A stretch of 64,000 bases of DNA from Pontibacterium sinense (GTDB lineage: Bacteria > Pseudomonadota > Gammaproteobacteria > Pseudomonadales > Balneatricaceae): the NCBI RefSeq assembly GCF_015209595.1, contig NZ_JADEYS010000010.1, positions 1-64,000 of the forward strand. The letters run 5' to 3'. Under the pieces are notes generated by a model. It was given only the letters and a program-made list of their open reading frames with translations. It made no database searches and had not been told where the DNA came from. The position numbers were made by a program, and so were the translations under genes. Shown here one piece after another: positions 1 through 64,000 of this stretch; the first letter of the stretch is position 1; the number at the start of each line of letters is the position of its first letter.

Positions 1-1
1 A

Positions 2-43
2 TTTATGATCGAATTTGAAGACCGCTTGGCGGATTACATTTAA
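2..43 (+). CDS. C-terminal end of an unidentified protein (cut by window edge)
   Basis: An open frame entering from the left edge ends at TAA (41-43) and reads FMIEFEDRLADYI. It could be the tail of a gene converging on the minus-strand cysteine desulfurase. The piece is too short to name. It does not look like the usual end of DndE, so I do not assign it to the dnd operon. It may be a chance open frame. Confidence 0.3.
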   Translation, partial: FMIEFEDRLADYI

Positions 44-486
44 CCCTGGCAGTTACACAGAATTATTTACAGGGTCTGGAGCTGCGGGTATCAGGTTAAG
101 TAGTTGGACCTTCAATATCATTTCAAGAGTACTTGTCGTTAAATAAGCTTGCCCCTAAAAGAACCGCTCAATATATTTCAATTAATTCCTTAAGGAATCA
201 TAAATAATGAATTGCAAGAGGCGGGGTGTACCATATTTCGATTGGGCACCCCTACAGGTTCTCGCAACACTCACTTTGCACTTGCATCGATAATCAAGAT
301 TACTTTTTAATAGATGAGCACACATTTGGAGTGCATAGATCCTGAGATATTTCTTCCTGAAACATCAGCTCGTAGCCTTTTCGCTTACCAGCTGCTACCT
401 AACCTCACAGAATCCTCAATTGTAAACCTGGCTCTATCATCAGGCTTGCGACCACGAGCCCTAGGACTGAAAGAGGATAAGGAGCA
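44..486. other. Non-coding stretch left of the cysteine desulfurase
   Basis: No open frame with coding character was found on either strand over about 440 bp. The segment lies downstream of the minus-strand cysteine desulfurase, so it should hold that transcript's 3' end, but I see no clear hairpin with a T run. No tRNA or IS end was recognised. Confidence 0.5.
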
Positions 487-1593
487 CTAAGAAATATGCT
501 TAGCCAGAGTTGCTGCTGCAGCCTTAGCTTTCTGTGGCGTATACCCATACCCAAGGCTAATTCTCAATGTTTTTTCTCCCTGCTCGAAGCTTAACCCTAT
601 TGCACGAAGAACGTGGGATATATCAATAGCCATCGAAGAACAGGCTGAGCCTTGAGAAATAGCTAACTCTTCATCTCTCATAAGAGACTGAATGTCCAAT
701 TTTTGAATTGTTATATTTAGAATGTTTGGAATTACCGAAACCCCGCCATTGATTGTATAGCTACAATATTTGCCAAGTTCATTGAGAAAGGCAGATCTAA
801 CTTCACCAATTGCCACTTGATCAATATACAACCCACTTTGTGATACTGCCTCACCCATACCAATGATTAATGGGCTGGCAAGCGTCCCCCCCCTTAATCC
901 TAGCTCTTGGCCTGCCCCATGAATCACAGGGTCAACTTTTGTTTCTCTTAGGTCTCTAATATATAGGGCTCCGATCCCTTTTGGTCCGTAGCATTTGTGG
1001 GCCGAAACTGACATAAGGTCGATATACATATCATCAACATTTATGTCCAATTTGCAAAACGATTGTGCTGCGTCGGTATGAAACAAAACACCCTTATCAA
1101 AGCACAAAGCACCGATTTCACGAATCGGTTGTGTTGTACCTAATTCGTTATTTACATGGCTTATTGAAACTATGATAGTGTCATCTCGAATCACTTTAGA
1201 AATAGAGGCAGAAGTTATTTCACCGTACTTATTCGGCTCAACGTATGTAATCTCAAATCCTTCATTTTCAAGATAGTTACAAATTGAGAGTATGCACTTG
1301 TGCTCTATGGAGGAGGTGATAATGTGTCGTCCCTTATCCCTTCGAGCAAGCGCAATGCCTTTTAGCGCGAGATTATTGGATTCAGTGGCACCACTTGTAA
1401 AGACTATCTCACTAGGGTAGGCACCAATTTTATCGGCGATTATCTCCCTTGCGCGCTCAACAGCTTTCGCTGCTTTTCGCCCTTGATAGTGTGATGATGA
1501 AGGATTTCCAAAGTCTTCGCAAAACCAAGGAATCATAGTCTCCAGAATAGCCTTCGGGAGAGGTGTGGAAGCAGCATAGTCAAGGTAAATCAT
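487..1593 (-). CDS. dndA: Cysteine desulfurase, DndA/IscS type
   Basis: A 368-aa PLP enzyme of the NifS/IscS family that takes sulfur from L-cysteine as a persulfide. The PLP lysine is K200 in SVSAHKCYGPKG. The catalytic cysteine is C318 in the QGSACSS loop. The N-terminal YLDYAAST and the GATESNN cofactor loop are also typical. Length and motifs fit DndA, the sulfur donor of DNA phosphorothioation. It lies 60 bp downstream of, and on the same strand as, the phosphorothioation-associated methyltransferase, so the two are probably cotranscribed. The family also includes IscS-like enzymes for Fe-S clusters; the dnd assignment rests on the neighbour. No dndB, C, D or E gene is visible, and these may lie beyond the left edge. 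The start is the ATG at 1593; its ribosome-binding site is weak. Confidence 0.82.
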   Translation of the reverse strand: MIYLDYAASTPLPKAILETMIPWFCEDFGNPSSSHYQGRKAAKAVERAREIIADKIGAYPSEIVFTSGATESNNLALKGIALARRDKGRHIITSSIEHKCILSICNYLENEGFEITYVEPNKYGEITSASISKVIRDDTIIVSISHVNNELGTTQPIREIGALCFDKGVLFHTDAAQSFCKLDINVDDMYIDLMSVSAHKCYGPKGIGALYIRDLRETKVDPVIHGAGQELGLRGGTLASPLIIGMGEAVSQSGLYIDQVAIGEVRSAFLNELGKYCSYTINGGVSVIPNILNITIQKLDIQSLMRDEELAISQGSACSSMAIDISHVLRAIGLSFEQGEKTLRISLGYGYTPQKAKAAAATLAKHIS

Positions 1594-1653
1594 ATTGGGA
1601 GCTCTAGGCGCAAGTGTTAGGAGATGATACCTGGCTACAGGCGTAAGAAGAAC

Positions 1654-3678
1654 CTACGCAGTGTAAAAGCGGTAGCCTTTAATGATTTTGCCCTCTGATG
1701 CCAACAACCGATCTAGCTCCTCTCTATGCGGCCCATATTCTCTATCTGAATCCACGAATGAGAACGCCGTTAGCTTATGATCAAAAGAAACTTGTTTCTT
1801 ATAGTCAGGAAATGAAGGATCGATATAGATGCTTTTCCAATATAGAGAAGGAGAGGTGAAGCAACCAGTGTACTCAAAGAAGTCTACATCTTGCTGTCTA
1901 AGCTTTACCTTAATCCTCTCTTTCAGCAAGGGGAGAGGAGAAGAGTCAAATCCCTCGTAATTCATAAACGATACTTTGCCAGAAGTGATATGTATTTTCA
2001 CCAGATCGATATCTTCTAGGTCACCAAACAACTGTGCCGCACACCCAACATAAATTCTAAGAGCTGAAGGCAGTAAGCCCACGAACTTTTCGTGAACAAT
2101 TAACGAGTGTCCAGGGTTAAGGTGACTGGCAGGGAGTTCTTCATGTGCCTTATTACACAACCCGTTAATTAAGGAAACGTCGCCTAATGAAAAAAGAAGT
2201 TTTTTCGCTTCGTCTATCACACTTTTGTATTTATCAAAGAACACCCTTATATCTCGCTTCATTGCTTCGGGCATGTCACTGTAAGTCTTTCTCTTTCCAA
2301 ATAGCGCAAGCGCAAAGTATACAAGCAAATCCTCTTTTCTCATCTGCTGAGCCCGCGCGAAGTCAGATGTGTCTACACATTGCCCAAGAATTCTGAACGC
2401 TTTCTGATGCGAACCGAGTGCTTCTCGCAGCTCACTAGAGCATACGAACTCATCATTAGCAGGCAATCGCCCAAGTTCTAAGCACTTCATCCAAAACTTA
2501 TCTAAGAGGCTTTTATGCGTAACGAAAAGCATCTCTGCACTTACATTTTTCCGATCACTATCCCCAGTAAGCTGCTTCCAAAGCTGCCTACGCTTATGAC
2601 GATTTGAAAGAAACTCTTGCTCTTGTAGCTTGTCTTTAAAAACGTAAAAAATGCCTGGAGCCACTGCTATAGCATCATCTTCTAATGTGCGCTCAATGAA
2701 GTCTTGAAGCTCAGACTGCGAATAGTATCTCTGGAATGTGTTGCGAGAGGTAAGTATACCGTCCTTATAAGGAGCAAATTTAGAGATCGTCGCTTCACCA
2801 GCTATCATGGCTGATATGACAAGAAGCCTTTTTGACAAAGCGAACGCTCTTTGGATAGCCTCAATGCGCTCATCTATATTTTCGATTACATTGATAACAA
2901 ATCCCAAGTTTACAATATCAGACTCTAGTTGCTCGGTATCAGGTCTAAAGTTAGGATCCCAACCACCCACATTTAAACCATGGGCTTCAAGCTCTCTTAA
3001 ATCGTCACCTTTACCACACCCGTAATCAAAGACTGAATGATTGCCGTTTAGGTATCCGTGTTTAGCTAAGCACTTGAACGGCGAAGATAGCTCATATCGA
3101 GTAATTGCTGTGAGATGGCGGTCGATTTTATCTTCGCTAAGCTCATCGGAAGCTACATCCACTTGAACCAATCGACCGTTGACCAGGCTATATCCTTTTT
3201 GCTTAATCAGTCGCTCCCACGAATCTTTGAATCCAATCTTGAAAGGGGTTTCGTACAGCCCTGCTGCTTCACCTTCACGTGTAATTGAGCAAAACTCGTC
3301 GTAGCAATCATTCGTAGGTTCGATAAACAGTTCTTTACGATGAAGAATGGGTGGATTCTTCGAATCAGAATACGATGTTACTTTGGTAGTCAGCAGACCC
3401 AAATCGACCGCAATGCTTTGCTCAAGTGAGGGGTATGACTCTGAGTAGAATGCTGGGTAACTTAAATACGAAACTTTGAAGTCTCTTGCATGCAGCTTGG
3501 CGATATTCCAGTCATCATCGCTAACCTTGATGGCCTGAGCGACTATAGCAAGGAAGCCAAAAAGTGCAGGGGACTGCGACCGCAAGCTTTCTTTATGTAA
3601 GTACTTTGCATCAGGAAGCCTTTTCGAATAACGAATTTCCGAAACAAGATGCAAGTATGCCTCTCTATCCATAGCCAT
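1654..3678 (-). CDS. DNA phosphorothioation-associated putative methyltransferase
   Basis: A 674-aa protein matching the phosphorothioation-associated methyltransferase family that accompanies dnd gene clusters. A SAM-binding motif I (VFDYGCGKGDD, residues 217-227) sits in a Rossmann methyltransferase domain. It is preceded by the family hallmark DRHLTAITRYELSSP and followed by LGFVINVIENIDERIEA. The role within phosphorothioation systems is not settled; its own modification target is unknown. The N-terminal 180 and C-terminal 300 residues show no other motif I recognise. The ATG at 3678 is preceded by AGGA at suitable spacing; the second ATG two codons later is possible. The gene runs divergently from the helicase operon and upstream of dndA. 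Confidence 0.82.
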   Translation of the reverse strand: MAMDREAYLHLVSEIRYSKRLPDAKYLHKESLRSQSPALFGFLAIVAQAIKVSDDDWNIAKLHARDFKVSYLSYPAFYSESYPSLEQSIAVDLGLLTTKVTSYSDSKNPPILHRKELFIEPTNDCYDEFCSITREGEAAGLYETPFKIGFKDSWERLIKQKGYSLVNGRLVQVDVASDELSEDKIDRHLTAITRYELSSPFKCLAKHGYLNGNHSVFDYGCGKGDDLRELEAHGLNVGGWDPNFRPDTEQLESDIVNLGFVINVIENIDERIEAIQRAFALSKRLLVISAMIAGEATISKFAPYKDGILTSRNTFQRYYSQSELQDFIERTLEDDAIAVAPGIFYVFKDKLQEQEFLSNRHKRRQLWKQLTGDSDRKNVSAEMLFVTHKSLLDKFWMKCLELGRLPANDEFVCSSELREALGSHQKAFRILGQCVDTSDFARAQQMRKEDLLVYFALALFGKRKTYSDMPEAMKRDIRVFFDKYKSVIDEAKKLLFSLGDVSLINGLCNKAHEELPASHLNPGHSLIVHEKFVGLLPSALRIYVGCAAQLFGDLEDIDLVKIHITSGKVSFMNYEGFDSSPLPLLKERIKVKLRQQDVDFFEYTGCFTSPSLYWKSIYIDPSFPDYKKQVSFDHKLTAFSFVDSDREYGPHREELDRLLASEGKIIKGYRFYTA

Positions 3679-4247
3679 ATGTGGTCCTACTTTTGGATAT
3701 TAAACGAAATACAACGACCACGCCCAGAGCTACCTGAAGACACGGTCAGTAACAATCATGATCGCGCAGCAATGTGCTACTCACAAGCTAGTATAGGCAC
3801 GAGCTTATATAACCATAGGTGCAAATTAATTCAGAAACCAAGCACCATGTTGTCGTATTGCGAAGAACACGCACACTCTCAGCTGAGGCATGACCCATTT
3901 GAACACAACAATATGGAAGGAGCATGTGATGTGAACCACAAACACAGAGAAATCTTTTTAATTTCATGCAGTTATGCTATATAGGCAATCCGCATCGTAT
4001 TAAAGACGATACGAAGATGGTCTGCGACCTAGCTGAACACCTCAACAAGAAGCAGTGTCGCACTCACTTGATTTTTGCGTACCCAGAATAGGCGCCTAGC
4101 GGCTATCGCAAAAGTTGTTAGCTAGTTGTGCTTTAACAAGCAAAAGTGGTAGATTCTGGGACAAAAGGTCAGCTACGACTCAGGGACTAGAACATAAGGG
4201 AGCTATTCTAAATAGCGTGTTGCAAAGGTGCACGGACGGACCAAAAT
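3679..4247. other. Divergent intergenic region between the phosphorothioation and helicase operons
   Basis: About 570 bp without a convincing gene. It must carry the start signals for two divergent operons. One open frame from 3649 overlaps the methyltransferase start and has no family resemblance, so I treat it as chance. I could not pick out a consensus promoter or a clear palindromic operator. Confidence 0.5.
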
Positions 4248-5882
4248 ATGCTTAAAGAAATATTGTCGAACTTTTCTGAGGATGAGCTTCTAAGCTTCCT
4301 TCCTAAGGAAGCTGTTGAGTTTGCTTTATGTGTATCTGACACTGATGACGAAGGCGCCTTCAACAAGGAACAATTAGCTGAGATTGTAGCGAACACAAAG
4401 AAAGTCGACTTTGTGTTTAACGGAAAATTAAGAAATTTACTAATTGACCGTCTAAAGACCTCAATCTTCATTGATATTTTTCCAGAATTCAAATTAGTCG
4501 AAAATGAAGTAAAGCCAATTCATTATCAGGCAGCCATCAGCTGGGCTGATGAAAATATTCAGGAATTTTCAAAAAAAATAGAGCTTGAATCTATATATAA
4601 AAGCGAAACAAGCCTAAACACTTCGGTCGAGAGCATATCCAGTATTGAACCTGCCTATCCACTATATCCTTACCAGCAAGCTATATCTAAAAACGTTCTT
4701 GCTTCTCTTCAAAATAAAGAAAGAATCCTGATTCACCTCCCTACTGGTGCGGGAAAAACAAGAACAGCAATGAATATTGTATCCGAACACCTTAGAGAGT
4801 CTGAGAATAATGTTGTGTTGTGGTTGGCTGATAGGGAGGAACTTTGCACCCAAGCGTTTTCTGAATTTAAAAAAGCTTGGAGTTGCCTAGGCAATAGATC
4901 ATCAACAATATACGGCATATATTCAACTTCAGATGAAAGCTTAAGCGGCATTGATTCAGGCTTCGTTGTCGGCGGACTTCACAAGCTACTAAGCATAAAA
5001 AAGAACGACTCGAATAAATTAAAATTATTATACAGAGAGCTCTGCCGCTCAGTAACTTTAGTGGTTTTCGATGAAGCTCATAAAGCTATTGCGCCTAAGT
5101 TCAAGGAAGTAATTAATGACTTTGTTGATAGGGAGGACTTTTCTGCAAAGCTATTGGGCCTAACAGCCACACCTGGTCGTGTATATTCAGACGAACCAAT
5201 ATTTTCCGAAGAGGATAGGCAGCTTTCAGATTTCTTTTATAAAAACAAAGTATCAATGGAGATGCCTGGCTATATATCCCCTATAGATTATCTGGTTGAA
5301 AATGGGTATTTAGCAAAAGCCAATTTCAAGTCATTGAATTATGATGGGTCTGGAATATCCGCCTATGAGTTAAGAGACTCAGGCGGAGCAGAAACAGTGA
5401 CCGCTCTAGCAGGTAATAAGGAACGAAACAAAAGAATCATAAACAAAACTCTCGATGAGTGCGAGAGAGGTTCTCAAATAATCATCTTTGCGTGCACCGT
5501 TCAACATAGCATAAACCTTGCGATAGCTCTTGCTTGCGAAGGAATAAAAGCCGCATCTATAGATAGCAAAAATGATTCACCCGAAAGCAGAAGGGCGAAG
5601 ATCGAACAATATAAAAAATGTGAAATACAAGTCCTAGTTAATTTCAATGTTCTTACAGCAGGATTTGATGCCCCTAAAACCAATGTAACCATTATCGCCA
5701 AGCCCATGAACTCCTTGGTTCAATATCTCCAAATGGCAGGAAGAGCTATGAGAGGGATAAAGAGCGGGGGAAACAGGGAGTGCAACATATATACAGTCAT
5801 GGATGAAATTCCAGAGTTCCAAAGCATAAATATAGCATTTGAATATTGGAACAATATGTGGTCTGTATCAGAAAAGGACTAA
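4248..5882 (+). CDS. SF2 DEAH-box helicase of a MORC-type restriction cassette
   Basis: A 544-aa superfamily II helicase or translocase. Walker A is LPTGAGKT (about 164-171), motif II is DEAH (275-278), motif III is GLTATPGR, and motif VI is MAGRAMRG near the C-terminus. PYQQAI just before motif I resembles a Q motif. The first 130 residues are family-unknown and rich in acidic and hydrophobic residues. The stop codon is 2 bp from the next gene's ATG, so it is translationally coupled to the GHKL ATPase. Helicases of this kind occur with prokaryotic MORC ATPases and nucleases in restriction-like defence operons. The likely task is ATP-driven movement along or remodelling of invading DNA. Activity and substrate are inferred. 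Confidence 0.85.
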   Translation: MLKEILSNFSEDELLSFLPKEAVEFALCVSDTDDEGAFNKEQLAEIVANTKKVDFVFNGKLRNLLIDRLKTSIFIDIFPEFKLVENEVKPIHYQAAISWADENIQEFSKKIELESIYKSETSLNTSVESISSIEPAYPLYPYQQAISKNVLASLQNKERILIHLPTGAGKTRTAMNIVSEHLRESENNVVLWLADREELCTQAFSEFKKAWSCLGNRSSTIYGIYSTSDESLSGIDSGFVVGGLHKLLSIKKNDSNKLKLLYRELCRSVTLVVFDEAHKAIAPKFKEVINDFVDREDFSAKLLGLTATPGRVYSDEPIFSEEDRQLSDFFYKNKVSMEMPGYISPIDYLVENGYLAKANFKSLNYDGSGISAYELRDSGGAETVTALAGNKERNKRIINKTLDECERGSQIIIFACTVQHSINLAIALACEGIKAASIDSKNDSPESRRAKIEQYKKCEIQVLVNFNVLTAGFDAPKTNVTIIAKPMNSLVQYLQMAGRAMRGIKSGGNRECNIYTVMDEIPEFQSINIAFEYWNNMWSVSEKD

Positions 5883-5884
5883 CA

Positions 5885-7699
5885 ATGAGCAACAGATTTT
5901 TAAGTGCCTCTACTGTAATTGAGTCACTAAGAGACAACGGCTATAACAATACAGCTTATGCGCTTGCAGAACTAATTGATAACAGCCTACAAGCAGGTGC
6001 AAACAGGGTCGAAGTAGGATTTATTGAAGGACTATTAACCACTGGCGTTAGAAAGAATTATTCAGTATCTGAGATATCTCTTTGGGATAACGGGATTGGA
6101 ATGGATGCCGAGACCCTGCGCTTAGCAATGCAGTTCGGCGGAGGCACCCACCGCAATGACAGAGAAGGCATGGGTAAATTTGGAATGGGATTACCAAACT
6201 CATCAATATCCCAGTGCAAGAGGGTCGAGGTTTGGAGCTGGCAGAATAGCGATACCCCAAACTATACGTACCTTGATGTCGATGAGATGAAATCGGGAGA
6301 CTTGGAAGAGGTTCCTGAGCCCGTTAAGCGACAAATCCCTCCTGAGTATGAAAAAGCGTTTTTCACCAAAAGGCCGCCGTCAGGAACTCTTGTTGTTTGG
6401 TCTAAACTAGATCGATTAAGCTGGAAGACAGGAAAGTCGATATATCGTCACTGCGAGCACCTTGTAGGGCGTATGTATAGGAACTTCATTTGCAACGACA
6501 ATATAAAGATTGAAAGTATTGTTTATAGAAAAGAAAGCGAAGATCGCCTAGCAGTTTGGGAGCGTGAATTGTTTAAGGCAAATGATCCAATGTATCTCAA
6601 AAAGAACACTTCATTACCAGAGCTACCTGGGCATTACAAAAAAGAAGCGTTTTTTGAGCTAATGGACGAGGAGGTTGTATCTGTTGAGTATTTGGATGAC
6701 AAGGGCAATCCAAAGCGATGCGACGTAACTATAACCACCTCAATGGTTAAAAAAAATATTACGAAGAATATTTTAAAGGATACCGTAGGCAAACTTGGTA
6801 GCACAGAGTGGGGCAAGCATTGCAGCAAGAATGTGGGTGTCTCTATTGTACGAGCAAATCGAGAGCTAGTATTGCGTGATTCGTTCCTGACTTCTACTCT
6901 CCGAGAAAGTAAAGGTCGCTTTATAGGTATTGAAGTCTCATTTCCTCCATTATTAGATTCTGTATTTGGTGTAACCAACAATAAGCAAGACGCTGTAAAG
7001 CTGATCCCTTATGACATGAGATCAATTAGTTCTCAAGCAGGCTTTGATTCAGAACAGGAATACTTGAGAGATTTAGAAGATAATAGTGATTCACTACTTC
7101 AAGTTTTAAAAGTTGTGGCAGTAGTAAAAAAACAAATTTCAGCTTTAACCAAGTCTCTAGAAACAATCGATGTGGCGGGAAAGGCTACCAAGCAAGGGGC
7201 CAAGTCCGAAGGAGCTGCAGAAGGCGCTGCTGACAAAGCCACACAGGGTTCTGTCCAAAGGGAAAAACATGGTCACAAAACAGGGACTATCACTACTCCT
7301 CTGAAAAAGGCTGACGTGGTTGATCATCTCAAAAATGCTGGAGGGATGACCCAGAAAGAGGCGGAAGTTAAGGCAGAGCGACTAATACTAACAGGTAACC
7401 GCTTCCTAATAGAGGATGTTGCGAGAGATTCTGAAGCGTTTTTTGATGTCTCAACCAGCAAAGGATTGACTCTAGTTCTGTTAAATACTAACCACGCATT
7501 CTACAAGAAACTAGTTAGCAAGCTTGGCGACGAGGAATTAGAAGTGCTTCAAACCGCGATTGCAGGCTTTGCACGTGTAATGAACGAAACCACCGACGAA
7601 AAGCGATTAAAGTACCTAAATACAATACGTCGAGAGTGGGGTATTGTTATTAGTGAATTCTTAGACGATCCTTCTGACGACTGTTTCGACGATTTTTAA
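5885..7699 (+). CDS. MORC-like GHKL ATPase
   Basis: A 604-aa protein with an N-terminal GHKL (HSP90/MutL/histidine-kinase fold) ATPase. The N box is ELIDNSLQAGAN (E29, N33), the G1 box is DNGIGM (68-73), and a glycine-rich lid MGKFGMGLP sits at about 96-104. This arrangement matches prokaryotic MORC-family ATPases, described as parts of restriction-modification-like systems. An S5-like transducer probably follows (about 250-370). Residues 420-480 are low complexity (Ala, Gly, Lys), a likely linker to a C-terminal helical domain. I chose the ATG at 5885, with AAAAGGA upstream, rather than an earlier in-frame start inside the helicase gene. ATP-dependent clamp or loop formation on DNA is an inference from MORC biology. 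Confidence 0.82.
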   Translation: MSNRFLSASTVIESLRDNGYNNTAYALAELIDNSLQAGANRVEVGFIEGLLTTGVRKNYSVSEISLWDNGIGMDAETLRLAMQFGGGTHRNDREGMGKFGMGLPNSSISQCKRVEVWSWQNSDTPNYTYLDVDEMKSGDLEEVPEPVKRQIPPEYEKAFFTKRPPSGTLVVWSKLDRLSWKTGKSIYRHCEHLVGRMYRNFICNDNIKIESIVYRKESEDRLAVWERELFKANDPMYLKKNTSLPELPGHYKKEAFFELMDEEVVSVEYLDDKGNPKRCDVTITTSMVKKNITKNILKDTVGKLGSTEWGKHCSKNVGVSIVRANRELVLRDSFLTSTLRESKGRFIGIEVSFPPLLDSVFGVTNNKQDAVKLIPYDMRSISSQAGFDSEQEYLRDLEDNSDSLLQVLKVVAVVKKQISALTKSLETIDVAGKATKQGAKSEGAAEGAADKATQGSVQREKHGHKTGTITTPLKKADVVDHLKNAGGMTQKEAEVKAERLILTGNRFLIEDVARDSEAFFDVSTSKGLTLVLLNTNHAFYKKLVSKLGDEELEVLQTAIAGFARVMNETTDEKRLKYLNTIRREWGIVISEFLDDPSDDCFDDF

Positions 7700-7722
7700 A
7701 TACTGGGTTAAGAGGAGCGGTC

Positions 7723-8637
7723 ATGGGGTTAATTTCTAACGAGCAGTTAAAGCGTGAGCTGGATAAATACATCCCAGGCTGCTCCTCATTGAATGTCATC
7801 TCTGCATTTGTATCTATGCCTGCAGTAAAATGGCTGAATAGCATTGTTTGCGAAAACGGCACCAAAGTATGCATTGTTGGTAGATTTAGCCCAATGGATT
7901 TTGCTAATGGTGCCAGCGATTTCGAGTCTTTAAGACAATGCTTAAGGCAAGGACATACAGTCAAGGCTCTACCTAACCTACATGCGAAGATTTACCAAAT
8001 AGATTCCGAAATTATTTTTACAGGTAGCGCCAACATGACAGGGAGGGGACTTTCCTTAGTAGAAGCAAGCAATCTGGAGTCATGTGCTAGAGTCGAACCA
8101 ACAGGAGACACCAAACATTTCATATCAAGAATAGTTGATATTGCATCCATCATTACTCTTAATACATTGGATCAGATGGAGTTATATCTTGACAAGTCAT
8201 CCTCTGAAAATCAGAAAAAACCTCTAACAGATTGGCCTAAAGATATCTTACCTAAGCCCCAAAGCATCTTTGTTTCTGATTTCCCTTTATGCGAGCCTGG
8301 TCAAGCCAATGAGGTCTACCTAGCAAACCCCGCCTTAGAATTCGCCGCGATTGAATACAATCGATCAAACTCATACGTTGCAAAGAATCTGTTTAGAAGT
8401 TCGAAAGCATACACATGGCTCGTCTCTCACCTGCATGAAATAGAGAAAGACAGAGGCTTGGGATTTGGAAAAGTATCTAGCCTACTTCATAGAGATTTAG
8501 CTGATGACCCAGCTCCGTATCGCCAAGAGGTTAAAGAACTGGTAGCGAATTTATATAAGTATATCGAACTATATGCCAGTGAAGAGGTGCTGGTTCATGT
8601 TCCAGGCCGAAAAAGCCAGGTTGTGACACTTCTCTAA
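7723..8637 (+). CDS. PLD-fold nuclease of the MORC cassette
   Basis: A 304-aa protein with one phospholipase D HKD motif: HAKIYQID gives H87, K89 and D94, followed by FTGSANMTGRGL (S102, N104). Single-motif PLD proteins usually dimerise to form one active site, as in BfiI-type and Nuc-like nucleases. In a helicase plus GHKL operon the reasonable role is DNA cleavage. It starts 23 bp after the MORC-like gene with AGAGGAG as ribosome-binding site, so it is the third gene of the operon. The C-terminal half has no motif I recognise and could bind DNA or the partners. Confidence 0.8.
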   Translation: MGLISNEQLKRELDKYIPGCSSLNVISAFVSMPAVKWLNSIVCENGTKVCIVGRFSPMDFANGASDFESLRQCLRQGHTVKALPNLHAKIYQIDSEIIFTGSANMTGRGLSLVEASNLESCARVEPTGDTKHFISRIVDIASIITLNTLDQMELYLDKSSSENQKKPLTDWPKDILPKPQSIFVSDFPLCEPGQANEVYLANPALEFAAIEYNRSNSYVAKNLFRSSKAYTWLVSHLHEIEKDRGLGFGKVSSLLHRDLADDPAPYRQEVKELVANLYKYIELYASEEVLVHVPGRKSQVVTLL

Positions 8638-9021
8638 TGATATTTACCTGACTGCGCCGCCCGCATAAACTTTTGTTACGCGACTGCTCTATGGCCGACA
8701 AACGCTCTCATGCCGTCACGTCAACCCGCGCTCAGGGCTTAAAGTAAGAGGCGAGGGGGAGGCCCTCAAGCTGTTCACGCAACAACTCAAATGCCGATCA
8801 AAATAAGGTGATGCGTTTTTGAGCAATACGTAGCTGGCTAAAGGTTTAACACAATTCTATTCAACATACTCATAAACAAATAAAAACCCATATATCAAGA
8901 GGTTACAACCAACACTTCACAAACAACAAAAACTATGACTTAAAAGACTTTTTGTGCTCTGAAGAATACGCAGACCTATTAAAAAATGCATAATTAGTAT
9001 TGCTAATATAAAATATAGTAT
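8638..9021. other. Non-coding stretch after the defence cassette
   Basis: About 380 bp. The first 180 bp are fairly GC-rich and the rest very AT-rich, so a junction between island modules may lie here. No gene was found. Around 9007-9022 AGTAT occurs twice in AT-rich DNA, resembling half-sites of the palindromes found further right. Confidence 0.4.
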
Positions 9022-9378
9022 ATGTATATTTTGAAGTGGCTAACTTTGTTTTTCTCGCAATTAGTTGAATCGTGCCAGGGATGGTCTTTAAAGGACTTAC
9101 ATGTGACTCTAGATCAGATCAAGAAAGTGGTAGAGATGACAGCAGTAGCACTCGGTTTCGAAGTGCAGGTTGATATTCAAGAAATTGGTGACTCAAACGT
9201 TATCTACATGATCATAGATAGCAATCCTTTGCAGCCAGGAGAGACTGGATCTGTAACTGTAGAGACAGAAGGCTTGGAGTCAAAAGAGATTGTAGAGCGC
9301 TTGGTAACGGGCTTTGGGCTAGGTCCGAAACCTAGTAAAAATTTAGTAGAAGGTATTTTGTATGTTGATCTTTTTTAG
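9022..9378 (+). CDS. Hypothetical protein
   Basis: A 118-aa open frame I do not recognise. A possible hydrophobic N-terminus (YILKWLTLFFSQLV) is followed by an acidic, beta-rich region. No good ribosome-binding site precedes the first ATG. A later ATG at 9136 (MTAVALGF) has a purine-rich leader and may be the true start. Its stop TAG overlaps the GTG of the next small frame. It lies in the AT-rich mobile segment. Confidence 0.4.
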   Translation: MYILKWLTLFFSQLVESCQGWSLKDLHVTLDQIKKVVEMTAVALGFEVQVDIQEIGDSNVIYMIIDSNPLQPGETGSVTVETEGLESKEIVERLVTGFGLGPKPSKNLVEGILYVDLF

Positions 9379-9527
9379 TGTTAGCTGCTGTGCTTGTTGG
9401 ACTGTACATGCATACTAAAAAGCGCGTCACTTCGATGAATGAGTTCGATAAAGAAGATTTTAACTCGTTGATCAGAGATGCTAGTACTAGATATCAAGAG
9501 GCTTTTTCTTTGCTCTTTAATAAATAA
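9378..9527 (+). CDS. Small hypothetical protein, possibly membrane-anchored (49 aa)
   Basis: A GTG-started frame overlapping the previous stop (TAGTG) encodes 49 residues. It has a short hydrophobic N-terminus (LAAVLVGLYM), a basic patch (KKR) and an acidic, helical C-terminal half. The overlap suggests coupled translation. It is too short to identify and may not be expressed. Confidence 0.3.
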   Translation: MLAAVLVGLYMHTKKRVTSMNEFDKEDFNSLIRDASTRYQEAFSLLFNK

Positions 9528-9562
9528 TATTTGCAATATAAAAATAATAAAAATTTATATTT

Positions 9563-9876
9563 ATGATGGATTTAATAGTCGGCATTGACCCAGGGCTCAA
9601 GGGGGCTATTTCATTTATGAAAGCATCTACGGGCGAGATTCTTGATCTCGATGATATGCCAATAAAAAAGGTAGCTCTAATAAGTGGTAAGAAGAAAATC
9701 AAGGTGTGCGCTCTGCAGCTCGCTGCTTTGTTTTCAAAGTGGTTTGGTGAGTTTGGGGATGAGATGATGTATCGCTTATCCAGGTTGTTTTGGAGCGTGT
9801 CAATTTACAGAGTACCGAAGGTTATGCAGGTTCATTTGGAAACAAACAAAGATCAGCTGGATACACAGATGCATGA
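9563..9876 (+). pseudogene. Frameshifted, truncated RuvC-like Holliday junction resolvase
   Basis: The first frame begins MMDLIVGIDPGLKGAISF, the RuvC/RNase H-fold start with catalytic Asp in IDPG. It stays RuvC-like to about 9755 (SKWFGEFGD). A different frame, open from 9763, continues with LIQVVLERVNLQSTEGYAG, which carries the ERV catalytic Glu strand, and stops at 9874-9876. One frameshift near 9755-9768 therefore splits a phage-type RuvC-like gene. Even joined it gives only about 104 residues, short of the usual 150-170, so the 3' end is lost too. Such resolvases are typical of phages and mobile elements. Confidence 0.65.
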
Positions 9877-9918
9877 AGTAGCGTAAAGAAAAGCCTTGTT
9901 TTTCCAGGGATGTTATTA

Positions 9919-9952
9919 TTGACAATAAATACTAAAATACTTAAAAAGTATT
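9919..9952 (+). promoter_or_regulatory. Promoter with ATACT-N13-AGTAT palindrome
   Basis: TTGACA at 9919-9924 is followed after 17 bp by TAAAAA as a possible -10. AATACT (9928-9933) and AGTATT (9947-9952) form an inverted repeat with a 13-bp spacer over the promoter. The same spacing recurs upstream of two other genes in this element. A repressor site is the simplest reading. Confidence 0.45.
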
Positions 9953-10016
9953 CTTGAATAATAAATAAAAATATAATAATATGCGTTTATACTCAATAAT
10001 AAGAGAGACAAGAATA

Positions 10017-10508
10017 ATGAATGCATTTGAAAGATTGCTTGAAAAAAAGCTTGCAGAGATTGCTGAATACGAAAGAAAGATCAGTAAGGCGCAAGAAGAA
10101 GTTGCCATTTACAAAGAGCAGCAAGAAAAATATCAAGCTATTATTGAGATTCTGGTTTCAAAAGAAGAAGAACTAGAAAAAGTCATGACAGAACATTCTG
10201 AACAGAAAGAAAAAGAAGAATTACTGAAAGATAATATTAAAAATAGAATTGAGAAGTTTATTGCTTTTAGTGAAGTTGAAGATATGAAGAAACGCATGCT
10301 TAAGCTGATTAGAACAAAAAACTCTGTAAATAAATCTGAATTTCATGATATACAGAGAAAGATCGAAGCAGTTGTTGATAAAATGAAAGATGCTGGTTTT
10401 GTTAGTAGGGGTTTGTACTATTTAACTTCTGTAAATTACAACAGAGTAGATAAATTTGATCTATCAAAAGCAAGTAAAGAAGAACTTATTACATTGATTG
10501 AAGCGTAA
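10017..10508 (+). CDS. Coiled-coil hypothetical protein
   Basis: A 163-aa protein of unknown function. Residues 1-90 are strongly heptad-like and rich in Glu and Lys, predicting a long coiled coil. The C-terminal part resembles a small winged-helix-like fold (SEFHDIQRKIEAVVDKMKDAGFV), but this is only an impression. I chose the ATG at 10017, preceded by GAGAGAC, over the upstream in-frame ATG at 9981. A hairpin follows the stop. It belongs to the AT-rich mobile segment. Confidence 0.6.
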   Translation: MNAFERLLEKKLAEIAEYERKISKAQEEVAIYKEQQEKYQAIIEILVSKEEELEKVMTEHSEQKEKEELLKDNIKNRIEKFIAFSEVEDMKKRMLKLIRTKNSVNKSEFHDIQRKIEAVVDKMKDAGFVSRGLYYLTSVNYNRVDKFDLSKASKEELITLIEA

Positions 10509-10511
10509 TTA

Positions 10512-10536
10512 AGGCTCTCAAAAAGAGCCTAGTGTT
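10512..10536 (+). terminator. Hairpin after the coiled-coil gene
   Basis: AGGCTCT (10512-10518) and AGAGCCT (10524-10530) form a perfect 7-bp stem with a 5-nt loop. The T run behind it is poor (AGTGTTTT), so it is a likely but weak rho-independent terminator. Confidence 0.5.
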
Positions 10537-10641
10537 TTGCCAGAATTTTTTGTGCGGTAATCCTCCCATTTTAACTGACGTTAGAAGTAGAAGTTAAGAC
10601 AGTTGGTCATGCATAAAGTCTATTTGATAGCAAAAACAGAT

Positions 10642-10664
10642 ATACTATATTGATTAAAAAGTAT
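10642..10664 (+). promoter_or_regulatory. ATACT-N13-AGTAT palindrome
   Basis: ATACT (10642-10646) and AGTAT (10660-10664) are separated by 13 bp. The site lies about 90 bp upstream of the AT-hook protein gene and shares spacing and AT-rich spacer with the sites at 9928 and 11715. Confidence 0.4.
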
Positions 10665-10753
10665 GGTATTTTATAAAATTGTTTGACATATTGTGGTTAG
10701 GTTGCTACGGTTGTCATTATATATCGATACATAAGAATACATCGGAGAGGCGC

Positions 10754-11668
10754 ATGGCTGGCAAAAGAGGTGCAGGTCGTCCAGCTCTAGATCCACTTGA
10801 GAAGTTTCGTCGGAAAGTAAAGCGTGCTGAACTAAAGCTGCAGAGCATGAAGACACTAGCAGATCTAGAAACAGAATCTGGACCAATTGACTTGCCTAAA
10901 CGACGTGGCCGTGTGCCTATGAATGCACAGCAGAAGTTACAGAAAGAGCAGGTCAAGTTTAACAAGCTGATAGCTGAACTTCGAAAAAGGGAAGATGAAG
11001 CTGGCGAAGCACACTGTAATCTCGAAGCAGTAGAAGACCCAACGGTCAACGAGCTGGGTCTTTCAACAACGGGAAAGCCACGTTCTGACATTTTTACAAT
11101 TCTTGATCGCAAACTGAAAGCTGCGAAGAAGAAAGTAAAAGAAGCTGAAGAGATGGAAGAAGTTCGTAATGTAAAAGGCGGCATGGGTCGTCCAAAGATC
11201 ACAAAAGCTGAACGTGTTCGTCGTGCCAAAATTGAGGCATTTACTCTTGAAGCACGAATACTTGAAGAAGAGGGGAGACTTGACGAAATCGGCCTTCAGA
11301 AGCGTAAGCTGAAGAAACTGCGTGATGCTGCTCACGATGCACGTATGCGTATCAAAGCGTACACAAAAGAAGATTACGAGCTTTGCTTTGATGAAATTAA
11401 TCGAGCAAAACAACTTCTCGAAAGTATTGAAAACACAGTTAAAACAGAAGAGCTTCGTTTCAAGCATCTAGAAGATATGAAAGAAGGCCTGAATGAATAC
11501 GATGATCTAGAAAATGAATTAAGAGGCATTGCAGAGTATGATCCAAATCTTCCAGCGTGCGAGCACGCTCGAATGATTCAGGTACTGCGAAAGCAGAAAA
11601 TTATCAAAGATGAACTAAATCGCATTCGAAACGAGCTGAACGCAACTGTTCATATTGATGGTTTTTGA
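10754..11668 (+). CDS. AT-hook-like, coiled-coil DNA-binding protein candidate
   Basis: A 304-aa, very basic and helical protein. Four spaced motifs resemble AT hooks: GAGRP (6-10), RRGRVP (50-55), TGKPRS (106-111) and GMGRPK (143-148). Each is followed by a 30-45-residue charged helix, so the first half looks like repeats of hook plus helix. The second half (150-304) is coiled coil. AT-hook motifs bind the minor groove of AT-rich DNA, so a nucleoid-like or silencing role on this AT-rich element is plausible but inferred. The ATG at 10754 has GGAGAGG upstream and is preferred to the ATG at 10679. No family name was recognised. Confidence 0.6.
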   Translation: MAGKRGAGRPALDPLEKFRRKVKRAELKLQSMKTLADLETESGPIDLPKRRGRVPMNAQQKLQKEQVKFNKLIAELRKREDEAGEAHCNLEAVEDPTVNELGLSTTGKPRSDIFTILDRKLKAAKKKVKEAEEMEEVRNVKGGMGRPKITKAERVRRAKIEAFTLEARILEEEGRLDEIGLQKRKLKKLRDAAHDARMRIKAYTKEDYELCFDEINRAKQLLESIENTVKTEELRFKHLEDMKEGLNEYDDLENELRGIAEYDPNLPACEHARMIQVLRKQKIIKDELNRIRNELNATVHIDGF

Positions 11669-11675
11669 TTTCAAG

Positions 11676-11701
11676 AAGGTCGCTGAGTGAGGCCTTTTTT
11701 A
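11676..11701 (+). terminator. Rho-independent terminator after the AT-hook gene
   Basis: AAGGTC (11676-11681) pairs with GGCCTT (11691-11696), including one G-T wobble, and runs into a T tract (11695-11701). It lies 8 bp after the stop codon. Confidence 0.55.
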
Positions 11702-11714
11702 TTGTCAAAATAAA

Positions 11715-11737
11715 ATAGTAAAATGATAAAAAAGTAT
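11715..11737 (+). promoter_or_regulatory. ATAGT-N13-AGTAT imperfect palindrome
   Basis: ATAGT (11715-11719) and AGTAT (11733-11737) with a 13-bp AT-rich spacer, about 80 bp upstream of the gene at 11817. It is the third member of the spaced palindrome set in this element. Confidence 0.35.
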
Positions 11738-11816
11738 CTCAATATGGTTCTGTATATTTTAATGTAAGAATATGGACAAAACATAAAGTATCTGCCACAA
11801 AAAATAGGGTAACAAC

Positions 11817-12215
11817 ATGATTAGTAAAAAAGATTTAACAGACGAGCTGGCTCTTGCGATAGCACTATGCAGTATCGGCCTGGATATAGGTAAAACATAC
11901 GAAGATGACGTAAAAGAAGCTGTTAATTCTGATGTAGAAAAGCTGGAAAAACTTGAGAGGAAAGATTTTGAAGGTATTTGGGTTGGAGCTCACTATCTCG
12001 CTGTAGTTAATCCAGGTACTCGTGACTTTATCGATCAGCATCCACTTTATAGCTTGGAAGTCATTGATTCAGTAGCTGCAGAATCAAGCTTGTACGACAA
12101 GATGATGATGGAAGAGCTGGATCGCATGCTGTGCTGGTTACTCAAGATTGCACTCAAAGCTTACTATTACGAGAACAAGATTTATGAGCGTGTTTTTCTA
12201 ACTCAAATCAATTAG
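11817..12215 (+). CDS. Hypothetical protein
   Basis: A 132-aa acidic, helical protein that I do not recognise. Residues DRMLCWLLKIALKAYYYENKIYERV near the end form an amphipathic helix. No transmembrane segment or catalytic motif is seen. The leader AATAGGGTAACA just upstream of the ATG resembles the leaders of the genes at 14178 and 15206. The gene stands alone between the AT-hook gene and an IS3 remnant. Confidence 0.55.
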   Translation: MISKKDLTDELALAIALCSIGLDIGKTYEDDVKEAVNSDVEKLEKLERKDFEGIWVGAHYLAVVNPGTRDFIDQHPLYSLEVIDSVAAESSLYDKMMMEELDRMLCWLLKIALKAYYYENKIYERVFLTQIN

Positions 12216-12315
12216 TATTGTTTGTATAAACTAAATTATAATAATTTTATACTGGGTTTTTTTGGTGAAAGCCAATAAGAATAATAAGAGGTGAATGTGT
12301 ATATCGAGATCTGTT

Positions 12316-12617
12316 TTACGGTTCTTTTGCTTTCTGCTGCACTTCAGCAAGCTTCTGCTCAAGTTCTTTGATCCGTTGTTCTGGGGTTAGCTCAAAGGTT
12401 TATCTGACATGGTATTGGCAAGGTCCGTAGAGGTTCCTTTAGACCAATCTAGCCGACCATACTTGCGGAGCCAAACCAGAACAGTCGAGCGGCCTTGGAT
12501 GCCATAACGGTTTTGAGCTTGCTTATATGTTATCTCTCCCGCTTCGACCTGGTCGACAACCGACAATTTAAAAGCGCGAGAATCGTCGCGTTGAGTGCGC
12601 TTAGATCTTGATTTCAT
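12316..12617 (-). pseudogene. IS3-family transposase OrfA remnant, frameshifted
   Basis: The N-terminal frame (MKSRSKRTQRDDSRAFKLSV, start 12617) is an OrfA helix-turn-helix with YGIQGRSTVLVWLRKYG. It runs out of frame near 12400. A second frame carries the expected coiled-coil end (LTPEQRIKELEQKLAEVQQK) to a stop at 12316. The two were one gene. No OrfB catalytic domain and no inverted ends were found, so the insertion sequence is a dead remnant. Confidence 0.65.
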
Positions 12618-12678
12618 AATACCTTCCGATTTCATGCTCGAAAAGTGTCAACGTTATTCAGGACGGGACAGAAGAAAG

Positions 12679-12708
12679 AAAAAGGCCCGCAATTGCGGGC
12701 CTTTTTTG
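12679..12708 (-). terminator. Bidirectional rho-independent terminator
   Basis: AAAAAGGCCCGC and GCGGGCCTTTTTT form a strong GC-rich stem with A and T tracts on the two sides. It sits directly downstream of the minus-strand gene ending at 12712. Confidence 0.85.
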
Positions 12709-12711
12709 TTT

Positions 12712-13242
12712 TTATCGAAGCCACTCTGGGTGTTTTTGCGAATCCCGTTGAATAACGTGACCAATGCATTTCACTGCATCGCTTGATGACAGAGCTCGTT
12801 GCTTGTTCATGATTACGAAAGGACGCAGAAGCCGCTTGTGAATGTTTCGCTTACTCTTGTATGCGGTTACAAAGATATGAGGCTTGATCTCGCTGCCATT
12901 GTATACCTTTTTTCGAACTTGCTGCCAAGTTTGTGTGCCGCCAATATATGCGCTCATATGCATTGCAAGTGAACTCATGACAGTTTGTGTGCGCTTGCCA
13001 TTAAAATATTGCTCAAGTCGCTTGAGAAGCATGTGAGACATTTCATCTGCAGAGTAAGTGGACTGCTGAATTACTTGATAGAAACGCTCTTCGTTCAGAG
13101 AGATGAGTTCGAGCTTTTGTTTGTCGAAGTCGAACACGTAGCAGTAGATCTGATGAAAAACAGAGCTGCCTTCTTGATAGTTCTCCAGATTCCAGTCGGA
13201 ATTTTTCAGGTGCGCTTCTGCAATGATTTTGTCGATATCCAT
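12712..13242 (-). CDS. Hypothetical protein, third gene of a minus-strand trio
   Basis: A 176-aa protein of unknown function, with aromatic and basic stretches but no transmembrane segment. Its ATG shares a base with the stop of the preceding 77-aa gene (TAATG), implying translational coupling. A strong terminator follows its stop. Neighbours are a 77-aa protein and a two-TM membrane protein on the same strand, suggesting one accessory operon of the mobile element. Confidence 0.6.
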   Translation of the reverse strand: MDIDKIIAEAHLKNSDWNLENYQEGSSVFHQIYCYVFDFDKQKLELISLNEERFYQVIQQSTYSADEMSHMLLKRLEQYFNGKRTQTVMSSLAMHMSAYIGGTQTWQQVRKKVYNGSEIKPHIFVTAYKSKRNIHKRLLRPFVIMNKQRALSSSDAVKCIGHVIQRDSQKHPEWLR

Positions 13243-13475
13243 TACTTCAATCCGTAAATATTACATTGAAAACCATTTTGCTCAAAGAAATCTTTTACAT
13301 CTTGTGCAAGATAGCCCTTTGGATTAATCGTTGTAACTCTGTTTTGAAAGAAAAGAAGAGATTCATTATGTAGCTTATGAATATCTAAAAACTTCTGAAG
13401 TTCCTTTTTTAATACAATCTTTCTGTTTTGATGTTTTTGACAAATAAGAAGCGCCCATTTATCACTTCCTTCCAT
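13242..13475 (-). CDS. Small hypothetical protein (77 aa)
   Basis: A basic 77-aa protein I do not recognise. Phrases such as WALLICQKHQNRKIV and NPKGYLAQDVKDFFEQNGFQ suggest a compact alpha/beta fold. It overlaps the upstream membrane-protein gene by 14 bp and the downstream gene by 1 bp, so it is the middle of a tight operon. Confidence 0.5.
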   Translation of the reverse strand: MEGSDKWALLICQKHQNRKIVLKKELQKFLDIHKLHNESLLFFQNRVTTINPKGYLAQDVKDFFEQNGFQCNIYGLK

Positions 13476-14052
13476 ATAGTAGACTCACACCAATAAAGAA
13501 AATAAGTATGCAAAGAATTCCGATTACGACAAAACCTATAAAATGGAGATACATAAACATCATATGAAGGAGATGTGGGATTTCAAGATCAAGACCCCAT
13601 TCATTAACCATGATTTTTGCGATCTCACCGCGAACATACGGTTTAGTTACTGTTGGATAGTAAAGATATGCTCGTGTAAACGTTAAACGAGAGCTTGGGT
13701 CGTAGCTAGATTTCTTATTGTATTTTATGAAAATCTCACCTTGAGGGATAAATTTACTTTTGAACTTAATTAACTTAAATCCCTTGTTTCTCAGATCAAA
13801 GCCTCGTTTTCGCATGCCAGATTTTGGTAACGGTTTGTCAATTTTCCAGTCTTTGTCTATTATTCTGTAGTAATCATTCACACGAAGGCTGGCCACGTCT
13901 ATTATGATTTCTTCAGAGGGTTTTGCTTCGAACATATGTGAAAGTTTAGCGAAAATTGGAAACTCGGAGTACAGCCAGATCGAGCCACAAAATATCAAAA
14001 TCGGAATAATAACAATGCGCTGCAAACGTCCTTCAAGTTGAAGTGGTGTCAT
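13462..14052 (-). CDS. Two-TM membrane protein, first gene of the trio
   Basis: A 196-aa protein with hydrophobic segments near residues 12-28 and 168-190, flanking a soluble loop rich in basic and aromatic residues. The loop is probably outside the cytoplasm. Upstream of its ATG, sequence reading AGAGAA gives a fair ribosome-binding site. No family was recognised. Position and overlap place it first in the three-gene operon ending at 12712. Confidence 0.55.
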   Translation of the reverse strand: MTPLQLEGRLQRIVIIPILIFCGSIWLYSEFPIFAKLSHMFEAKPSEEIIIDVASLRVNDYYRIIDKDWKIDKPLPKSGMRKRGFDLRNKGFKLIKFKSKFIPQGEIFIKYNKKSSYDPSSRLTFTRAYLYYPTVTKPYVRGEIAKIMVNEWGLDLEIPHLLHMMFMYLHFIGFVVIGILCILIFFIGVSLLYGRK

Positions 14053-14177
14053 AAATTCTCTCCATAGAAAGTCTGATTTCGTGAAAAAATCACAAAATAT
14101 GCTACTGTGTGTTTTTGGATTGAGACTTGGTATTGCTCAACCAGTTGTTTTAAACAGGGTAAGAAAGACTTCGAAAT

Positions 14178-14423
14178 ATGAAAACATTAAAAATCCTTTT
14201 GCTGTTATCGTTAATGCCAGTCGTTGCACTAGCAGATCAATTCGCATACGAAATTCTTGAGTACAATAAATTTCATGACTCAAGAGAGATTAAGGGACAG
14301 TTAAATAAAATGGGGCAAGTCGGCTGGGAGCTTATCTCTGTTGATAAGCACATCGCTACAGGCGCTGCTACATTTTATCGCTACACATTAAAAAGAAAGG
14401 TTATTAGACGCGAAGGTAGTTGA
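14178..14423 (+). CDS. Secreted small protein with DUF4177-like core
   Basis: An 81-aa protein with a clear signal peptide (residues 1-19, ending VVALA) and a mature part containing FAYEILEY and LNKMGQVGWELISVD, the pattern of DUF4177-like small proteins. Function is unknown; export to the periplasm is likely. The leader AACAGGGTAAGA (14153-14164) is shared with the gene starting at 15206. Its 3' end overlaps the convergent minus-strand gene by 20 bp. Confidence 0.6.
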   Translation: MKTLKILLLLSLMPVVALADQFAYEILEYNKFHDSREIKGQLNKMGQVGWELISVDKHIATGAATFYRYTLKRKVIRREGS

Positions 14424-14640
14424 TAACTCTCTCAATACCCTCTGGAGTAGTTGCTACAATGACTGGTTTTTCGTAACCAAAAACTTGATTAGATTCATTA
14501 AGCCATCCTTTGGCTTCTTCCATGCTTCCATATTTATTTTCTAGAATTGAGAACAGGCAATTAAGACGAACATAATACTCCAAAGCTTCTCTGATCGTCA
14601 TTGCGTTCACAGTTCTTCTCATCTGCTCTTTTATGTTCAT
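14404..14640 (-). CDS. Small hypothetical protein (78 aa)
   Basis: A 78-aa protein beginning MNIKEQMRRTVNAMTIREAL. AAGGAG lies 9 bp before the ATG, a strong ribosome-binding site that supports it. Composition is helical with a short beta C-terminus. It overlaps the 3' end of the upstream minus-strand gene and, convergently, the DUF4177-like gene. No family was recognised. Confidence 0.5.
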   Translation of the reverse strand: MNIKEQMRRTVNAMTIREALEYYVRLNCLFSILENKYGSMEEAKGWLNESNQVFGYEKPVIVATTPEGIERVINYLRV

Positions 14641-15076
14641 GTTCTACAGCTCCTTCTAGTCGAACTAAATCATTAAAATCGATTCGGGTATTAGTCTCTG
14701 AAACAATCTCATCAACGACTGCGGCATTCATGCCATCTTTCAGAAGCTTACTCGCAGTCATAGCAACTGCACGATGTTCTTCAATACCATTATCCAGCAG
14801 GCGATCTATAGTCTTATCAAAATCCACACGAACATCACCGACTTTCTTCTCTGCAGTATTCATCTTGATCTCACGCAACTGCTCTTTGTAGCTCTTTACA
14901 GTCATTTCGATCAGAGAAAGCTTATTTGAATGCAAAACAATCTTGTCTTCGATCTGCTGTTGTGTGTAATAAATATCAAACTCAATACCAGAAAACAGTT
15001 TAGTGATCTTTGCAAGAAGATTTCTGATCACAGTCAGAAATCTTATCAATCTCTGCTTCGAACAGGCCTGCGTCAT
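14561..15076 (-). CDS. Coiled-coil hypothetical protein, likely downstream part of a frameshifted gene
   Basis: A 171-aa frame, helical and charged (EDKIVLHSNKLSLIEMTVKSYKEQ and on). Its coding character starts around LAKITKLFSGIEFDIYY. The first 15-20 residues look like a wrong-frame reading of the gene starting at 15206. Joining the two frames near 15000-15060 would give one helical protein of about 200 residues. Either a frameshift mutation or programmed shifting could be present; two separate overlapping genes are the alternative. Confidence 0.4.
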   Translation of the reverse strand: MTQACSKQRLIRFLTVIRNLLAKITKLFSGIEFDIYYTQQQIEDKIVLHSNKLSLIEMTVKSYKEQLREIKMNTAEKKVGDVRVDFDKTIDRLLDNGIEEHRAVAMTASKLLKDGMNAAVVDEIVSETNTRIDFNDLVRLEGAVEHEHKRADEKNCERNDDQRSFGVLCSS

Positions 15077-15206
15077 CCTGAATCTTTTGAGAGTACACGT
15101 AGCGTTGCCTGCTTTTAAAGTACGATTTTAGTTCAAGGCAGTGCTGTTTATCTGCATCTAGTGCAGTAATCATTTTAGTTAGATCTGCTTCGTTGAATTG
15201 TTTCAT
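15000..15206 (-). CDS. Small helical protein, likely upstream part of a frameshifted gene
   Basis: A 68-aa frame (MKQFNEADLTKMITALDADK) with a good leader: AACAGGGTAAGA lies just upstream of the ATG at 15206. The helical, charged pattern runs to about LFEAEIDKIS and then degrades to a cysteine-rich tail before the stop. The helical pattern resumes in another frame (see 14561-15076). Confidence 0.4.
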   Translation of the reverse strand: MKQFNEADLTKMITALDADKQHCLELKSYFKSRQRYVYSQKIQDDAGLFEAEIDKISDCDQKSSCKDH

Positions 15207-15212
15207 GTTCTC

Positions 15213-15416
15213 TTACCCTGTTTTCATTGTTTGTATGCTCCTGCTAATAAAACGCTCAATCAAAACCAAATATTGGTCCTGATTAACAATTACTATTATA
15301 GCGAAGATGAAAATATATGACAAGACATGTAATGATATGTGTGCACGAGAAGCGACAAGAGAAGTGAGCGCATCAGCATATTTCGCAATCACTGATTGCG
15401 AGATGAAACACAGCAA
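15213..15416 (-). CDS. Possible small membrane protein (67 aa)
   Basis: A TTG-started frame with a central hydrophobic segment (VLSYIFIFAIIVIV) followed by a charged tail. Its stop is 7 bp before the next minus-strand ATG. The start codon is weak, no ribosome-binding site stands out, and the 5' end overlaps the direct repeats at 15412, so this is uncertain. Confidence 0.22.
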   Translation of the reverse strand: MLCFISQSVIAKYADALTSLVASRAHISLHVLSYIFIFAIIVIVNQDQYLVLIERFISRSIQTMKTG

Positions 15417-15495
15417 AAGTGCTCTTTATGGCAGTAAAAGTGCTTCTAGCGACATTAAAAGTGTCGTCAAGAACACATGAACTGTCTTGAAAGTG
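15412..15495. repeat. Three to four 21-bp direct repeats (iteron-like)
   Basis: Units start at 15412, 15433, 15454 and, degenerate, 15475. The core is AGYAAAAGTGCT or ATTAAAAGTGTC, placed exactly 21 bp apart, or two helical turns. The array lies between the minus-strand small-gene block and the structured candidate RNA. Such arrays occur at replication origins and at cooperative regulator sites; no replication initiator was recognised, so the role is open. Confidence 0.6.
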
Positions 15496-15540
15496 AAAAG
15501 TCAATTTATGGTATAGATACTATCTCTGCTATAAAGTGAT

Positions 15541-15943
15541 GTTGGAACGCATTGCGAAGCTGTCGAAGACCAAAAGCTCTACCCATACTGGGATAAACGT
15601 AGTGTCCGAGTATGGAGGGGCGGTTCGTTGCCTCCCAGACCAGATGCGAGCCTGCGAGTATCTAGGTATGGGTGGTAGCGAATAAGCTCGACAAGCAACG
15701 TAGTGACTTGTAATTGTGAGGAACGAGCAATTATAAGGCATGGGAGTTGTGCAGGCGAGTGCAAAGCCTCTACTAGCATTCTTTGAATGCCTGGGCTTTC
15801 TGCGAGAACGAAGTGAAGCAGGAAGGGGGCCCAGGTATGCAAAGGAGGCGTTAGGACGCAGCTCTTCAACGCAAGTCCGCACCCCTAAAAACACAAAAAA
15901 ACAGAACCAAAGCCTGGCACAAGGCCCAAATCCTGGCTTTATA
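15541..15943 (+). ncRNA. Candidate structured non-coding RNA (about 400 nt)
   Basis: A GC-richer block inside very AT-rich DNA, full of stems and lacking a credible protein frame. Stems: CCATACT (15583) with AGTATGG (15609), or alternatively ACCCATAC (15581) with GTATGGGT (15666); ACAAG with CTTGT (15691-15711); CTTGTAATTG (15707) with CAATTATAAG (15728); GCATTC with GAATGC (15776-15790); CCTGGGC plus TTTCTGC (15790-15803) with GCAGGAAG and GCCCAGG (15818-15835); AAAGCC with GGCTTT (15909-15940) at the end. Wobble pairs in two stems are G-U only if the plus strand is transcribed. I match it to no known RNA class. Confidence 0.5.
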
Positions 15944-16052
15944 TTCAAATACTAAAATATTAAAAATGTGTATTAATTATAGATAATATATTTACTATTA
16001 TGTATAGTTAGTATTATCACTAAAAAATAAAAACAATAAGAGTGTGATACAA

Positions 16053-17132
16053 ATGAAAGACTTAATGAGTCATGAAGAGTTTATAGAAGCTACTACTGTA
16101 GAGTGGCATCTCCACAAAGACACGTACTCTGGATATATCAGAGATGCTTACAAATTCATTTTCTCTAATAAGAAGTTTGCAAGGCTTCTTGATGGGGAAA
16201 ATACAGAAGATGTTTTGCGATCAATCTTTGATAGTGAACAAGCTATCGATATGATCAAGCAAATGCTGACCAAAGAATCAAAAAGCAGAACTTCAAACTC
16301 TTGGAGAAAGCTTCGTAGATCTGCAGCTGTGTTGGCGAAGAGTGTTGGGAGTGATGATTTTGCAGCCTCTATGGTTGGTAAAAATGCTTGGAAGAACCCG
16401 ACTCCAGAATCGCAGCGCTTTCGTCAGACTGGTAAATCTCTTCGACAGAAAACGGTTACTGATATCGACTTCAATATGATCATGGCAAATAGAAGAGAGT
16501 CAGAAGATTCAGAATCTTGTGCATTGCTCAATATTGGAAGATATCTTGGAGCTAGGCCAACTGAAATGAATCGTATTGAAGTTCTTGATGCACAAGGCAG
16601 CGGAGAGATAACAGTCTTTATTGGCGGATCAAAGAAGACTAAAAAGGGCGAAAGCGGCCACTGGAAGCAGCGAGGTATTGATCGCACACTGACTCTGAAG
16701 TTAAGTCGCACAGAGATGATTGAACTTACAACATCGATTCTGATTGCAGATGGAATGGAAGACAAAGATGTTGAAGCTTGCAGAAAGCGAATCACTAGAA
16801 ATGTCAGCAAGATCTGGCCACAGCGTTCCAGGAAATTCTGCTTATATAGTTTGCGCTACACGATGGGTAGTAATCTGAAGAAGTCTTACAATGGCTATCG
16901 CAATAAAGACAAGCTTATTGCTGCCGCAATGGGTCATCTGTCTACTTCGTCAGCAAGTAGTTATGGCAACATTAAGAGCGGTGTAAAAACTGGTGTTCCA
17001 GTGCCCTCAAAAGAAACACTTGCTCAAGTAGAAGTTGATACTGGAAGAAAGCGAAGCTATGGCAAGCAAAGACGCAGACAGCGAACAATGCCAAGTGGAG
17101 CACCTGCAGCAGGGATGACTGCAAGGATGTAA
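16053..17132 (+). CDS. Tyrosine recombinase-like protein
   Basis: A 359-aa protein with a divergent tyrosine recombinase catalytic domain. The first Arg box is LGARPTEMNRI, a Lys-rich strand is GGSKKTKKGE, box II is LYSLRYT with Tyr in place of the usual His, and the final box is AAMGHLSTSSASSYGNI with the likely nucleophile Tyr. The N-terminal 120 residues would be the arm/core-binding part. The tail is very basic. The start is the ATG at 16053 with AAGAG upstream; a GTG 9 bp earlier is possible. It lies just downstream of the structured RNA block. It is distinct from the integrase at 19454, and its target site is unknown. Confidence 0.65.
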   Translation: MKDLMSHEEFIEATTVEWHLHKDTYSGYIRDAYKFIFSNKKFARLLDGENTEDVLRSIFDSEQAIDMIKQMLTKESKSRTSNSWRKLRRSAAVLAKSVGSDDFAASMVGKNAWKNPTPESQRFRQTGKSLRQKTVTDIDFNMIMANRRESEDSESCALLNIGRYLGARPTEMNRIEVLDAQGSGEITVFIGGSKKTKKGESGHWKQRGIDRTLTLKLSRTEMIELTTSILIADGMEDKDVEACRKRITRNVSKIWPQRSRKFCLYSLRYTMGSNLKKSYNGYRNKDKLIAAAMGHLSTSSASSYGNIKSGVKTGVPVPSKETLAQVEVDTGRKRSYGKQRRRQRTMPSGAPAAGMTARM

Positions 17133-17135
17133 TAG

Positions 17136-17165
17136 AAGCCCTGGACCTCTAGGGCTTATCTTTTA
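17136..17165 (+). terminator. Terminator after the recombinase-like gene
   Basis: AAGCCC (17136-17141) and GGGCTT (17152-17157) form a 6-bp stem followed by ATCTTTTAT. It begins 4 bp after the stop codon. Confidence 0.6.
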
Positions 17166-17190
17166 TAGGGTCTATCAAAACCCATAAATA

Positions 17191-17252
17191 CCATTACATG
17201 TATTGACAATAATTCGATCAGCACTAAAATAGATTATAATTGTCATTACATG
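17191..17252 (+). promoter_or_regulatory. Promoter flanked by paired CATTACATG sites
   Basis: TTGACA (17203-17208), a 16-bp spacer and TAAAAT (17225-17230) make a good sigma-70 promoter for the metallopeptidase gene. CCATTACATG (17191-17200) and TGTCATTACATG (17241-17252) flank it. The same motif flanks the parA promoter at 18352-18418, so one regulator probably binds both. Confidence 0.55.
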
Positions 17253-17259
17253 GATAGAT

Positions 17260-18138
17260 ATGAGATTACAGTTTATTGCTGCCACACTTCTTTCTTTGTC
17301 TGCATGTACTGCAGAAATCTCCAGTCCCGTCGATCAGATTCTTTCGTTCTACAGTAAGCCAGGTTTACCAATACACATCATTCGCACAGCTCAATACAAA
17401 GAAGATATCAACAAGCTCGATGTCGATCCAGCTTTTGTGAAGTCAGTATTTGAGAAGAGATTCAAGTACACGTTTGATGGCGAACCATTGTCAGAGTCGT
17501 TCAACAGGGACTACATACAAACCCTGGTTACATACACTAGAAAGGACAAAAGTACTGCTGCGTGTTTGATCCGTATTGGTGAAGATTTTTATGCTTCTAT
17601 ATATAGAAGGGCGCATTTGGAAGGTTTGCTGGTTGTCGCTCATGAAGCAGGTCACTGTCATCAGCTTTCTAGCTTCCTGAAACGTGATCAGTATCAGTCG
17701 GCATTGCCAGGTGTTCGTTATCTTCGTAATACTGAAATAACTCAAGAAGTTCGATCAAAAAAGATCTCTAAAAGGGAAGGGATCTTTCTTCTGAAGTACT
17801 CAGAGTACATTCGAGAAGTAGCAGCAGACATCTCTTCTCTCTTATATTTGCGACATCAATATCGAGCAAGCGATGAAGCGATACAAAAAGCTCTGGATCA
17901 TCTTCTGAAAAAGAGAGGTCGTAAAAATATCCACAAGTATCCAAATTCTGTTGGTCACAAGACGACACTGTTTCTGGAAAAACTGACTATAAAGTTGCTG
18001 GATTCGCACATGGAAGAGTTTCAAAGAGATACGTTTCTGGCTTCGATGAAGATTGCATACAGTCTTGATCGATCATTTACCTTTGACGGCTTCAAAGAGA
18101 AGTACGGTCACTTGGCACTAACTACGAACCACTTCTGA
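17260..18138 (+). CDS. Lipoprotein zinc metallopeptidase-like protein
   Basis: A 292-aa protein. A signal sequence with lipobox LSAC (cysteine 16) predicts a lipid-anchored envelope protein. VVAHEAGHCHQ (HEAGH, 128-132) is an HExxH zinc-peptidase motif, and EYIREVAADISSL about 60 residues later could supply the third ligand. No named family is certain. The ATG at 17260 has a poor ribosome-binding site but a strong promoter upstream. The last 20 bp overlap the convergent zinc-ribbon gene. Cell-wall or protein remodelling for a mobile element is speculative. Confidence 0.65.
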   Translation: MRLQFIAATLLSLSACTAEISSPVDQILSFYSKPGLPIHIIRTAQYKEDINKLDVDPAFVKSVFEKRFKYTFDGEPLSESFNRDYIQTLVTYTRKDKSTAACLIRIGEDFYASIYRRAHLEGLLVVAHEAGHCHQLSSFLKRDQYQSALPGVRYLRNTEITQEVRSKKISKREGIFLLKYSEYIREVAADISSLLYLRHQYRASDEAIQKALDHLLKKRGRKNIHKYPNSVGHKTTLFLEKLTIKLLDSHMEEFQRDTFLASMKIAYSLDRSFTFDGFKEKYGHLALTTNHF

Positions 18139-18300
18139 TAGCTCGATCACATTTTTTACCTGGCCAGTGCGTGATAGATGTGTTTGGCCACCATCGACAG
18201 ATATCGATCCACAGTGGCATGTTACAAACTCGTGCTCATGCTTGCTTTCGATGATCTCGCCGCACTTACGGCACTTGGCTCTGTTTCGCTTTATTTCCAT
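18118..18300 (-). CDS. Zinc-ribbon protein of a small conserved family
   Basis: A 60-aa protein beginning MEIKRNRAKCRKCGEIIESK and containing EFVTCHCGSISVDGG. The CxxC and CxC pairs suggest a single zinc ribbon. This pattern recurs in small uncharacterised proteins of bacteria and phages. Function is unknown. It converges on and overlaps the metallopeptidase gene by 20 bp. Confidence 0.7.
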   Translation of the reverse strand: MEIKRNRAKCRKCGEIIESKHEHEFVTCHCGSISVDGGQTHLSRTGQVKNVIELSEVVRS

Positions 18301-18351
18301 CTCTACATTTTAACAGTGTTTTGAACGCAAAACATACAATTTTGTAAATAA

Positions 18352-18418
18352 ATGTAATGACAGATATTGACATTTATCCTACCAGTCCTATAATTCAGGT
18401 CATAATATGTCATTACAT
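18352..18418 (+). promoter_or_regulatory. parA promoter flanked by inverted ATGTAATGACA sites
   Basis: TTGACA (18367-18372), a 16-bp spacer and TATAAT (18389-18394) match the sigma-70 consensus fully. ATGTAATGACA (18352-18362) and its inverse TGTCATTACAT (18408-18418) flank the promoter symmetrically, as expected of a repressor or partition autoregulation site. Confidence 0.65.
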
Positions 18419-18436
18419 ATATGGAGATATAGAGAT

Positions 18437-19126
18437 ATGGCTAGAGGTATATTGATCGGTGGTCAAAAAGGCGGCACGGGAAAGTCACTGGTTGCTTGTA
18501 ATCTGGCAACGATGATCTCTAGTCAGGGGATGGATGTCGTACTTGTTGATTGCGATATCCAGGCAACCAGTTACAAGTTCTGGAGTCGTAGAAGTGAAAA
18601 GGATTTTGACTGCATTCTTGAGCGTCATGATGTTTTTGATATTGCAAAGTTCGAGGACACCCTTCAGCAATGTCGAATTAATTATGACGTGTTGGTGGTT
18701 GATGTTGGCGGTCAAGACTCGAAGCATCTTCGCGCTGCCCTGGCTTGTGATGCTATCGATGTACTGCTTTCACCAATACAACCATCTTTCAGTGATATAG
18801 AAACTCTTGTGCATCTAGATAATCTTGTTGAGAGCGCGATACAGTTCAATACAGAGCTAGATACGTACTGTCTTGTAAATCGCTGTCATTACAATCACAA
18901 TGTCACTAGCAGAAAGTCTGCTCTCGGCTTTATCGATAAGCACTGTAAAAACCTCAAGAGCTTCGATCAAACTCTGACTGATCTGATCGCTTACAGACAA
19001 GCATTTGGTAAGGGTCAATCTGTTATCGAGTTCGAAGATGTTCGAAACGGTAGTAAGCGATGCAGTGCTGAGATGCAGCTTCTATATAAGTGCTTGACTG
19101 GCCGTAACTACAAGGTAATGACATGA
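18437..19126 (+). CDS. parA: ParA-family partition ATPase
   Basis: A 229-aa P-loop ATPase of the ParA/MinD group. The deviant Walker A is KGGTGKS (11-17), followed by VVLVDCDIQATS (Walker A') and VLVVDVGGQDS (Walker B). Size fits small plasmid-type ParA proteins without an N-terminal DNA-binding domain. It would move DNA cargo along the nucleoid. I chose the ATG at 18437 with GGAGAT upstream; an earlier ATG at 18407 lies inside the operator-like site. Its TGA overlaps the ATG of the next gene (ATGA). Presence in an integrated island suggests a plasmid-like or ICE-like stage. Confidence 0.82.
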   Translation: MARGILIGGQKGGTGKSLVACNLATMISSQGMDVVLVDCDIQATSYKFWSRRSEKDFDCILERHDVFDIAKFEDTLQQCRINYDVLVVDVGGQDSKHLRAALACDAIDVLLSPIQPSFSDIETLVHLDNLVESAIQFNTELDTYCLVNRCHYNHNVTSRKSALGFIDKHCKNLKSFDQTLTDLIAYRQAFGKGQSVIEFEDVRNGSKRCSAEMQLLYKCLTGRNYKVMT

Positions 19127-19437
19127 GTGATGAATTCGAAGGTGCTGCATCTCCTGAAAAGAATGATTTTGTAAATAAAGCTGGTAAGACACCTGCGGAA
19201 GAGGTGGAGCTTCTATTGATGGTTGGTGGCCAAATTTCTGGACGCAAAGAGAACTACTCAAAGAGCCAGACGTACTATCTTCACAACACAATTGATGAAT
19301 GGATACGTACAAGTGGCAAAGCGGAAGGTAATTTACAGGTCATTGTTAACTATCTTCTTAAGCGTGGTATTGAAGCTGTAGAGAAAGAAGGAAGACAAGT
19401 GATGATTAATGCGTCGAAGTTTAAAGGCCTGGAGTAA
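19123..19437 (+). CDS. Probable ParA partner (small partition DNA-binding protein)
   Basis: A 104-aa protein overlapping the parA stop by 4 bp. An acidic N-terminus (EFEGAASPEK) is followed by a basic, helical C-terminal part (TYYLHNTIDEWIRTS ... YLLKRGIEAVEK) with ribbon-helix-helix-like character. Position and size fit the small centromere-binding partners of short ParA proteins. The family assignment is inferred from context. Confidence 0.5.
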   Translation: MSDEFEGAASPEKNDFVNKAGKTPAEEVELLLMVGGQISGRKENYSKSQTYYLHNTIDEWIRTSGKAEGNLQVIVNYLLKRGIEAVEKEGRQVMINASKFKGLE

Positions 19438-19453
19438 AGGGAGAGGCTGCTGA

Positions 19454-20860
19454 ATGGCGAAGTCTGTTGTTTTTAATGGTTTTGAAGGTTTTGCTGAACC
19501 AGGGGTTGAAGTTCGTGGCTTATCTATTCGAATCTACTTTAATTATCGTAGCAAACAAGAGAAGCCAAGATTTTGTTCGATTGAAAATGTCCATTCAGTA
19601 AAGCAATTTCAGGATCTGCTTGATGAAGCAAGCGATATTCAAAGATTGCTTGATCGAATGTCAAAGCGCGGAACGCTGACAGATGAAATCTACGCAACCC
19701 ATCTTCCAGAGTCTGAACTTGCAAAAAATAGGGGTGGAAGCAGAGCAACAGTAAACTTTAAACAACTGGCTCAGAGATACCTCGATGACCAGGAACCGCT
19801 CGTGCGCAGGGGAGATATCTCTGGCGGCACAGTAGAGTCTCGCAGAAAAGCTCTCATAACATCACAACACATGAACAAGCTGTCAGCGATGCGTGATATG
19901 CCGAAGAATCATAAGCACACGTTACTGTATCAGCAAGGGCTCGGTGATATGCGAATTGGTGATATCACTTTCGATGTGCTTCGCAAGCTGCAGACATATT
20001 TGTATGACTATGCTCCAAGAGAGACTGGTAAGTTCGGATACTCTGAAAAATATGTGAATAACATATTGGATGCCATTCGGCAGGTATTCAAATACGCTCT
20101 GCAGCATCAAATAGTAGAGAAAGATCCATCGGAAAACATAAAAACTCTTCGCGTACCCACAAAAAACAAGCTTGAAGAGCAAATGTTTTTCGACTTCGAA
20201 GAGCAAGAAGCCATCTATCAAGCTTGCATAGATGACAATAAGCCATGCCTTGCGGAAGCATTTAAGTTCGGATGCTGGACAGGACTTCGAAAAGAAGAAC
20301 TGCTTGCATTGGCTTGGGAAGACATCAATTTGGAAGCAAATTCGGTGACTGTAACAAGGGCGTACACAAGAGAAGATGAATTTCATCATCCAAAAACCAA
20401 AACCTCTTATCGATCAATTGAACTGCTTGATGATGCTCGTGACGCACTAGATAGAGCGTATCAACACACTAGTGAAGCAGAGCCAAAAACATTCATGGTA
20501 AAGCGGCCAGAACAGAACGGTAGAGTTCCAGAAGAGCTGCGTTTGGTGTTTCAAAACTTTGCCAAAGGTGGGCCAATACCCCGTGCTTGGAATGAAGGAT
20601 CGCTTCGAAAGGCTTGGAATAGAATAAAGAAGCTTTCTGGCGTAGATCTGCCATTCAAATACGTTCGGCACACGTATGGTTCTATGCGAATGTCGGCAGG
20701 AGGCATGGAAGAGGAAGTAGCTGATGAGATGGGGCACAATGGCACAACGATGGTTCATCGACACTACACAGTGCAGAGCAATAAGTTCAACAAGCAGATG
20801 ATCGCAAGCAAGAACAAGGCTATGAGCAAACTGAAGGAAGAGCTTGCTGAACTTGAATGA
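19454..20860 (+). CDS. int: Tyrosine integrase of the island
   Basis: A 468-aa site-specific tyrosine recombinase. Catalytic signatures are WTGLRKEELLAL (Arg I), KTKTSYRSIEL (Lys), FKYVRHTYGSM (box II Arg), EMGHNGTTMVHRHYTVQ (His and nucleophile Tyr). The N-terminal half contains SAM-like and arm-binding regions. It lies 150 bp from a tRNA-Pro 3' fragment, the expected attachment site, and reads toward it. It probably integrates and excises the island. It follows the partition pair by 16 bp and may be cotranscribed. Confidence 0.9.
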   Translation: MAKSVVFNGFEGFAEPGVEVRGLSIRIYFNYRSKQEKPRFCSIENVHSVKQFQDLLDEASDIQRLLDRMSKRGTLTDEIYATHLPESELAKNRGGSRATVNFKQLAQRYLDDQEPLVRRGDISGGTVESRRKALITSQHMNKLSAMRDMPKNHKHTLLYQQGLGDMRIGDITFDVLRKLQTYLYDYAPRETGKFGYSEKYVNNILDAIRQVFKYALQHQIVEKDPSENIKTLRVPTKNKLEEQMFFDFEEQEAIYQACIDDNKPCLAEAFKFGCWTGLRKEELLALAWEDINLEANSVTVTRAYTREDEFHHPKTKTSYRSIELLDDARDALDRAYQHTSEAEPKTFMVKRPEQNGRVPEELRLVFQNFAKGGPIPRAWNEGSLRKAWNRIKKLSGVDLPFKYVRHTYGSMRMSAGGMEEEVADEMGHNGTTMVHRHYTVQSNKFNKQMIASKNKAMSKLKEELAELE

Positions 20861-20872
20861 ATCTCAATTTTT

Positions 20873-20893
20873 TATGGTATAAAAGCTACCATA
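20873..20893. repeat. Inverted repeat TATGGTA-N7-TACCATA
   Basis: A perfect 7-bp inverted repeat just after the integrase stop and before the attachment site. There is no T run, so it is more likely a recombination accessory or regulator site than a terminator. Confidence 0.4.
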
Positions 20894-21010
20894 TAGGCAT
20901 TTGGTGTGGTAAGATGTACAAATAAGTGCTAAATCTGCATTTATCCCATGCGTACCCCACGCCTTCTCTGTTTTTCCAAGAATTCCTTTAAATACGCGGC
21001 CTACAGAGCA

Positions 21011-21046
21011 AAGGGGTCGGAGGTTCAAATCCTCTCATCCCGACCA
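21011..21046 (+). other. Attachment site: 3' fragment of a tRNA-Pro gene
   Basis: The sequence carries a T arm (GGAGG TTCAAAT CCTCT) and the 3' acceptor strand with CCA (CATCCCGACCA). This matches the 3' end of bacterial tRNA-Pro. No 5' half precedes it: the required 5' acceptor and D arm are absent over the previous 80 bp. It is therefore the att copy made by integration, and it marks the island's right border. The intact tRNA should lie at the island's other end. Confidence 0.85.
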
Positions 21047-21310
21047 TTAATACCCCCCATCTTCTGATTCATTACTGAATAGTGCTTTTTGAATGAATCA
21101 AATTTGATTTCCCTTCTGTTTTTGAAAAATTTCCTATCAGAGCACGTGGTTTCCTATATTGAACTGTGCCTCTCACTTGGTTAGGCTTCGGTAGTACGTC
21201 TTTGGTCGCATAATAAGATGTCAGCTTGATGAAATATCCATTAGAGATAGTCAGATGTTGGCCGACAACAAGATCAGAGAGATAAAACGTGGCTCAAGAA
21301 GGGTTCCCAG

Positions 21311-23191
21311 ATGAAAGTCTCACACAAAATCGCGTTGTTTGCGTCGATCATTGTCGTTCTGGCATTTTCGATTTTTTCATGGGTGCAGTACTACAGTGTG
21401 CGTGATGCGCTGTATGAGAAGACGGCAACAGGTACGGCTGAAGCAACACAAGCTTTGGGTCAGCAGATAACGAACTGGCTGAACGGTAAGTTAGCACTGA
21501 TCGATATGATGGCGGAAACCATTGATGATGATTTCAGTGAGATTGGTATTCAGTCAACGTTTAACACACCGTTGCTGAAGCGCGAGTTTATTTTGATCTT
21601 TGGTGGTCTGGATACAGACGGTGAACGCATCACTAATGATCCTTCCTGGAATCCACAGGGCTGGGATGCACGTAAGCGTCCCTGGTATCCCTATGCGCGT
21701 AGTCACAAGCGTGCAGTACTGACCGATCCGTACCCTGATGCTGCCACGAAAGAGATTCTGATCTCTGCGGTTGCCAATCTCTACGATAAAGGGCAATTCA
21801 AAGGTGCCTTTGGTGGGGACTTGAGTCTCAAGGCTGTGTCTGATGCAGTGAATACACTGAACTTTCATGGTACCGGTTATGCATTTCTGGTGAGTGCAGA
21901 TGGCAACATCATTAGCCACCCGAACGGCGAGCTGAACGGAAAAGGGCAAGGTGAACTGTTCACTGCGGGTGTACCGAAATTTTCAGAAGATTTGCAGGAA
22001 GCTCAGGTGAGTGGGCAGACCGTGTTCACCTCCTACTACAAGCTCAGCGGCCTTTACGGCAGTGAATGGTATTTGGGTGTCGTGCTGGATAAAGCGAAGG
22101 TGATGGCAGAGGCGAATGCGTTTGGCTGGGCGGCTTTGATCGGTACATTGATCAGTGCATTGCTGACCTCTATCGCAATCTATTTGGCCGTGTCGCGCAC
22201 ATTGCACCCGCTGCAGGCGTTGCAGGCATCGTTGCAAGAGATTAACAGCGGTGAGGGTGATCTGACTAAACGTCTGGAGGTGACAACCAAAGATGAATTT
22301 GGGCAGGTATCCGAAGAATTTAACCGTTTTGTCGATTTTCTGCAGCAGTTGGTCGGACAGGTAAAGAGCATTTCGGTGGATGTGCGAGCCAATACTGATC
22401 TGACGGCGACATCGGCTGAAACGGCCTCCGGACAGCTGCGGCAGCAATTGTTTGAACTGGATCAGCTGGCCACCGCAATGCATGAGATGTCCGCAACGGC
22501 GCATGATGTGGCGTCTAATGCTCAGCGTACAGCTGCATCGTCACAAGAGGTGGATGAGGCAACGCATGCCGGTGTTGAAGTCGTATCGCGTACGACAGAC
22601 TCCATCGCGGATCTGGCAAATGATATGGACACTGTTGTGGGGACAATTAACGACCTGTCATCCTACAGCGACAATATCGCGTCTATTCTGACCACTATTA
22701 CCGACATTGCAGATCAGACTAACCTGTTGGCGCTTAATGCTGCGATTGAAGCGGCGCGTGCGGGTGATTTAGGGCGTGGTTTTGCAGTAGTGGCAGATGA
22801 AGTTCGGGCGTTGGCGTCTCGTACGCAGCAGTCAACGGAAGAGATTAAAGACATGATTCAGCAGCTGCAGGCAGGTGTGAAAAATGCCGAGGTGGTGATT
22901 ATGAAAGGGCGCGATCGTGCGACCCAGACGCAGGCAATGGCCAGCGAAGCCGATGGCGTGTTGAGCAGTATCCGTGAGAGCATTTTGGATATAAATCAGA
23001 TGACGCTGCAGATTGCGACTGCAGCGGAAGAGCAGAGTGCGACCGCTGAGGAGATTAACCGCAATACGGCCAATATCCGTGATATCAGTGGTTCTGTATC
23101 TGAGCAGGCGCATGAGCAGGAGAGTAATTGTAACTCGATGGTTCAGCTGACCAGTCAGCAGGATAGTGCCTTGAGTAAATTTAAGGTCTGA
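21311..23191 (+). CDS. Methyl-accepting chemotaxis protein with dCache sensor
   Basis: A 626-aa chemoreceptor. A transmembrane helix (about 8-27) is followed by a periplasmic dCache domain (about 35-270), a second helix (about 274-295), HAMP (about 297-350) and a signalling domain with [20 protein letters not shown] as the hairpin tip. The sensor has RPWY, DPYPD and GGDLSL in order, resembling the amino-acid or amine ligand motif of dCache domains; the ligand is inferred. It is the first core gene after the island border and lies 2 kb from the catabolic cluster. Confidence 0.92.
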
Positions 23192-23239
23192 GTGGTATTC
23201 AGCCTTTAAGCAGGGTTGTGTCTGAGTATGGCGATTGAC

Positions 23240-24136
23240 TCAGGTGCAGCCGATAGCTTCCGTCCATGCACGTGCTTTCTCCTGAAGAAAGCACAACTCT
23301 TCCGAAAGCCGTTTCATCGGCAGGTCGATATCCCCCCACGCTTTATGCACACAGCTCTGTGTGAGGTTTTTTTCCAGCGCGTCGTCTGACAGGTCCAGCC
23401 ATTCGGGGTTTTTGGTCAGATAGATGCTGATGAAATCCGCCAGTTGAATCACCAATATTAAGCTTCGGAAGCTCTTAGGAAGCTCTTCGTTGGCGTAGAT
23501 GCTGTATTTGTGGTGGGCGCGAACCATGTTGCAGATGACTTTAGGTAGCTGCCAGTGTTTGCAGGCGATCATGCCAACCTGAGAATGATCATAACCGATA
23601 CGGCGTTGTTCAACCTGAGGCAGTTCCTGGGGGGATGCCCAGCTTGTGCTAGGGGTACCTTTGAGGGCTTCAGGAGCGACATCAAACATTACAAAGCGAC
23701 CGATGTCATGCAGTAGGCCACAGATGTAAGCCATTTCTGGATTTACGCCCAATTCCTTCATATTGAGTGCAATATGTTCGGCATAGATCGCTGTTTCGAT
23801 AGAGTGTTTCCACAGGAGTTTGTGCTCGTCCTGGGATGGTACAAACACACGGGTAACGCCCAGTGTTGTGATGTACTGGGCAATACTTTCTGTGCCGATG
23901 CGGGACATCGCCAGGGTCAGGCTATTGATTGGATTGCTGGCTGCAGAAGCGGCTGAGTTGGCGATCTTAAGGATTAAGGTCGTCAGTGAAGGGTCTTTTC
24001 GTGCAAGAGCGACCATCTTCTCAAAATAGTCATCCGCTGATTTGTCCATCGCCATCAGCTCAGTGAGCACAATAGGAAGGAAGGGGAGCTGTCTGACTTC
24101 TTCTTCAATCTCTAGCAGAGCCGGGACATGAGTCAT
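23240..24136 (-). CDS. HDOD domain protein
   Basis: A 298-aa HDOD-domain protein, an HD-related signalling module without phosphohydrolase activity in most members. Typical phrases are LPFLPIVLTELM near the start and ICGLLHDIGRFVMFDV in the middle, where HD is retained. HDOD proteins act in regulation of motility, biofilm or cell cycle. It converges on the chemoreceptor gene with a short gap, so a motility link is possible but unproven. Confidence 0.85.
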   Translation of the reverse strand: MTHVPALLEIEEEVRQLPFLPIVLTELMAMDKSADDYFEKMVALARKDPSLTTLILKIANSAASAASNPINSLTLAMSRIGTESIAQYITTLGVTRVFVPSQDEHKLLWKHSIETAIYAEHIALNMKELGVNPEMAYICGLLHDIGRFVMFDVAPEALKGTPSTSWASPQELPQVEQRRIGYDHSQVGMIACKHWQLPKVICNMVRAHHKYSIYANEELPKSFRSLILVIQLADFISIYLTKNPEWLDLSDDALEKNLTQSCVHKAWGDIDLPMKRLSEELCFLQEKARAWTEAIGCT

Positions 24137-24723
24137 ACAGCGCGTCCATGATCATGAAACAGTTAAGGTATATGTGAAGTGTATAAAAAAGCTGGTTAAT
24201 GTCACGAATTAAAACGGAATAAACATATATGATGTTTTAATTTTCATGGGGTTAACATGCAGTTGTAAACGATTTTCTGCTTGTTTCAGTCCCGTCTTTA
24301 AGGGCGCGACGCCATCAATATCACGATGGGATAATTATCCATTGTCTTGCCGGGGCTTTCAATTCTGCTTTCGATTTAGGATGGCTCTGAGATAGGCCTT
24401 TGGCGCTATGGCCTATTCTTGGCTGTGACTATTTCGGTGTTACCTATGTATCTTTGGTGCAAGCGGGAATGCGTTGCTACGCATAAAAATACAATAGCGA
24501 TGATTAATCTGGTTAGGTGTTTTTCCTGATTATTGCTTCTTGTTAGGTGAATTTTCTGGATCGTTAGGAAATTCAGAGCGGCGATAGGAATCATATTTTT
24601 GGATTGGTATTGTTCCGGACATCCCTGATATTTGGGTACGGCTTCCCTTATTTATTGCACCTGTTGCTGACGTTAAGAAACGTCTGCTGATGATGGTGTA
24701 TTTGACCTAAACAGACCGAGACA
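24137..24723. other. Intergenic region with a 9-bp inverted repeat
   Basis: About 590 bp upstream of the HDOD gene. AATTAAAAC (24207-24215) and GTTTTAATT (24234-24242) are perfectly inverted with an 18-bp spacer; this may be an operator for the HDOD gene. The remainder has no coding character. Confidence 0.45.
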
Positions 24724-24936
24724 ATGACTAAAACTTTTGCTTTTGCACCTATTCGTAACGTATATAAAATCCGTCAGGCCGCAGCTGATAGCTGGTGGGT
24801 ATATTTGCATAACCTCGGAAACAACGGTGAGCTGAGCATTACCTCTCGTGTGGTATTTTTCGCCAATAGCCGTGCGCAGGTTGATCAGTGGATTGAAAGC
24901 AAAGATGAGTTCGTATTTGTCATTGCAGACGACTAA
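24724..24936 (+). CDS. Small hypothetical protein (70 aa)
   Basis: A 70-aa protein rich in aromatic residues (SWWVYLHN, VVFFAN) ending in acidic DD. GAGAC precedes the ATG. No family was recognised. It stands alone between the HDOD gene and iacR. Composition looks coding, but identity is unknown. Confidence 0.45.
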   Translation: MTKTFAFAPIRNVYKIRQAAADSWWVYLHNLGNNGELSITSRVVFFANSRAQVDQWIESKDEFVFVIADD

Positions 24937-25254
24937 GTCCTAGTCTGTATTATCATGGGAAATCATTCAGGGCGTTTGTCGCACTGAATGATAGAGCGGC
25001 ACTTTTCCTGTCCTTGCTCAGTTCAGCGTTTCTGGTCGTATTTGTAAGTTGCTCAGTTCGATCATCGTTGCATTTCTTCTATTCGTTCGCTATCACTGGA
25101 TAGCGGCTACTAATTACCCTCGTCTGGTCGCGTGATTTTTGCTATCGTTGGCACCGTGTCGCGGTTGTTTTAAGTGTGTTCTGTTTGTGGCTAATTGATG
25201 ATTTCAGGTACGGGCCTATGGGAGGTCGATAACTGAAAGCAAAGGTAGAGACTC
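24937..25254. other. Intergenic region upstream of iacR
   Basis: About 320 bp. ATCATTCAG (24962-24970) and CTGAATGAT (24984-24992) form a perfect 9-bp stem without a T run. The rest should contain the iacR promoter, but I see no strong consensus boxes. Confidence 0.4.
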
Positions 25255-25728
25255 ATGGCTGGTCGATCTGAAAAACTGGAAAAATACCGTCCCGCAAGTG
25301 ACAACTTCGAGATTGATGAGTTTCCGTTTTATTGGGTAGCCCGTCTGAACTCCTTGTACGCCATGGAGATGGAAAAGACCCTGAAGCCGATGAATATGGA
25401 TATCTCCCGTTGGCGTGTGGCGATGTTGTTGCGTATTCATGGAGAGCTGAGTATCTCTGATATTGCGGAACATGCACTGGGCAAGCTGCCGACCATTACC
25501 AAGATCGTCTACCGTATGAGGGATGAGGGCTTGGTGGATGTGAATACATCCGAAACCGACGGTCGAGTGACAGTCGTAACACTCACTGATCAGGGGCACG
25601 AGAACGTGGAAAGCGTTCTGGAAGGCACTCAGAGCGTTTTCAAAAAAGCATTTAAAGGCTTTACGGAGCCTCAGATTCGCAAAAGTAATCAGCTGTTACG
25701 TAAGCTGTTCGATAACTTGTCGGACTGA
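25255..25728 (+). CDS. iacR: MarR-family regulator of the iac cluster
   Basis: A 157-aa MarR repressor. The winged helix covers about 60-125, with ISDIAEHALGKLPTITKIVYRM as the HTH and DGRVTVVTLTDQG as the wing. Size and position beside iacH fit IacR, the MarR-type repressor of indole-3-acetic acid catabolism that is released by IAA. It is transcribed in the direction of the cluster but is separated from iacH by about 600 bp holding a terminator and the likely operator. The effector is inferred from gene context. Confidence 0.78.
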   Translation: MAGRSEKLEKYRPASDNFEIDEFPFYWVARLNSLYAMEMEKTLKPMNMDISRWRVAMLLRIHGELSISDIAEHALGKLPTITKIVYRMRDEGLVDVNTSETDGRVTVVTLTDQGHENVESVLEGTQSVFKKAFKGFTEPQIRKSNQLLRKLFDNLSD

Positions 25729-25761
25729 TATCCCCCTAATCTTCACTCATTTTTCTTAGTG

Positions 25762-25790
25762 AAAAATGCCAATCCTTTAGCATTTTTTCC
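25762..25790 (+). terminator. Terminator after iacR
   Basis: AAAAATGC (25762-25769) and GCATTTTT (25780-25787) form an 8-bp stem with the T run included. It separates iacR transcription from iacH. Confidence 0.65.
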
Positions 25791-25948
25791 TTCCTGTTTG
25801 ACCTATTTTACATATTTTCGGTTGTGATCACGGCTGTGCTTTATCGGTTCTTTGTCTGATTTATGCACAAAAAACCTTCTGCTATTTTTCTAACTTTTTT
25901 CATCTTTTACGCCTGTTTTCTCGTCTGAATTTTAATTTATTCCTTCGT

Positions 25949-25988
25949 TTTTTGTCTGTTTTTGTCTGTTTTTGTCTGTTTTTGTCTG
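25949..25988. repeat. Four tandem copies of TTTTTGTCTG
   Basis: A perfect 10-bp unit repeated four times in the iacR-iacH gap. Ten bp is one helical turn, so the array could phase a protein or bend DNA; it may also be simple slippage. Confidence 0.75.
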
Positions 25989-26179
25989 GATTTTGGTGCT
26001 AATAAAGCAACAATCTGTCCTTCTGATGTTAAGAATAGGGTTCATTCTTGAAACAGCGGTTGTGTTGTTTTAGGTCGAATTTCCTACGTAATTCGCTGTT
26101 TTAACTAAAAATTCGTCCATTTTTACTGTCTTTTGGTTTTGCATGTGCGAAATGTATTTGCTTGGATTGTTGAAATTTA

Positions 26180-26213
26180 AATAGTTGACAATTCAAGTGA
26201 ATATTACGATTCT
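26180..26213 (+). promoter_or_regulatory. Candidate iacH promoter and operator
   Basis: TTGACA (26185-26190) is followed 17 bp later by a poor -10 (GATTCT). It sits in an imperfect palindrome (AATAGTTGACA ... GTGAATATT, core TTGA-CAAT-TCAA), a plausible MarR-type site. It lies about 120 bp upstream of the iacH start. Confidence 0.35.
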
Positions 26214-26334
26214 GAAATGGCGCTACAGAGGGCAGAAACTAATCAGGATGTTCCGGATAGTTACCCATGCTTCATCAAGCCCTTCTGTAAGCAGCGTCAT
26301 ACGAACAACTAAAACAAAAACGAGCGGTAGGCGG

Positions 26335-27450
26335 ATGACTGTATTTTTTCAGCGTTTTTTTCAAGGTGGCGACAGTTGGTCGGTGGCTGTGAAAGACACC
26401 ATCGATGTAGCGGGCTGGCCAACCAAAGCAGGTTGCCGGGCGCTGGACGATGCAAAGCCTGCTGAACGGAATGCAGATGTTGTACAAGCGGCACTGGATG
26501 CTGGCTGTCGTCTGGTGGGGAAAACCAATACCCACGAGCTCGCTTACGGTATGACCGGCCTGAATGAATGGGCGGGCACACCTGTAAATCATCGCTATCC
26601 GGACCTGATCCCGGGTGGCTCTTCTAGTGGCTCAGCGGTAGCAGTGGCCTCAGCGTTGGCCGATTTTTCAATTGGTACCGACACCGGCGGTTCGATCCGT
26701 GTCCCGGCTGCGTGTTGTGGCGTATATGGCCTCAAGCCAACATTCGGCCGCATCAGTCGCCGTGGTGCGATGCCAGCTGAAACATCACTGGATTGTGTCG
26801 GTCCGTTTGCTGACTCCAGCGAAATGCTGATCAACGCCATGAAGGTTCTTGATCCGGAATTTTCCCCACTCAATGGCCTGAGTGAAATTCGACTGGGTAT
26901 GGTGTCCGTTGATGTCGATCCACTGATTCAGAGCACAGTTGCGCGGTTTATTCAGCGTACCGAGCTGACCACTGAAGAAGTTGAGCTAACAGGCATGCAT
27001 GAGGCTTTTGTGGCCGGTATGAGTCTGATTAACGCGGAAACCTTTGCAGCATGTGGCCATCTGCTGGCAACCGGAAAGGTGGGTGACGATGTCGCGCAGC
27101 GATTAGCAAAAGCCAAAGACACTTCGCCGGCTGACATTGTGCAGGCTGAAGCTGTTCGCGCTCGATTTACCCGTGAGGTTGATCTGGCGCTCGAAACCGT
27201 CACTGCACTGGTCATGCCTACACTGCCAGCTTTTCCGATGTCTCTGGCCGATGCGCAGGCAGGCAAAACCGATCTGCAGATCTCGGCGCTGGTACGACCC
27301 TTCAATCTTTCTGGCCATCCGGCCCTGACCATCCCTTTAGAAACCGAAGATCAGCGACCTGTTGGATTGCAGCTGGTGGGGCGTAAAGGGGATGACGAAC
27401 TGCTATGTGAACTTGCTCGGATCATGAGCGCCTTTATTTCCCAATCCTAA
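26335..27450 (+). CDS. iacH: Amidase-signature hydrolase, IacH
   Basis: A 371-aa amidase-signature enzyme. The Ser-cisSer-Lys triad is visible: Lys in VAVKDTIDVAG, cis-Ser in GGSSSGSA, nucleophile Ser in TDTGGSIRVPA. In iac clusters the amidase-like IacH is thought to act late in conversion of indole-3-acetic acid to catechol. The start is the ATG at 26335; the frame stays open back to a TTG at 26185, but that part lacks family resemblance and overlaps the promoter region. It is 24 bp from iacA. Confidence 0.8.
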   Translation: MTVFFQRFFQGGDSWSVAVKDTIDVAGWPTKAGCRALDDAKPAERNADVVQAALDAGCRLVGKTNTHELAYGMTGLNEWAGTPVNHRYPDLIPGGSSSGSAVAVASALADFSIGTDTGGSIRVPAACCGVYGLKPTFGRISRRGAMPAETSLDCVGPFADSSEMLINAMKVLDPEFSPLNGLSEIRLGMVSVDVDPLIQSTVARFIQRTELTTEEVELTGMHEAFVAGMSLINAETFAACGHLLATGKVGDDVAQRLAKAKDTSPADIVQAEAVRARFTREVDLALETVTALVMPTLPAFPMSLADAQAGKTDLQISALVRPFNLSGHPALTIPLETEDQRPVGLQLVGRKGDDELLCELARIMSAFISQS

Positions 27451-27474
27451 TAAGAACAGAGTGGAGCCTGAACA

Positions 27475-28623
27475 ATGCCTTCCAACGTTTTAGATAAGTC
27501 CGCCTGGGGTGGTGCAGAGGAGTTTGATTCTCTGCTCGCAGACATCCGCAGCCGCCGTCAGGAATTCGAAGATCAGAAATATATCTCACAGGATATTATC
27601 GAGCGCTTTAAGCAGATCGGTGTTTACCGTTCGCTGGTACCTGAGCGTTTTGGTGGCGATGCCAAGTCTCCGTCTGAATTTCTGCAAATGGTGGAAGCGA
27701 TCTCCGCTGCAGACGGTTCTGCAGGTTGGGTTGCCAGCTTTGGCATGTACCCGATGTATCTGGCGTCCCTGCCGGTAGAAACCATCGAAAAGGTGTGGAA
27801 AGAAACTCCGGATGTGGTGTTTGCCGGTGGCATTTTCCCGCCACAACCCGCCAAGCGTGTCGAAGGTGGATTTCAGGTCAAAGGCCGCTGGCAGTTTGGC
27901 AGCGGTTCGATGGGCGCGACGGTGTGTGGCGTGGGCATTATGCCGGATGACGGCGAATCTCTGCCGCGTATGGCCGTGATGCCACGTGAAAAACTGACTA
28001 TCGAGAAAACCTGGAATGTCATTGGCATGGTGGGTACGGGTTCTCATGATCTGGTCGTTGATAACGTGGTGGTGCCCGAAGACTGGACTTTCACTCGCGG
28101 TGGTAAACCTAATCTAGACGACCCGTTCTTCAAGTATCCCTCTCTGGCGTTTGCCGCGCAGGTGCTGTCTGTCACTACGCTGGGTCTGGCGCGTGAAGCG
28201 ATCGATGTTGTACGCGGCATGGCGGCAGGGCGTAAATCGGTCACTGGTGCACCGAATCTGGGTGAACGCGAATACGTACAGATCGAGATCGCTAAGGCAG
28301 AAGCCAAGCTGCGCTCCTCCCGAGCATTCTTCTTCGAAGCCACGGATGACGCCTGGGAGGTGATCATCTCCGGTGGGCAGCCAACACCTGACCAGGTCAG
28401 CATGATCCGTCTGGCAGCTACCAACCTGACGCATGAATGCGCAGAAGCGATCCGTATTGCCTACGAGGTCTCCGGTATGACGGGGGCGTACAACGATCAT
28501 CCGCTGTCCCGCATCCTGCGTGATTCACACATGTGTACCCAGCACGCCTTCATGGGCGCGATCACCTACAAAAATGCCGGAGCTATGTTGTTCGATCACA
28601 AACCCCTGCCGGGTTATCTGTGA
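27475..28623 (+). CDS. iacA: Flavin-dependent monooxygenase, IacA
   Basis: A 382-aa protein with acyl-CoA dehydrogenase fold, like group D two-component flavin monooxygenases (HsaA, HpaH C2, DszC). Features include YRSLVPERFGGDAKSPSEFL, GRWQFGSGSMGA and NVIGMVGTGSHDLVV. IacA performs the first oxygenation of indole-3-acetic acid using reduced flavin, which IacG at 44416 can supply. AGAGTGGAG precedes the ATG. It lies at the head of iacA-B-I-C-D-E. Confidence 0.88.
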   Translation: MPSNVLDKSAWGGAEEFDSLLADIRSRRQEFEDQKYISQDIIERFKQIGVYRSLVPERFGGDAKSPSEFLQMVEAISAADGSAGWVASFGMYPMYLASLPVETIEKVWKETPDVVFAGGIFPPQPAKRVEGGFQVKGRWQFGSGSMGATVCGVGIMPDDGESLPRMAVMPREKLTIEKTWNVIGMVGTGSHDLVVDNVVVPEDWTFTRGGKPNLDDPFFKYPSLAFAAQVLSVTTLGLAREAIDVVRGMAAGRKSVTGAPNLGEREYVQIEIAKAEAKLRSSRAFFFEATDDAWEVIISGGQPTPDQVSMIRLAATNLTHECAEAIRIAYEVSGMTGAYNDHPLSRILRDSHMCTQHAFMGAITYKNAGAMLFDHKPLPGYL

Positions 28624-28681
28624 TCCGACCGTAATCCTGACTGAATCTGACCAAGACACACAATAAATAAGAGTGAGAGTT

Positions 28682-29041
28682 ATGAGCGAAAACACTACAC
28701 ACCGGGTTCTTTTCTGCATTGGCGTTAATCAGAACTTTATGGATGCACAGCAAAGCGAGATGGGCGATGTATGGCAGGCGTTCAGCGCGATGATGAAAGG
28801 CATTGCTGAACTGCCGGATGTGAACGTGCTGGGCATCATGGATGACGACCGCATTCAGGTCGGGCCGTCCACCTCTTCGCCTTGGACCGCTTACATCATG
28901 GCCGATGTGCCGGATTTGGAAACCGTGATTGCTGCCTGTGATTTCTTCCGTAGCACGCCGGTGGGTGATGGCACGTACAAGCTGTGGAAGTACTGCAAAG
29001 TTGAGGCTCGTATCGGCCGCGAACTCGTTGTTCCTGCTTGA
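28682..29041 (+). CDS. iacB: IacB protein of unknown function
   Basis: A 119-aa protein (RVLFCIGVNQNFMDAQQSEMG near the start) matching the small IacB found after iacA in indole-3-acetic acid clusters. Length and alternating beta-alpha pattern suggest a ferredoxin-like or dimeric alpha/beta-barrel fold. No catalytic assignment is secure. The start ATG at 28682 is preferred over a GTG 9 bp upstream. Confidence 0.72.
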   Translation: MSENTTHRVLFCIGVNQNFMDAQQSEMGDVWQAFSAMMKGIAELPDVNVLGIMDDDRIQVGPSTSSPWTAYIMADVPDLETVIAACDFFRSTPVGDGTYKLWKYCKVEARIGRELVVPA

Positions 29042-29075
29042 TTTCTGGCCTGATAACTGGATCGGAGTTGAACTG

Positions 29076-29597
29076 ATGGCTACCCGCGAAACTGTTGCTT
29101 CACTGTCGAAACGCCTGCAGGCCTTTGAGGATGAAAAAGCGATCCGGACCTGTATGAACCAGTACATGTACCTCTGCGACATCCTTGATGTGGGTTTCCC
29201 GCTGGATGATCTGATGGTGCTCTTCACTGAAGACGCTGTCTGGGAAGGCCGTGGTCGCCGCTATGGCAAAACTTTCGGTCAGCATCAAGGCAAGGATGCG
29301 ATCCGCGCCATGTTTGCCAAGTACACCCAGCCGCCCGCGCACTTCGACACCAACGTGCATTTTCTGACCAGTGAGCTGATCGATGTGCAAGACGGTGAAG
29401 CCACCGGTAGCTGGGTTCTGCTGCAGACCTCCACTTTTAGCAGCGGTAAGTCACAGCTGAGCAGTGCCCGTTTGAGTGTGAAGTTTCGCTGTGATGACGG
29501 CATCTGGCGCATGAACCACTTTCAGACCGAAAGCTTATTTAACCGACCGGTAACGACACCTTGGGATCAGCCCGCTGATCTGCCTGTACCTGAATGA
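29076..29597 (+). CDS. iacI: SnoaL-like (NTF2-fold) protein, IacI
   Basis: A 173-aa NTF2/SnoaL-like protein: an N-terminal helix (LQAFEDEKAIRTCMNQYMYL) precedes the cone-shaped fold ending RMNHFQTESLF. This matches IacI, a small accessory enzyme of the iac set whose step is not settled. The ATG at 29076 has GGAGTTG upstream. The frame extends further 5' only by running through iacB out of frame. Confidence 0.75.
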   Translation: MATRETVASLSKRLQAFEDEKAIRTCMNQYMYLCDILDVGFPLDDLMVLFTEDAVWEGRGRRYGKTFGQHQGKDAIRAMFAKYTQPPAHFDTNVHFLTSELIDVQDGEATGSWVLLQTSTFSSGKSQLSSARLSVKFRCDDGIWRMNHFQTESLFNRPVTTPWDQPADLPVPE

Positions 29598-29651
29598 TAC
29601 AGCCTGTTCCGGCCGTGAAAATTGAAACAAATAATAAGAATGGGGAACCCC

Positions 29652-30929
29652 ATGACCGACATGATTGACGTAAAACCCGTAGTTGCAGACTACGAGAGCC
29701 TGATTAAACCGGACAAGGTCCACACCTCTTTGTACTCCCACCCGGAGATTTTCGAAGAAGAGTTGGACAAGATCTTTAATAACACCTGGGTTTGGGTAGG
29801 TCACGAAAGTGAAGTGCCGGACGTAGGTTCTTATAAAACCGCGATGATTGGTCGCCATTCGGTGATTGTCAGCCGTGACCGTAAGAAAAATATCCACGTC
29901 CTGCTGAACCGCTGTCGCCACCGCGCTGCCACTGTGTGTGAAGGCAAAAAAGGCAAGACCAAAAGCTTCATGTGCCCATACCACGGCTGGGGTTACTCAC
30001 TGGACGGTGCGCTGCGTGCAGTCCCTAAACCAGAAGAGTACGAAGGTGTCTTCGAAAAATCCGAACTGCCGTTGGTGAGCCTGCGCTTTGAAACCTATCA
30101 GGGCCTGATCTTCGCAACCTTCAAAGAAGATCTGGAGCCGCTGGAAGATTTCCTCGGTGGTGCAAAGAAATGGATCGATCTGTTCATTAAGCAAGGCGGT
30201 GGTTATCCACTGAAAGTGCTGGGCGATCACCGTTTCCGTTTCCCGGGCAACTGGAAGATCCAGCTGGAAAACACCACGGATGCGTACCACTTCCCAATCG
30301 TTCATAAGTCGTTTGTTTCCTCCGTGGATGACCAGACCGCTGAAGTATTCGACTTCCTCGACGGTGAAGGTCACGTGGAAGATCTGGGTAACGGTCACAG
30401 TGTGATGGTGATGATCCCTGAGCTGGTGGATCTGGACAACGATCTGGAAGCCGCGATTCCTGAACGTTTTCAGGCGTTGGCAGATGAACTGGCTGCAGAA
30501 GGTCATTCTGATCTGGAAGTCCGTCGTATGGTGCGTGCCGTTGGCGGTTCCGGTTTCAACCTGAACCTCTTCCCGAACGTTGCTTGTTCCATGGCGTTCT
30601 TCCGCACCTTGGTGCCGATATCCGTGAACGAGACTGAAATTCATCACGTTGCACTGGGTGGCGAAGGTGCGCCGAGTGGATTTAACCAGATGCGCATGCG
30701 TTTGCATGAACATTTTCAGGGACCGATGGGCTTTGGTACGCCGGATGATGCGGAAGCATGGGAGCGAGTACAGAAAGGTTCTCAGGCGGGCAGTGACGAG
30801 TGGATTCTGCTCAACCGGGGTCAGTCAAAACTGACAACCAGCCCGGACGGTAACGTGTCCGGTGCGGTGTGCTCAGAGACCGGAATGCGCGCTGCTTACC
30901 AGCAGTGGAAAAAGATGATGACCGTCTGA
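29652..30929 (+). CDS. iacC: Rieske dioxygenase large subunit, IacC
   Basis: A 425-aa oxygenase alpha subunit. Rieske ligands are C88/H90 (CRH) and C108/H111 (CPYHGW). The catalytic iron triad begins D210, H213, H218 (TTDAYHFPIVHKS). It pairs with IacD and receives electrons from IacF. In IAA catabolism the IacCDF system helps convert the oxidised indole ring to catechol. An upstream in-frame ATG at 29640 is possible; I prefer MTDMIDV at 29652. Confidence 0.88.
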   Translation: MTDMIDVKPVVADYESLIKPDKVHTSLYSHPEIFEEELDKIFNNTWVWVGHESEVPDVGSYKTAMIGRHSVIVSRDRKKNIHVLLNRCRHRAATVCEGKKGKTKSFMCPYHGWGYSLDGALRAVPKPEEYEGVFEKSELPLVSLRFETYQGLIFATFKEDLEPLEDFLGGAKKWIDLFIKQGGGYPLKVLGDHRFRFPGNWKIQLENTTDAYHFPIVHKSFVSSVDDQTAEVFDFLDGEGHVEDLGNGHSVMVMIPELVDLDNDLEAAIPERFQALADELAAEGHSDLEVRRMVRAVGGSGFNLNLFPNVACSMAFFRTLVPISVNETEIHHVALGGEGAPSGFNQMRMRLHEHFQGPMGFGTPDDAEAWERVQKGSQAGSDEWILLNRGQSKLTTSPDGNVSGAVCSETGMRAAYQQWKKMMTV

Positions 30930-30955
30930 ACGACTGATAATGGAGAGACAGAACA

Positions 30956-31435
30956 ATGACCGATTTGAATTTGCTGAATCAGGTGACGGCGTTCATCAAC
31001 ACCGAAGCCGACATGCTGGATTTTGATGAGTATCAGGCGTGGCTGAACCTGTGGACCGATAACGGTGTGTACGTTGTGCCGATCGATCCAAACGAAACCG
31101 ATTTCGCCAATACGCTGAACTTCGCCTACGACAAAGCTGATATGCGCAAACTGCGTGTGGCTCGCCTGGAAAGTGGCGAAGCGGTATCCACCCAGACTAC
31201 AGATAAGACGGTTCGTGCCATGTCCCGTTTCCGCATTCTGGACAGCAACGACACACATGTGACCGTACGTTGTGCGATGAACCTGAGCGAATGCCGTCAC
31301 GGTAACCTGCGCAGCTATCCGGCTGATGTGACTTACACGCTGCTGAAAGCGGACAACGAATTCCGTATTGAGGAAAAAGTGATTCGCCTGCAGAACTCCG
31401 ACGCGTATCTCAGCAGCATCGGCTACATCCTGTAA
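30956..31435 (+). CDS. iacD: Rieske dioxygenase small subunit, IacD
   Basis: A 159-aa ring-hydroxylating oxygenase beta subunit with NTF2-like fold. WLNLWTDNGVYVVPID and the C-terminal FRIEEKVIRLQNSDAYLSS are characteristic. It assembles with IacC, probably as alpha3beta3, and is structural rather than catalytic. GGAGAGA precedes the ATG. It is 26 bp from iacC and 10 bp from iacE. Confidence 0.85.
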   Translation: MTDLNLLNQVTAFINTEADMLDFDEYQAWLNLWTDNGVYVVPIDPNETDFANTLNFAYDKADMRKLRVARLESGEAVSTQTTDKTVRAMSRFRILDSNDTHVTVRCAMNLSECRHGNLRSYPADVTYTLLKADNEFRIEEKVIRLQNSDAYLSSIGYIL

Positions 31436-31445
31436 GGAGGTGATC

Positions 31446-32210
31446 ATGAACCAGACTACACAGGACTCAAAACAGGTTGCACTGGTGACGGGTGCAGCAC
31501 AGGGGTTGGGCAAAGCGATTGCTCAGAGCCTGTTCAATGCGGGCTTTGCGGTGGTGATCACTGATGCCAACGAAGCGGGTGCTGCAGAGACCGCGCGCGA
31601 GATCGACGCAACCGCTGAACGTGTGCTGGCTTTGAAGCTGGATGTGTTGCTCAAAACGGACTTTGAAGCGGCACTGCACGCGTCGATTGAACGCTTCGGT
31701 AAGGTCAGCGCGCTGGTGAACAATGCTGCGATGACCCCGACCACACCCGTGATGGAGATCTCTCCAGAAGAGTTCGACAAGGTGGTGAGTGTGAATCTGC
31801 GTGGCACCTTCTTTGGTTGTCAGGTGTTTGGTCAGTACTTTGCCGACAACGGCTACGGTCGCATCGTCAATATGGCGTCACTGGCGGGGCAAAACGGAGG
31901 CACTGCATCGGGTGCTCACTATGCCTCCACTAAAGGCGCAATTCTGACCATGACCAAGATCTTTGCTCGTCAACTGGCCGAGTCAAAAGTGACGGTTAAC
32001 GCGGTTGCGCCGGGCCCGATGGATCTGCCGTCTGTGCGTGAACTGGTGCCTGCTGAGCGTCTGGAACAGATCATCAACGACATGATCCCGGTGAAAGAAC
32101 TGGGTAACGCAGACTTTGTGGCGGATATGGTCACCAAGCTGGCGGGACCTGATGCCTCTTTTGTCACAGGTGCAGCCTGGGACGTAAACGGCGGGATCTT
32201 TATGCGCTGA
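31446..32210 (+). CDS. iacE: Short-chain dehydrogenase, IacE
   Basis: A 254-aa SDR. The cofactor motif is TGAAQGLGKAI, the NNAAM strand follows, and the catalytic Ser (NMASLAG) and YASTK are in place. IacE acts early, after IacA, on the hydroxylated indole acid to give an oxindole-type intermediate. The ATG at 31446 follows AAGGAGGTGATC (31435-31446 region), a full match to the 16S rRNA 3' end; this fixes the start rather than the GTG at 31440. A long palindrome follows the gene. Confidence 0.86.
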   Translation: MNQTTQDSKQVALVTGAAQGLGKAIAQSLFNAGFAVVITDANEAGAAETAREIDATAERVLALKLDVLLKTDFEAALHASIERFGKVSALVNNAAMTPTTPVMEISPEEFDKVVSVNLRGTFFGCQVFGQYFADNGYGRIVNMASLAGQNGGTASGAHYASTKGAILTMTKIFARQLAESKVTVNAVAPGPMDLPSVRELVPAERLEQIINDMIPVKELGNADFVADMVTKLAGPDASFVTGAAWDVNGGIFMR

Positions 32211-32220
32211 TCCGAACCTT

Positions 32221-32346
32221 CGTGAAAGCTACTGCGCTTGATAATACCGCGTTAAAAATCAGCTCAAAGTGCTCATTTACTGCTCGTAAACTGCGCCTTT
32301 TCGCCAATTTTTGCCTTGTCTTATCTGCGCTCGTAACGCTTTCACG
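32221..32346. repeat. Long imperfect palindrome (intergenic repeat)
   Basis: A 126-bp palindrome centred on TTTAC-TGCTC-GTAAA (32276-32290). Outer arms are CGTGAAAGC (32221) and CGCTTTCACG (to 32346), with scattered matches between. It lies between iacE and iacF and has the same plan as the repeat at 40005-40122. It may act as a transcript-stabilising or terminating hairpin. Confidence 0.65.
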
Positions 32347-32399
32347 CCAGTTCGGTCGCCGGGGAAAACCGGCAAGAACTAATTTGTAAGGGTGACATC

Positions 32400-33356
32400 A
32401 TGAGCGATCAATTAATCGACGTAGTTATTAGTAAACGTGAGGATCAGGCCGATGCAGTGGCGGTGTTTGAACTCACAGCCAAAGACGGTGCCGACCTGCC
32501 AGTATTTGAAGCGGGTGCCCACATTGATGTGCATGTGACACCCGACATTGTGCGTCAGTATTCTCTTAGCAACGATCCGGCGAGCACGGATCATTATCGT
32601 CTGGGTATCTTGCAAGATCCTCAGTCTCGCGGTGGTTCTGACGCGATTCATGCCAATTTCAAAGCGGGTACTGAACTTCAGGTCAGTGCGCCGCGTAATC
32701 ACTTTCCGCTGAATCTGGATGCCGAACGTACGGTATTGATCGGTGGTGGTATCGGCATTACGCCAATGCTGACAATGGCTTACACCTTGCAAGCGGCCGG
32801 TAAAGAGTTTGAGTTGCACTACTGCTGCCGTACTCGTGGTAGTGCGGGTTTCCTCGATGAGCTGGCCGCGCAGTTTGGTGACCGAGTACACCTGCACTTT
32901 GACGATGCTGGTGATGATCAGCGTTTTAACCCGGAGCAGGTACTGGTGCCCGCGGTTGATGGTTCGCATATGTATGTTTGTGGTCCATCCGGCTTTATGG
33001 ATTGGGTGATTGGTACCGCTGAATCGGTGGGTTACGCCAAAGACAATATTCACTTTGAGTACTTCAACGTAGACGTCGATACCAGTGGCGTGAGCTTTGA
33101 AGTGGTCGCCGAGCAGAGTGGTGTCTCGGTGATCGTTGGTGAAAACCAGACCATCGTGGATGCGCTGGCTGAGGCTGGCATCAAAGTGGATGTGTCCTGT
33201 GAACAGGGTGTGTGTGGCACCTGTTTGTGTGACGTGCTGGAAGGTACGCCAGAGCATAACGATAAATTTCTGACTGAGGAGGAGCGTGAGGATAACGATC
33301 AGATCGTACTCTGCTGCTCCCGTGCGAAAACCGACAAGCTGGTGCTGGATATCTGA
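32400..33356 (+). CDS. iacF: Ferredoxin-NAD(P)H reductase component, IacF
   Basis: A 318-aa reductase of the phthalate dioxygenase/VanB type: FMN-binding domain with RQYSLSND, NAD domain with GGGIGITPML and CGPSGFM, and a C-terminal plant-type 2Fe-2S domain with CEQGVCGTCLCDV plus a final Cys in VLCCS. It passes electrons from NAD(P)H to the IacCD Rieske oxygenase. It comes after the palindrome, 190 bp from iacE, and before the TRAP genes. Confidence 0.88.
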   Translation: MSDQLIDVVISKREDQADAVAVFELTAKDGADLPVFEAGAHIDVHVTPDIVRQYSLSNDPASTDHYRLGILQDPQSRGGSDAIHANFKAGTELQVSAPRNHFPLNLDAERTVLIGGGIGITPMLTMAYTLQAAGKEFELHYCCRTRGSAGFLDELAAQFGDRVHLHFDDAGDDQRFNPEQVLVPAVDGSHMYVCGPSGFMDWVIGTAESVGYAKDNIHFEYFNVDVDTSGVSFEVVAEQSGVSVIVGENQTIVDALAEAGIKVDVSCEQGVCGTCLCDVLEGTPEHNDKFLTEEEREDNDQIVLCCSRAKTDKLVLDI

Positions 33357-33660
33357 TATCGGGTAGCAGGGCGTGTGCTCCGCAGGTGAGCGTCTCCAGC
33401 ATGAGATACCGCTGATCTGCCGGGCACTTTAGTGCAGCCGACTGACCGGGTGAGGGCAGAGGTCTGTCTTTAAATGGTTGAAAAGTAAACTATTTGGTAA
33501 TCCCGAATCTGTTGGCAGTTCTATCTGAAGTTCTATCTGAAGTTACATAGCTACATTCGCTAAAGCCCGCCTGAAACCGGGTTGCAGCATTCTTTGGTAA
33601 ATAACAATAAATAGGCGTGGCTCAGGCCAGAAAACGCCGCTATACCAAGAGAAAAGAAGC
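33357..33660 (+). other. Gap before the TRAP operon with a 12-bp tandem repeat
   Basis: AGTTCTATCTGA occurs twice in tandem (33518-33541) and a third partial copy follows (AGTTACA). The rest of the 300 bp is non-coding. A separate promoter for dctP is likely here, but no clear boxes were seen. Confidence 0.5.
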
Positions 33661-34680
33661 ATGAGAAAGGTATTCAAAACAGTTGTTGCTGGCATCGTAT
33701 TCTCAGCCAGTGTCAGCACGGCGTATGCGGAAACAAAACTGACTTTGTCTTCATGGTTACCACCCACGCATCCGGTGGTTAAAAACATGATTGTGCCTTG
33801 GACAGAGCAGGTCAAAGAAGTGACTGAGGGTCGTGTCACAGTCAATATTCTGGCGAAAGGTCTGGGGCATCCCAAAGTGCATTATGACATCGCGCGTGAT
33901 GGTCTGGCTGATATCACCTACAGCGTGCATGGCTACACACCGGGTCGTTTTGTGATGACAAAAGCGGTGGAACTGCCGTTTGGCGGCGACAGTGCAGAAG
34001 CGTTGTCCGTGGCTTACTGGCGGGTGCATCAGAAATACCTCTCAAAGGCGCGTGAGCACAAAGATACACAACTGCTGAGTGTCTTCACACACGGTCCGGG
34101 TTTGATCCACAACAGCCAGAAAACCGTGAACAACGTATCCGATCTGTCTGGCATGAAAATGCGCGTGGGCGGGGGGGTTGTGAATGATGTTGCCAGCTCT
34201 TTGAAAGCGGTACCGCTATTGAAGCCAGCCTCTAAAAGCTACGAGCTGCTGTCTCACGGTGTGGCCGACGGGACCTTGCTGCCGATGGAATCTGTGATGG
34301 GCTTCAAGATTCAGGATCTGGTGAAACACACCACGGTGGTGCCCGGTGGTTTGTACAACATCAGTTTCTTTCTGGTCATGAACCGTGATCGTTTCCGCGA
34401 CATTTCGAAAGAAGATCAGGACGCAATCATGCGTGTCTCCGGTGAAGCGTTTGCCAAGATGGCCGGCCGTGCCTGGGATGAGGCTGACAAAGCGGCATTG
34501 AGCGCACTGAAGGCGAATGGCAATGAAGTGATTGTGGCCGATGATGCGTTTATCGATTCGGTTAAACAGCGCACCGCTACATTGGAAGGTGAGTGGATCA
34601 AGGAAGCGAAGAAACGTGGCGTTGACGGTGCGGCTGCACTGAACGAACTGCGCCAGATCACTGCCAGCTATAACCAGTAA
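33661..34680 (+). CDS. dctP: TRAP transporter substrate-binding protein (DctP type)
   Basis: A 339-aa periplasmic binding protein. The signal peptide covers residues 1-22 (ASVSTAYA). The core motif LSGMKMRVGGGVVNDV contains the Arg that grips a substrate carboxylate. Members of this branch bind aromatic or other carboxylates. Inside an IAA/catechol cluster the likely ligand is indole-3-acetate or a related aromatic acid, but this is an inference. AAGAGAAAAGAAG precedes the ATG. Confidence 0.88.
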   Translation: MRKVFKTVVAGIVFSASVSTAYAETKLTLSSWLPPTHPVVKNMIVPWTEQVKEVTEGRVTVNILAKGLGHPKVHYDIARDGLADITYSVHGYTPGRFVMTKAVELPFGGDSAEALSVAYWRVHQKYLSKAREHKDTQLLSVFTHGPGLIHNSQKTVNNVSDLSGMKMRVGGGVVNDVASSLKAVPLLKPASKSYELLSHGVADGTLLPMESVMGFKIQDLVKHTTVVPGGLYNISFFLVMNRDRFRDISKEDQDAIMRVSGEAFAKMAGRAWDEADKAALSALKANGNEVIVADDAFIDSVKQRTATLEGEWIKEAKKRGVDGAAALNELRQITASYNQ

Positions 34681-34693
34681 CCGAGACCCGACT

Positions 34694-35245
34694 ATGAGTT
34701 TCATTGCATCTTTGTTTAAACCGAAGATGTGGGTCAGCTCGCTCGAATTCTTATTCGAGCGGGTGCTCGCCTACACCGCCGCATGCGTCATGTTTGTGAT
34801 GATGGCTGTCACGCTGGTGGATGTGGTGGGGCGGGATCTGTTTTCGGCGCCGCTTCCGGGTGGCTTCGAGATCACAGAGCTGTTACTCGCATCATTGATC
34901 TTTCTGGGTCTGCCCATGGTCACGGCTGAAAGTGCCCATGTGGATGTAGACCTGCTGGATTCAACCGTTCCGGCATTCCTTAAACCGCTGCAAAACATCC
35001 TGATCGGTGTGGTCAATATTGCCGCCTTTGGCATGTTGTCCTGGATGTTGTGGAAGTTTGCGATCCGTACCTACGAATACGAAGACACCACTGCCGTCTT
35101 GCAGATTCCGTACGCAGGTTTGGTGTTTCTGATGGCGATCTGCAGTTCGCTTTCGACGTTGGCACTGATCGTAATGCTGATCTTTAAGCGCGGCCAGAAG
35201 TTGTTTAGCAGCCACGGTGATGGCGCGCAAGGCAAGGTGGAGTAA
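34694..35245 (+). CDS. dctQ: TRAP transporter small permease (DctQ)
   Basis: A 183-aa membrane protein with four predicted helices, including AYTAACVMFVMMAVTLVDVVGRD and the ELLLASLIFLGLPMVT segment typical of DctQ. It pairs with DctM in the sodium-driven symporter. It starts 13 bp after dctP and ends 3 bp before dctM. Confidence 0.87.
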   Translation: MSFIASLFKPKMWVSSLEFLFERVLAYTAACVMFVMMAVTLVDVVGRDLFSAPLPGGFEITELLLASLIFLGLPMVTAESAHVDVDLLDSTVPAFLKPLQNILIGVVNIAAFGMLSWMLWKFAIRTYEYEDTTAVLQIPYAGLVFLMAICSSLSTLALIVMLIFKRGQKLFSSHGDGAQGKVE

Positions 35246-35248
35246 GGC

Positions 35249-36565
35249 ATGGAAATCAGTCTGATCGGCTTTGCCGTATTAATGATCTTTATTTTTGCCC
35301 GTGTGCCACTGGGTGTGGCGATGGGTGTCGTTGGAGTGTGTGGTTTTGCCTACGTGCAGGTTGAAGAGTTTGGTAACCCGCGTGGCTGGGACGCAGCGTT
35401 CAATATGATCTCTCAAGTCGCGTTTGAGACCGGCTTGTCCTACAGCCTCTCAGTGGTGCCGCTGTTTATCCTGATGGGTAACTTCATCACTGAGGCAGGG
35501 TTATCCAAACAGCTTTACCGCGCATCGAATGCCTTTCTGGGGCATTTCAAAGGGGGGTTAGCACTGGCGACGGTGGTGTCTTGCGGTGCTTTTTCCGCCG
35601 TGTGTGGCAGCTCAATGGCAACCGCTGCAACGATGTCGAAAGTGGCGATGCCATCAATGCGTAAATACAACTACTCCGATGGTCTGGCCAGTGGCTCGAT
35701 TGCTGCCGGGGGTACGTTGGGCATCCTGATTCCACCCAGTGTGATACTGGTGATCTACGGCATCATGACCGAAACGGATATCGGCAAGCTGTTTATCGCG
35801 GGTCTGTTGCCCGGTTTTATTGGCATTGTGCTCTATATGGCTGCGGTGTCCGTCACCGTGCATCTGAAACCGAAAGCGGGTCCGGCGGGTGTGAAATCCA
35901 CATGGGCGGAACGGCTGGAGGCGGTGAAGCATGTCTGGGCGATTTGTGGCCTGTTTATCGTCGTCATGGGCGGTATCTACAGCGGCATATTCACTCCGAC
36001 AGAAGCCGCCGGTATTGGCGCATCAGGTGCGTTCTTTATCGCCTTATTGCGTCGCAGCCTCACCTTCAAACGTCTGACCGATACCTTGGTCAGTGCGGTA
36101 CGTACCACTGCCATGCTGTTCTTCCTGGTGATCGGTGCGGTGCTGTTCTCCAACTTTATCAATCTGGCCGGTTTGCCTGATGCGCTGCGGGACATGGTGC
36201 TGGGTATGGATCTAAGTCCGGTGCTGGTGATTCTGGCGATTGTGGGGATCTATGTGCTGCTGGGCTGTGTGCTGGAAAGCATGTCGATGATCCTGCTAAC
36301 AGTGCCGGTATTTTATCCACTGGTGCAGGCAATGGGGTTTGATCTGATCTGGTTTGGCATCTTGGTGGTGGTTGTCACCGAAATCAGCCTGATCACACCG
36401 CCGGTGGGACTCAATGTATTTGTCCTGAAAACCGTATTGCCGGATGTGAAGTTGGCCACGATCTTCCGTGGGGTGACCCCGTTCTGGATCGCAGACATCG
36501 TGCGTCTGGTACTGATTGCGACGGTCCCAGCTATCTCTCTGGCGCTGCCCAATATGGTGGGGTGA
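35249..36565 (+). CDS. dctM: TRAP transporter large permease (DctM)
   Basis: A 438-aa integral membrane protein with about 12 helices. VCGSSMATAATMSKVAMP, GGTLGILIPPS and TPPVGLNVFVLK are family landmarks. It is the transport subunit of the TRAP system encoded with dctP and dctQ. A strong terminator follows, so the transporter genes end one transcription block. Confidence 0.92.
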   Translation: MEISLIGFAVLMIFIFARVPLGVAMGVVGVCGFAYVQVEEFGNPRGWDAAFNMISQVAFETGLSYSLSVVPLFILMGNFITEAGLSKQLYRASNAFLGHFKGGLALATVVSCGAFSAVCGSSMATAATMSKVAMPSMRKYNYSDGLASGSIAAGGTLGILIPPSVILVIYGIMTETDIGKLFIAGLLPGFIGIVLYMAAVSVTVHLKPKAGPAGVKSTWAERLEAVKHVWAICGLFIVVMGGIYSGIFTPTEAAGIGASGAFFIALLRRSLTFKRLTDTLVSAVRTTAMLFFLVIGAVLFSNFINLAGLPDALRDMVLGMDLSPVLVILAIVGIYVLLGCVLESMSMILLTVPVFYPLVQAMGFDLIWFGILVVVVTEISLITPPVGLNVFVLKTVLPDVKLATIFRGVTPFWIADIVRLVLIATVPAISLALPNMVG

Positions 36566-36579
36566 TTAACGCAGGAGTT

Positions 36580-36614
36580 CGCCCCTGACGATTCGGGTCG
36601 CAGGGGCGCTTTTT
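36580..36614 (+). terminator. Terminator after dctM
   Basis: CGCCCCTG (36580-36587) and CAGGGGCG (36601-36608) form a perfect 8-bp stem followed by CTTTTT. Confidence 0.85.
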
Positions 36615-36675
36615 AACGCAGAACGTTTTAACACTGAGCTTTTTAACATGAGCGATGTAAGGAAGGGCTGAATCA

Positions 36676-37167
36676 ATGATCCCGGAAATTAACACCATTT
36701 TGTACGCCTCTGATCTGGGAGAAAGTGCACGCCCGGCCTTTGTGCTGGCCGCCAAAGAGGCCTTTAAGCACAACGCGCAGATCACCTTTCTCAACGTGGT
36801 GGAGCCTGCCAGTGATGCGACGGAAGCTTTGCTCGACGGGTACATGAGTCATGGCTCGGTGCAGGAGATGCGCCAGAGTGGGATGAGCAAGCTGAAAGCG
36901 TTGATGGAAAGCCGGATCGAGCAGTTTTATGACGAAGAGTTGCAGAACCGTTTGCCCCTGCAACACCGTCCATTGGCACGGATTGAGGAAGGTCCGGCAG
37001 CGGAAACCATTATTCAGGTGGCTGATGAACTGAATGTCGATCTGATTGTGATGGGTACCCGCACCCGCACTCATTCGGCGCTGGGCCGGTTTTTTGTCGG
37101 CTCCACTGCGCAAAGTGTGCTGCAGCTGTGTGATCGCCCGATGTTGATCGTGCCACTGAAATCGTAA
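36676..37167 (+). CDS. Universal stress protein (UspA family)
   Basis: A 163-aa single Usp domain. It begins INTILYASDLGESARPAF and ends with MGTRTRTHSALGRFFVGSTAQSVL, close to the ATP-binding G-x2-G-x9-G(S/T) pattern, though the first glycine spacing is altered. Its role in the cluster is unknown, perhaps protection against aromatic or redox stress. It lies 6 bp from the ferredoxin gene. Confidence 0.85.
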   Translation: MIPEINTILYASDLGESARPAFVLAAKEAFKHNAQITFLNVVEPASDATEALLDGYMSHGSVQEMRQSGMSKLKALMESRIEQFYDEELQNRLPLQHRPLARIEEGPAAETIIQVADELNVDLIVMGTRTRTHSALGRFFVGSTAQSVLQLCDRPMLIVPLKS

Positions 37168-37172
37168 CCACC

Positions 37173-37511
37173 ATGACGGCAACGGATCACCGAATACAAG
37201 TGAAAAATCGCGAGGCTGAGTTCCACTGCCCGGCAGATAAAACCTTGCTGGTGGGGATGGAGCAGCAGCTGACAAAAGCCCTTGATGTGGGCTGTCGCGG
37301 TGGCGGTTGTGGAGTGTGCAAGATCCGCGTCCTGAGCGGTGAGTATGAGCGGAAACGGATGAGTCGCGCTCATATCTCAGAACAGGAAGAAAAAGACGGT
37401 TTGGCGTTGGCGTGCCGGATTTTTCCCCGCAGTGATCTCTGTATTGAGGCGATCCCTGCACTGGAAATATCAGGCCACGACTGTGAGACCGATAAGAAAA
37501 ACGAGTGCTGA
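37173..37511 (+). CDS. XylT-like 2Fe-2S ferredoxin
   Basis: A 112-aa plant-type ferredoxin with CRGGGCGVCK and a distant Cys in ALACR as cluster ligands. Placement just before the extradiol dioxygenase matches XylT-type ferredoxins, which re-reduce the active-site iron of catechol 2,3-dioxygenase after oxidation. Spacing to the dioxygenase gene is 37 bp. The tail after residue 95 (HDCETDKKNEC) is Cys-containing and unusual. Confidence 0.82.
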   Translation: MTATDHRIQVKNREAEFHCPADKTLLVGMEQQLTKALDVGCRGGGCGVCKIRVLSGEYERKRMSRAHISEQEEKDGLALACRIFPRSDLCIEAIPALEISGHDCETDKKNEC

Positions 37512-37548
37512 TCAATCCTGACAATAAGAAAGTAAAGAGGATAAGAAG

Positions 37549-38472
37549 ATGAGAAAAGGCGTCATTCGTCCCGGTCATGTCCAGATTCGTGTGCTGGATA
37601 TTACAGAAGCACTGGCCCATTACCGTGATCTGCTGGGGCTGATCGAAGTAGAAACGGACTCTCAAGGCCGGGTCTATCTGAAGGGCTGGACCGAAGTGGA
37701 TAAGTTCTCGGTGGTGCTGCGTGAAGCAGATGTGCCGGGTATGGATTTCATGGGTTACAAAGTGCTGAACAGTGATGTGTTGGGCCAGCTGGAAGAAGAT
37801 CTGAAAGCTTACGGTTGTGAGGTGGAAGAGATTCCGGCGGGTGAGTTAAACGGTTGTGGCCGTCGTATCCGTTTCGCTGCGCCAACAGGGCATCAGTTCG
37901 AACTTTATGCGGAGAAAGAACAGACCGGAAAATGGGGTCTGTCCAAGGTGAACCCGGAAGCCTGGCCACGCGACCTGAAAGGGATGAAAGCCACCCGTTT
38001 TGACCACTGTTTGCTGTACGGACCGAACGTTGAAGCAACCTATGAGTTGTTCCGTGATGTTCTGGGTTTTGATCTGGCTGAGCAGGTGATCGATCCGGAA
38101 GGCAATCGTGCGGCGGCGTTTTTAACCGCCAGCATGAAAGCCCATGATGTGGCATTCATCGAATGTCCTGAACCCGGCAAGTTCCACCATGCGTCCTTCT
38201 TCCTTGAAACCTGGGAAGACGTGCTGCGCGCGGCCGATCTGATCTCCATGACCGATACCTCTATCGATATTGGCCCGACTCGTCACGGCCTGACCCACGG
38301 TAAAACCATCTACTTCTTCGACCCATCCGGCAACCGCAACGAAGTGTTCTGTGGTGGTGATTATCACTATCCGGATCACGAGCCGGTGACCTGGAAAGCC
38401 GAAGACTTAGGTAAAGCGATCTTCTATCACGATCGTGTACTGAACGAACGCTTCCTGACCGTACTGACCTAA
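37549..38472 (+). CDS. xylE: Catechol 2,3-dioxygenase
   Basis: A 307-aa extradiol dioxygenase, the same length as XylE. Iron ligands fall at H153 (FDHCLLYG), H214 (KFHHASF) and E265 (NRNEVFCGG), exactly the XylE positions. It cleaves catechol to 2-hydroxymuconic semialdehyde. This is the step that joins the iac branch, which yields catechol, to the meta pathway encoded downstream. AGAGGATAAGAAG precedes the ATG. Confidence 0.95.
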
Positions 38473-38481
38473 GCAGGCGGT

Positions 38482-38512
38482 ATGCCCGGCAGACCCTGTC
38501 GGGCATTTGAAA
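38482..38512 (+). terminator. Hairpin after the catechol dioxygenase
   Basis: ATGCCCG (38482-38488) and CGGGCAT (38500-38506) form a 7-bp stem followed by TTGAAA. The T run is short, so it may be an attenuator or mRNA 3' end rather than a full terminator. Confidence 0.45.
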
Positions 38513-38545
38513 CCCACGGAATTAGCCATCTTCCCGAGACACAAC

Positions 38546-40006
38546 ATGAAAGAATTTAAGAATTTTATTAACGGTGAATTCGTTACCACTGAAAGCGGAA
38601 AAACTTTCGAAAACCGCAACCCGGTGGATAACAGCCTGATTGGAATGGTGCATGAAGCCGGTCAGCCGGAAGTGGCGGCGGCCGTGGCAGCAGCAAAAGC
38701 GGCGATGAAAGGGCCTTGGGGCAAGATGACCCAGGCCGAGCGTATCAAGTTGCTGGATAAAGTTGCCAACCGCATCAACGAGCGTTTCGACGAATTCCTT
38801 GATGCTGAATGCAAAGACACCGGCAAACCGCACAAGATTGCCTCACACATCGATATTCCGCGAGGCGCAGCCAACTTTAAAGCCTTTTCCGAGACATTGG
38901 CGAACCATCCAACCGAAGCCTTCAAGCTGGATACCCCTGACGGCAAAAGTGCACTGAACTACGGTCACCGCACGCCTAAAGGTGTGATCGCGGTGATCAG
39001 TCCGTGGAACCTGCCCCTGTTGTTGATGACCTGGAAAGTCGGTCCGGCAATGGCCTGTGGTAACACCGTCGTGGTGAAGCCGTCCGAAGAAACACCTGCC
39101 ACCACCACCTTGCTCGGTGAAGTGATGAACGAATGTGGTGTGCCAAAAGGTGTGTACAACGTCGTACACGGTTTTGGACCCGATTCCGCGGGTGCTTACC
39201 TGACCGAACACCCTGATGTAAACGCCATTACCTTCACCGGCGAAACCCGTACCGGCGAGATCATCATGCGGGCTGCATCCGTGGGCTTACGCAACATCTC
39301 TCTGGAATGTGGCGGCAAGAACCCGGGCATTGTGTTTGCTGATTGCGATATGGATAAAGCGATCGAAGGCACCATGCGTTCAGCCTTTGTGAACTGTGGG
39401 CAGGTTTGTCTGGGCACCGAACGTGTCTACGTGGAACGTCCGGTTTTCGAAGAGTTTGTACAGCGCCTGAAAGAGGGCGTGGAGCAGCTCAAGCTGGGGC
39501 GTCCGGAAGATGCCAGCGTCGACTTTGGTCCGCTGGTCAGTCAGGAACATAAGGAAAAAGTGCTTTCTTACTACCGTCTGGCGGTAGAAGAGGGTGCCAA
39601 TGTGGTGATCGGTGGCGGTGTTCCTGAAATGGGCGACGATCTGAATGCGGGTGCCTGGGTAGAACCGACCATCTGGACCGGTCTGGCGGACGATGCCCGT
39701 GTGGTGAATGAAGAGATCTTTGGTCCGTGCTGCCATATCCGTCCATTCGATACGGAAGAAGAAGCGATTGAGCTGGCAAATGATACCAAGTACGGCCTGT
39801 CTGCGGCGATCTGGACCGAGAACGCGTCCCGCGCCTGCCGTGTAGCCGAGTCACTGGATGTGGGCATCGCGTGGGTGAACAGCTGGTTCCTGCGAGATCT
39901 GCGTACCGCGTTCGGGGGGGCGAAAGAGTCCGGTATTGGCCGCGAAGGTGGCGTGCATGGGCTGGAGTTCTATACCGAGCTTAAAAACGTCTGCCTCAAA
40001 CTTTGA
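38546..40006 (+). CDS. xylG: 2-hydroxymuconic semialdehyde dehydrogenase
   Basis: A 486-aa aldehyde dehydrogenase. VISPWNLPLLLMTWK, FTGETRTG, LECGGKNPGIVF (general base Glu) and NCGQVCLGTERV (catalytic Cys) are in order. It oxidises the ring-cleavage product to 2-hydroxymuconate. No hydrolase of the XylF/DmpD type is present, so the cluster uses only the dehydrogenase branch. The ATG at 38546 fits the family start; an earlier ATG at 38507 adds unrelated residues. Confidence 0.93.
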   Translation: MKEFKNFINGEFVTTESGKTFENRNPVDNSLIGMVHEAGQPEVAAAVAAAKAAMKGPWGKMTQAERIKLLDKVANRINERFDEFLDAECKDTGKPHKIASHIDIPRGAANFKAFSETLANHPTEAFKLDTPDGKSALNYGHRTPKGVIAVISPWNLPLLLMTWKVGPAMACGNTVVVKPSEETPATTTLLGEVMNECGVPKGVYNVVHGFGPDSAGAYLTEHPDVNAITFTGETRTGEIIMRAASVGLRNISLECGGKNPGIVFADCDMDKAIEGTMRSAFVNCGQVCLGTERVYVERPVFEEFVQRLKEGVEQLKLGRPEDASVDFGPLVSQEHKEKVLSYYRLAVEEGANVVIGGGVPEMGDDLNAGAWVEPTIWTGLADDARVVNEEIFGPCCHIRPFDTEEEAIELANDTKYGLSAAIWTENASRACRVAESLDVGIAWVNSWFLRDLRTAFGGAKESGIGREGGVHGLEFYTELKNVCLKL

Positions 40007-40122
40007 GATTGTCTTTTGATCCGGCGCTGCGTTGCGAGTCTTCCTGCGCGTGCTCATTAACTGGCGTTAACTCCGCTGCTCGTCAGCCTCGCGCCTTGCT
40101 CCGAAGCAAAATCCAAGACTCA
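40005..40122. repeat. Long imperfect palindrome (second intergenic repeat)
   Basis: A 118-bp palindrome overlapping the xylG stop, centred on ATTAAC-TGG-CGTTAACT at about 40056-40070. Outer arms are GAGATTGTCTTTTGATCC and the inverse near 40105-40122. Its plan is like the repeat at 32221-32346: similar length, a TTAAC/GTTAA centre with TGCTCATT nearby. Both look like one family of intergenic elements. Confidence 0.55.
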
Positions 40123-40199
40123 AGTACGTGGGCAAACCACCTCTGTCGCGCAGCAGTCAGTTCCTTGGACGACCAGCTGCATAAACGGAAAAGAGAAGA

Positions 40200-40988
40200 A
40201 TGATGAATAAAGAACAGATTATCCAATGCGGTGACGAGCTGTTTGAGGCGATGTGCAACCGCAGCACCTTGCGTCCATTCACCGAACGTTACGAAGACAT
40301 CACGATTGAGGATGCTTACCACATCTCCCTGCGTATGGTGGAGCGCCGCGTAGCGGCAGGTGAACGCATCATCGGTAAAAAGATCGGTGTGACCTCCAAA
40401 GCGGTGCAGAACATGCTGAATGTGCACCAGCCGGATTTTGGTTTTCTGACCGACCGTATGGCCTTTTCTGAAGGCCAGGAGATGCCGATCAGCGAGCAGC
40501 TGATGCAGCCAAAAGCGGAAGGTGAGATCGCGTTCATCCTAAAGAAAGACCTGATGGGGCCCGGTGTGACCAACGCGGATGTGCTGGCCGCAACCGATTG
40601 TGTCATTCCGTGTTTTGAAGTGGTCGATTCCCGTATCGAAAACTGGCAGATCAAAATCGAAGATACCGTGGCAGATAACGCGTCGTGCGGCCTCTTTATT
40701 CTGGGCGACAAAGCAGTTGATCCGCGCAAAGTGGATCTGGCGACCTGCGGCATGGTGGTGGAGAAGAACGGTTCCATCATTTCGACGGGCGCAGGGGCGG
40801 CAGCGTTGGGCAGCCCGGTGAACTGTGTGGCCTGGCTGGCGAATACGTTGGGTCAGTTTGGTATCCCGCTGAAAGCCGGTGAAGTGATCTTGTCCGGTTC
40901 GTTGGTACCACTGGAGCCGGTTCAGGCCGGTGACTACATGTCTGTCTCTATCGGCGGTATTGGTTCCGCGTCTGTGAAGTTTGTTTGA
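40200..40988 (+). CDS. dmpE: 2-oxopent-4-enoate (2-hydroxypentadienoate) hydratase
   Basis: A 262-aa member of the hydratase/decarboxylase family. [22 protein letters not shown] and [12 protein letters not shown] with [13 protein letters not shown] are typical, with acidic metal-binding residues. It adds water to 2-hydroxypenta-2,4-dienoate to give 4-hydroxy-2-oxovalerate. It is paralogous to the decarboxylase at 42966. Two adjacent ATGs (40200, 40203) are possible starts after AGAGAAGA. Ends 10 bp before the dehydrogenase start. Confidence 0.92.
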
Positions 40989-40998
40989 GGGAAATACG

Positions 40999-41910
40999 AT
41001 GAGTAAAAAACTCAAAGCCGCAATTATCGGACCGGGCAATATCGGCACCGATCTGCTGATCAAGATGTTCCGCTCCGAGTGGATTGAACCCGTTTGGATG
41101 GTGGGTATCGACCCAGAATCTGATGGCCTGAAACGTGCTCAGGAGATGGGTATTAAAACCACCGCCGAAGGTGTGGATGGTTTGCTGCCCCACGTGATCG
41201 AAGACGATATCCGTGTCGCCTTTGATGCGACTTCTGCTTACGTCCATGCAGAGAACAGCCGCAAGCTGAACGAGCTGGGCGTGATCATGATCGATCTGAC
41301 CCCTGCGGCTATTGGCCCGTTCTGCGTACCGCCGGTGAATCTGGCTGAGCACGCCCAGAATCTGGAGATGAACGTCAATATGGTGACCTGTGGTGGTCAG
41401 GCGACCATCCCAATGGTGGCCGCTGTATCTCAGGTTCAGGGCGTGGAATACGGCGAGATTATCGCAACGGTTTCTTCCCGCTCAGCCGGTCCCGGTACGC
41501 GTAAGAACATCGATGAATTCACCCGCACCACGGCCGGCGCCGTAGAGAAAGTGGGCGGCGCAGACAAAGGCAAGGCAATCATCATTATCAACCCGGCTGA
41601 GCCACCGCTGATCATGCGTGACACCGTGCACTGCCTGACCAATGAGACACCGAACGAAGCCGCGATCACCGAATCCGTCCACGCGATGGTGAAAGAGGTG
41701 CAGAAATACGTACCGGGTTATCGCCTGGTCAACGGCCCGGTGTTCGATGGCAACCGTGTCTCCATGTTTATGGAAGTGGAAGGTCTGGGTGACTACCTGC
41801 CGAAATATGCGGGCAATCTGGACATCATGACAGCGGCCGGTTTGCGCACCGCTGAGATGTTTTCCGAAGAAGCGGCGAACGGTTCCATTACCCTGCCCAA
41901 TCGCGGTTAA
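40999..41910 (+). CDS. dmpF: Acetaldehyde dehydrogenase (acylating)
   Basis: A 303-aa CoA-acylating acetaldehyde dehydrogenase. [12 protein letters not shown] is the NAD site and [14 protein letters not shown] carries the catalytic Cys. It forms a channelling complex with the aldolase encoded next and converts acetaldehyde to acetyl-CoA. The ATG at 40999 has GAGGGA upstream; an in-frame ATG 18 bp earlier overlaps dmpE. Confidence 0.95.
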
Positions 41911-41925
41911 GCGGAGGATAACGCT

Positions 41926-42966
41926 ATGAATTTGAAAGATAAAAAAGTCATCCTTCACGACATGAGCCTGCGTGACGGCATGCACGCCAAACGTCACCAG
42001 ATCTCACTGGATCAGATGGTGGATGTGGCGACCGGTTTGGATGAAGCCGGTATGCCACTGATCGAAGTCACCCACGGTGACGGTCTCGGTGGCACCTCGG
42101 TGAACTACGGTTTTCCGGCGCACAGCGACGAAGAGTACCTGGGTGCGGTTATTCCGAAGATGAAAAACGCCAAGGTCTCTGCGCTGCTGTTGCCGGGGAT
42201 CGGAACCGTTGATCACCTGCGCATGGCAAAAGATCTGGGCGTCAACACCATCCGTGTCGCAACCCACTGCACCGAAGCCGATGTCTCCGAACAGCACATT
42301 GGCTTAGCCGCCAAGCTGGAGATGGATACCGTCGGTTTCCTGATGATGGCGCATATGGCCACCCCGGAGAAGATTCTGGAGCAGGCCCGCCTGATGGAAT
42401 CCTACGGTGCGAACTGCATCTACTGCACCGATTCCGCCGGTTACATGCTGCCGGATGAAGTGACCGAAAAGATCGGTCTATTGCGGGCTGAGCTGAATCC
42501 TAATACTCAGATCGGTTTCCACGGTCACCACAACATGGGCATGGCGATTGCCAACTCACTGGCCGCAGTAGATGCCGGTGCGTTCCGTATCGATGGCTCG
42601 GTTGCTGGCTTAGGTGCAGGTGCCGGTAACACGCCGCTGGAAGTCTTTGTGGCGGTGCTGGAGCGCATGCAGGCGGATCACGGCATTGATCTGTACAAGA
42701 TCATGGATGTGGCCGAAGACCGGGTGGTGCCATTTATGGATCAGCCGATCCGGGTGGATCGCGATGCGCTGACACTGGGTTACGCCGGGGTGTACTCCTC
42801 CTTCTTGCTCTTCGCACAACGTGCTGAAGCTAAATACGGCGTCACTGCACGTGATCTGCTGGTTGAACTGGGCCGTCGCGGCACAGTCGGTGGACAGGAA
42901 GACATGATCGAAGACCTCGCGCTGACGATGTCTCAAGAACGAGCTAAAGAGAAAGGGCTGAACTGA
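41926..42966 (+). CDS. dmpG: 4-hydroxy-2-oxovalerate aldolase
   Basis: A 346-aa class II aldolase of the DmpG type. [18 protein letters not shown] holds the metal-binding Asp and catalytic Arg, [11 protein letters not shown] holds the metal His pair. It cleaves 4-hydroxy-2-oxovalerate to pyruvate and acetaldehyde. Its TGA overlaps the ATG of the decarboxylase gene by one base. Confidence 0.95.
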
Positions 42967-43772
42967 TGGCTGATGTTAAAGGCAATAAGCTGACTCAATC
43001 ACAAATTGAAGAACTGGCGATCCATCTGGAAAACGCAGAACTGGAAGCGTACGAAGTCACCAAAATCACGGACGACTTCCCGGATATGACCTATGACGAT
43101 GCATTTGATATCCAGTGGGAAATCCGCCGTCGTAAAGAAGCACGCGGCAACAAAATCGTCGGCATGAAAATGGGCCTGACCTCCTGGGCCAAGATGTCCC
43201 AGATGGGCGTTGAGCATCCATGTTACGGCTTTCTGGCGGATTACTTCTCGGTCCCTGAAGGCGGAGACATCAAACATGATGAGTTGATCCACCCGAAGAT
43301 CGAGGCGGAACTGGCGTTTGTGACTAAAGCACCGCTGAAAGGTCCGGGTGTGCATATCGGTGATGTGCTGCGGGCGACTGATTTTGTGATGCCTGCCGTC
43401 GAAGTGATTGATTCCCGATACAAAGACTTCAAGTTCGATCTGAAAAGCGTGATTGCTGACAACTCCTCCTCCACCCGTTTTGTGACCGGCGGTCGTATGG
43501 CGGATGTGGCCGATCTGGATCTGAAAAATCTGGGTGTAGTGATGGAGATCAACGGTGAAGTTGTTGAAGTGGGTGCGGGTGCTGCGGTGCTGGGTCATCC
43601 GGCCGCGTCAGTTGCCATGCTGGCCAATATGTTGGGCGAGCGCGGTGAAGAGCTGCCAGCCGGTTCCTTTGTGATGATCGGTGCAATTACCGCTGCCGTG
43701 CAGGTAAACAAAGGGGACTCTTTCTGCGTGCGCTATCAGGATCTGGGCACGATCAGCGGCAAATTTGTTTAA
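42966..43772 (+). CDS. dmpH: 4-oxalocrotonate decarboxylase
   Basis: A 268-aa metal-dependent decarboxylase, paralogue of DmpE. NKIVGMKMGLTSWAKMSQMGV, KIEAELAFVTKAPL and MPAVEVIDSRYKDFKF fit the family. It removes CO2 from 2-oxo-3-hexenedioate and works in a complex with the hydratase. A compound palindrome follows its stop. Confidence 0.93.
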   Translation: MADVKGNKLTQSQIEELAIHLENAELEAYEVTKITDDFPDMTYDDAFDIQWEIRRRKEARGNKIVGMKMGLTSWAKMSQMGVEHPCYGFLADYFSVPEGGDIKHDELIHPKIEAELAFVTKAPLKGPGVHIGDVLRATDFVMPAVEVIDSRYKDFKFDLKSVIADNSSSTRFVTGGRMADVADLDLKNLGVVMEINGEVVEVGAGAAVLGHPAASVAMLANMLGERGEELPAGSFVMIGAITAAVQVNKGDSFCVRYQDLGTISGKFV

Positions 43773-43799
43773 GTCGTTTATCTCAGCGGCGAAATAAAA

Positions 43800-43892
43800 C
43801 GCTGTCCGCATTCCCACGCGGGAGCGTGGGAACGAGGTGGATCTGAAAATTTGCTCTGGTTCCCACGGTCCTCCGTGGGAACCCATACAGCG
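43800..43892. repeat. REP-like double palindrome
   Basis: TTCCCACGCG with CGTGGGAA (43811-43832) and GTTCCCACGG with CCGTGGGAAC (43859-43882) are two related hairpins, enclosed by CGCTGT (43800) and ACAGCG (to 43892). This 'TTCCCACG' pattern is common in gammaproteobacterial REP-type elements. It separates dmpH from the tautomerase genes. Confidence 0.8.
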
Positions 43893-43937
43893 GGATCAGT
43901 TACCTCCTGGTGAGAGAAAGACTGTTTAGGAGTATTT

Positions 43938-44129
43938 ATGCCAATTGTTCAGGTCAACATGATGGCTGGTCGGACCAACCAGCAGAAAGAGGCGATGATC
44001 CGAAAAGTGACCGATGCAGTGATGGACGCGGTCGGCGCACCGGAGCAGAACGTTACGGTGCTGATTAACGAGATTCCCAAAACCGAGTTTGGGATTGGTG
44101 GTGTATCAGCGCAGACGCTAGGGCGCTAA
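43938..44129 (+). CDS. 4-oxalocrotonate tautomerase paralogue 1 (lacks Arg39)
   Basis: A 63-residue protein. After Met removal Pro1 is the catalytic base, and Arg11 and Phe50 are present (AGRT, FGIGG). At position 39, where the classical enzyme has Arg, it has Thr (NVTVLINEIPK). Arg39 helps activate the substrate carbonyl, so activity may be reduced, or this may be a partner subunit of the copy at 44170. Ribosome-binding site TAGGAG. Confidence 0.85.
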   Translation: MPIVQVNMMAGRTNQQKEAMIRKVTDAVMDAVGAPEQNVTVLINEIPKTEFGIGGVSAQTLGR

Positions 44130-44169
44130 CTCAGGCTTTTAACAGGTTAAGTATTTAAGGAGCGATGCA

Positions 44170-44361
44170 ATGCCAATCGCACAGATCAACATGATGGAAG
44201 GCCGTACGGATGAGCAGAAAACTGCTCTTATTCGTAAGGTCACCGATGCAATTATGGATTCACTGGATGCGCCCGAAGGGAATGTACGGGTGCTGATCAA
44301 CGAGATACCTAAGAAGCACTTCGGTATCGGTGGGCAGTCAGCGGATAAGTTGGGCCGGTAA
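44170..44361 (+). CDS. xylH: 4-oxalocrotonate tautomerase paralogue 2
   Basis: A 63-residue tautomerase with Pro1, Arg11, Arg39 (NVRVLINEIPK) and Phe50 all in place, close to the P. putida enzyme. It converts 2-hydroxymuconate to 2-oxo-3-hexenedioate. AAGGAG precedes the ATG. It is a tandem duplicate of the gene at 43938 with 40 bp between them. Confidence 0.93.
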   Translation: MPIAQINMMEGRTDEQKTALIRKVTDAIMDSLDAPEGNVRVLINEIPKKHFGIGGQSADKLGR

Positions 44362-44415
44362 GTAGCCTCGGGCTGAACACCCCGCAAAAACAAATAAGAA
44401 ATACAGGTGGTTAAT

Positions 44416-45348
44416 ATGAGTGATACAACCTTCGATATCCGCGATTTCCGTCGCGCACTGTCCCAGTTTCCAACCGGCGTTACGGTCATCACCACACTGG
44501 ATGGCAATGGCGAGCCTATCGGTGTCACCGCGAGTAGCTTTAACTCCGTGTCTATCGATCCGCCGCTGATCCTCTGGAGCATCGACAAAGGCGCGTACAG
44601 TCTGGAAACCTTCCAGAATACTGAGCATTTTGCGGTGAACGTGCTGGGTCGTGATCAGGTGGAAACCTCCAATCGATTTGCCAGCCGTGGTGAAGACAAG
44701 TTCAAAGATGTGGCCTACAGCGCCGGTGTCGGCGGTAGCCCGATTCTGGACAGTTATGCTGCGCAATTCGAATGTAAAACCTGGGCGGTGTATGAAGGCG
44801 GCGATCACCTGATTCTTGTCGGTGAAGTACTGGATTACCGTTACAACGATGCCAGTGCACCGCTGGTCTTTGCGCGGGGTAGCTATGCCGTATCGAGTCA
44901 GCATCCGGTAGCTTCCAAAGGCGATTCTGAAAATGCATCCGGCGAATTTGTCGGGGATTACCTGCTGTACCTGCTGCGTGAAACCTACAACCGTTTCAGC
45001 GCCGAGTTGTACCCAAAAATGCAGGCCGAAGGTGTGAATCCGGAAGAGTGGCGTGTATTAGCGATGTTGCTGGATAACGGTGCTATGCAGATCGATGCAT
45101 TGGCACCGCTGGTGATGCAGCCATCCGTAGCCCTGCGTCAGACTGCTGAGTGGATGCAGGATCGTGGTCTGGTTGTGTTGGCGGCCAACGATACGCTGGA
45201 ACTGAGTGCTGAAGGTGCTGCTTTGGCGGACAAGTTACTGGGTATCGCTAAGTGCCATGAAGCCGATGCACTGTGTGCGTTGCCTGCAGAACAAGCCCGT
45301 CAGCTGAAAGACGGACTGAAGGCCATTCTGGCAACACAAAGCGCGTGA
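44416..45348 (+). CDS. iacG: Flavin reductase with MarR-like C-terminal domain, IacG
   Basis: A 310-aa two-domain protein. Residues 1-165 are a flavin reductase (HpaC/C1 type): FRRALSQFPTGVTVITT and FAVNVLGRDQ. Residues 180-305 resemble a MarR-type winged helix (RVLAMLLDNGAMQIDALAPLVMQP, LSAEGAALADKL). The same layout is known in the C1 reductase of 4-hydroxyphenylacetate hydroxylase, where the MarR-like part binds the aromatic substrate and controls the reductase. It likely supplies reduced flavin to IacA. The ATG at 44416 has AGGTGG upstream. Confidence 0.85.
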   Translation: MSDTTFDIRDFRRALSQFPTGVTVITTLDGNGEPIGVTASSFNSVSIDPPLILWSIDKGAYSLETFQNTEHFAVNVLGRDQVETSNRFASRGEDKFKDVAYSAGVGGSPILDSYAAQFECKTWAVYEGGDHLILVGEVLDYRYNDASAPLVFARGSYAVSSQHPVASKGDSENASGEFVGDYLLYLLRETYNRFSAELYPKMQAEGVNPEEWRVLAMLLDNGAMQIDALAPLVMQPSVALRQTAEWMQDRGLVVLAANDTLELSAEGAALADKLLGIAKCHEADALCALPAEQARQLKDGLKAILATQSA

Positions 45349-45665
45349 TGGATTGGGTCTGATGGGGGCTAAAGAGATAGCCTCCATTTTCAGATGTACC
45401 TTGTCGATTTTGAACAAAAGGCCTGAGTACGGTACCGATAGGATTTTGTAGATTACGTTCTGTATACAAGGCGTGTTTGAGAGATGAAAACAAATGAGGG
45501 TTTTTATTGTGTCTATTAGGAATAGATAGCTCATAACCTCTACTGCTTTATGAAAAAGTTATCGCCCTGTATTTATGTTTTTCTTTTATAAACTTGATAA
45601 GTGGAGTTGCTTGGTTGAGCTGAATAAATAATTTGATTTAGTGCCTTAAAACACTGGAGTAGGTT
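45349..45665. other. Gap between iacG and the LysR gene
   Basis: About 320 bp, turning AT-rich toward the regulator. No gene, no clear terminator. It should hold the end of the catabolic transcript and the regulator promoter. Confidence 0.4.
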
Positions 45666-46859
45666 GTGAAAAATATAATAAAAAAGATTCCTAATCTTCG
45701 TCATCTGCGTGCCTTTATGGTGGTGGTTGAGTGTGAAAGTATTACCTCTGCATCAAGTTTTTTACATGTCTCGCAGCCTGCGATAAGCAAGGCCATATCT
45801 AATATGGAAGCATTGGCGGGGACGATGCTCTTTAGTCGATCTCCTGAAGGGACTTATGCGACGGATGAGGGGCGTTTTCTTTATTCCAAGGTTAAGCATG
45901 CATTCGAGCATTTAGATAACGGTTTTAAAGACGCTCTAGGCGATATCCATCGTGTTAAACGCTTGTTGCATATTACAACAAGCAATCAATTAAAGGCTTT
46001 TATGACGGTTGCGCGTGTCACGAGCTTTAGCGAAGCAGCAGCCATCCTGGGTGTTCCAGCATCCGCTATTCATCGATCAGTACGAGAGTTTGAAGAGAAT
46101 CTGGAGCTGACCTTGTTTCAGCGGAAAGGAAAGGTGATCGAATCCACGCCTGCTGCAGAACAACTGAATCTGTCGGTGACCAGTGCAGTCCGAGAGATCA
46201 TCGAGGGATTGGGCGAAATATGCCCTAAGAGCAGTGTTGACGGGGTTAATCTCTCCATTGGTTGCGTCGCAGATGCGGACAACTCGACGTTATTTCATCA
46301 CATTTCTGAGTTTGCCTCTCAAGCATCAAATTGCAGAGTATCTATCGAAGATGGAACCGTTCGTGAGCAGTTGCAGCGGCTCAGGGCTGGGGAGATCGAC
46401 GTTGTTATCGGACATGCCGATTCAGAGGAGTCTCTGAGTGGCATCGTATCCAAAAAATCGAGGTTCAGTGATCCTTTGGTGGTCGCGGTAAGCGCAACCC
46501 ATACGCTGGCTGCGGCAGATCATATTAGTGATGAAACCCTGGCCTCCTTTCCGTGGGTGGTTAGTTCAAACTATGCCATAAACAACCGGAATACTTCCGA
46601 ACTATGGAAAGAGATTGGGGCAGTACCTGAAAAAACCATTGAAGCTAATTCAATTGATTTAGCTTTAAAGCTCGTTGATGGCAGCAACAGTTTAGGTGTT
46701 TTCTTATTATCTCAAGTGAAATGTTTATTTGAGTTAGGGCGGTTAAAGTTGTTGTCGATAGACCTTGAACAACACAGTTGTTCGGAGTCTGTTTTTGTTC
46801 GGAGCGGGTGGCAGCCAACCGCTATGCAAGAAAGTTTTGTGGAATCTATTAGTCAATAA
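45666..46859 (+). CDS. LysR-type regulator with two HTH domains
   Basis: A 397-aa LysR regulator, about 90 residues longer than usual. A first LysR HTH covers about 11-70 (HLRAFMVVVECESITSASSF, VSQPAISKAISNME). A second covers about 107-166 (QLKAFMTVARVTSFSEAAAI, VPASAIHRSVREFEE). The effector domain follows (about 190-397). Two-HTH LysR proteins are uncommon. It lies at the end of the catabolic cluster and may regulate it, the porin, or both. The ATG at 45666 is far downstream of a weak GGAG. Confidence 0.85.
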   Translation: MKNIIKKIPNLRHLRAFMVVVECESITSASSFLHVSQPAISKAISNMEALAGTMLFSRSPEGTYATDEGRFLYSKVKHAFEHLDNGFKDALGDIHRVKRLLHITTSNQLKAFMTVARVTSFSEAAAILGVPASAIHRSVREFEENLELTLFQRKGKVIESTPAAEQLNLSVTSAVREIIEGLGEICPKSSVDGVNLSIGCVADADNSTLFHHISEFASQASNCRVSIEDGTVREQLQRLRAGEIDVVIGHADSEESLSGIVSKKSRFSDPLVVAVSATHTLAAADHISDETLASFPWVVSSNYAINNRNTSELWKEIGAVPEKTIEANSIDLALKLVDGSNSLGVFLLSQVKCLFELGRLKLLSIDLEQHSCSESVFVRSGWQPTAMQESFVESISQ

Positions 46860-47009
46860 GGGTTTTTATATGTGTGTTTATAGGGTTTGTCTTTTGTTTT
46901 TAAATTAATGTGTCGCCAATGGTATAGAATTTTGTGAATTCAGATTTATATATTTCATCCCCTTTATTCGTAGGTGAGATTCTAGAACGGTTACGACAGC
47001 CGGTGTTTA
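46860..47009. other. AT-rich gap before the MITE-like element
   Basis: No gene was found. A 60-aa open frame starting at 46934 runs into the repeat element and is probably chance. Confidence 0.4.
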
Positions 47010-47289
47010 AGGAACCTGCGAATAAGTCCGAAACGACTCTGGCTTTTAGAGCAATTCGAGATCAAGGCAACGATTACAGCCATGCTGGTTGCCTCAGGAT
47101 CGCCTGCCGGACGTAAATCGCTAACGTAGAGATCGGGTTGCTCTAAAAGCCCCGAAGGGCGGGTGTTAAAACAGCTTTCTGCTTTGTCAGGCAGCTTGGA
47201 AAGGACCAGTCATTCCACTGCACTGCCTTTCGCACATAAAGCTGTTTTATCTCCCGCAGAGAAAGTCTCGGACTTGTTCGTAGGTTCCT
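47010..47289. mobile_element. MITE-like element with 25-bp terminal inverted repeats
   Basis: A 280-bp segment bounded by AGGAACCTGCGAATAAGTCC (from 47010) and the inverse of AGGAACCTACGAACAAGTCC (to 47289); the ends match at most of 25 positions. Inside are two perfect inverted pairs: GCTTTTAGAGCAA (47042) with its inverse (47138-47150), and TAAAACAGCTTT (47167) with its inverse (47238-47249). There is no transposase frame. No clear target-site duplication was seen. It lies between the LysR gene and the porin. Confidence 0.75.
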
Positions 47290-47334
47290 CAGCACCACCT
47301 AAAAATAAAACTCGCTAAAAAAGCAGGGTGAAGT

Positions 47335-48204
47335 ATGAAATTTAAAGCTATATGTTTTGCAACAGCTGCAGTGATGGCTGCTCCAATGGCCGCGCAGGCT
47401 GATGCAACCTTGTATGGTTCTATGCGCATCAAAATGCAGAATCTGGATAACCAGAGCCTTAATATTGCAGACAACACGTCACGTATCGGAATCAAAGGCA
47501 GTACCGAACTCTATAACGGGATGAAAGGGCTTTTTCGTTTTGAACAAGCGCTGGATACAGAAGCCGGTGCACTTGGCGGAGGCCGAATAGGCAGTATTGG
47601 TATTGCGGGTGACTTCGGTACCGTCCTTATGGGTAAGCAATGGACCTCGTTTGCATTGTGGACCATTCTCCCGGTTCATCAGGTTGATAACACCACCGGC
47701 CCTCTGAGCGCAGGTTACGCTGCACGTTATACACGTGAAGCGATGATTCAGTACTTTTCACCGAAGTTTGGCGGTTTCCAGTTTGCTGGTGCAATCACTG
47801 CGGACAGTAACGGAAACGGTGAAGATGTAGATACCTACAACCTGTCTGCCAAATATGCCACGGGTGGATTAGCCTTCACTGCGTCTACCGTTGGGTTTCA
47901 GGATATCGATGCGAACGTGACTGCTGCAACGGCGTCTTATAAATCTGACAAAGTTTATCTGGCTGCCCGGATCGCTGACGATGAACGAAATGTTGGCGCT
48001 GAAAGTTCTTACGTTGTGACCGGTTCATATGCGATGGGTAATACACTCTTGTTGGCCAACTACGGCGACGATGATAACGAAGCGAGCGAAGAGTGGTCTG
48101 TCGAGGTGCGTCAGAAGTTGGGTAAACAGGCACGCGTCTTTGCAGCGTACACCGATCAGGGTGCGTCCGATGGCGTTGAAGTGGGTTATCGAGTCGACTT
48201 CTAA
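47335..48204 (+). CDS. Outer-membrane porin (Gram-negative general porin family)
   Basis: A 289-aa protein with a signal peptide (1-22, ending AAQA), TLYGSMRIKMQ after cleavage, many amphipathic strands and a terminal Phe (VGYRVDF), the OMP assembly signal. NTSRIGIKGSTELYNGMKGLFRFEQ is typical of OmpC-like trimeric porins. It is shorter than the usual 330-380 residues. Its place beside the catabolic cluster suggests uptake of aromatic acids, but that is inferred. Confidence 0.85.
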   Translation: MKFKAICFATAAVMAAPMAAQADATLYGSMRIKMQNLDNQSLNIADNTSRIGIKGSTELYNGMKGLFRFEQALDTEAGALGGGRIGSIGIAGDFGTVLMGKQWTSFALWTILPVHQVDNTTGPLSAGYAARYTREAMIQYFSPKFGGFQFAGAITADSNGNGEDVDTYNLSAKYATGGLAFTASTVGFQDIDANVTAATASYKSDKVYLAARIADDERNVGAESSYVVTGSYAMGNTLLLANYGDDDNEASEEWSVEVRQKLGKQARVFAAYTDQGASDGVEVGYRVDF

Positions 48205-48316
48205 GGTCTTGTCCTGGTGAAACCAGTTTTTAGTGTTTGCTAGTTCGTTAAACCGCAGGATAGCTACCCCTTCTAGTCGTCCTGCGTTTAACAAAATTAG
48301 TTGGATATGCTTGTTT

Positions 48317-48345
48317 GGAGGGTTGTCGCCAGCCCTCCTTTTTTA
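48317..48345 (+). terminator. Terminator after the porin
   Basis: GGAGGG (48317-48322) and CCCTCC (48333-48338) followed by TTTTTT. It ends the porin transcript about 110 bp after its stop. Confidence 0.8.
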
Positions 48346-48529
48346 TTGAAGCCCTATGTATTTGGGGTTTGGCTGCACTCTTATCGCTTTTTTCGCTGAA
48401 AGAGCGGCTGAAAGCAATATTGGCAACACAGCGTTCGTCAGGTGCTGTGTTTATTCGGGCTGTCTGGGCATAAACTGAAGGAAGTTAACTTTCCTTTTCA
48501 ACTTTTTAGTCTGTCCCGAGGCATTGCCT

Positions 48530-49783
48530 ATGTCTGATCAGCAAGTGTCTGATCCATCATCCAATTCTCAGTCCGATCCAGCCCGTGCCGGGTTTGGCGA
48601 ATTTGTTGCCCTGATGGCCTTAATCATGTGTTTGGTGGCGCTGTCGATTGATGCGATGTTACCGGCGCTTGATCAGATGGGCGTCGCGCTCAATGTGGCT
48701 GCGGCCAATGATATCCAGTTGGTTATCTCGGTGGTGTTTCTGGGGGTTGCCACGGGGCAGCTGATCTATGGACCGCTGGCGGATGCGAAAGGCCGGAAGC
48801 CTACCGTCTATCTGGGATTTGCCCTGTTTATTTTGGGGACCTTATTCTCTCTGTTTGCACAGGATCTGCAAACGATGTTGGTCGGACGTTTTTTACAGGG
48901 CTTGGGTGCGGCGGGACCGCGTATCGTCACAGTGGCGATTGTACGAGACCAATACAAAGGCAAAGAGATGGCGCGGGTGATGTCGCTGATTATGACGATA
49001 TTTATCCTCTGTCCGGTTGTTGCGCCGTTATTGGGGCAGGGTGTGTTACTGGTGGCGGGCTGGCGTGAAATTTTCGGCTTGCTGCTCGCATTGGCGTTGA
49101 TCGCAGTGGTGTGGTTTGGGTTAAGACAGCATGAAACCTTACCGCAGGAACGTCGAATTCCCATCTCAGCAAAACGTGTACTGGCGAATATCAAAGAAGT
49201 GATCGGGCAACGCGCTGCGCTGTCTTACATGATCGCACTGGGTTTTGTATTCGGGGCATTTATTGGCTTTCTCAGTTCGATTCAACAGGTTTTGCAGGGG
49301 CTTTACGATCTGGGGGCGATGTTCCCTGTGTACTTTGCGGTGCTGGCGATCAGCATTGGGACGGCGTCTTACACCAACTCCCGGCTGGTGATGTGGTTTG
49401 GCATGCGTTCACTGGCACTGACGGCGACGTTATTTATTACGGCTTTTTCGTTGCTGGCCTTGCCTTTATTTTATGTGTTGGGTGGTGTGCCTCCGCTGTG
49501 GTTATGGATGGCCTATCTGCTGCTGACTCTGTTTTGCGTGGGGTTGTTGTTTGGCAACCTGAACGCGATGTCGATGGAACCGTTTGGCCACATTGCAGGG
49601 ATGGCCTCAGCGATTGTTGGGGCAGTATCCACTTTTATTGCGGTGTCGATGGGCACGGTCGTTGGCCAGTTGTTTGACGGCACAGTGTTACCAATTGTTG
49701 GCGGCTTTGCGTTGCTGGGTGGTCTGGCGTTGTTTGCCATATGGCGAGCCTGTCAGGGTTGTGAAAAACCGGTCACCGTATGA
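48530..49783 (+). CDS. MFS drug exporter, Bcr/CflA family
   Basis: A 417-aa major facilitator with 12 helices. IDAMLPALDQMG in helix 1, GPLADAKGRKP as the 2-3 loop motif and QGLGAAGPRIV in helix 4 are typical of Bcr/CflA proton antiporters. The hydrophilic N-terminal 25 residues are longer than usual. The ATG at 48530 follows GAGG. Next is a globin gene 31 bp downstream, possibly cotranscribed. Confidence 0.88.
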   Translation: MSDQQVSDPSSNSQSDPARAGFGEFVALMALIMCLVALSIDAMLPALDQMGVALNVAAANDIQLVISVVFLGVATGQLIYGPLADAKGRKPTVYLGFALFILGTLFSLFAQDLQTMLVGRFLQGLGAAGPRIVTVAIVRDQYKGKEMARVMSLIMTIFILCPVVAPLLGQGVLLVAGWREIFGLLLALALIAVVWFGLRQHETLPQERRIPISAKRVLANIKEVIGQRAALSYMIALGFVFGAFIGFLSSIQQVLQGLYDLGAMFPVYFAVLAISIGTASYTNSRLVMWFGMRSLALTATLFITAFSLLALPLFYVLGGVPPLWLWMAYLLLTLFCVGLLFGNLNAMSMEPFGHIAGMASAIVGAVSTFIAVSMGTVVGQLFDGTVLPIVGGFALLGGLALFAIWRACQGCEKPVTV

Positions 49784-49814
49784 CATTGTCTGTGCTTAAG
49801 AAGAGAAGAAATTG

Positions 49815-50192
49815 ATGAATACACCTTATAAGTTGTTAGGCGGTGAAGCAGGCGTGCGTCAATTGTCGCAAGAGCTTTACCGGGTGATGTCGGGCAGTGC
49901 GGAGGCTAAAACCATTCGCGATATGCACGCTGAAGACCTGAGCGGCGTATCAGAAAAGCTGTTTATGTTTCTGTCCGGTTGGCTGGGCGGACCTAATCTC
50001 TACCTGCAGAAGTACGGTACGATCTGCCTCTCCACTCCACACTCCAAATACGCCATTGGTCCGGCTGAACGGGACCAGTGGCTGGCCTGTATGGATGGTG
50101 CACTGGATAACATCGGGGCTTCAGTCGAGCTGAAAGAGATGCTGAAGGAACCGATGTTTCATCTCGCCGATGTGATGTGTAACCGGGATTAA
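49815..50192 (+). CDS. Group II truncated haemoglobin
   Basis: A 125-aa 2-on-2 globin. The Phe-rich B/C helix region, FLSGWLGGPNLYLQKYG and the proximal His in TPHSKYAIG are standard for group II (trHbO-like). It probably handles oxygen, NO or peroxide. AGAGAAGAAATTG precedes the ATG; a TTG 3 bp earlier is possible. It converges on the histidine kinase gene. Confidence 0.88.
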   Translation: MNTPYKLLGGEAGVRQLSQELYRVMSGSAEAKTIRDMHAEDLSGVSEKLFMFLSGWLGGPNLYLQKYGTICLSTPHSKYAIGPAERDQWLACMDGALDNIGASVELKEMLKEPMFHLADVMCNRD

Positions 50193-50205
50193 TTCTTAGG
50201 TTATC

Positions 50206-51633
50206 TTAAGGCCCACTCGGTTCCTTCTGTTGTGTATCAACGATCTTTTTATCCGTTGCACGACGTCTTCTGTTCGGATTCACGGGCACTTTACGGGTGA
50301 CACCTTCCAGCGGTAAACGGACGCTAATTTGTAAACCGGGTTTTGCATTTTCGATGCTCAGAATACCCTGATGTGCGGTGACGATCGCTTGTACCAGCGA
50401 TAAACCTAAGCCTGTGCCTGACTTGTTGTGACCATTTTCACTGCGGTAGAAGCGGCGGGTGATGTGGTCCAGTTCCTCATCGGGCAGGCCGGGTCCGTAG
50501 TCGCGAATCTGCAGCAGGGCGTGATCTTTCTCTTCACTGACGCTGATCTCAATCAACTGGCCGCAGTGGGCGTACTTAAACGCGTTTTCCAGCAAGTTAG
50601 TGACGCACTGGAAGATCAGGTTCGGATTGGCATTCAGCTTGACCGGCTTGGCGTAGAGCTTAAGTTCTTGTCCTTCGACCTCGGCCAGTGGCCCATAGAT
50701 ATCCAGTACGGAACCGAGCATATCGTCCAGATAAAATACTTCGCTGCTGTGAGGTTTACCCGCTTCCAAAGCGGCAATATTAAGCGCCGCGTTAAACACC
50801 GTCAGAAGGTGATCCACTTCGTCCGTTGCTTTATCCAATGCTCTTTGTGTCTCGGGTTCCTGGACCTGATCTCGCGTATCTTCCAGCAGATTTCTCACAC
50901 GGGTGAGGGGCGTGCGCAGGTCATGGGCAATATTGTCAGAGACACTTTTGACGGCCGTGACGGTATGGGAGATTTGCGACAACATGCGATTCAGGTGCAT
51001 GGCGAGGCTGTCGAACTCCTTTTCCTGACCCCGGATCGGAATGCGCTGATCCAGATTGCCACCATCAATCACATCTTCACATAGATCATTAATTGAGCGG
51101 ATTCGACGTAAGACATAAGCGCTGGCAATCAGACCGCCAATCGCGCCGCTGCCCAGGGTGATAAAGAGCGTCAACTGAACCCAGAACACCATCTTTTCAG
51201 CATGGTAGTGGTCGGTATAGTCAAAGCCGTAGATCAGGGTGTTTTTGTTGGGCAGAACCAGCTGCGAAATCATCAAAATACGCGGTTCGTTTTTGATCAT
51301 CGCTTCGGCCAGTTCGATATTCGGGCCGACCTTTTCATCCAGAAAGCTCAGCTCTCCAATGTCGCCGATGGTCAGGACATTGGTTTTCAGGCGGTAGTGA
51401 AGGATGCCACCGCGTCGCCACTCCTCAAACTGTTTGATCATCGTGCCGGCTTGCGCCTGATCTTGTAGTTGCTTGTGGGAGGTTTTCAGAAAGTTGGTGA
51501 GGAAGTAGCTGTCGGCGGACATCGGGGTGTTGTGATTACGGATCACCGACAGGGCTGTTAGCAGGGTGACCAGTAACAGCAGCCAGATCGAGAACATGAT
51601 CCCGATACGGGAGATGGAGACGCGGATTTTCAT
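50206..51633 (-). CDS. Sensor histidine kinase
   Basis: A 475-aa kinase. Two transmembrane helices (about 12-30 and 149-172) border a periplasmic sensor of about 115 residues. HAMP follows (about 173-225). The phosphorylated His is H237 (NIAHDLRTPL). The ATPase has NLLENAFKYAH, DYGPGLP and GTGLGLSLVQAI. It forms a pair with the regulator encoded 3 bp upstream. The signal is unknown; the sensor region has no domain I recognise. Confidence 0.92.
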   Translation of the reverse strand: MKIRVSISRIGIMFSIWLLLLVTLLTALSVIRNHNTPMSADSYFLTNFLKTSHKQLQDQAQAGTMIKQFEEWRRGGILHYRLKTNVLTIGDIGELSFLDEKVGPNIELAEAMIKNEPRILMISQLVLPNKNTLIYGFDYTDHYHAEKMVFWVQLTLFITLGSGAIGGLIASAYVLRRIRSINDLCEDVIDGGNLDQRIPIRGQEKEFDSLAMHLNRMLSQISHTVTAVKSVSDNIAHDLRTPLTRVRNLLEDTRDQVQEPETQRALDKATDEVDHLLTVFNAALNIAALEAGKPHSSEVFYLDDMLGSVLDIYGPLAEVEGQELKLYAKPVKLNANPNLIFQCVTNLLENAFKYAHCGQLIEISVSEEKDHALLQIRDYGPGLPDEELDHITRRFYRSENGHNKSGTGLGLSLVQAIVTAHQGILSIENAKPGLQISVRLPLEGVTRKVPVNPNRRRRATDKKIVDTQQKEPSGP

Positions 51634-51636
51634 GGC

Positions 51637-52311
51637 TCAGGCTTCGATCTTGTAGCCGGAGCCACGCACTGTATGGATCAGCTGTTTATCGTAGGGTTTA
51701 TCCAGCTTGTTGCGCAGCTTGCTGATATGCACATCGACCACATTCGTTTGTGGATCAAAGTGGTAACCCCAGATCTGTTCCAGTAGCAGGGTGCGGCTGA
51801 TCACTTCGCCGCGATGTTGCAGCAGGAATAGCAGAATGCGGTATTCCGTGGGTTTTAGCTCCAGCGGATCACCTTGCCGGCTGACCTTATGGGATAACGT
51901 ATCCACATTCAGGTCATCCATCTGGATCATATGATCCTCGGCCAGTACCAAGGGGCGGCGCAGTAGTACGCTGACCCGCGCTTGTAATTCGCGGAAGGAA
52001 AAGGGTTTGGTGAGATAATCATCGGCTCCGGCTTGCAGGCCATCGACGCGATCATCCACTGTCGCCATTGCGCTGAGTAGCAGTACAGGTGTTTTATTCC
52101 CCAGACTGCGTAACGCCTTAAGAATTTTGATTCCATCAACCTTTGGCAACATGCGGTCGAGAATGATCGCGCTGAATGATTCAGTGCTTGCCAGAAACAA
52201 ACCATCCTCGCCGTTGTCGGCGCTTTCCAGCTGGTAGCCCTGCTCTTCCAGACCTTTGCGGATAAAGCCGGAGACTTCCCGGTCATCTTCTATCAACAGT
52301 ATTCGAGACAT
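51637..52311 (-). CDS. OmpR-family response regulator
   Basis: A 224-aa regulator. The receiver has D52 (AIILDRMLP) and acidic DD near the N-terminus. The C-terminal winged helix includes LKPTEYRILLFLLQHRGEVISR and ends with VHTVRGSGYKIEA. First gene of the two-component operon. The upstream gap has a palindrome (52437-52457) that may be its own site. Confidence 0.94.
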   Translation of the reverse strand: MSRILLIEDDREVSGFIRKGLEEQGYQLESADNGEDGLFLASTESFSAIILDRMLPKVDGIKILKALRSLGNKTPVLLLSAMATVDDRVDGLQAGADDYLTKPFSFRELQARVSVLLRRPLVLAEDHMIQMDDLNVDTLSHKVSRQGDPLELKPTEYRILLFLLQHRGEVISRTLLLEQIWGYHFDPQTNVVDVHISKLRNKLDKPYDKQLIHTVRGSGYKIEA

Positions 52312-52642
52312 AGTGTTTCTGACATCGCTTTTGGCATCGCATCCGTGGAGTGCTGTAGGTCGATTAAGTCATAAGGTGTGCCTTGCATCAAGGTACAGAC
52401 CGATCAAAAAAATTCATGTCTAAAAATCGAAAGCGTGATTATAAGTTCTTTATAATCAGTATGTTAAGTGTTGTTTTTGTGTCTGGTTTGTTCATGAAAC
52501 GGATGAAACATTAACAAAACTTAACTCAATCACCAGCTCTCCTTAATACGTCGGGCGTCATTCTCTCAAGCAATCTAAAGAATCCCTTCCGGCTCAGGCA
52601 CAGAGTCGATGGGCCCGTTAATTCCGTGAGGGAGACGCAGTC
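52312..52642. other. Divergent gap between the two-component operon and flgD
   Basis: About 330 bp. GATTATAA (52437-52444) and TTATAATC (52450-52457) form an 8-bp inverted repeat with a 5-bp spacer, a possible response-regulator or promoter site. Upstream of flgD I see neither a good sigma-54 nor a good sigma-28 site. Confidence 0.45.
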
Positions 52643-53326
52643 ATGAGTGACCTGTCCGGTGTCAATAATGCCTCTTCGGTGTTTGATCAGATCAATCAGG
52701 CGAATAAAGCCAACAGCACGGCATCTGCATCCAGCACTGAAACGCAAAACGACATGTTTATGGAGCTGCTGATTGCGCAGCTGAAGAACCAAAGTCCGAC
52801 CAGCCCGACCGACACGAATCAGTTCATGTCGCAGGTGACCGAGATGTCGATGGTGGAATCGATGACCAATATGGAAGCCGCTATCGGTGATATGTCGAGC
52901 AGTTTGCTGAGCAGTCAGAGTGCGCTGCAGGCCTCGTCCATGGTGGGCCAGAACGTGTTTGTGGAATCCGATAAGGCAATGGTTGGTTCCGGACAGGGTT
53001 CCATCGATGGAGTGTTGGAGTTACCCGCCAGTGCGTCGGACGTACGGGTCCAGATCTTCGACCAGAACGACACATTGGTCGGCACTGTTGAGCTGGGGCA
53101 GCAGGCTGCGGGGGATCACGAATACAGCTTTGATTCCAGCGAGTTGCCCGCGGGTGAGTATCGCTTGCTGGCGCAGGCTCAGGTCGATGGTAAGACCCAG
53201 ACACTCGATAACTTTGTATCCCATCCGGTAGAGAGCGTCACGCTGGGCCAGAACGGCGTCGGTATGACCGTGAACACCGCATTGGGCGGTACATCAATGG
53301 GCGACATCAAGCAGATCGCAGCCTGA
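52643..53326 (+). CDS. flgD: Flagellar hook capping protein FlgD
   Basis: A 227-aa hook-cap protein. The N-terminal segment NDMFMELLIAQLKNQSPTSPTDTNQFMSQ is the FlgD hallmark. A C-terminal FLG-D tandem Tudor/Ig-like part follows. It caps the growing hook and directs FlgE assembly. GAGGGAGACG precedes the ATG. It heads the block flgD-flgE-flgK-flgL-fliD. Confidence 0.92.
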   Translation: MSDLSGVNNASSVFDQINQANKANSTASASSTETQNDMFMELLIAQLKNQSPTSPTDTNQFMSQVTEMSMVESMTNMEAAIGDMSSSLLSSQSALQASSMVGQNVFVESDKAMVGSGQGSIDGVLELPASASDVRVQIFDQNDTLVGTVELGQQAAGDHEYSFDSSELPAGEYRLLAQAQVDGKTQTLDNFVSHPVESVTLGQNGVGMTVNTALGGTSMGDIKQIAA

Positions 53327-53338
53327 GGAGCGTGAATC

Positions 53339-55309
53339 ATGGCAGGTTTTAATACAGCAATTACCGGCATCAAAGCGGCCACGACCAGTCTGGATGTGAT
53401 CGGCAACAATATCGCGAATGCCAGCACCGTGGGTTACAAATCGTCTAGTGTGCAGTTTGGTGATATCTACACCACCGCTGTCGTCGGGGCCGGGTCCAGC
53501 AATGTGACCGGCTCGGGTGTGACGGTGATGGATATCCAGCAGGACTTTAGCGGCGGCACCATCGAGTTTACTAACAATAATCTGGATCTGGCCATCGACG
53601 GCTCCGGCTATTTTGTACTGGATGACGGTCAGGGCGGTGTGACCTACACCCGTGCCGGTAATTTTGGCCTGGATTCAGACGGCAATATTGTCTCCAGTAA
53701 CGGTAAAAATGTGCAGGGTTATGGGGTGGATTCAAGTGGTAATCTGCTGCCGGTTGATGATCTGAAAGTATCAGAAACCGAAAGCCCGCCCAAAGCCACG
53801 GAAGCGATTGGACTGGCGGTGAATATTGATTCACGCGAAGACTCGTCAAAGCTGGTAACACCTTACGACAAAGACAACGCCGATACCTTTACGCACAGTG
53901 CCACGGTGCCTACCTTCGACAGTCTGGGTAACGCCCAGACCATCAAAGTGAACTACGTTGAGCAGCCGCCCCATCGTGAAGTGCAGACGCTTGATCTGAC
54001 CACCAATGCGGGAGGCTTTGCAGCAGGTGACTCGGCTGAAATTTCAGGCGTGACGGTGGATCTGAATGACCTGTTTAATGGCACTGTGGCGGAGCGGGAT
54101 GCTCAGATCGATGCGCTGATGGCAGGTGACCCTCGCATTGCCAGTGTCAGTGTAGATGGCACCACTGAAGATATTCAAATCACCTTCAAAGCGTCCGCAA
54201 CGGATGTTGATAACGTTCAGGTGGGCAGTGTCAGTATTGCCGCGGTGGGTGGTCAGTTCTCCGGAATTTCGTCTACCAATCTGGCAGCGAATGAAGTGCA
54301 CACCTATGACCTGAACAACGGTGCATTCGATGCCACCGGGGTGTTGGTGGATGACACCACGTTGAGTATTGGTGGTGTGGATGTGCAGCTGACAGCGGGT
54401 ATGACGGAACAGCAAGTTGCAGAAACAGTCACTGCACAACAAGCGCAGATTCTGGATCAAAACCCGAATGTGGAATCGGTTGAACTGGTCAATAACGGCA
54501 GTGACTACCAGATCAAAATCACCTATGACGCACTGGCGGGTAACGTGAAGGACGATGCGCTGTCTGTATCCGCGGGCACCAGTAACGGTGTACCGGTGAT
54601 GAACAATCAGCAGATTGTAACCGGCGATAACTCCTTCGACGGGGTGTACAGCGTGTATGCCTATCTGGACGGTGAAGAGCTGTTGGATATCGGTAAACAG
54701 GTTGATCCGGGTGAAGTGGGAGATGCTTCCGGTGCCACTGAACCGGGAAAAATCATCATGACCTTCGCGCCAACGAGTGGTCTGCTCAGTTCCGTCAACG
54801 GTGACAATGTAGTGCCGGGAGGTACGGCTCCGGAACTGACCATCAAAGGCGCTGATCCGGCTAACGCACTGACGGAGATCTCTCTGAATCTGTCAGGTAC
54901 AACGCAGTTTGCGTCCGCATCTAGTCTGCGTTCTTCATCACAGGACGGCTACACCAAAGGGGATCTGGTGGGTGTGAGCTTCTCTGAAACCGGTGAGATG
55001 GTTGCCAGCTTTTCCAACAATCAGAGCCAGACGCTGGGGGTGGTGGCGATTGCGACCTTCTCCAATCAGGACGGGCTTAACCCTGCAGGAGATACCGAAT
55101 GGAGCGCCAGTTTTGCATCGGGTCAGGCGCTGCTGAATCCACCGGGTACGGGTCTGAACGGCAGCTTGCAATCGGGTGCGCTGGAGCAGTCCAACGTAGA
55201 TCAGTCGACTGAACTGGTACGCCTGATCGAAGCGCAGCGGAATTATCAGGCCAGCTCCAAGGTGCTGGAAACCCTGAATACCGTCACGCAGTCGATTCTG
55301 CAGATCTGA
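53339..55309 (+). CDS. flgE: Flagellar hook protein FlgE (enlarged)
   Basis: A 656-aa hook protein; the E. coli protein is about 400. The N-terminus (TTSLDVIGNNIANASTVGYK), LDLAIDGSGYFVL and the C-terminus (STELVRLIEAQRNYQASSK) are classical. The extra length includes two related blocks (about 214-300 and 319-410) with TLDLTTNAGG/TYDLNNGAFD, VDLND/VDVQLT and DPRIASVSV/NPNVESVEL. This looks like an internal domain duplication on the hook surface. It starts 12 bp after flgD. Confidence 0.92.
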   Translation: MAGFNTAITGIKAATTSLDVIGNNIANASTVGYKSSSVQFGDIYTTAVVGAGSSNVTGSGVTVMDIQQDFSGGTIEFTNNNLDLAIDGSGYFVLDDGQGGVTYTRAGNFGLDSDGNIVSSNGKNVQGYGVDSSGNLLPVDDLKVSETESPPKATEAIGLAVNIDSREDSSKLVTPYDKDNADTFTHSATVPTFDSLGNAQTIKVNYVEQPPHREVQTLDLTTNAGGFAAGDSAEISGVTVDLNDLFNGTVAERDAQIDALMAGDPRIASVSVDGTTEDIQITFKASATDVDNVQVGSVSIAAVGGQFSGISSTNLAANEVHTYDLNNGAFDATGVLVDDTTLSIGGVDVQLTAGMTEQQVAETVTAQQAQILDQNPNVESVELVNNGSDYQIKITYDALAGNVKDDALSVSAGTSNGVPVMNNQQIVTGDNSFDGVYSVYAYLDGEELLDIGKQVDPGEVGDASGATEPGKIIMTFAPTSGLLSSVNGDNVVPGGTAPELTIKGADPANALTEISLNLSGTTQFASASSLRSSSQDGYTKGDLVGVSFSETGEMVASFSNNQSQTLGVVAIATFSNQDGLNPAGDTEWSASFASGQALLNPPGTGLNGSLQSGALEQSNVDQSTELVRLIEAQRNYQASSKVLETLNTVTQSILQI

Positions 55310-55339
55310 TCACGTCTGATTAACTGAGGAGGGCGGGTT

Positions 55340-57340
55340 ATGTCGAATCTCCTGCATATTGGTAGTCAGAGTCTGGCATCCAATAGTTATGCACTGAACA
55401 TTGTTGGCCAGAACATTGCCAATGTAAATACGCCGGGGTACAGCCAGCAGTCGGTGAACTTTAGTTCCCAAGCGGCGTTTGGTGGTAGTTCAACCAGTGT
55501 AGAACGGATCACCAGTGAGTATCTGACCCAGCAGGTCTGGTCAGACCAAGCGGTATATTCACAGGCGGACAGCTATGCCAGCAAGATGGCAGGACTGGAT
55601 AATCTGTTGGCGGCGGATGGTTCGAACTTATCCAAAGCGATGGATCGCTATTTCTCCGCCTTGCAAAACGTGGTGGATGATCCGACCTCTGCGCCGAACC
55701 GTGAGCTAATGGTGGCTGAACTTGAGTCACTGGCGAACTCATTCAATGATATGGATCGTCAGTTACAGGACCAGCAGGCGATGATCGACAGCCAACTGTC
55801 GTCGTCCGCCGAGCAGGTCAATCAATTGGCAGAGGGTATTGCGTCACTCAACAGTGCCATTCAGCAGGCTGATGCGCTGGGTAAACCGGATTTTGAGTTG
55901 CAGGATCAGCGCGATCAGATGATTGGTGAGCTGGCACAGCAGATGGATCTGAATGTTGTCGAGCAGGGAAGCAGCGGTTACAGCCTCTATCTGGATAACG
56001 GTCAGCCGCTGGTGGTGGGCAGTCACGCGGCGACGATCAGTACCACTATGAGTGACAGCAACCCGACCCAAACGGCTTTGCAAATCAACTTTAACGGTCA
56101 GCAGTCCGACCTGAACGGCGGCAGTATTGGCGGCAAAGTCGGAGGGCTGCTGGAATATCGGGAATCGCTTAACACTGCACAGAATGAAGTAGATCTGATG
56201 GCACTGACCTTTGCTGACAGCATGAATCAGCAGCAGTTAGCGGGTATGGATTTGAACAGCGAAATGGGCAGTGCACTGTTCAGTGATATCAACAGCCATG
56301 CGCTGATGAGCGGACGGATAAACGCGTCGCTGGATAACAACGGCAGTCTCAACCGGAGCTGGGTGGAGATCACTGATGCCAATGCACTGACGGGCGCAGA
56401 ATACACGCTGGATATTACCGGCAGCGAGGCTTTTTCGCTCACCGATGCGAGCAGTGGTCAGCAGATTAAATCTAGTGCTTTGTCACAGGTGGCTTCTGTG
56501 GCGGATCTGACCGATGGCAGCTATTACGCCGACTGGGACAGCGGGGAGCTGGTGGTAGCGGTAGAAGGCATGCAGATTCATCTGGAAGCCAGTTCACGTT
56601 TTATGCTTTCGGACAGCTTCAACATCGATCCGGCCCATGATGCGGCCGCCGCAATGGAACTGATACTAACAGATGGCAGTAAGCTTGCACTGGCGTCGCC
56701 TGTTCGGATCTCTCCGGCGGCGGATAACAGCGGCACATTAAGTGTCACGGTGACGGTGACTGATCCGTTGGCGACAACCTTTACCTCGCCACCCCATGCG
56801 CTGTCTCCCCCTGTTGATGTGGTGTTTAGCAACAGCGAACCGCCGACATACAACATCTATGACGTCAGTGATCCCAGTAATCCGGTCCCGCTGGAGCTGA
56901 ACGGTTCCCCTCTGACCGATCAGGTTTACAGTTCAGGAGAGGCGATTCAACTGAACGGCTTTAGCATCCGTCTGACCGGCCAGGCCAGTCCGGGCGATCG
57001 TTTCTCCTTCTCATACAACGACGGTGGTGTTTCGGATAATCGTAACGTGCTGGCGTTGTCAGCCATGCAAAGTGAATCTCAGATGCACGGTGTCAGTTGG
57101 CAATCGGCTTACGCCTCAATGATTGAGCGGGTAGGGACGGATACCCAGAGTGCACAATTGCACAGTCAGGCCAGTCTCAGCGTACTGAAATCCAGTGAAG
57201 AAGCGAAAGCCAGCCTTAGTGGTGTCAATCTGGATGAGGAGGCGGCCAAACTGGTCCAGTACCAACAGGCGTATCAGGCGTCTGCGCAGCTTATTTCAAC
57301 CAGCCAGACATTGTTTCAAACTCTGTTGGACGCGGTGTAA
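55340..57340 (+). CDS. flgK: Hook-associated protein FlgK (HAP1)
   Basis: A 666-aa hook-filament junction protein. NIVGQNIANVNTPGYSQQSV at the start and GVNLDEEAAKLVQYQQAYQASAQLI at the end are diagnostic. It is longer than the enteric protein (about 550), with added central sequence (400-520). It is 30 bp from flgE; GAGGAGGG precedes the ATG. Confidence 0.93.
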   Translation: MSNLLHIGSQSLASNSYALNIVGQNIANVNTPGYSQQSVNFSSQAAFGGSSTSVERITSEYLTQQVWSDQAVYSQADSYASKMAGLDNLLAADGSNLSKAMDRYFSALQNVVDDPTSAPNRELMVAELESLANSFNDMDRQLQDQQAMIDSQLSSSAEQVNQLAEGIASLNSAIQQADALGKPDFELQDQRDQMIGELAQQMDLNVVEQGSSGYSLYLDNGQPLVVGSHAATISTTMSDSNPTQTALQINFNGQQSDLNGGSIGGKVGGLLEYRESLNTAQNEVDLMALTFADSMNQQQLAGMDLNSEMGSALFSDINSHALMSGRINASLDNNGSLNRSWVEITDANALTGAEYTLDITGSEAFSLTDASSGQQIKSSALSQVASVADLTDGSYYADWDSGELVVAVEGMQIHLEASSRFMLSDSFNIDPAHDAAAAMELILTDGSKLALASPVRISPAADNSGTLSVTVTVTDPLATTFTSPPHALSPPVDVVFSNSEPPTYNIYDVSDPSNPVPLELNGSPLTDQVYSSGEAIQLNGFSIRLTGQASPGDRFSFSYNDGGVSDNRNVLALSAMQSESQMHGVSWQSAYASMIERVGTDTQSAQLHSQASLSVLKSSEEAKASLSGVNLDEEAAKLVQYQQAYQASAQLISTSQTLFQTLLDAV

Positions 57341-57354
57341 GGGGAGTCCTTCCT

Positions 57355-58575
57355 ATGCGTATTTCTACTCAGCAGGTGTACACCCAATCGGTTTACAACA
57401 TGCAGCAATCGCAGTTGAAACTGGCCGAACTGAATGAACAGATCGCTACCGGTAAACGTATCCAATCGGCGGCGGATGATCCGGTGGGTGCTGCGCAGAT
57501 GGTCGCGTTGAACGAGGAACTGGCGCAGCTGGAAAAGTATGAAAGCAACATCGGCTACGCACAGAACAGTCTGGATCTGGAAGAAGCGGTGCTGTCGGAT
57601 ATCAATATCGCCATGGACAGAATGAGCGAACTTACGGTTCAGGCGGGCAGCAGTACATTAAGCAATAATGATCGCGAGTCTATCGCCAATGAACTGCGGG
57701 GGCTGACTGAGTATGTCGCCGGTTTGATGAACACCCAGACCGCCAGTGGCGAATATATCTTTGCCGGTTCGCAGGGGCATACTCAGCCGTTTGTACAGGA
57801 TGGAAATGGTCACTATCCGTATCAGGGCGATGACGGACAGCGGCAGATTCAGGCGGGAGCCAGTTTTCTGGTGACCACCGGTGACCCCGGTTCAGAGGTG
57901 TTTATGGCGGTGCCGGGCACGCTGGATGTGAGTTTACTGGGAGTTGATACCGACGCCCTTGCCGTTGTCGTAACCGACGAAACTTCAGCAGATGCCATGT
58001 TCAGTGATGCGGGCGATCTTCATCTTAGTATTGCTGAAGATGCGTTAGGTCATTTCAGTTACAGCCTGAATGATAGTTCAGGCAATGCATTGGGTGATCC
58101 CGCTCTGAGCAATGTAGCGTTTACACCCCCGGACACCCTCGAATATGAGGGCCTGTGTCTGACCCTGAATCCAACCGGAGCTGCGGATATAACCTTGCGT
58201 GGTGAAACCCCACAGCAGTCGATTCTGGATGTAGCGCTGGATTTGGCTGATGCCCTGGAGCAACCGGTGACGGGCAGTGACGATCAGCAGAGGGTCAGTG
58301 ATGCCGTGGCACAGGCACTGTCTGATATTGATAGCGCACAGGAACAACTGTTGTCGGTCCAGACGGCAATTGGAGCCCGTAGCGGTGCGCTGGAGCGGCA
58401 ACTGGACAGCAATCAGGAGCTGCAACTCATCACGAAATCCACCTTGTCGAGTATCGAAGATACCGACCTCACCACCGCCATTACTGACTTGCAACTGGAG
58501 CAAATCTTGCTGGAGGCCTCACAGGTGGTGTTTGGTCAGGTCACCGGTATGAGTCTGTTTGATTACATCCGCTGA
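57355..58575 (+). CDS. flgL: Hook-associated protein FlgL (HAP3)
   Basis: A 406-aa flagellin-like junction protein. MRISTQQVYTQSVYNMQQSQ and IATGKRIQSAADDPVGAAQM near the start, and LSSIEDTDLTTAITDLQLEQ near the end. It connects FlgK to the filament. AGGGGAG precedes the ATG 15 bp after flgK. Confidence 0.93.
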   Translation: MRISTQQVYTQSVYNMQQSQLKLAELNEQIATGKRIQSAADDPVGAAQMVALNEELAQLEKYESNIGYAQNSLDLEEAVLSDINIAMDRMSELTVQAGSSTLSNNDRESIANELRGLTEYVAGLMNTQTASGEYIFAGSQGHTQPFVQDGNGHYPYQGDDGQRQIQAGASFLVTTGDPGSEVFMAVPGTLDVSLLGVDTDALAVVVTDETSADAMFSDAGDLHLSIAEDALGHFSYSLNDSSGNALGDPALSNVAFTPPDTLEYEGLCLTLNPTGAADITLRGETPQQSILDVALDLADALEQPVTGSDDQQRVSDAVAQALSDIDSAQEQLLSVQTAIGARSGALERQLDSNQELQLITKSTLSSIEDTDLTTAITDLQLEQILLEASQVVFGQVTGMSLFDYIR

Positions 58576-58603
58576 TAAACCACCGTAAGCGGGAGGTACC
58601 TAA

Positions 58604-60640
58604 ATGAGCACTATCGTGAATAGTCTGGGCGCCGGTTCCGGTATCGATATCACCGGGCTGGTGAACGGTCTGGTTGAAGCGGAACGTGCGCCAGCTGATC
58701 AGCGGTTGGATAACCAGCAACAGGAACTGGAAGCCGATATCTCGGCCTATGGCACGTTCAAGAGCAGCCTGTCTGAGTTTGAGTCGGTGATTGAACCGCT
58801 CTCATCGGCCGATACCTACAACGCCCGCAGCGTGTCCTTTTCTGATACCGATGCACTGACGCCAACCGAATTGGATTCCGGGGCTGCAACCGGTAGTTAT
58901 CAGCTCGAAGTTGTCAGTATTGCCACTTCCCAGACATTAACCAGCGGCAGCTATGCCACGGAAAGTGATCCGGTGGGTGAAGGAACCATGACCATCCGTT
59001 TTGGTGAATGGACAGAAGATGGCAGCAGTTTTACCCATGATGGTGACAGCGATACGCTGCAGATTAAGATCGACGAGAGTAACAACACACTGGAAGGTTT
59101 ACGTGATGCGATTAATGCCGCAGGGGAGGGGGGGCAGGCGTCAATAGTGTATGACGGTGGCAGCTATCGATTGATGCTCAGCTCTGAGAGTGGTTTGCGT
59201 AATAGTATGGAGATCAGCGTCGAGGAAGCAGGTGATAGCCCGAGTAATACCGATTCTGCAGGTCTGTCAGCGTTAGCCTTTAGTGACAGCAGCCAGAATT
59301 TGCAGCAAACCCAAAGTGCCAGTGACGCAGAACTGGTACTGAATGGGCTGGAGCTGACACGCGAAACCAATATGGTGGACGATGTAATCACCGGCCTGAC
59401 CTTTGAGCTGAATAAGTCCAGCGAAGGGGAGATGATCAACTTTTCGATCAATCAGGATGACTCTATTGCTGAGCAGGCGATCCGGGATTTTGTCGAAGCT
59501 TACAACCTGTTCTATGAAACCACGGGAAATCTGACCGGCATTGATCCGGAGACCGGCGAAAAAGCAGCTCTGGCCAACGAAGCGACGGCTAAAACTGCAG
59601 TCAGCCAGATTCGTGCGACTACCACGGCGCAGGTAAGTGGATTAGTCAATGATTTCAACACGTTGGCCCAGCTTGGTATTGAGACGGAACTGGACGGCAC
59701 CTTATCGATTGATGAAGAGCTGTTTCAGGATGCTCTGAGTAATAATTTTGATCAGATCGAAGCCCTGTTCGCCCCCACGATGACCTCCAGTAGCAGTGAT
59801 GTTGAGGTAGGACTGGGCAGTTACGCAGCCAGTGCCCAGCCGGGCCAGTATGAGATTGAGATCACCCAGCAACCCAGCAAGGGCGGTTTTTCCGGTGAGG
59901 GTGTGGACAGCAACCTGACGAGCAGCGACACGTTTTCGCTTGATACGGGTAACGATAGTTTTAGCTTTGAAGTGACGGTTGATGGCGTCAGTTCGTCGGT
60001 GATCAATTTACCGGCGGATACCGACTATGAGTCAGGCGATGAGCTGGCGTCTGAACTGCAAAGTCTGATCAACGGAGATGATAGTCTCTCTGCTGCTAAC
60101 GTTCGGGTGGTGGTGAGTTACGACGAAGGCAGTGAGTCTTTCCGCTTTGACTCTGAAACCTACGGAAGCAACTCTAATGTCTCTTTTTCCTCAACCAGTG
60201 CAGCCTTGAATACATTGGGCATTAGCGATGGCGGTGGAAATGCGGGTACGGATGTTGGGGGCACCATTAATGGCAAGGCGGGGTTTGGCGCGGGTGATAT
60301 TCTGTTGCCGGATGTGAACGCTGATGCCTATGGATTGGTCTTCAACATATCACCTGGCGCAACCTCCGCCACGGTGGATTTTTCGGTGGGTGTAGCGGGT
60401 CAGCTGGTGCGTCAGGTCGAGTATCAGCTTGATGACAGCGGGCCGATTGAATATCGCGAAGATAATATCAACACGCAATTGGATGGCATTGCAGAGGACC
60501 GGGAGGAGCTGGACCGGAAGATGGCACTGTACGAAGAACGCCTACTCAACGAATATCTGGCGATGGAAGCAATCCTTAACTCTTTGAGTTCCTCCGCCTC
60601 TGAAATTGACGGTTTGTTGGCATCGCTGAACGCTGAGTAG
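58604..60640 (+). CDS. fliD: Filament cap protein FliD (HAP2)
   Basis: A 678-aa cap protein. SLGAGSGIDITGLVNGLVEAERAP at the start and the C-terminal coiled region (EYREDNINTQLDGIAEDREELDRKM, YLAMEAILNSLSSS) are typical. A central insertion (about 390-560, rich in Ser, Asp and Gly) makes it longer than the usual 450-500. Finding fliD directly after flgL, without fliS or flagellin, is unusual. GGGAGG precedes the ATG. Confidence 0.92.
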   Translation: MSTIVNSLGAGSGIDITGLVNGLVEAERAPADQRLDNQQQELEADISAYGTFKSSLSEFESVIEPLSSADTYNARSVSFSDTDALTPTELDSGAATGSYQLEVVSIATSQTLTSGSYATESDPVGEGTMTIRFGEWTEDGSSFTHDGDSDTLQIKIDESNNTLEGLRDAINAAGEGGQASIVYDGGSYRLMLSSESGLRNSMEISVEEAGDSPSNTDSAGLSALAFSDSSQNLQQTQSASDAELVLNGLELTRETNMVDDVITGLTFELNKSSEGEMINFSINQDDSIAEQAIRDFVEAYNLFYETTGNLTGIDPETGEKAALANEATAKTAVSQIRATTTAQVSGLVNDFNTLAQLGIETELDGTLSIDEELFQDALSNNFDQIEALFAPTMTSSSSDVEVGLGSYAASAQPGQYEIEITQQPSKGGFSGEGVDSNLTSSDTFSLDTGNDSFSFEVTVDGVSSSVINLPADTDYESGDELASELQSLINGDDSLSAANVRVVVSYDEGSESFRFDSETYGSNSNVSFSSTSAALNTLGISDGGGNAGTDVGGTINGKAGFGAGDILLPDVNADAYGLVFNISPGATSATVDFSVGVAGQLVRQVEYQLDDSGPIEYREDNINTQLDGIAEDREELDRKMALYEERLLNEYLAMEAILNSLSSSASEIDGLLASLNAE

Positions 60641-60967
60641 TGATGTTGGGTGACGCCGTGATACAGCTTATCTAACCTATATCCCCCATGTAAAACCTTG
60701 CTACTTGTAGGCTGAATCGAGCGAGATGGTATACCGCGTGAGGTACCCTTTTAGAAACTCGAAATAGCGGGTTGTCTGAGCTGCAAGTGCCGTGGTGTCT
60801 GAGGTGTGTCAAATCTGCAGACGTTTCTATTCATAGTGTAAAAGGGCTGGTACGGGTCCAATTCAGGAGGTTTTTAGTTCCAAAGTACCATACTGGTTAC
60901 CCCCTCCCGTTTCTATTATCAATCAGGTACCACTTCCATAGTAATAACAATCAGAGGGTATTGAGCA
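60641..60967 (+). other. Intergenic region upstream of pqqA
   Basis: About 330 bp. CCCTTTTA (60746-60753) and TAAAAGGG (60839-60846) are inverted, each with GTAC beside it, and GGTACC-like words recur. The pqqA promoter should be here. One 68-aa open frame at 60772 runs into pqqA and is not credible. Confidence 0.45.
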
Positions 60968-61039
60968 ATGTGGACTAAACCTGCTTACACAGATCTGCGT
61001 ATCGGCTTCGAAGTTACCATGTACTTTGCAAACCGCTAA
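60968..61039 (+). CDS. pqqA: PQQ precursor peptide PqqA (23 aa)
   Basis: A 23-residue peptide starting [21 protein letters not shown]15 and Y19 (EVTMY) are the residues cross-linked and excised to form pyrroloquinoline quinone. The size is normal for PqqA. AGAGGGT lies 12-18 bp before the ATG. A hairpin-rich gap separates it from pqqB, as expected if the peptide is made in excess. Confidence 0.95.
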
Positions 61040-61047
61040 GCACTGAA

Positions 61048-61150
61048 GCAAAAGCTGCGGGTCTCCAGCGATGCGTTTGCGTTCGCTCGTAGCTTTTGCA
61101 TCCCCGTAAGGGGCATCTTCTACTCTCCGGCAGGAGCCGGGCCTGCAACA
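61048..61150 (+). promoter_or_regulatory. Hairpin cluster between pqqA and pqqB
   Basis: GCAAAAGCT (61048-61056) pairs with AGCTTTTGC (61091-61099). CCCC-GTAA-GGGG follows (about 61102-61113). GCAGG-N7-CCTGC lies near 61132-61148. Stacked hairpins after pqqA would protect or partly terminate the message and give more PqqA than the enzymes. Confidence 0.6.
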
Positions 61151-61200
61151 TACAGGTACCGCATGACGCGGATCTGACGGTCAAAAGCAAAAAAATAATA

Positions 61201-62121
61201 ATGAAAATACAAGTATTAGGCTCAGCTGCAGGCGGCGGTTTTCCTCAGTGGAACTGCAACTGTCGTAACTGCAAAGGCGTACGCGAGGGCACCATCAATG
61301 CGCAGCCCCGTACTCAATCTTCTATTGCCGTGAGCGCCGATGGCGAGCACTGGATTTTGTTTAACACTTCGCCGGATATCCGTGCCCAGCTGGAAAGCTT
61401 TGGCCCGATGCAACCGGCCCGTCAGATCCGTGATACGGGTATCTCCGCCATCGTCTTTATGGACAGCCAGATCGACCATACCACCGGTCTGCTGATGCTG
61501 CGTGAAGGTTGTCCGCACGATGTCTGGTGTACTGATATGGTGCATCAGGACCTGACCTCCGGTTTCCCGACGTTCAATATGCTCAAGCACTGGAACGGTG
61601 GCATTAACTGGAACCGTATTCCGATCGCCGAAGGCGATAACACATTTATTATCCCACAGGTACCGGAGCTGAAACTGACGGCGATTCCGCTGCTGAGCAG
61701 TGCGCCGCCATACTCTCCGCACCGCAATGATCCGCATCCGGGTGACAATATCGGTATCAAAATCGAAGATACCCGGACCGGTAAAACGATGTTCTATGCA
61801 CCTGGCCTCGGCCAGATTGAACCCCATCTGCGTCCTGTGATGGAAAGCGCCGACTGCGTTCTGGTCGATGGCACTATCTGGCAGGAAGACGAGCTGATTG
61901 TGACCGGTGTCGGTGACAAGCTTGGCGTCGCGATGGGACACCTTCCGCAGTCCGGCGAAGGTGGCATGATCGAGTACCTGGATACGCTGGAAAAACCGCG
62001 CAAGGTACTCATTCATATCAACAACACCAACCCGATCCTCGATGAAGACTCTGCCGAGCGCGCCGAAGTACTGGCCCACGGTATCGAGATCTCCTACGAC
62101 GGCATGAGCCTCGAGCTCTAA
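61201..62121 (+). CDS. pqqB: PQQ biosynthesis protein PqqB
   Basis: A 306-aa metallo-beta-lactamase-fold protein. [20 protein letters not shown] and [14 protein letters not shown] are family marks, with a CNCRNC zinc-like cluster near residues 20-25. It is thought to hydroxylate the cross-linked Tyr during PQQ formation. The start at 61201 (MKIQVLGS) is favoured over an in-frame ATG at 61096 inside the hairpin region. Confidence 0.95.
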
Positions 62122-62152
62122 TCGGGACCTGATCGATAACAGGAGCGTGCAT

Positions 62153-62923
62153 ATGAACACACAGGTCACAGACAACACCTTGCCGATGTCCCGCGATGAG
62201 TTCGAACAGGCATTGCGTGCCAAAGGCGATCTCTACCACATTCACCACCCGTATCATGTGGCGATGTACAACGGCAGCTGCACTAAACAGCAGATTCAGG
62301 GCTGGGTGGCGAACCGTTACTACTACCAGATCATGATCCCGATGAAAGATGCGGCGATCATGGCGAACTGTCCGGACCGTGATACCCGCCGTCAGTGGGT
62401 GCAGCGTATTCTTGACCATGATGGGTATGAGGAGTCTGAAGGCGGTATCGAAGCCTGGTTGCGTCTGGGCGAATCGGTAGGCCTGACCCGCGAAGAGATT
62501 ATTTCGCAGGAACATGTATTGCCGGGTGTACGTTTCGCCGTGGATGCCTACGTGAACTTTGCCCGCCGGGCGACCTGGGAAGAAGCTGCCAGCTCCTCGC
62601 TGACCGAACTTTTTGCACCCCAGATCCATCAGTCCCGCCTGGATGCTTGGCCGGATCATTACCCGTGGATCGACGAGAACGGGTACCAGTATTTCCGTAA
62701 TCGCCTGACCGAAGCGCGCCGCGATGTGGTACATGGCCTGGAGATCACACTGGATCATTACACCACCCGTCCTGAACAGGACCGGATGCTGGAGATCCTG
62801 CAGTTTAAGCTGGATGTACTCTGGAGCATGCTCGATGCCATGACTATGGCCTACGAACTGGATCGTCCGCCATACCATACGGTGACCGATGAACAGGTCT
62901 ACCACAAAGGGCTGTTCCGATGA
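62153..62923 (+). CDS. pqqC: Pyrroloquinoline-quinone synthase PqqC
   Basis: A 256-aa cofactor-free oxidase that performs the last ring closure and oxidation. [32 protein letters not shown] and the C-terminal part [23 protein letters not shown] are diagnostic. AGGAG lies 7 bp before the ATG at 62153; a GTG 6 bp earlier is less likely. Its TGA overlaps the pqqD ATG (ATGA). Confidence 0.95.
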
Positions 62924-63189
62924 TCACCACGGAGACGATTCCGACGCTGAATACCATGTTCCGCTTCCAGTGGGAGCAGGCACAGAACAGCTATGTGCTG
63001 CTGTATCCGGAAGGGATGATTCAGCTGAATGGTCCGGCCGGTGAGATTTTGTCACTGGTGGACGGTAAACGCAGTGTCTCGGCCATCGTGGGTGAGTTAG
63101 AAACCAAGTTTCCTGACGCCGAAGGTATCGGCGGCGATGTGCTGGAGTTTTTGCTGGAAGCTCAGAACCAGCGCTGGATTGCTGAGTAG
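62920..63189 (+). CDS. pqqD: PqqD peptide chaperone
   Basis: An 89-aa RRE-type protein that binds PqqA and presents it to Pqq[37 protein letters not shown] is the family core. It overlaps pqqC by 4 bp. Unlike usual operons, pqqE does not follow at once; 605 bp with two inverted repeats intervene. Confidence 0.93.
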
Positions 63190-63276
63190 ACGTTTGCAGC
63201 CAACCGGCCCTTTGATTCGATGCAATACATCGTTTTTAGGGACAAGCTGGATGGCACAAAGGTTCTTTTAGCTCTG

Positions 63277-63742
63277 GGTTTCGCCCTGGTTGGGCGAGGT
63301 AAGGGGAAATATCGATTTCCCCTTACCAATCCCCTACGACCCCTAATACTTGCCGGACTTCGTCCGGTGCCCTGTGCGCTTCGTAAACAATCGGCGCTGC
63401 GGAACTCGGCCTAAGGCCTCAGACAGTCCTCGCGCTTTTCGATTGTGTACTCCAGTGCTCGGCTGCGTAGAAGGGGCTGAATATCCGTGCGAAATTTGGA
63501 TTAGGGTGTTTTTTTGTACTATCAGATTGGCACGGTGCCTAATCCCTTCAGTGCAGCCGAGCATTGCAGAAATAAAACGATTAAAAGCAAATTCTGTTTG
63601 AGGCCAAAGGCCGAGTTTATTTGCTTCGTATTATATCGAAACGCGCAGGGATGTTGGCGTAGCCAACCAAACTGTAGGGCTGATGGGGATTGATAAGGGG
63701 AGTTCAGCGACTCCCCTTGTCTCGCCCAAAAAGGGCGAAACC
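63277..63742. repeat. Two inverted copies of a structured repeat (arms about 199 bp)
   Basis: Arm 1 (63277-63475) and arm 2 (63544-63742) are imperfect reverse complements. Shared blocks in order: GGTTTCGCCC-N-TTGGGCGAG, AAGGGGA-N-TCCCCTTA then CAATCCCC, AACTCGGCCT-N2-GGCCTCA then ACAG, and TGCTCGGCTGC then GAAGGG. Each arm contains its own small hairpins. The spacer is 68 bp. No transposase. It sits between pqqD and pqqE. Open frames inside it (for example 63350-63601) are by-products. Confidence 0.75.
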
Positions 63743-63794
63743 AAAACAAAAACAGCGCTGTAATTGCCACATAACAACAAGAAAGAGGTATCTC

Positions 63795-64000
63795 ATGTCC
63801 TCCTCATCCTGCAACGGTTCCCCCTCCCTCAATGCCGTCCCGACCCACGGCCAACCTCTATGGTTGCTGGCAGAGCTGACTTACAAGTGTCCGTTGCAGT
63901 GCCCGTACTGCGCTAACCCGCTCGACTTTGCCAACCGCACGACCGAACTGACCACTGCTGAGTGGATCAAGGTGTTTGAAGAGGGACGTAAACTGGGGGC
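63795..64000 (+). CDS. pqqE: PqqA peptide cyclase PqqE (start only)
   Basis: The first 68 codons of a radical SAM enzyme. [20 protein letters not shown] holds the CxxxCxxC cluster motif. PqqE cross-links Glu and Tyr of PqqA. GAAAGAGG precedes the ATG. The frame is open to the window's end, and the rest, including the SPASM domain, lies outside. Confidence 0.93.

Follow-up and report, generated by a model that had tools for sequence, protein, structure and literature searches.

A stretch of Pontibacterium sinense DNA of 64,000 nucleotides (the window) carries near its left end three adjacent genes, for an SF2 DEAH helicase, a MORC-type GHKL ATPase and a PLD/HKD nuclease (together, the trio), that probably form the restriction arm of a single phosphorothioation (PT) defence system, one that an IS256 insertion splits in the assembly and in which, on the preferred reading, PT-marked self DNA would be spared. 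Because the three genes are kept together with Ssp systems in distantly related bacteria, the trio is very probably the DNA-cutting arm of such systems, and our best reading of the sequences is a restriction module, ATP-dependent and under the control of ssDNA phosphorothioation, that is distinct from SspE, SspFGH and PbeABCD.

An Ssp locus probably divided by an insertion sequence

The preliminary description of this DNA reported five open reading frames (ORFs), with a tight helicase-GHKL-PLD operon facing a desulfurase and a phosphorothioation-associated methyltransferase, and all five were found in place. On the minus strand lie sspA (487–1593), encoding a cysteine desulfurase, the sulfur donor, and a gene (1654–3678) for the putative phosphorothioation-associated methyltransferase TIGR04096, an assignment borne out by a score of 675 bits against a cut-off of 150. 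The trio runs on the plus strand, with the helicase/translocase at 4248–5882 (Pfam ResIII/DEAD, with 3.9e-26 for ResIII, and Helicase_C), the GHKL ATPase at 5885–7699 (HATPase_c_3, 9.7e-20) and the PLD/HKD nuclease at 7723–8637 (PLDc_2). Its tight spacing was confirmed, the GHKL gene starting two bases past the helicase stop at the likelier ATG 5885 (a longer reading from TTG 5846 is possible) and the PLD gene 23 bp past the GHKL stop. The two divergent operons are separated by 570 bp between the TIGR04096 and helicase genes, an interval in which a promoter and terminator scan gave no strong signal.

The desulfurase had been called DndA-type. It is a desulfurase, but the Dnd type did not hold, as the protein scores higher against the PADLOC profile for SspA (464 bits) than against that for DndA (442 bits) and falls below the NCBI DndA cut-off (386.7 against 480). 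A genome-wide search for DndC at E ≤ 0.001 gave no match in this genome, and the PADLOC profiles for Dnd C, D, E, F, G and H matched none of the window proteins scanned. Position 1 of the window is the first base of its contig, C2, and genes further left lie outside it; a PAPS-reductase search of the genome led to the right end of another contig, C50, where a 290-aa protein, SspD, is preceded by two large ORFs that are SspB and SspC. The end of C50 holds an intact sspBCD (profile scores of 311, 1048 and 431 bits for SspB, SspC and SspD), which completes the SspABCD gene set: SspA on C2, and on C50 SspB (DUF4007), the SspC ATPase and the PAPS-reductase-like SspD. A phosphorothioation system is thus present as described, and the leftward look for dnd genes suggested for it did end in phosphorothioation genes, although these are sspBCD and not dnd. 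We rejected the Dnd assignment, since DndC is absent from the genome and sspBCD was found on C50; judged by its gene content, the system is of the Ssp type (single-strand phosphorothioation), and the Dnd label is wrong.

From sspD to the end of C50 there are 158 bp, and from the start of C2 to the end of sspA 486 bp. The two contigs share no direct sequence overlap, and IS256 ends account for the gap: positions 1–77 of the window (no strand assigned) comprise the end of a transposase ORF and a terminal repeat, identified by BLASTN to IS256-family elements, and the last ~70 bp of C50 (about 19909–19995 of locus L024) match the opposite end of the same IS type. The 8 bp outside the IS ends are identical on C50 and C2 (TGGAGCTG). 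Contig C11 holds an intact relative of the element, which is built in the same way and flanked by the 8-bp duplication GCTTTCTG. The IS ends and duplications were read by eye, and the C50–C2 junction is placed by the IS ends and the shared 8 bp. The element is multicopy in this genome and also breaks other contigs of the assembly, at whose ends it lies. In locus L042, which has no IS, the order is sspB> sspC> sspD> <sspA <TIGR04096. Given opposite ends of one IS type and the same 8-bp duplication, C50 and C2 very probably adjoined until the IS inserted between sspD and sspA, which are convergent. The reconstructed locus therefore reads sspB> sspC> sspD> (IS) <sspA <methyltransferase, and then, divergently, helicase> MORC> PLD>.

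The proteins of the trio

The helicase has the motifs of an SF2 DEAH protein (Walker A at G167–T171, DEAH at 275–278, and motif VI), which are more than 90% conserved among homologues, across phyla. By sequence, its nearest solved relatives in the PDB are RadD, a DNA repair helicase, and the helicase part of SauUSI. That RadD is the closest solved helicase would suit a role of the trio in the repair or maintenance of PT-containing DNA, with a RadD-like helicase, MORC compaction and the PLD protein as processing nuclease; we consider this highly unlikely, because the exchange of the slot with the phage-restricting SspFGH, described below, and the patchy, plasmid- and island-borne distribution of the trio both look like defence. 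A variant of the trio, with a degenerate helicase and an unrelated third protein without Pfam match, occurs in L012 (5705–10107), L018 (7436–11886) and L076; the DEAH motif is lost from the helicase in L012 and L018, and the L012 variant is adjoined by a complete SspFGH, a separate module.

The GHKL protein shows the Bergerat-fold motifs (E29, D32, N33, D68-x-G-x-G72 and G95-x-G97-x-F-G-M-G102), and MORC is its nearest relative. Residues E29, D32, N33, D68, G72, G97, F99, G100, G102 and K367 are conserved across phyla; the best PDB match by sequence is human MORC2 (E=4e-10), and the predicted model (pLDDT 90) is nearest in fold to Hsp90, MORC2, SMCHD1 and MutL. In some loci the gene lacks the trio helicase and lies beside genes of PbeABCD type (L046, L050, L051) or an SspE-like protein (L099), and the GHKL protein may therefore be a shared accessory. 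Its neighbours in L046 (5242–11776) are PbeA/PbeC-type genes and a small ORF of DndE size, and in L050 and L051 they are SspABCD and Pbe-type genes.

The third protein combines a nuclease domain (about 1–160) with a helical C-terminal domain (about 195–300). It carries the PLD/HKD signature, H-x-K-(x)4-D plus G-S-x-N, as HAKIYQID (87–94) and GSAN (101–104), and residues H87, K89, S102, N104, N117 and E119 are invariant among homologues. By sequence its nearest solved relatives are phospholipase D, SauUSI and the nuclease NucT, and the predicted model (pLDDT 93) is nearest in fold to SauUSI, BfiI, Nuc and NgoAVII R. A phospholipase function was set aside because the closest folds are nucleases.

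Linkage of the trio to Ssp systems

Plasmid homologues with the trio adjoin DUF4007, SspC-like and PAPS-reductase genes, their Ssp identity being given by PADLOC. A scan with one genome per species, which favours close relatives, kept 79 GHKL loci, and 46 top-matching loci have complete flanks, that is, at least 9 kb on both sides of the GHKL gene. At least two of SspB, SspC and SspD lie within 10 kb in 41 of these 46 loci, in proteobacteria, cyanobacteria, bacteroidetes, firmicutes, actinobacteria and others; a trio found mostly without phosphorothioation genes, the outcome that the preliminary description held to speak against a connection, was looked for and not seen. The helicase gene is immediately upstream of the GHKL gene in 40 of the 46 loci, and the PLD gene is next to it downstream in 31. 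The nuclease is the least conserved member, and where it was not detected beside the GHKL gene (15 of 46) it is missing, moved or too divergent.

The five exceptions are varied. L046 is the PbeABCD-type cluster carrying the GHKL gene, in L098 SspD and SspA lie close by, together with an SspE-like gene, and in L092 and L049 a genome-wide search located SspBCD elsewhere in the genome, on another contig than the GHKL gene. The fifth, L079, is a metagenome bin with helicase and GHKL genes and no SspD detected; no recognised SspD was found in the incomplete metagenome bins L064, L069, L079 and L082.

Since the one-per-species scan favours close relatives, we used as a check an even sample of 398 genomes of the phylum, searched with the GHKL profile at E ≤ 1e-30. 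The GHKL gene occurred in five genomes other than our own, all five with a strong SspD 2–8 kb away, as compared with a strong SspD in 5 of the 392 remaining genomes (Fisher p = 3.1e-9). G073 and G050, GHKL-bearing relatives found earlier, both have SspABCD, and four of five GHKL matches in a viral collection are Ssp-linked, the fifth locus being incomplete. These figures bear on whether the trio is a defence system independent of the Ssp genes and simply housed in one island with them, a reading that the preliminary description had also considered. Defence genes generally cluster, and the split contigs of L092 and L049, together with the L079 locus where no Ssp gene was detected, would fit such independence; however, the 5/5 against 5/392 distribution of SspD, the 41 linked loci of 46 in many phyla, and the presence of SspBCD in the genome even in the displaced cases already largely contradict it, and we regard it as hardly credible.

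Among 19 Ssp loci of other genomes in the two even samples, small numbers for a partner count, the trio is present in six and SspFGH, by profile, in five; three have an FtsK/DndH-like large protein or a weak FGH-like set, PbeA/PbeC, SspE and, adjoining SspD, a different GHKL protein (HATPase_c plus HEF_HK) are found once each, and two have an unassigned partner. Divergent Ssp systems, mostly of Firmicutes (L073, L101, L103, L187), were also seen, whose SspD scores only ~40 bits against the SspD profile, so that profile surveys probably undercount systems of this type.

A 2021 survey found that 83.9% of 2,678 sspBCD loci are without SspE or SspFGH, and raised the question whether they have unknown restriction partners or use their marks for another purpose (PMC8092258). 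Carried by 6 of the 19 sampled Ssp systems, the trio offers a testable answer for part of these 'orphan' loci, and our best reading is that it fills part of the reported gap. We lean slightly towards the wider claim that the trio is an undescribed and common kind of PT-governed restriction module, to which a large share of orphan sspBCD would belong, and that MORC-type GHKL proteins recur in PT defence. If this is true, MORC-type GHKL proteins would also sit on Pbe-type and SspE-like partners, as bacterial relatives of eukaryotic MORCs acting on a backbone mark; a MORC-type ATPase, whose bacterial function is little understood, would have its place in a simple system of three genes whose DNA mark is defined.

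Exchange of partners on related SspC

In a tree of SspC, which oversamples trio loci because these were found through the GHKL gene, trio loci are scattered among FGH, SspE and Pbe loci. SspC of the FGH locus L149 is 82% identical to SspC of the trio loci L067, L070 and L058, and that of L132 (FGH) is 68% identical to that of L127 (trio); L051, with Pbe-type genes plus GHKL, and the trio locus L045 have SspC proteins 89% identical. The trio and SspFGH replace each other beside closely related SspC, in several SspC lineages. Protein distances are tightly correlated between helicase and GHKL ATPase (r=0.94) and within SspBCD (0.79–0.92), as against 0.39–0.54 between the trio and the Ssp block, a moderate correlation indicating frequent exchange. 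Such a pattern is expected of an effector that can be swapped on a common modification platform, and together with the conserved linkage it strongly supports the proposal, made in the preliminary description, that the trio is a different restriction partner.

Comparison with known systems

A 2025 review recognises only DndFGH/SspFGH, SspE and PbeABCD as restriction branches (PMC12707154). The open-access papers searched do not describe the trio with PT genes; within that literature, neither GHKL in combination with SspBCD nor DUF4007 led to an account of it, and PADLOC-DB 2023, NCBIfam and Pfam hold no model of it as a PT partner.

SspFGH of Vibrio anguillarum FF-93 (PMC8092258) resembles the trio in being a three-gene partner beside sspBCD, at the same position on related SspC platforms. 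It differs in domains, with a Walker A in SspF, an FtsK/SpoIIIE-like SspH, and no SF2 helicase, MORC or PLD; identity with it was rejected, as no domains are shared. The PADLOC profiles for SspF, SspG and SspH gave no match on the trio (for the helicase, among the best 25 of 39 matches), nor did separate profiles built from an FGH neighbour.

PbeABCD, the CxC-ABC/DndE system, likewise uses an HKD nuclease and an SF2 helicase as its cutting engine and is PT-linked (PMC10853773). PbeA, however, is defined as a fusion of HKD and SF2 helicase, whose partners are an ABC ATPase, a homologue of DndE and a small protein, in a paper with no mention of MORC or GHKL (Rakesh et al. 2024, PMC10853773), whereas the trio has separate PLD and helicase genes and a MORC-type GHKL ATPase, with no ABC ATPase or DndE. 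The window proteins scanned include no HKD-SF2 PbeA, CxC-ABC PbeC or DndE-like PbeD.

SauUSI (PDB 7clg) is a restriction enzyme of PLD-plus-SF2 build, a translocase that shreds DNA (PMC7913695), and the profiles of the trio PLD protein and helicase match its respective parts. Between them, the trio helicase and nuclease thus make up a two-piece engine like that of SauUSI or PbeA, to which a MORC clamp would be added. SauUSI differs in that one polypeptide contains everything, including an SRA-type reader of modified cytosine, and in having neither GHKL nor a link to PT. The prokaryotic MORC operons described by Iyer et al. 2008 (PMC2292703) have a MORC-type GHKL beside an SF2 helicase, sometimes with an HKD domain, but involve DNA methylases, REase-fold nucleases and an HKD fused to the helicase, with no reported PT link. 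SspE (DUF262-DUF1524) and DndFGH are likewise effector arms of PT systems, with unrelated domains and, in SspE, PT sensing; a Pfam search found neither DUF262 (GmrSD_N) nor DUF1524 (GmrSD_C) among the window proteins scanned. MZA shares the GHKL domain (MzaB) and DISARM the PLD domain (DrmC), and both differ from the trio in gene set.

We consider it very unlikely that the trio is a divergent form of one of these named partners (SspFGH, PbeABCD, DISARM, MZA or a part of BREX). There are resemblances: the helicase core aligns with the PbeA motor (E=3.8e-14), and weak scores link the helicase to PbeA and TIGR04095, the PLD protein to DrmC and the GHKL protein to MzaB. These scores nevertheless stand far under curated cut-offs (55 against 600 bits for TIGR04095, 17.7 against 133 for DrmC and 73.6 against 850 for MzaB), SspF, SspG and SspH have no homology to the trio, with SspFGH separate beside the trio variant in L012, and the ABC ATPase and DndE of Pbe are missing.

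Proposed mechanism

SspABCD, with sspA on C2 and sspBCD on C50, would place single-strand PT marks on host DNA. The SF2 motor would load on DNA and translocate, while the dimeric MORC-type GHKL ATPase, a clamp in its better-known relatives, would close on the DNA as an ATP-gated clamp coupling DNA status to the motor; the HKD nuclease would cut, two subunits forming one active site, and PT on self DNA would govern the outcome. Since none of the three trio proteins showed a recognised domain for reading PT, gating of cleavage by PT is proposed solely from their linkage to Ssp genes. The mark could either protect or activate, and PT effectors of each mode are known. We somewhat favour protection, in a restriction-modification-like logic by which PT-marked self DNA would be spared and unmarked phage DNA cut, as by SspFGH and DndFGH.

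Seven Nostocales loci (L062, L063, L087–L090, L098) show a series of decay, although, being related, few and partly from metagenome assemblies, they are a weak natural experiment. The PLD gene is absent in all seven, the helicase N-terminus including Walker A is lost in five, and SspD is lost or truncated in four. These four (L062, L063, L087, L089) also have a helicase without Walker A and no PLD gene, and L088, L090 and L098 keep SspD with the PLD gene already lost; dead modification with a live trio occurs in none of the seven. Cutting was lost before or with modification, as expected if unprotected cutting is toxic.

Proteins of SspE architecture (DUF262+DUF1524) lie between SspD and the trio genes or GHKL gene in L098 (6061–8355) and L099 (7683–9998). 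An ORF upstream of the helicase in cyanobacterial loci (for example L014 and L017) bears the NCBI RefSeq name DndB, which we did not adopt, its L098 counterpart being the SspE-like DUF262+DUF1524 protein.

The main alternative, possible though not probable, is that the trio is a PT-activated effector, switched on by PT on DNA and silent rather than toxic without sspBCD. SspE is PT-activated (PMC9646914, PMC8092258) and DndI has also been described so, the cyanobacterial trio loci and L099 also carry an SspE-architecture protein, and modified DNA is what activates SauUSI, the closest split relative (PMC7913695); activation moreover predicts strict SspBCD dependence equally well. On the other hand, the clearest swap of the trio is with SspFGH, a cutter of unmarked DNA, and in Nostoc the loss of cutting parts before or with the modification gene fits protection better, if weakly.

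Accessory and neighbouring genes

TIGR04096 recurs at many Ssp loci whatever their partner (for example L026, L040, L130, L134 and L157) and is an accessory gene of Ssp loci. By eye it has no DPPY-type motif of base N-methyltransferases, and a search of solved structures found no relative. Downstream of the PLD gene, window positions 9022–11668 hold four ORFs (118, 107, 175 and 329 aa) without Pfam matches, one of them coiled-coil-like. In L151 (10602–14879), directly downstream of SspD, the different GHKL protein (HATPase_c plus HEF_HK, 787 aa) is accompanied by a 638-aa protein, response-regulator-like by eye, and the pair is a possible further Ssp partner. Upstream of sspB on C50 (L024, 11564–13957) lies the gene for a 797-aa protein with no Pfam match and weak DinG/BrxHI-like PADLOC matches only, which is possibly a further defence gene.

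What the first reader, a model, noticed from the sequence alone, without database searches (positions are those of the whole stretch)
15541..15943. Undescribed large structured RNA candidate in the mobile segment
Seen: many strong stems in a GC-richer island within AT-rich DNA, no credible ORF, wobble pairs that make sense only on the plus strand, and two mutually exclusive partners for the segment at 15581-15589. Inferred: a functional non-coding RNA, perhaps with a switching 5' domain, next to a recombinase gene.
Basis: seen in the sequence. Interest (0 to 1): 0.72.

Follow-up and report, generated by a model that had tools for sequence, protein, structure and literature searches.

The report
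Structured RNA beside a recombinase-like mobilization gene
A 400-base folded stretch next to a Cre-like recombinase gene belongs to a widespread and apparently undescribed class of structured elements on small plasmids and genomic islands, most likely an RNA plus transfer-origin module that helps these elements move between bacteria.

Summary
Window 15541-15943 folds far better than shuffles as RNA on the + strand (z -5.5) and not on the - strand (z -0.4). It has no Rfam match and no protein relative. The gene beside it (16056-17129) is a Cre/Xer-like tyrosine recombinase with all catalytic residues. Its relatives include genes on 3-kb plasmids and, more distantly, MobK of pIGRK, a proven tyrosine-recombinase-type conjugative relaxase.

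Many relatives carry a co-oriented structured block built alike: inverted repeat CATACT..AGTATG (P1), G-tract, closing stem, purine-capped hairpins. In 17 Pseudomonas-type blocks, 20 of 32 pairs show compensatory changes. Covariance models find the block at 41 of 76 recombinase loci, sometimes downstream of the gene.

The window block is a divergent member, tied in by the rare P1 + G-tract, its position and the recombinase, not by a strong model score. Best-supported reading: a mobilization module, with P1 as the site the recombinase cuts and an RNA acting like SGI1's sgm-sRNA. Structure and family are shown; mobilization and transcription are inferred. Rivals: single-stranded DNA structure only, an RNA-assisted recombination system, or a leader. 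The proposed 5' switch is not supported.

The parts
15410..15463 (.). three iteron-like 12-nt direct repeats (..AAAAGTG) spaced exactly 21 nt
15527..15535 (+). inferred extended -10 promoter TGcTATAAA (start about 15542)
   Evidence: seen in sequence, coordinates; not flagged by the consensus scan; inference
15541..15943 (+). structured block: candidate non-coding RNA / transfer-origin module
15583..15615 (+). P1: inverted repeat CCATACT..AGTATGG, candidate binding/cleavage site of the recombinase-like protein, shared with relatives
15617..15620 (+). G-tract directly after P1, as in relatives; 5' side of closing stem P0 or partner of 15577-15580
15877..15885 (+). 3' side of closing stem P0 (CCGCACCCC), pairs with 15617-15623 when 15582-15885 folds alone
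15623..15683 (+). long hairpin UUCGUUGCC..GGUAGCGAA
15707..15737 (+). hairpin capped by tandem GA + G[GAA]C loop; the capped motif recurs in relatives on the + strand only
15780..15845 (+). long hairpin with loop GAGAACGAAGUGAA, like the loop motif of relatives
15909..15940 (+). weak terminator-like repeat AAAGCC..GGCTTTATATT
   Evidence: seen in sequence; not the local MFE; inference
16056..17132 (+). Cre/Xer-like tyrosine recombinase, candidate TR-type relaxase (ORF opens at 16044)
18407..19126 (+). ParA-like ATPase of the same island
19454..20860 (+). phage-type integrase of the same island

Best explanation
The block is the cis-acting and RNA part of a mobilization module built around a tyrosine-recombinase-type relaxase. 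P1 (inverted repeat plus G-tract) is the site the recombinase-like protein binds and nicks, the core of an oriT. The rest is transcribed on the + strand into a structured RNA, closed by a long-range stem and capped by purine-rich GNA-type hairpins. That RNA takes part in assembling or delivering the transfer complex, as sgm-sRNA is thought to do for SGI1. Shown here: structure, strand bias, conservation with compensatory change in relatives, linkage to the recombinase family, and the P1 motif. Inferred: transcription, nicking at P1, and a role in conjugation.
For: (1) Strand-specific fold. (2) The recombinase's relatives sit on 3-kb plasmids. A query from that group reaches MobK of pIGRK at E 4e-6. 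MobK is a shown relaxase whose oriT is the intergenic region just upstream of its gene, with AGCGA motifs and an essential G-rich run (PMC8152469). (3) In SGI1 an RNA encoded between oriT and the relaxase gene mpsA, reading towards mpsA, is essential for transfer and works in trans (PMC9299015); the window has the same order and strand. (4) Relatives carry P1 + G-tract + structured block in the gene's orientation. (5) In 17 blocks 20 of 32 pairs have compensatory changes, covariation score 0.431 against 0.194 in shuffles and at most 0.111 when slid. G-U cells outnumber A-C cells 20 to 7. (6) Models find the block at 41 of 76 recombinase loci, 14 of them not used to build the models, and in 6 of 99 genomes of the window's family, including its genus. 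(7) The P1 pattern occurs once in the window and in none of 100 shuffles. A near-identical pattern has 3 hits in 390 genomes. (8) P1 arms are sequence-invariant across Aeromonas, Amphritea, Pseudoalteromonas and Enterobacter, as expected of a protein site. (9) The island also carries an integrase and a ParA-like gene.
Against: The window block itself scores only 9 bits with model R1 (E 0.012 over 901 bases) and is not found by R2, so its membership rests on P1, position and the recombinase. The protein has a helical N-terminal domain like Cre, whereas MobK, MpsA and TcpM lack one (PMC8152469). In Aeromonas and some Halopseudomonas-type loci the gene follows other recombinase-like genes, which also fits a transposition role. 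35 of 76 loci lack a detectable block. No transcript or transfer data exist.
Confidence: 0.5

Rival explanations
1. The structure acts only as single-stranded DNA: an oriT and/or an origin for complementary-strand synthesis (sso or Frpo-like) folded on the transferred strand, with no RNA product.
For: DNA folding of the + strand is also better than shuffles (z -3.4). C-GAA-G loops make very stable DNA hairpins (own knowledge). pIGRK work treats the same kind of region as oriT DNA (PMC8152469).
Against: RNA z is stronger (-5.5). G-U pairs are favoured on the + strand in 21 blocks (121 against 57). The SGI1 precedent is an RNA acting in trans (PMC9299015).
Confidence: 0.25
2. The recombinase moves its own element, and the RNA is a cofactor or guide of the recombination complex, in analogy to IS110 bridge RNA.
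For: P1 looks like a Cre/Xer-type core site. Tandem recombinase genes lie beside the block in Aeromonas. Orphan copies lie without the gene, e.g. near ftsA/ftsZ.
Against: Close relatives sit on tiny plasmids where the homologue MobK is a relaxase. Matches between RNA loops and target DNA were not looked for systematically.
Confidence: 0.12
3. A 5' leader that controls expression of the recombinase gene (attenuator or riboswitch).
For: It lies upstream of the gene in the window and in many relatives. Alternative pairings exist.
Against: In Aeromonas and L033/L034 the block lies downstream of the gene; in Amphritea it can lie more than 1.5 kb upstream; some copies have no such gene in the fetched region.
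Confidence: 0.08
4. Decayed protein gene or chance structure.
For: A - strand ORF of 139 aa spans the block.
Against: No protein relatives; 0 of 100 shuffles fold as well; covarying relatives.
Confidence: 0.02

Closest known systems
sgm-sRNA of Salmonella genomic island 1 (PMC9299015)
   Same: RNA encoded beside oriT and a tyrosine-recombinase-type relaxase gene, co-directional, 3' end next to the gene; on an integrative element
   Different: sequence not held here, so homology untested; SGI1 uses two proteins (MpsA + MpsB) while here one protein has its own N-terminal domain
oriT/mobK module of pIGRK (PMC8152469)
   Same: homologous catalytic domain with Y-G nucleophile; structured intergenic region with GA/AGCGA hairpins and an essential G-rich run
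   Different: described as oriT DNA only; MobK lacks the N-terminal core-binding domain; the window has its own P1 arms CATACT/AGTATG
IS110 bridge RNA systems (own knowledge)
   Same: structured RNA next to a recombinase gene
   Different: DEDD recombinase there, tyrosine recombinase here; no guide loops shown
Rfam 15 families
   Same: none
   Different: no match at gathering score in the window; in 19 related loci only a tRNA and a CRISPR repeat outside the blocks; best hits on the block with a permissive search are chance

Membership tests
sgm-sRNA type mobilization RNA | encoded between oriT and a TR-type relaxase gene, same direction | tested here: inconclusive
   order P1 - block - recombinase on + strand in window and many relatives, downstream in some; oriT function of P1 is inferred
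sgm-sRNA type mobilization RNA | sequence or structure homology to SGI1 mob positions 1295-1572 | not tested
sgm-sRNA type mobilization RNA | transcribed and required in trans for transfer | not testable with these tools
   needs RNA-seq and mating assays
TR-type relaxase (MobK, MpsA, TcpM) | catalytic R, K, (H/Y)xxR, H, Y of tyrosine recombinases | tested here: met
   R167, K193, Y264..R267, H294, Y303 conserved
TR-type relaxase (MobK, MpsA, TcpM) | lacks the core-binding domain | tested here: not met
   predicted helical N-terminal domain, Cre-like overall
TR-type relaxase (MobK, MpsA, TcpM) | nicks a cognate oriT and supports conjugative mobilization | not testable with these tools
   needs experiment
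the new block family (models R1/R2) | P1 inverted repeat followed by a G-tract | tested here: met
the new block family (models R1/R2) | significant covariance-model score | tested here: inconclusive
   R1 9 bits, E 0.012 over 901 bases; R2 no hit
any Rfam 15 family | score at or above gathering | tested here: not met

The most novel reading that the evidence does not exclude
A family of RNA-dependent tyrosine recombinases: the structured RNA binds the Cre-like protein and is required for, or guides, cleavage at P1, making this an RNA-assisted conjugation or recombination system spread over several orders of Gammaproteobacteria.
Probability: 0.15. Interest if true: 0.92.

Novelty: new variant of a known kind. 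Interest (0 to 1): 0.66.

Why it matters
Only one RNA required for transfer with a recombinase-type relaxase was found in the literature searched (sgm-sRNA of SGI1), and how it works is open. A covarying RNA/oriT family tied to single-gene modules on 3-kb plasmids would give a minimal, testable system for that question. It would also give a signature (P1 + G-tract + block) to recognise mobilizable plasmids and islands now listed as non-mobilizable.

Tried and rejected
DNA homology of the block in relatives, plasmids and phages: none, and the one weak hit (L002) lies in a stretch that looks protein-coding. Rfam in both modes. tRNA/tmRNA: none. First recombinase scans of genome and viral contigs with the window protein alone: none. 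Phage records: none. Leader/riboswitch reading rejected mainly by copies downstream of the gene and orphan copies. Decayed gene rejected. Strict tandem-GA descriptor: 5 hits upstream on + and 0 on - in 10.8 kb, suggestive only. A 5' switch at 15581-15589: alternative partner has probability about 0.

Full report
Observation. The stretch 15541-15943 folds to -156.9 kcal/mol as RNA on the + strand (z -5.48, 0 of 100 shuffles), but the - strand is ordinary (z -0.37). DNA parameters give -3.4 and -1.5. It is a GC island (0.50) between AT-rich flanks and one of the three most structured + strand places of the window. No Rfam family matches. ORFs across it have no relatives. The alternative partner for 15581-15589 (GUAUGGGU, 15665-15671) exists but has probability about 0. 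P1 (15583-15589 with 15609-15615) dominates.

The neighbour. The gene at 16056-17129 has no Pfam or NCBIfam hit, but tblastn finds relatives at 25-29% identity on plasmids, two of them about 3 kb. Starting from one of these (pPDDCC3357-6) the family reaches pIGRK and other 2.3-3.8 kb plasmids. The catalytic R, K, YxxR, H and Y are conserved. The model (pLDDT 82.6) is matched best by Cre among solved structures, at modest TM-scores, and has a helical N-terminal domain. pIGRK's MobK is a proven relaxase of tyrosine-recombinase type whose oriT lies in the intergenic region just upstream of its gene (PMC8152469). Another described system of the type, SGI1 MpsA, needs an RNA encoded between oriT and mpsA and read towards mpsA (PMC9299015).

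Relatives of the block. One scan with four aligned proteins gave 72 loci in Aeromonas, Amphritea, Halomonas, Halopseudomonas, Pseudomonas, Stutzerimonas and others. Next to many lies a co-oriented block with the same plan: P1 inverted repeat (CATACT..AGTATG, or TTACTCGC..GCGAGTAA in one group), directly a G-tract, a closing stem P0, and purine-capped hairpins. In the window, folding 15582-15885 alone forms P1 and a P0 stem between the G-tract and the final C-rich run without being told to. In the full block the G-tract pairs with 15576-15580 instead, so a real alternative exists there.

Covariation. In an alignment of 17 blocks, 20 of 32 pairs have changes on both sides that keep the pair, 92% of cells pair, and the covariation score is 0.431 against 0.194 in shuffles and at most 0.111 when slid. 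The two-pair helix closing the small terminal loop switches G-C to A-U in 8 of 17 sequences. G-U cells (20) exceed A-C cells (7), as expected for selection on this strand. Over 21 blocks, + strand folds hold 121 G-U pairs against 57 on the - strand (my sum of the table), and the + strand is always purine-rich (53-62%). A second alignment of 12 Aeromonas/Amphritea/plasmid blocks shows invariant P1 arms with covariation only towards the loop, which looks like a protein binding site with pairing.

Distribution. Models R1 and R2 find the block at 41 of 76 recombinase loci (union of the two tables); 14 of these were not used to build the models. Full hits are on the gene's strand; the weaker - strand hits overlap or adjoin the palindromic P1. 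The block lies downstream of the gene in Aeromonas and L033/L034, over 1.5 kb upstream in some Amphritea loci, and without a detectable recombinase gene in others, including the window's genus and a site near ftsA/ftsZ. This argues against a leader and fits a cis-acting plus trans-acting mobilization part. Most relatives of the Stutzerimonas type have no detectable block.

How firmly the window belongs. It is a divergent member. R1 gives only 9 bits (E 0.012 over 901 bases, aligned on P1) and R2 nothing. What ties it in is the P1 + G-tract pattern (one hit in 64 kb, none in 100 shuffles; a near-identical pattern has three hits in 390 genomes), its place upstream of a member of the same recombinase family, and the same kind of capped hairpins. 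Covariation was measured on relatives, not on an alignment that includes the window.

Mechanism. I commit to a mobilization module: P1 as the binding and nicking site and the block as an RNA that works with the protein, as proposed for sgm-sRNA in SGI1. The structure, strand, family and linkage are shown; transcription (an extended -10 at 15527-15535 is inferred from the sequence), nicking and transfer are inferred. The main rival is a purely DNA role.

Limits. No RNA data; SGI1 sequence not available for comparison; the genome is a draft and the contig starts at the window, so the left end of the island is missing. The literature library holds only open-licence papers.

Noticed in passing
window 15410-15463: Three iteron-like repeats (..AAAAGTG) spaced exactly 21 nt just upstream of the block; longer palindrome arrays lie upstream of P1 in Pseudomonas loci L094 and L099.
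   Followed up: partly
window 487-8637: Defence-like cluster: SspA/DndA-type cysteine desulfurase, PbeA-like DEAD helicase, MzaB-like ATPase, DrmC-like PLD protein.
   Followed up: partly
window 47001-47300 and 63401-63700: Two stretches that fold unusually well on both strands.
   Followed up: no
L158 5212-5306; L150 3790-3884; L151 4999-5088: Copies of the structured block without a recombinase gene in the fetched region; the L158 copy lies near ftsA/ftsZ.
   Followed up: partly
L021, L028, L033: In L021 the gene is the third of three tandem recombinase genes; L028 and L033 also have recombinase-like ORFs directly upstream.
   Followed up: partly
L030, L035, L047 upstream of P1: A second inverted repeat (CCGTACTCGA..TCGAGTACGG) lies shortly before P1, and TTTGAYRTCAAA repeats flank the block.
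   Followed up: no
L010, L015 (pPS1M3), L011 (pPDDCC3357-6): Plasmids typed as non-mobilizable carry this module, so they may be mobilizable by a route that typing misses.
   Followed up: no
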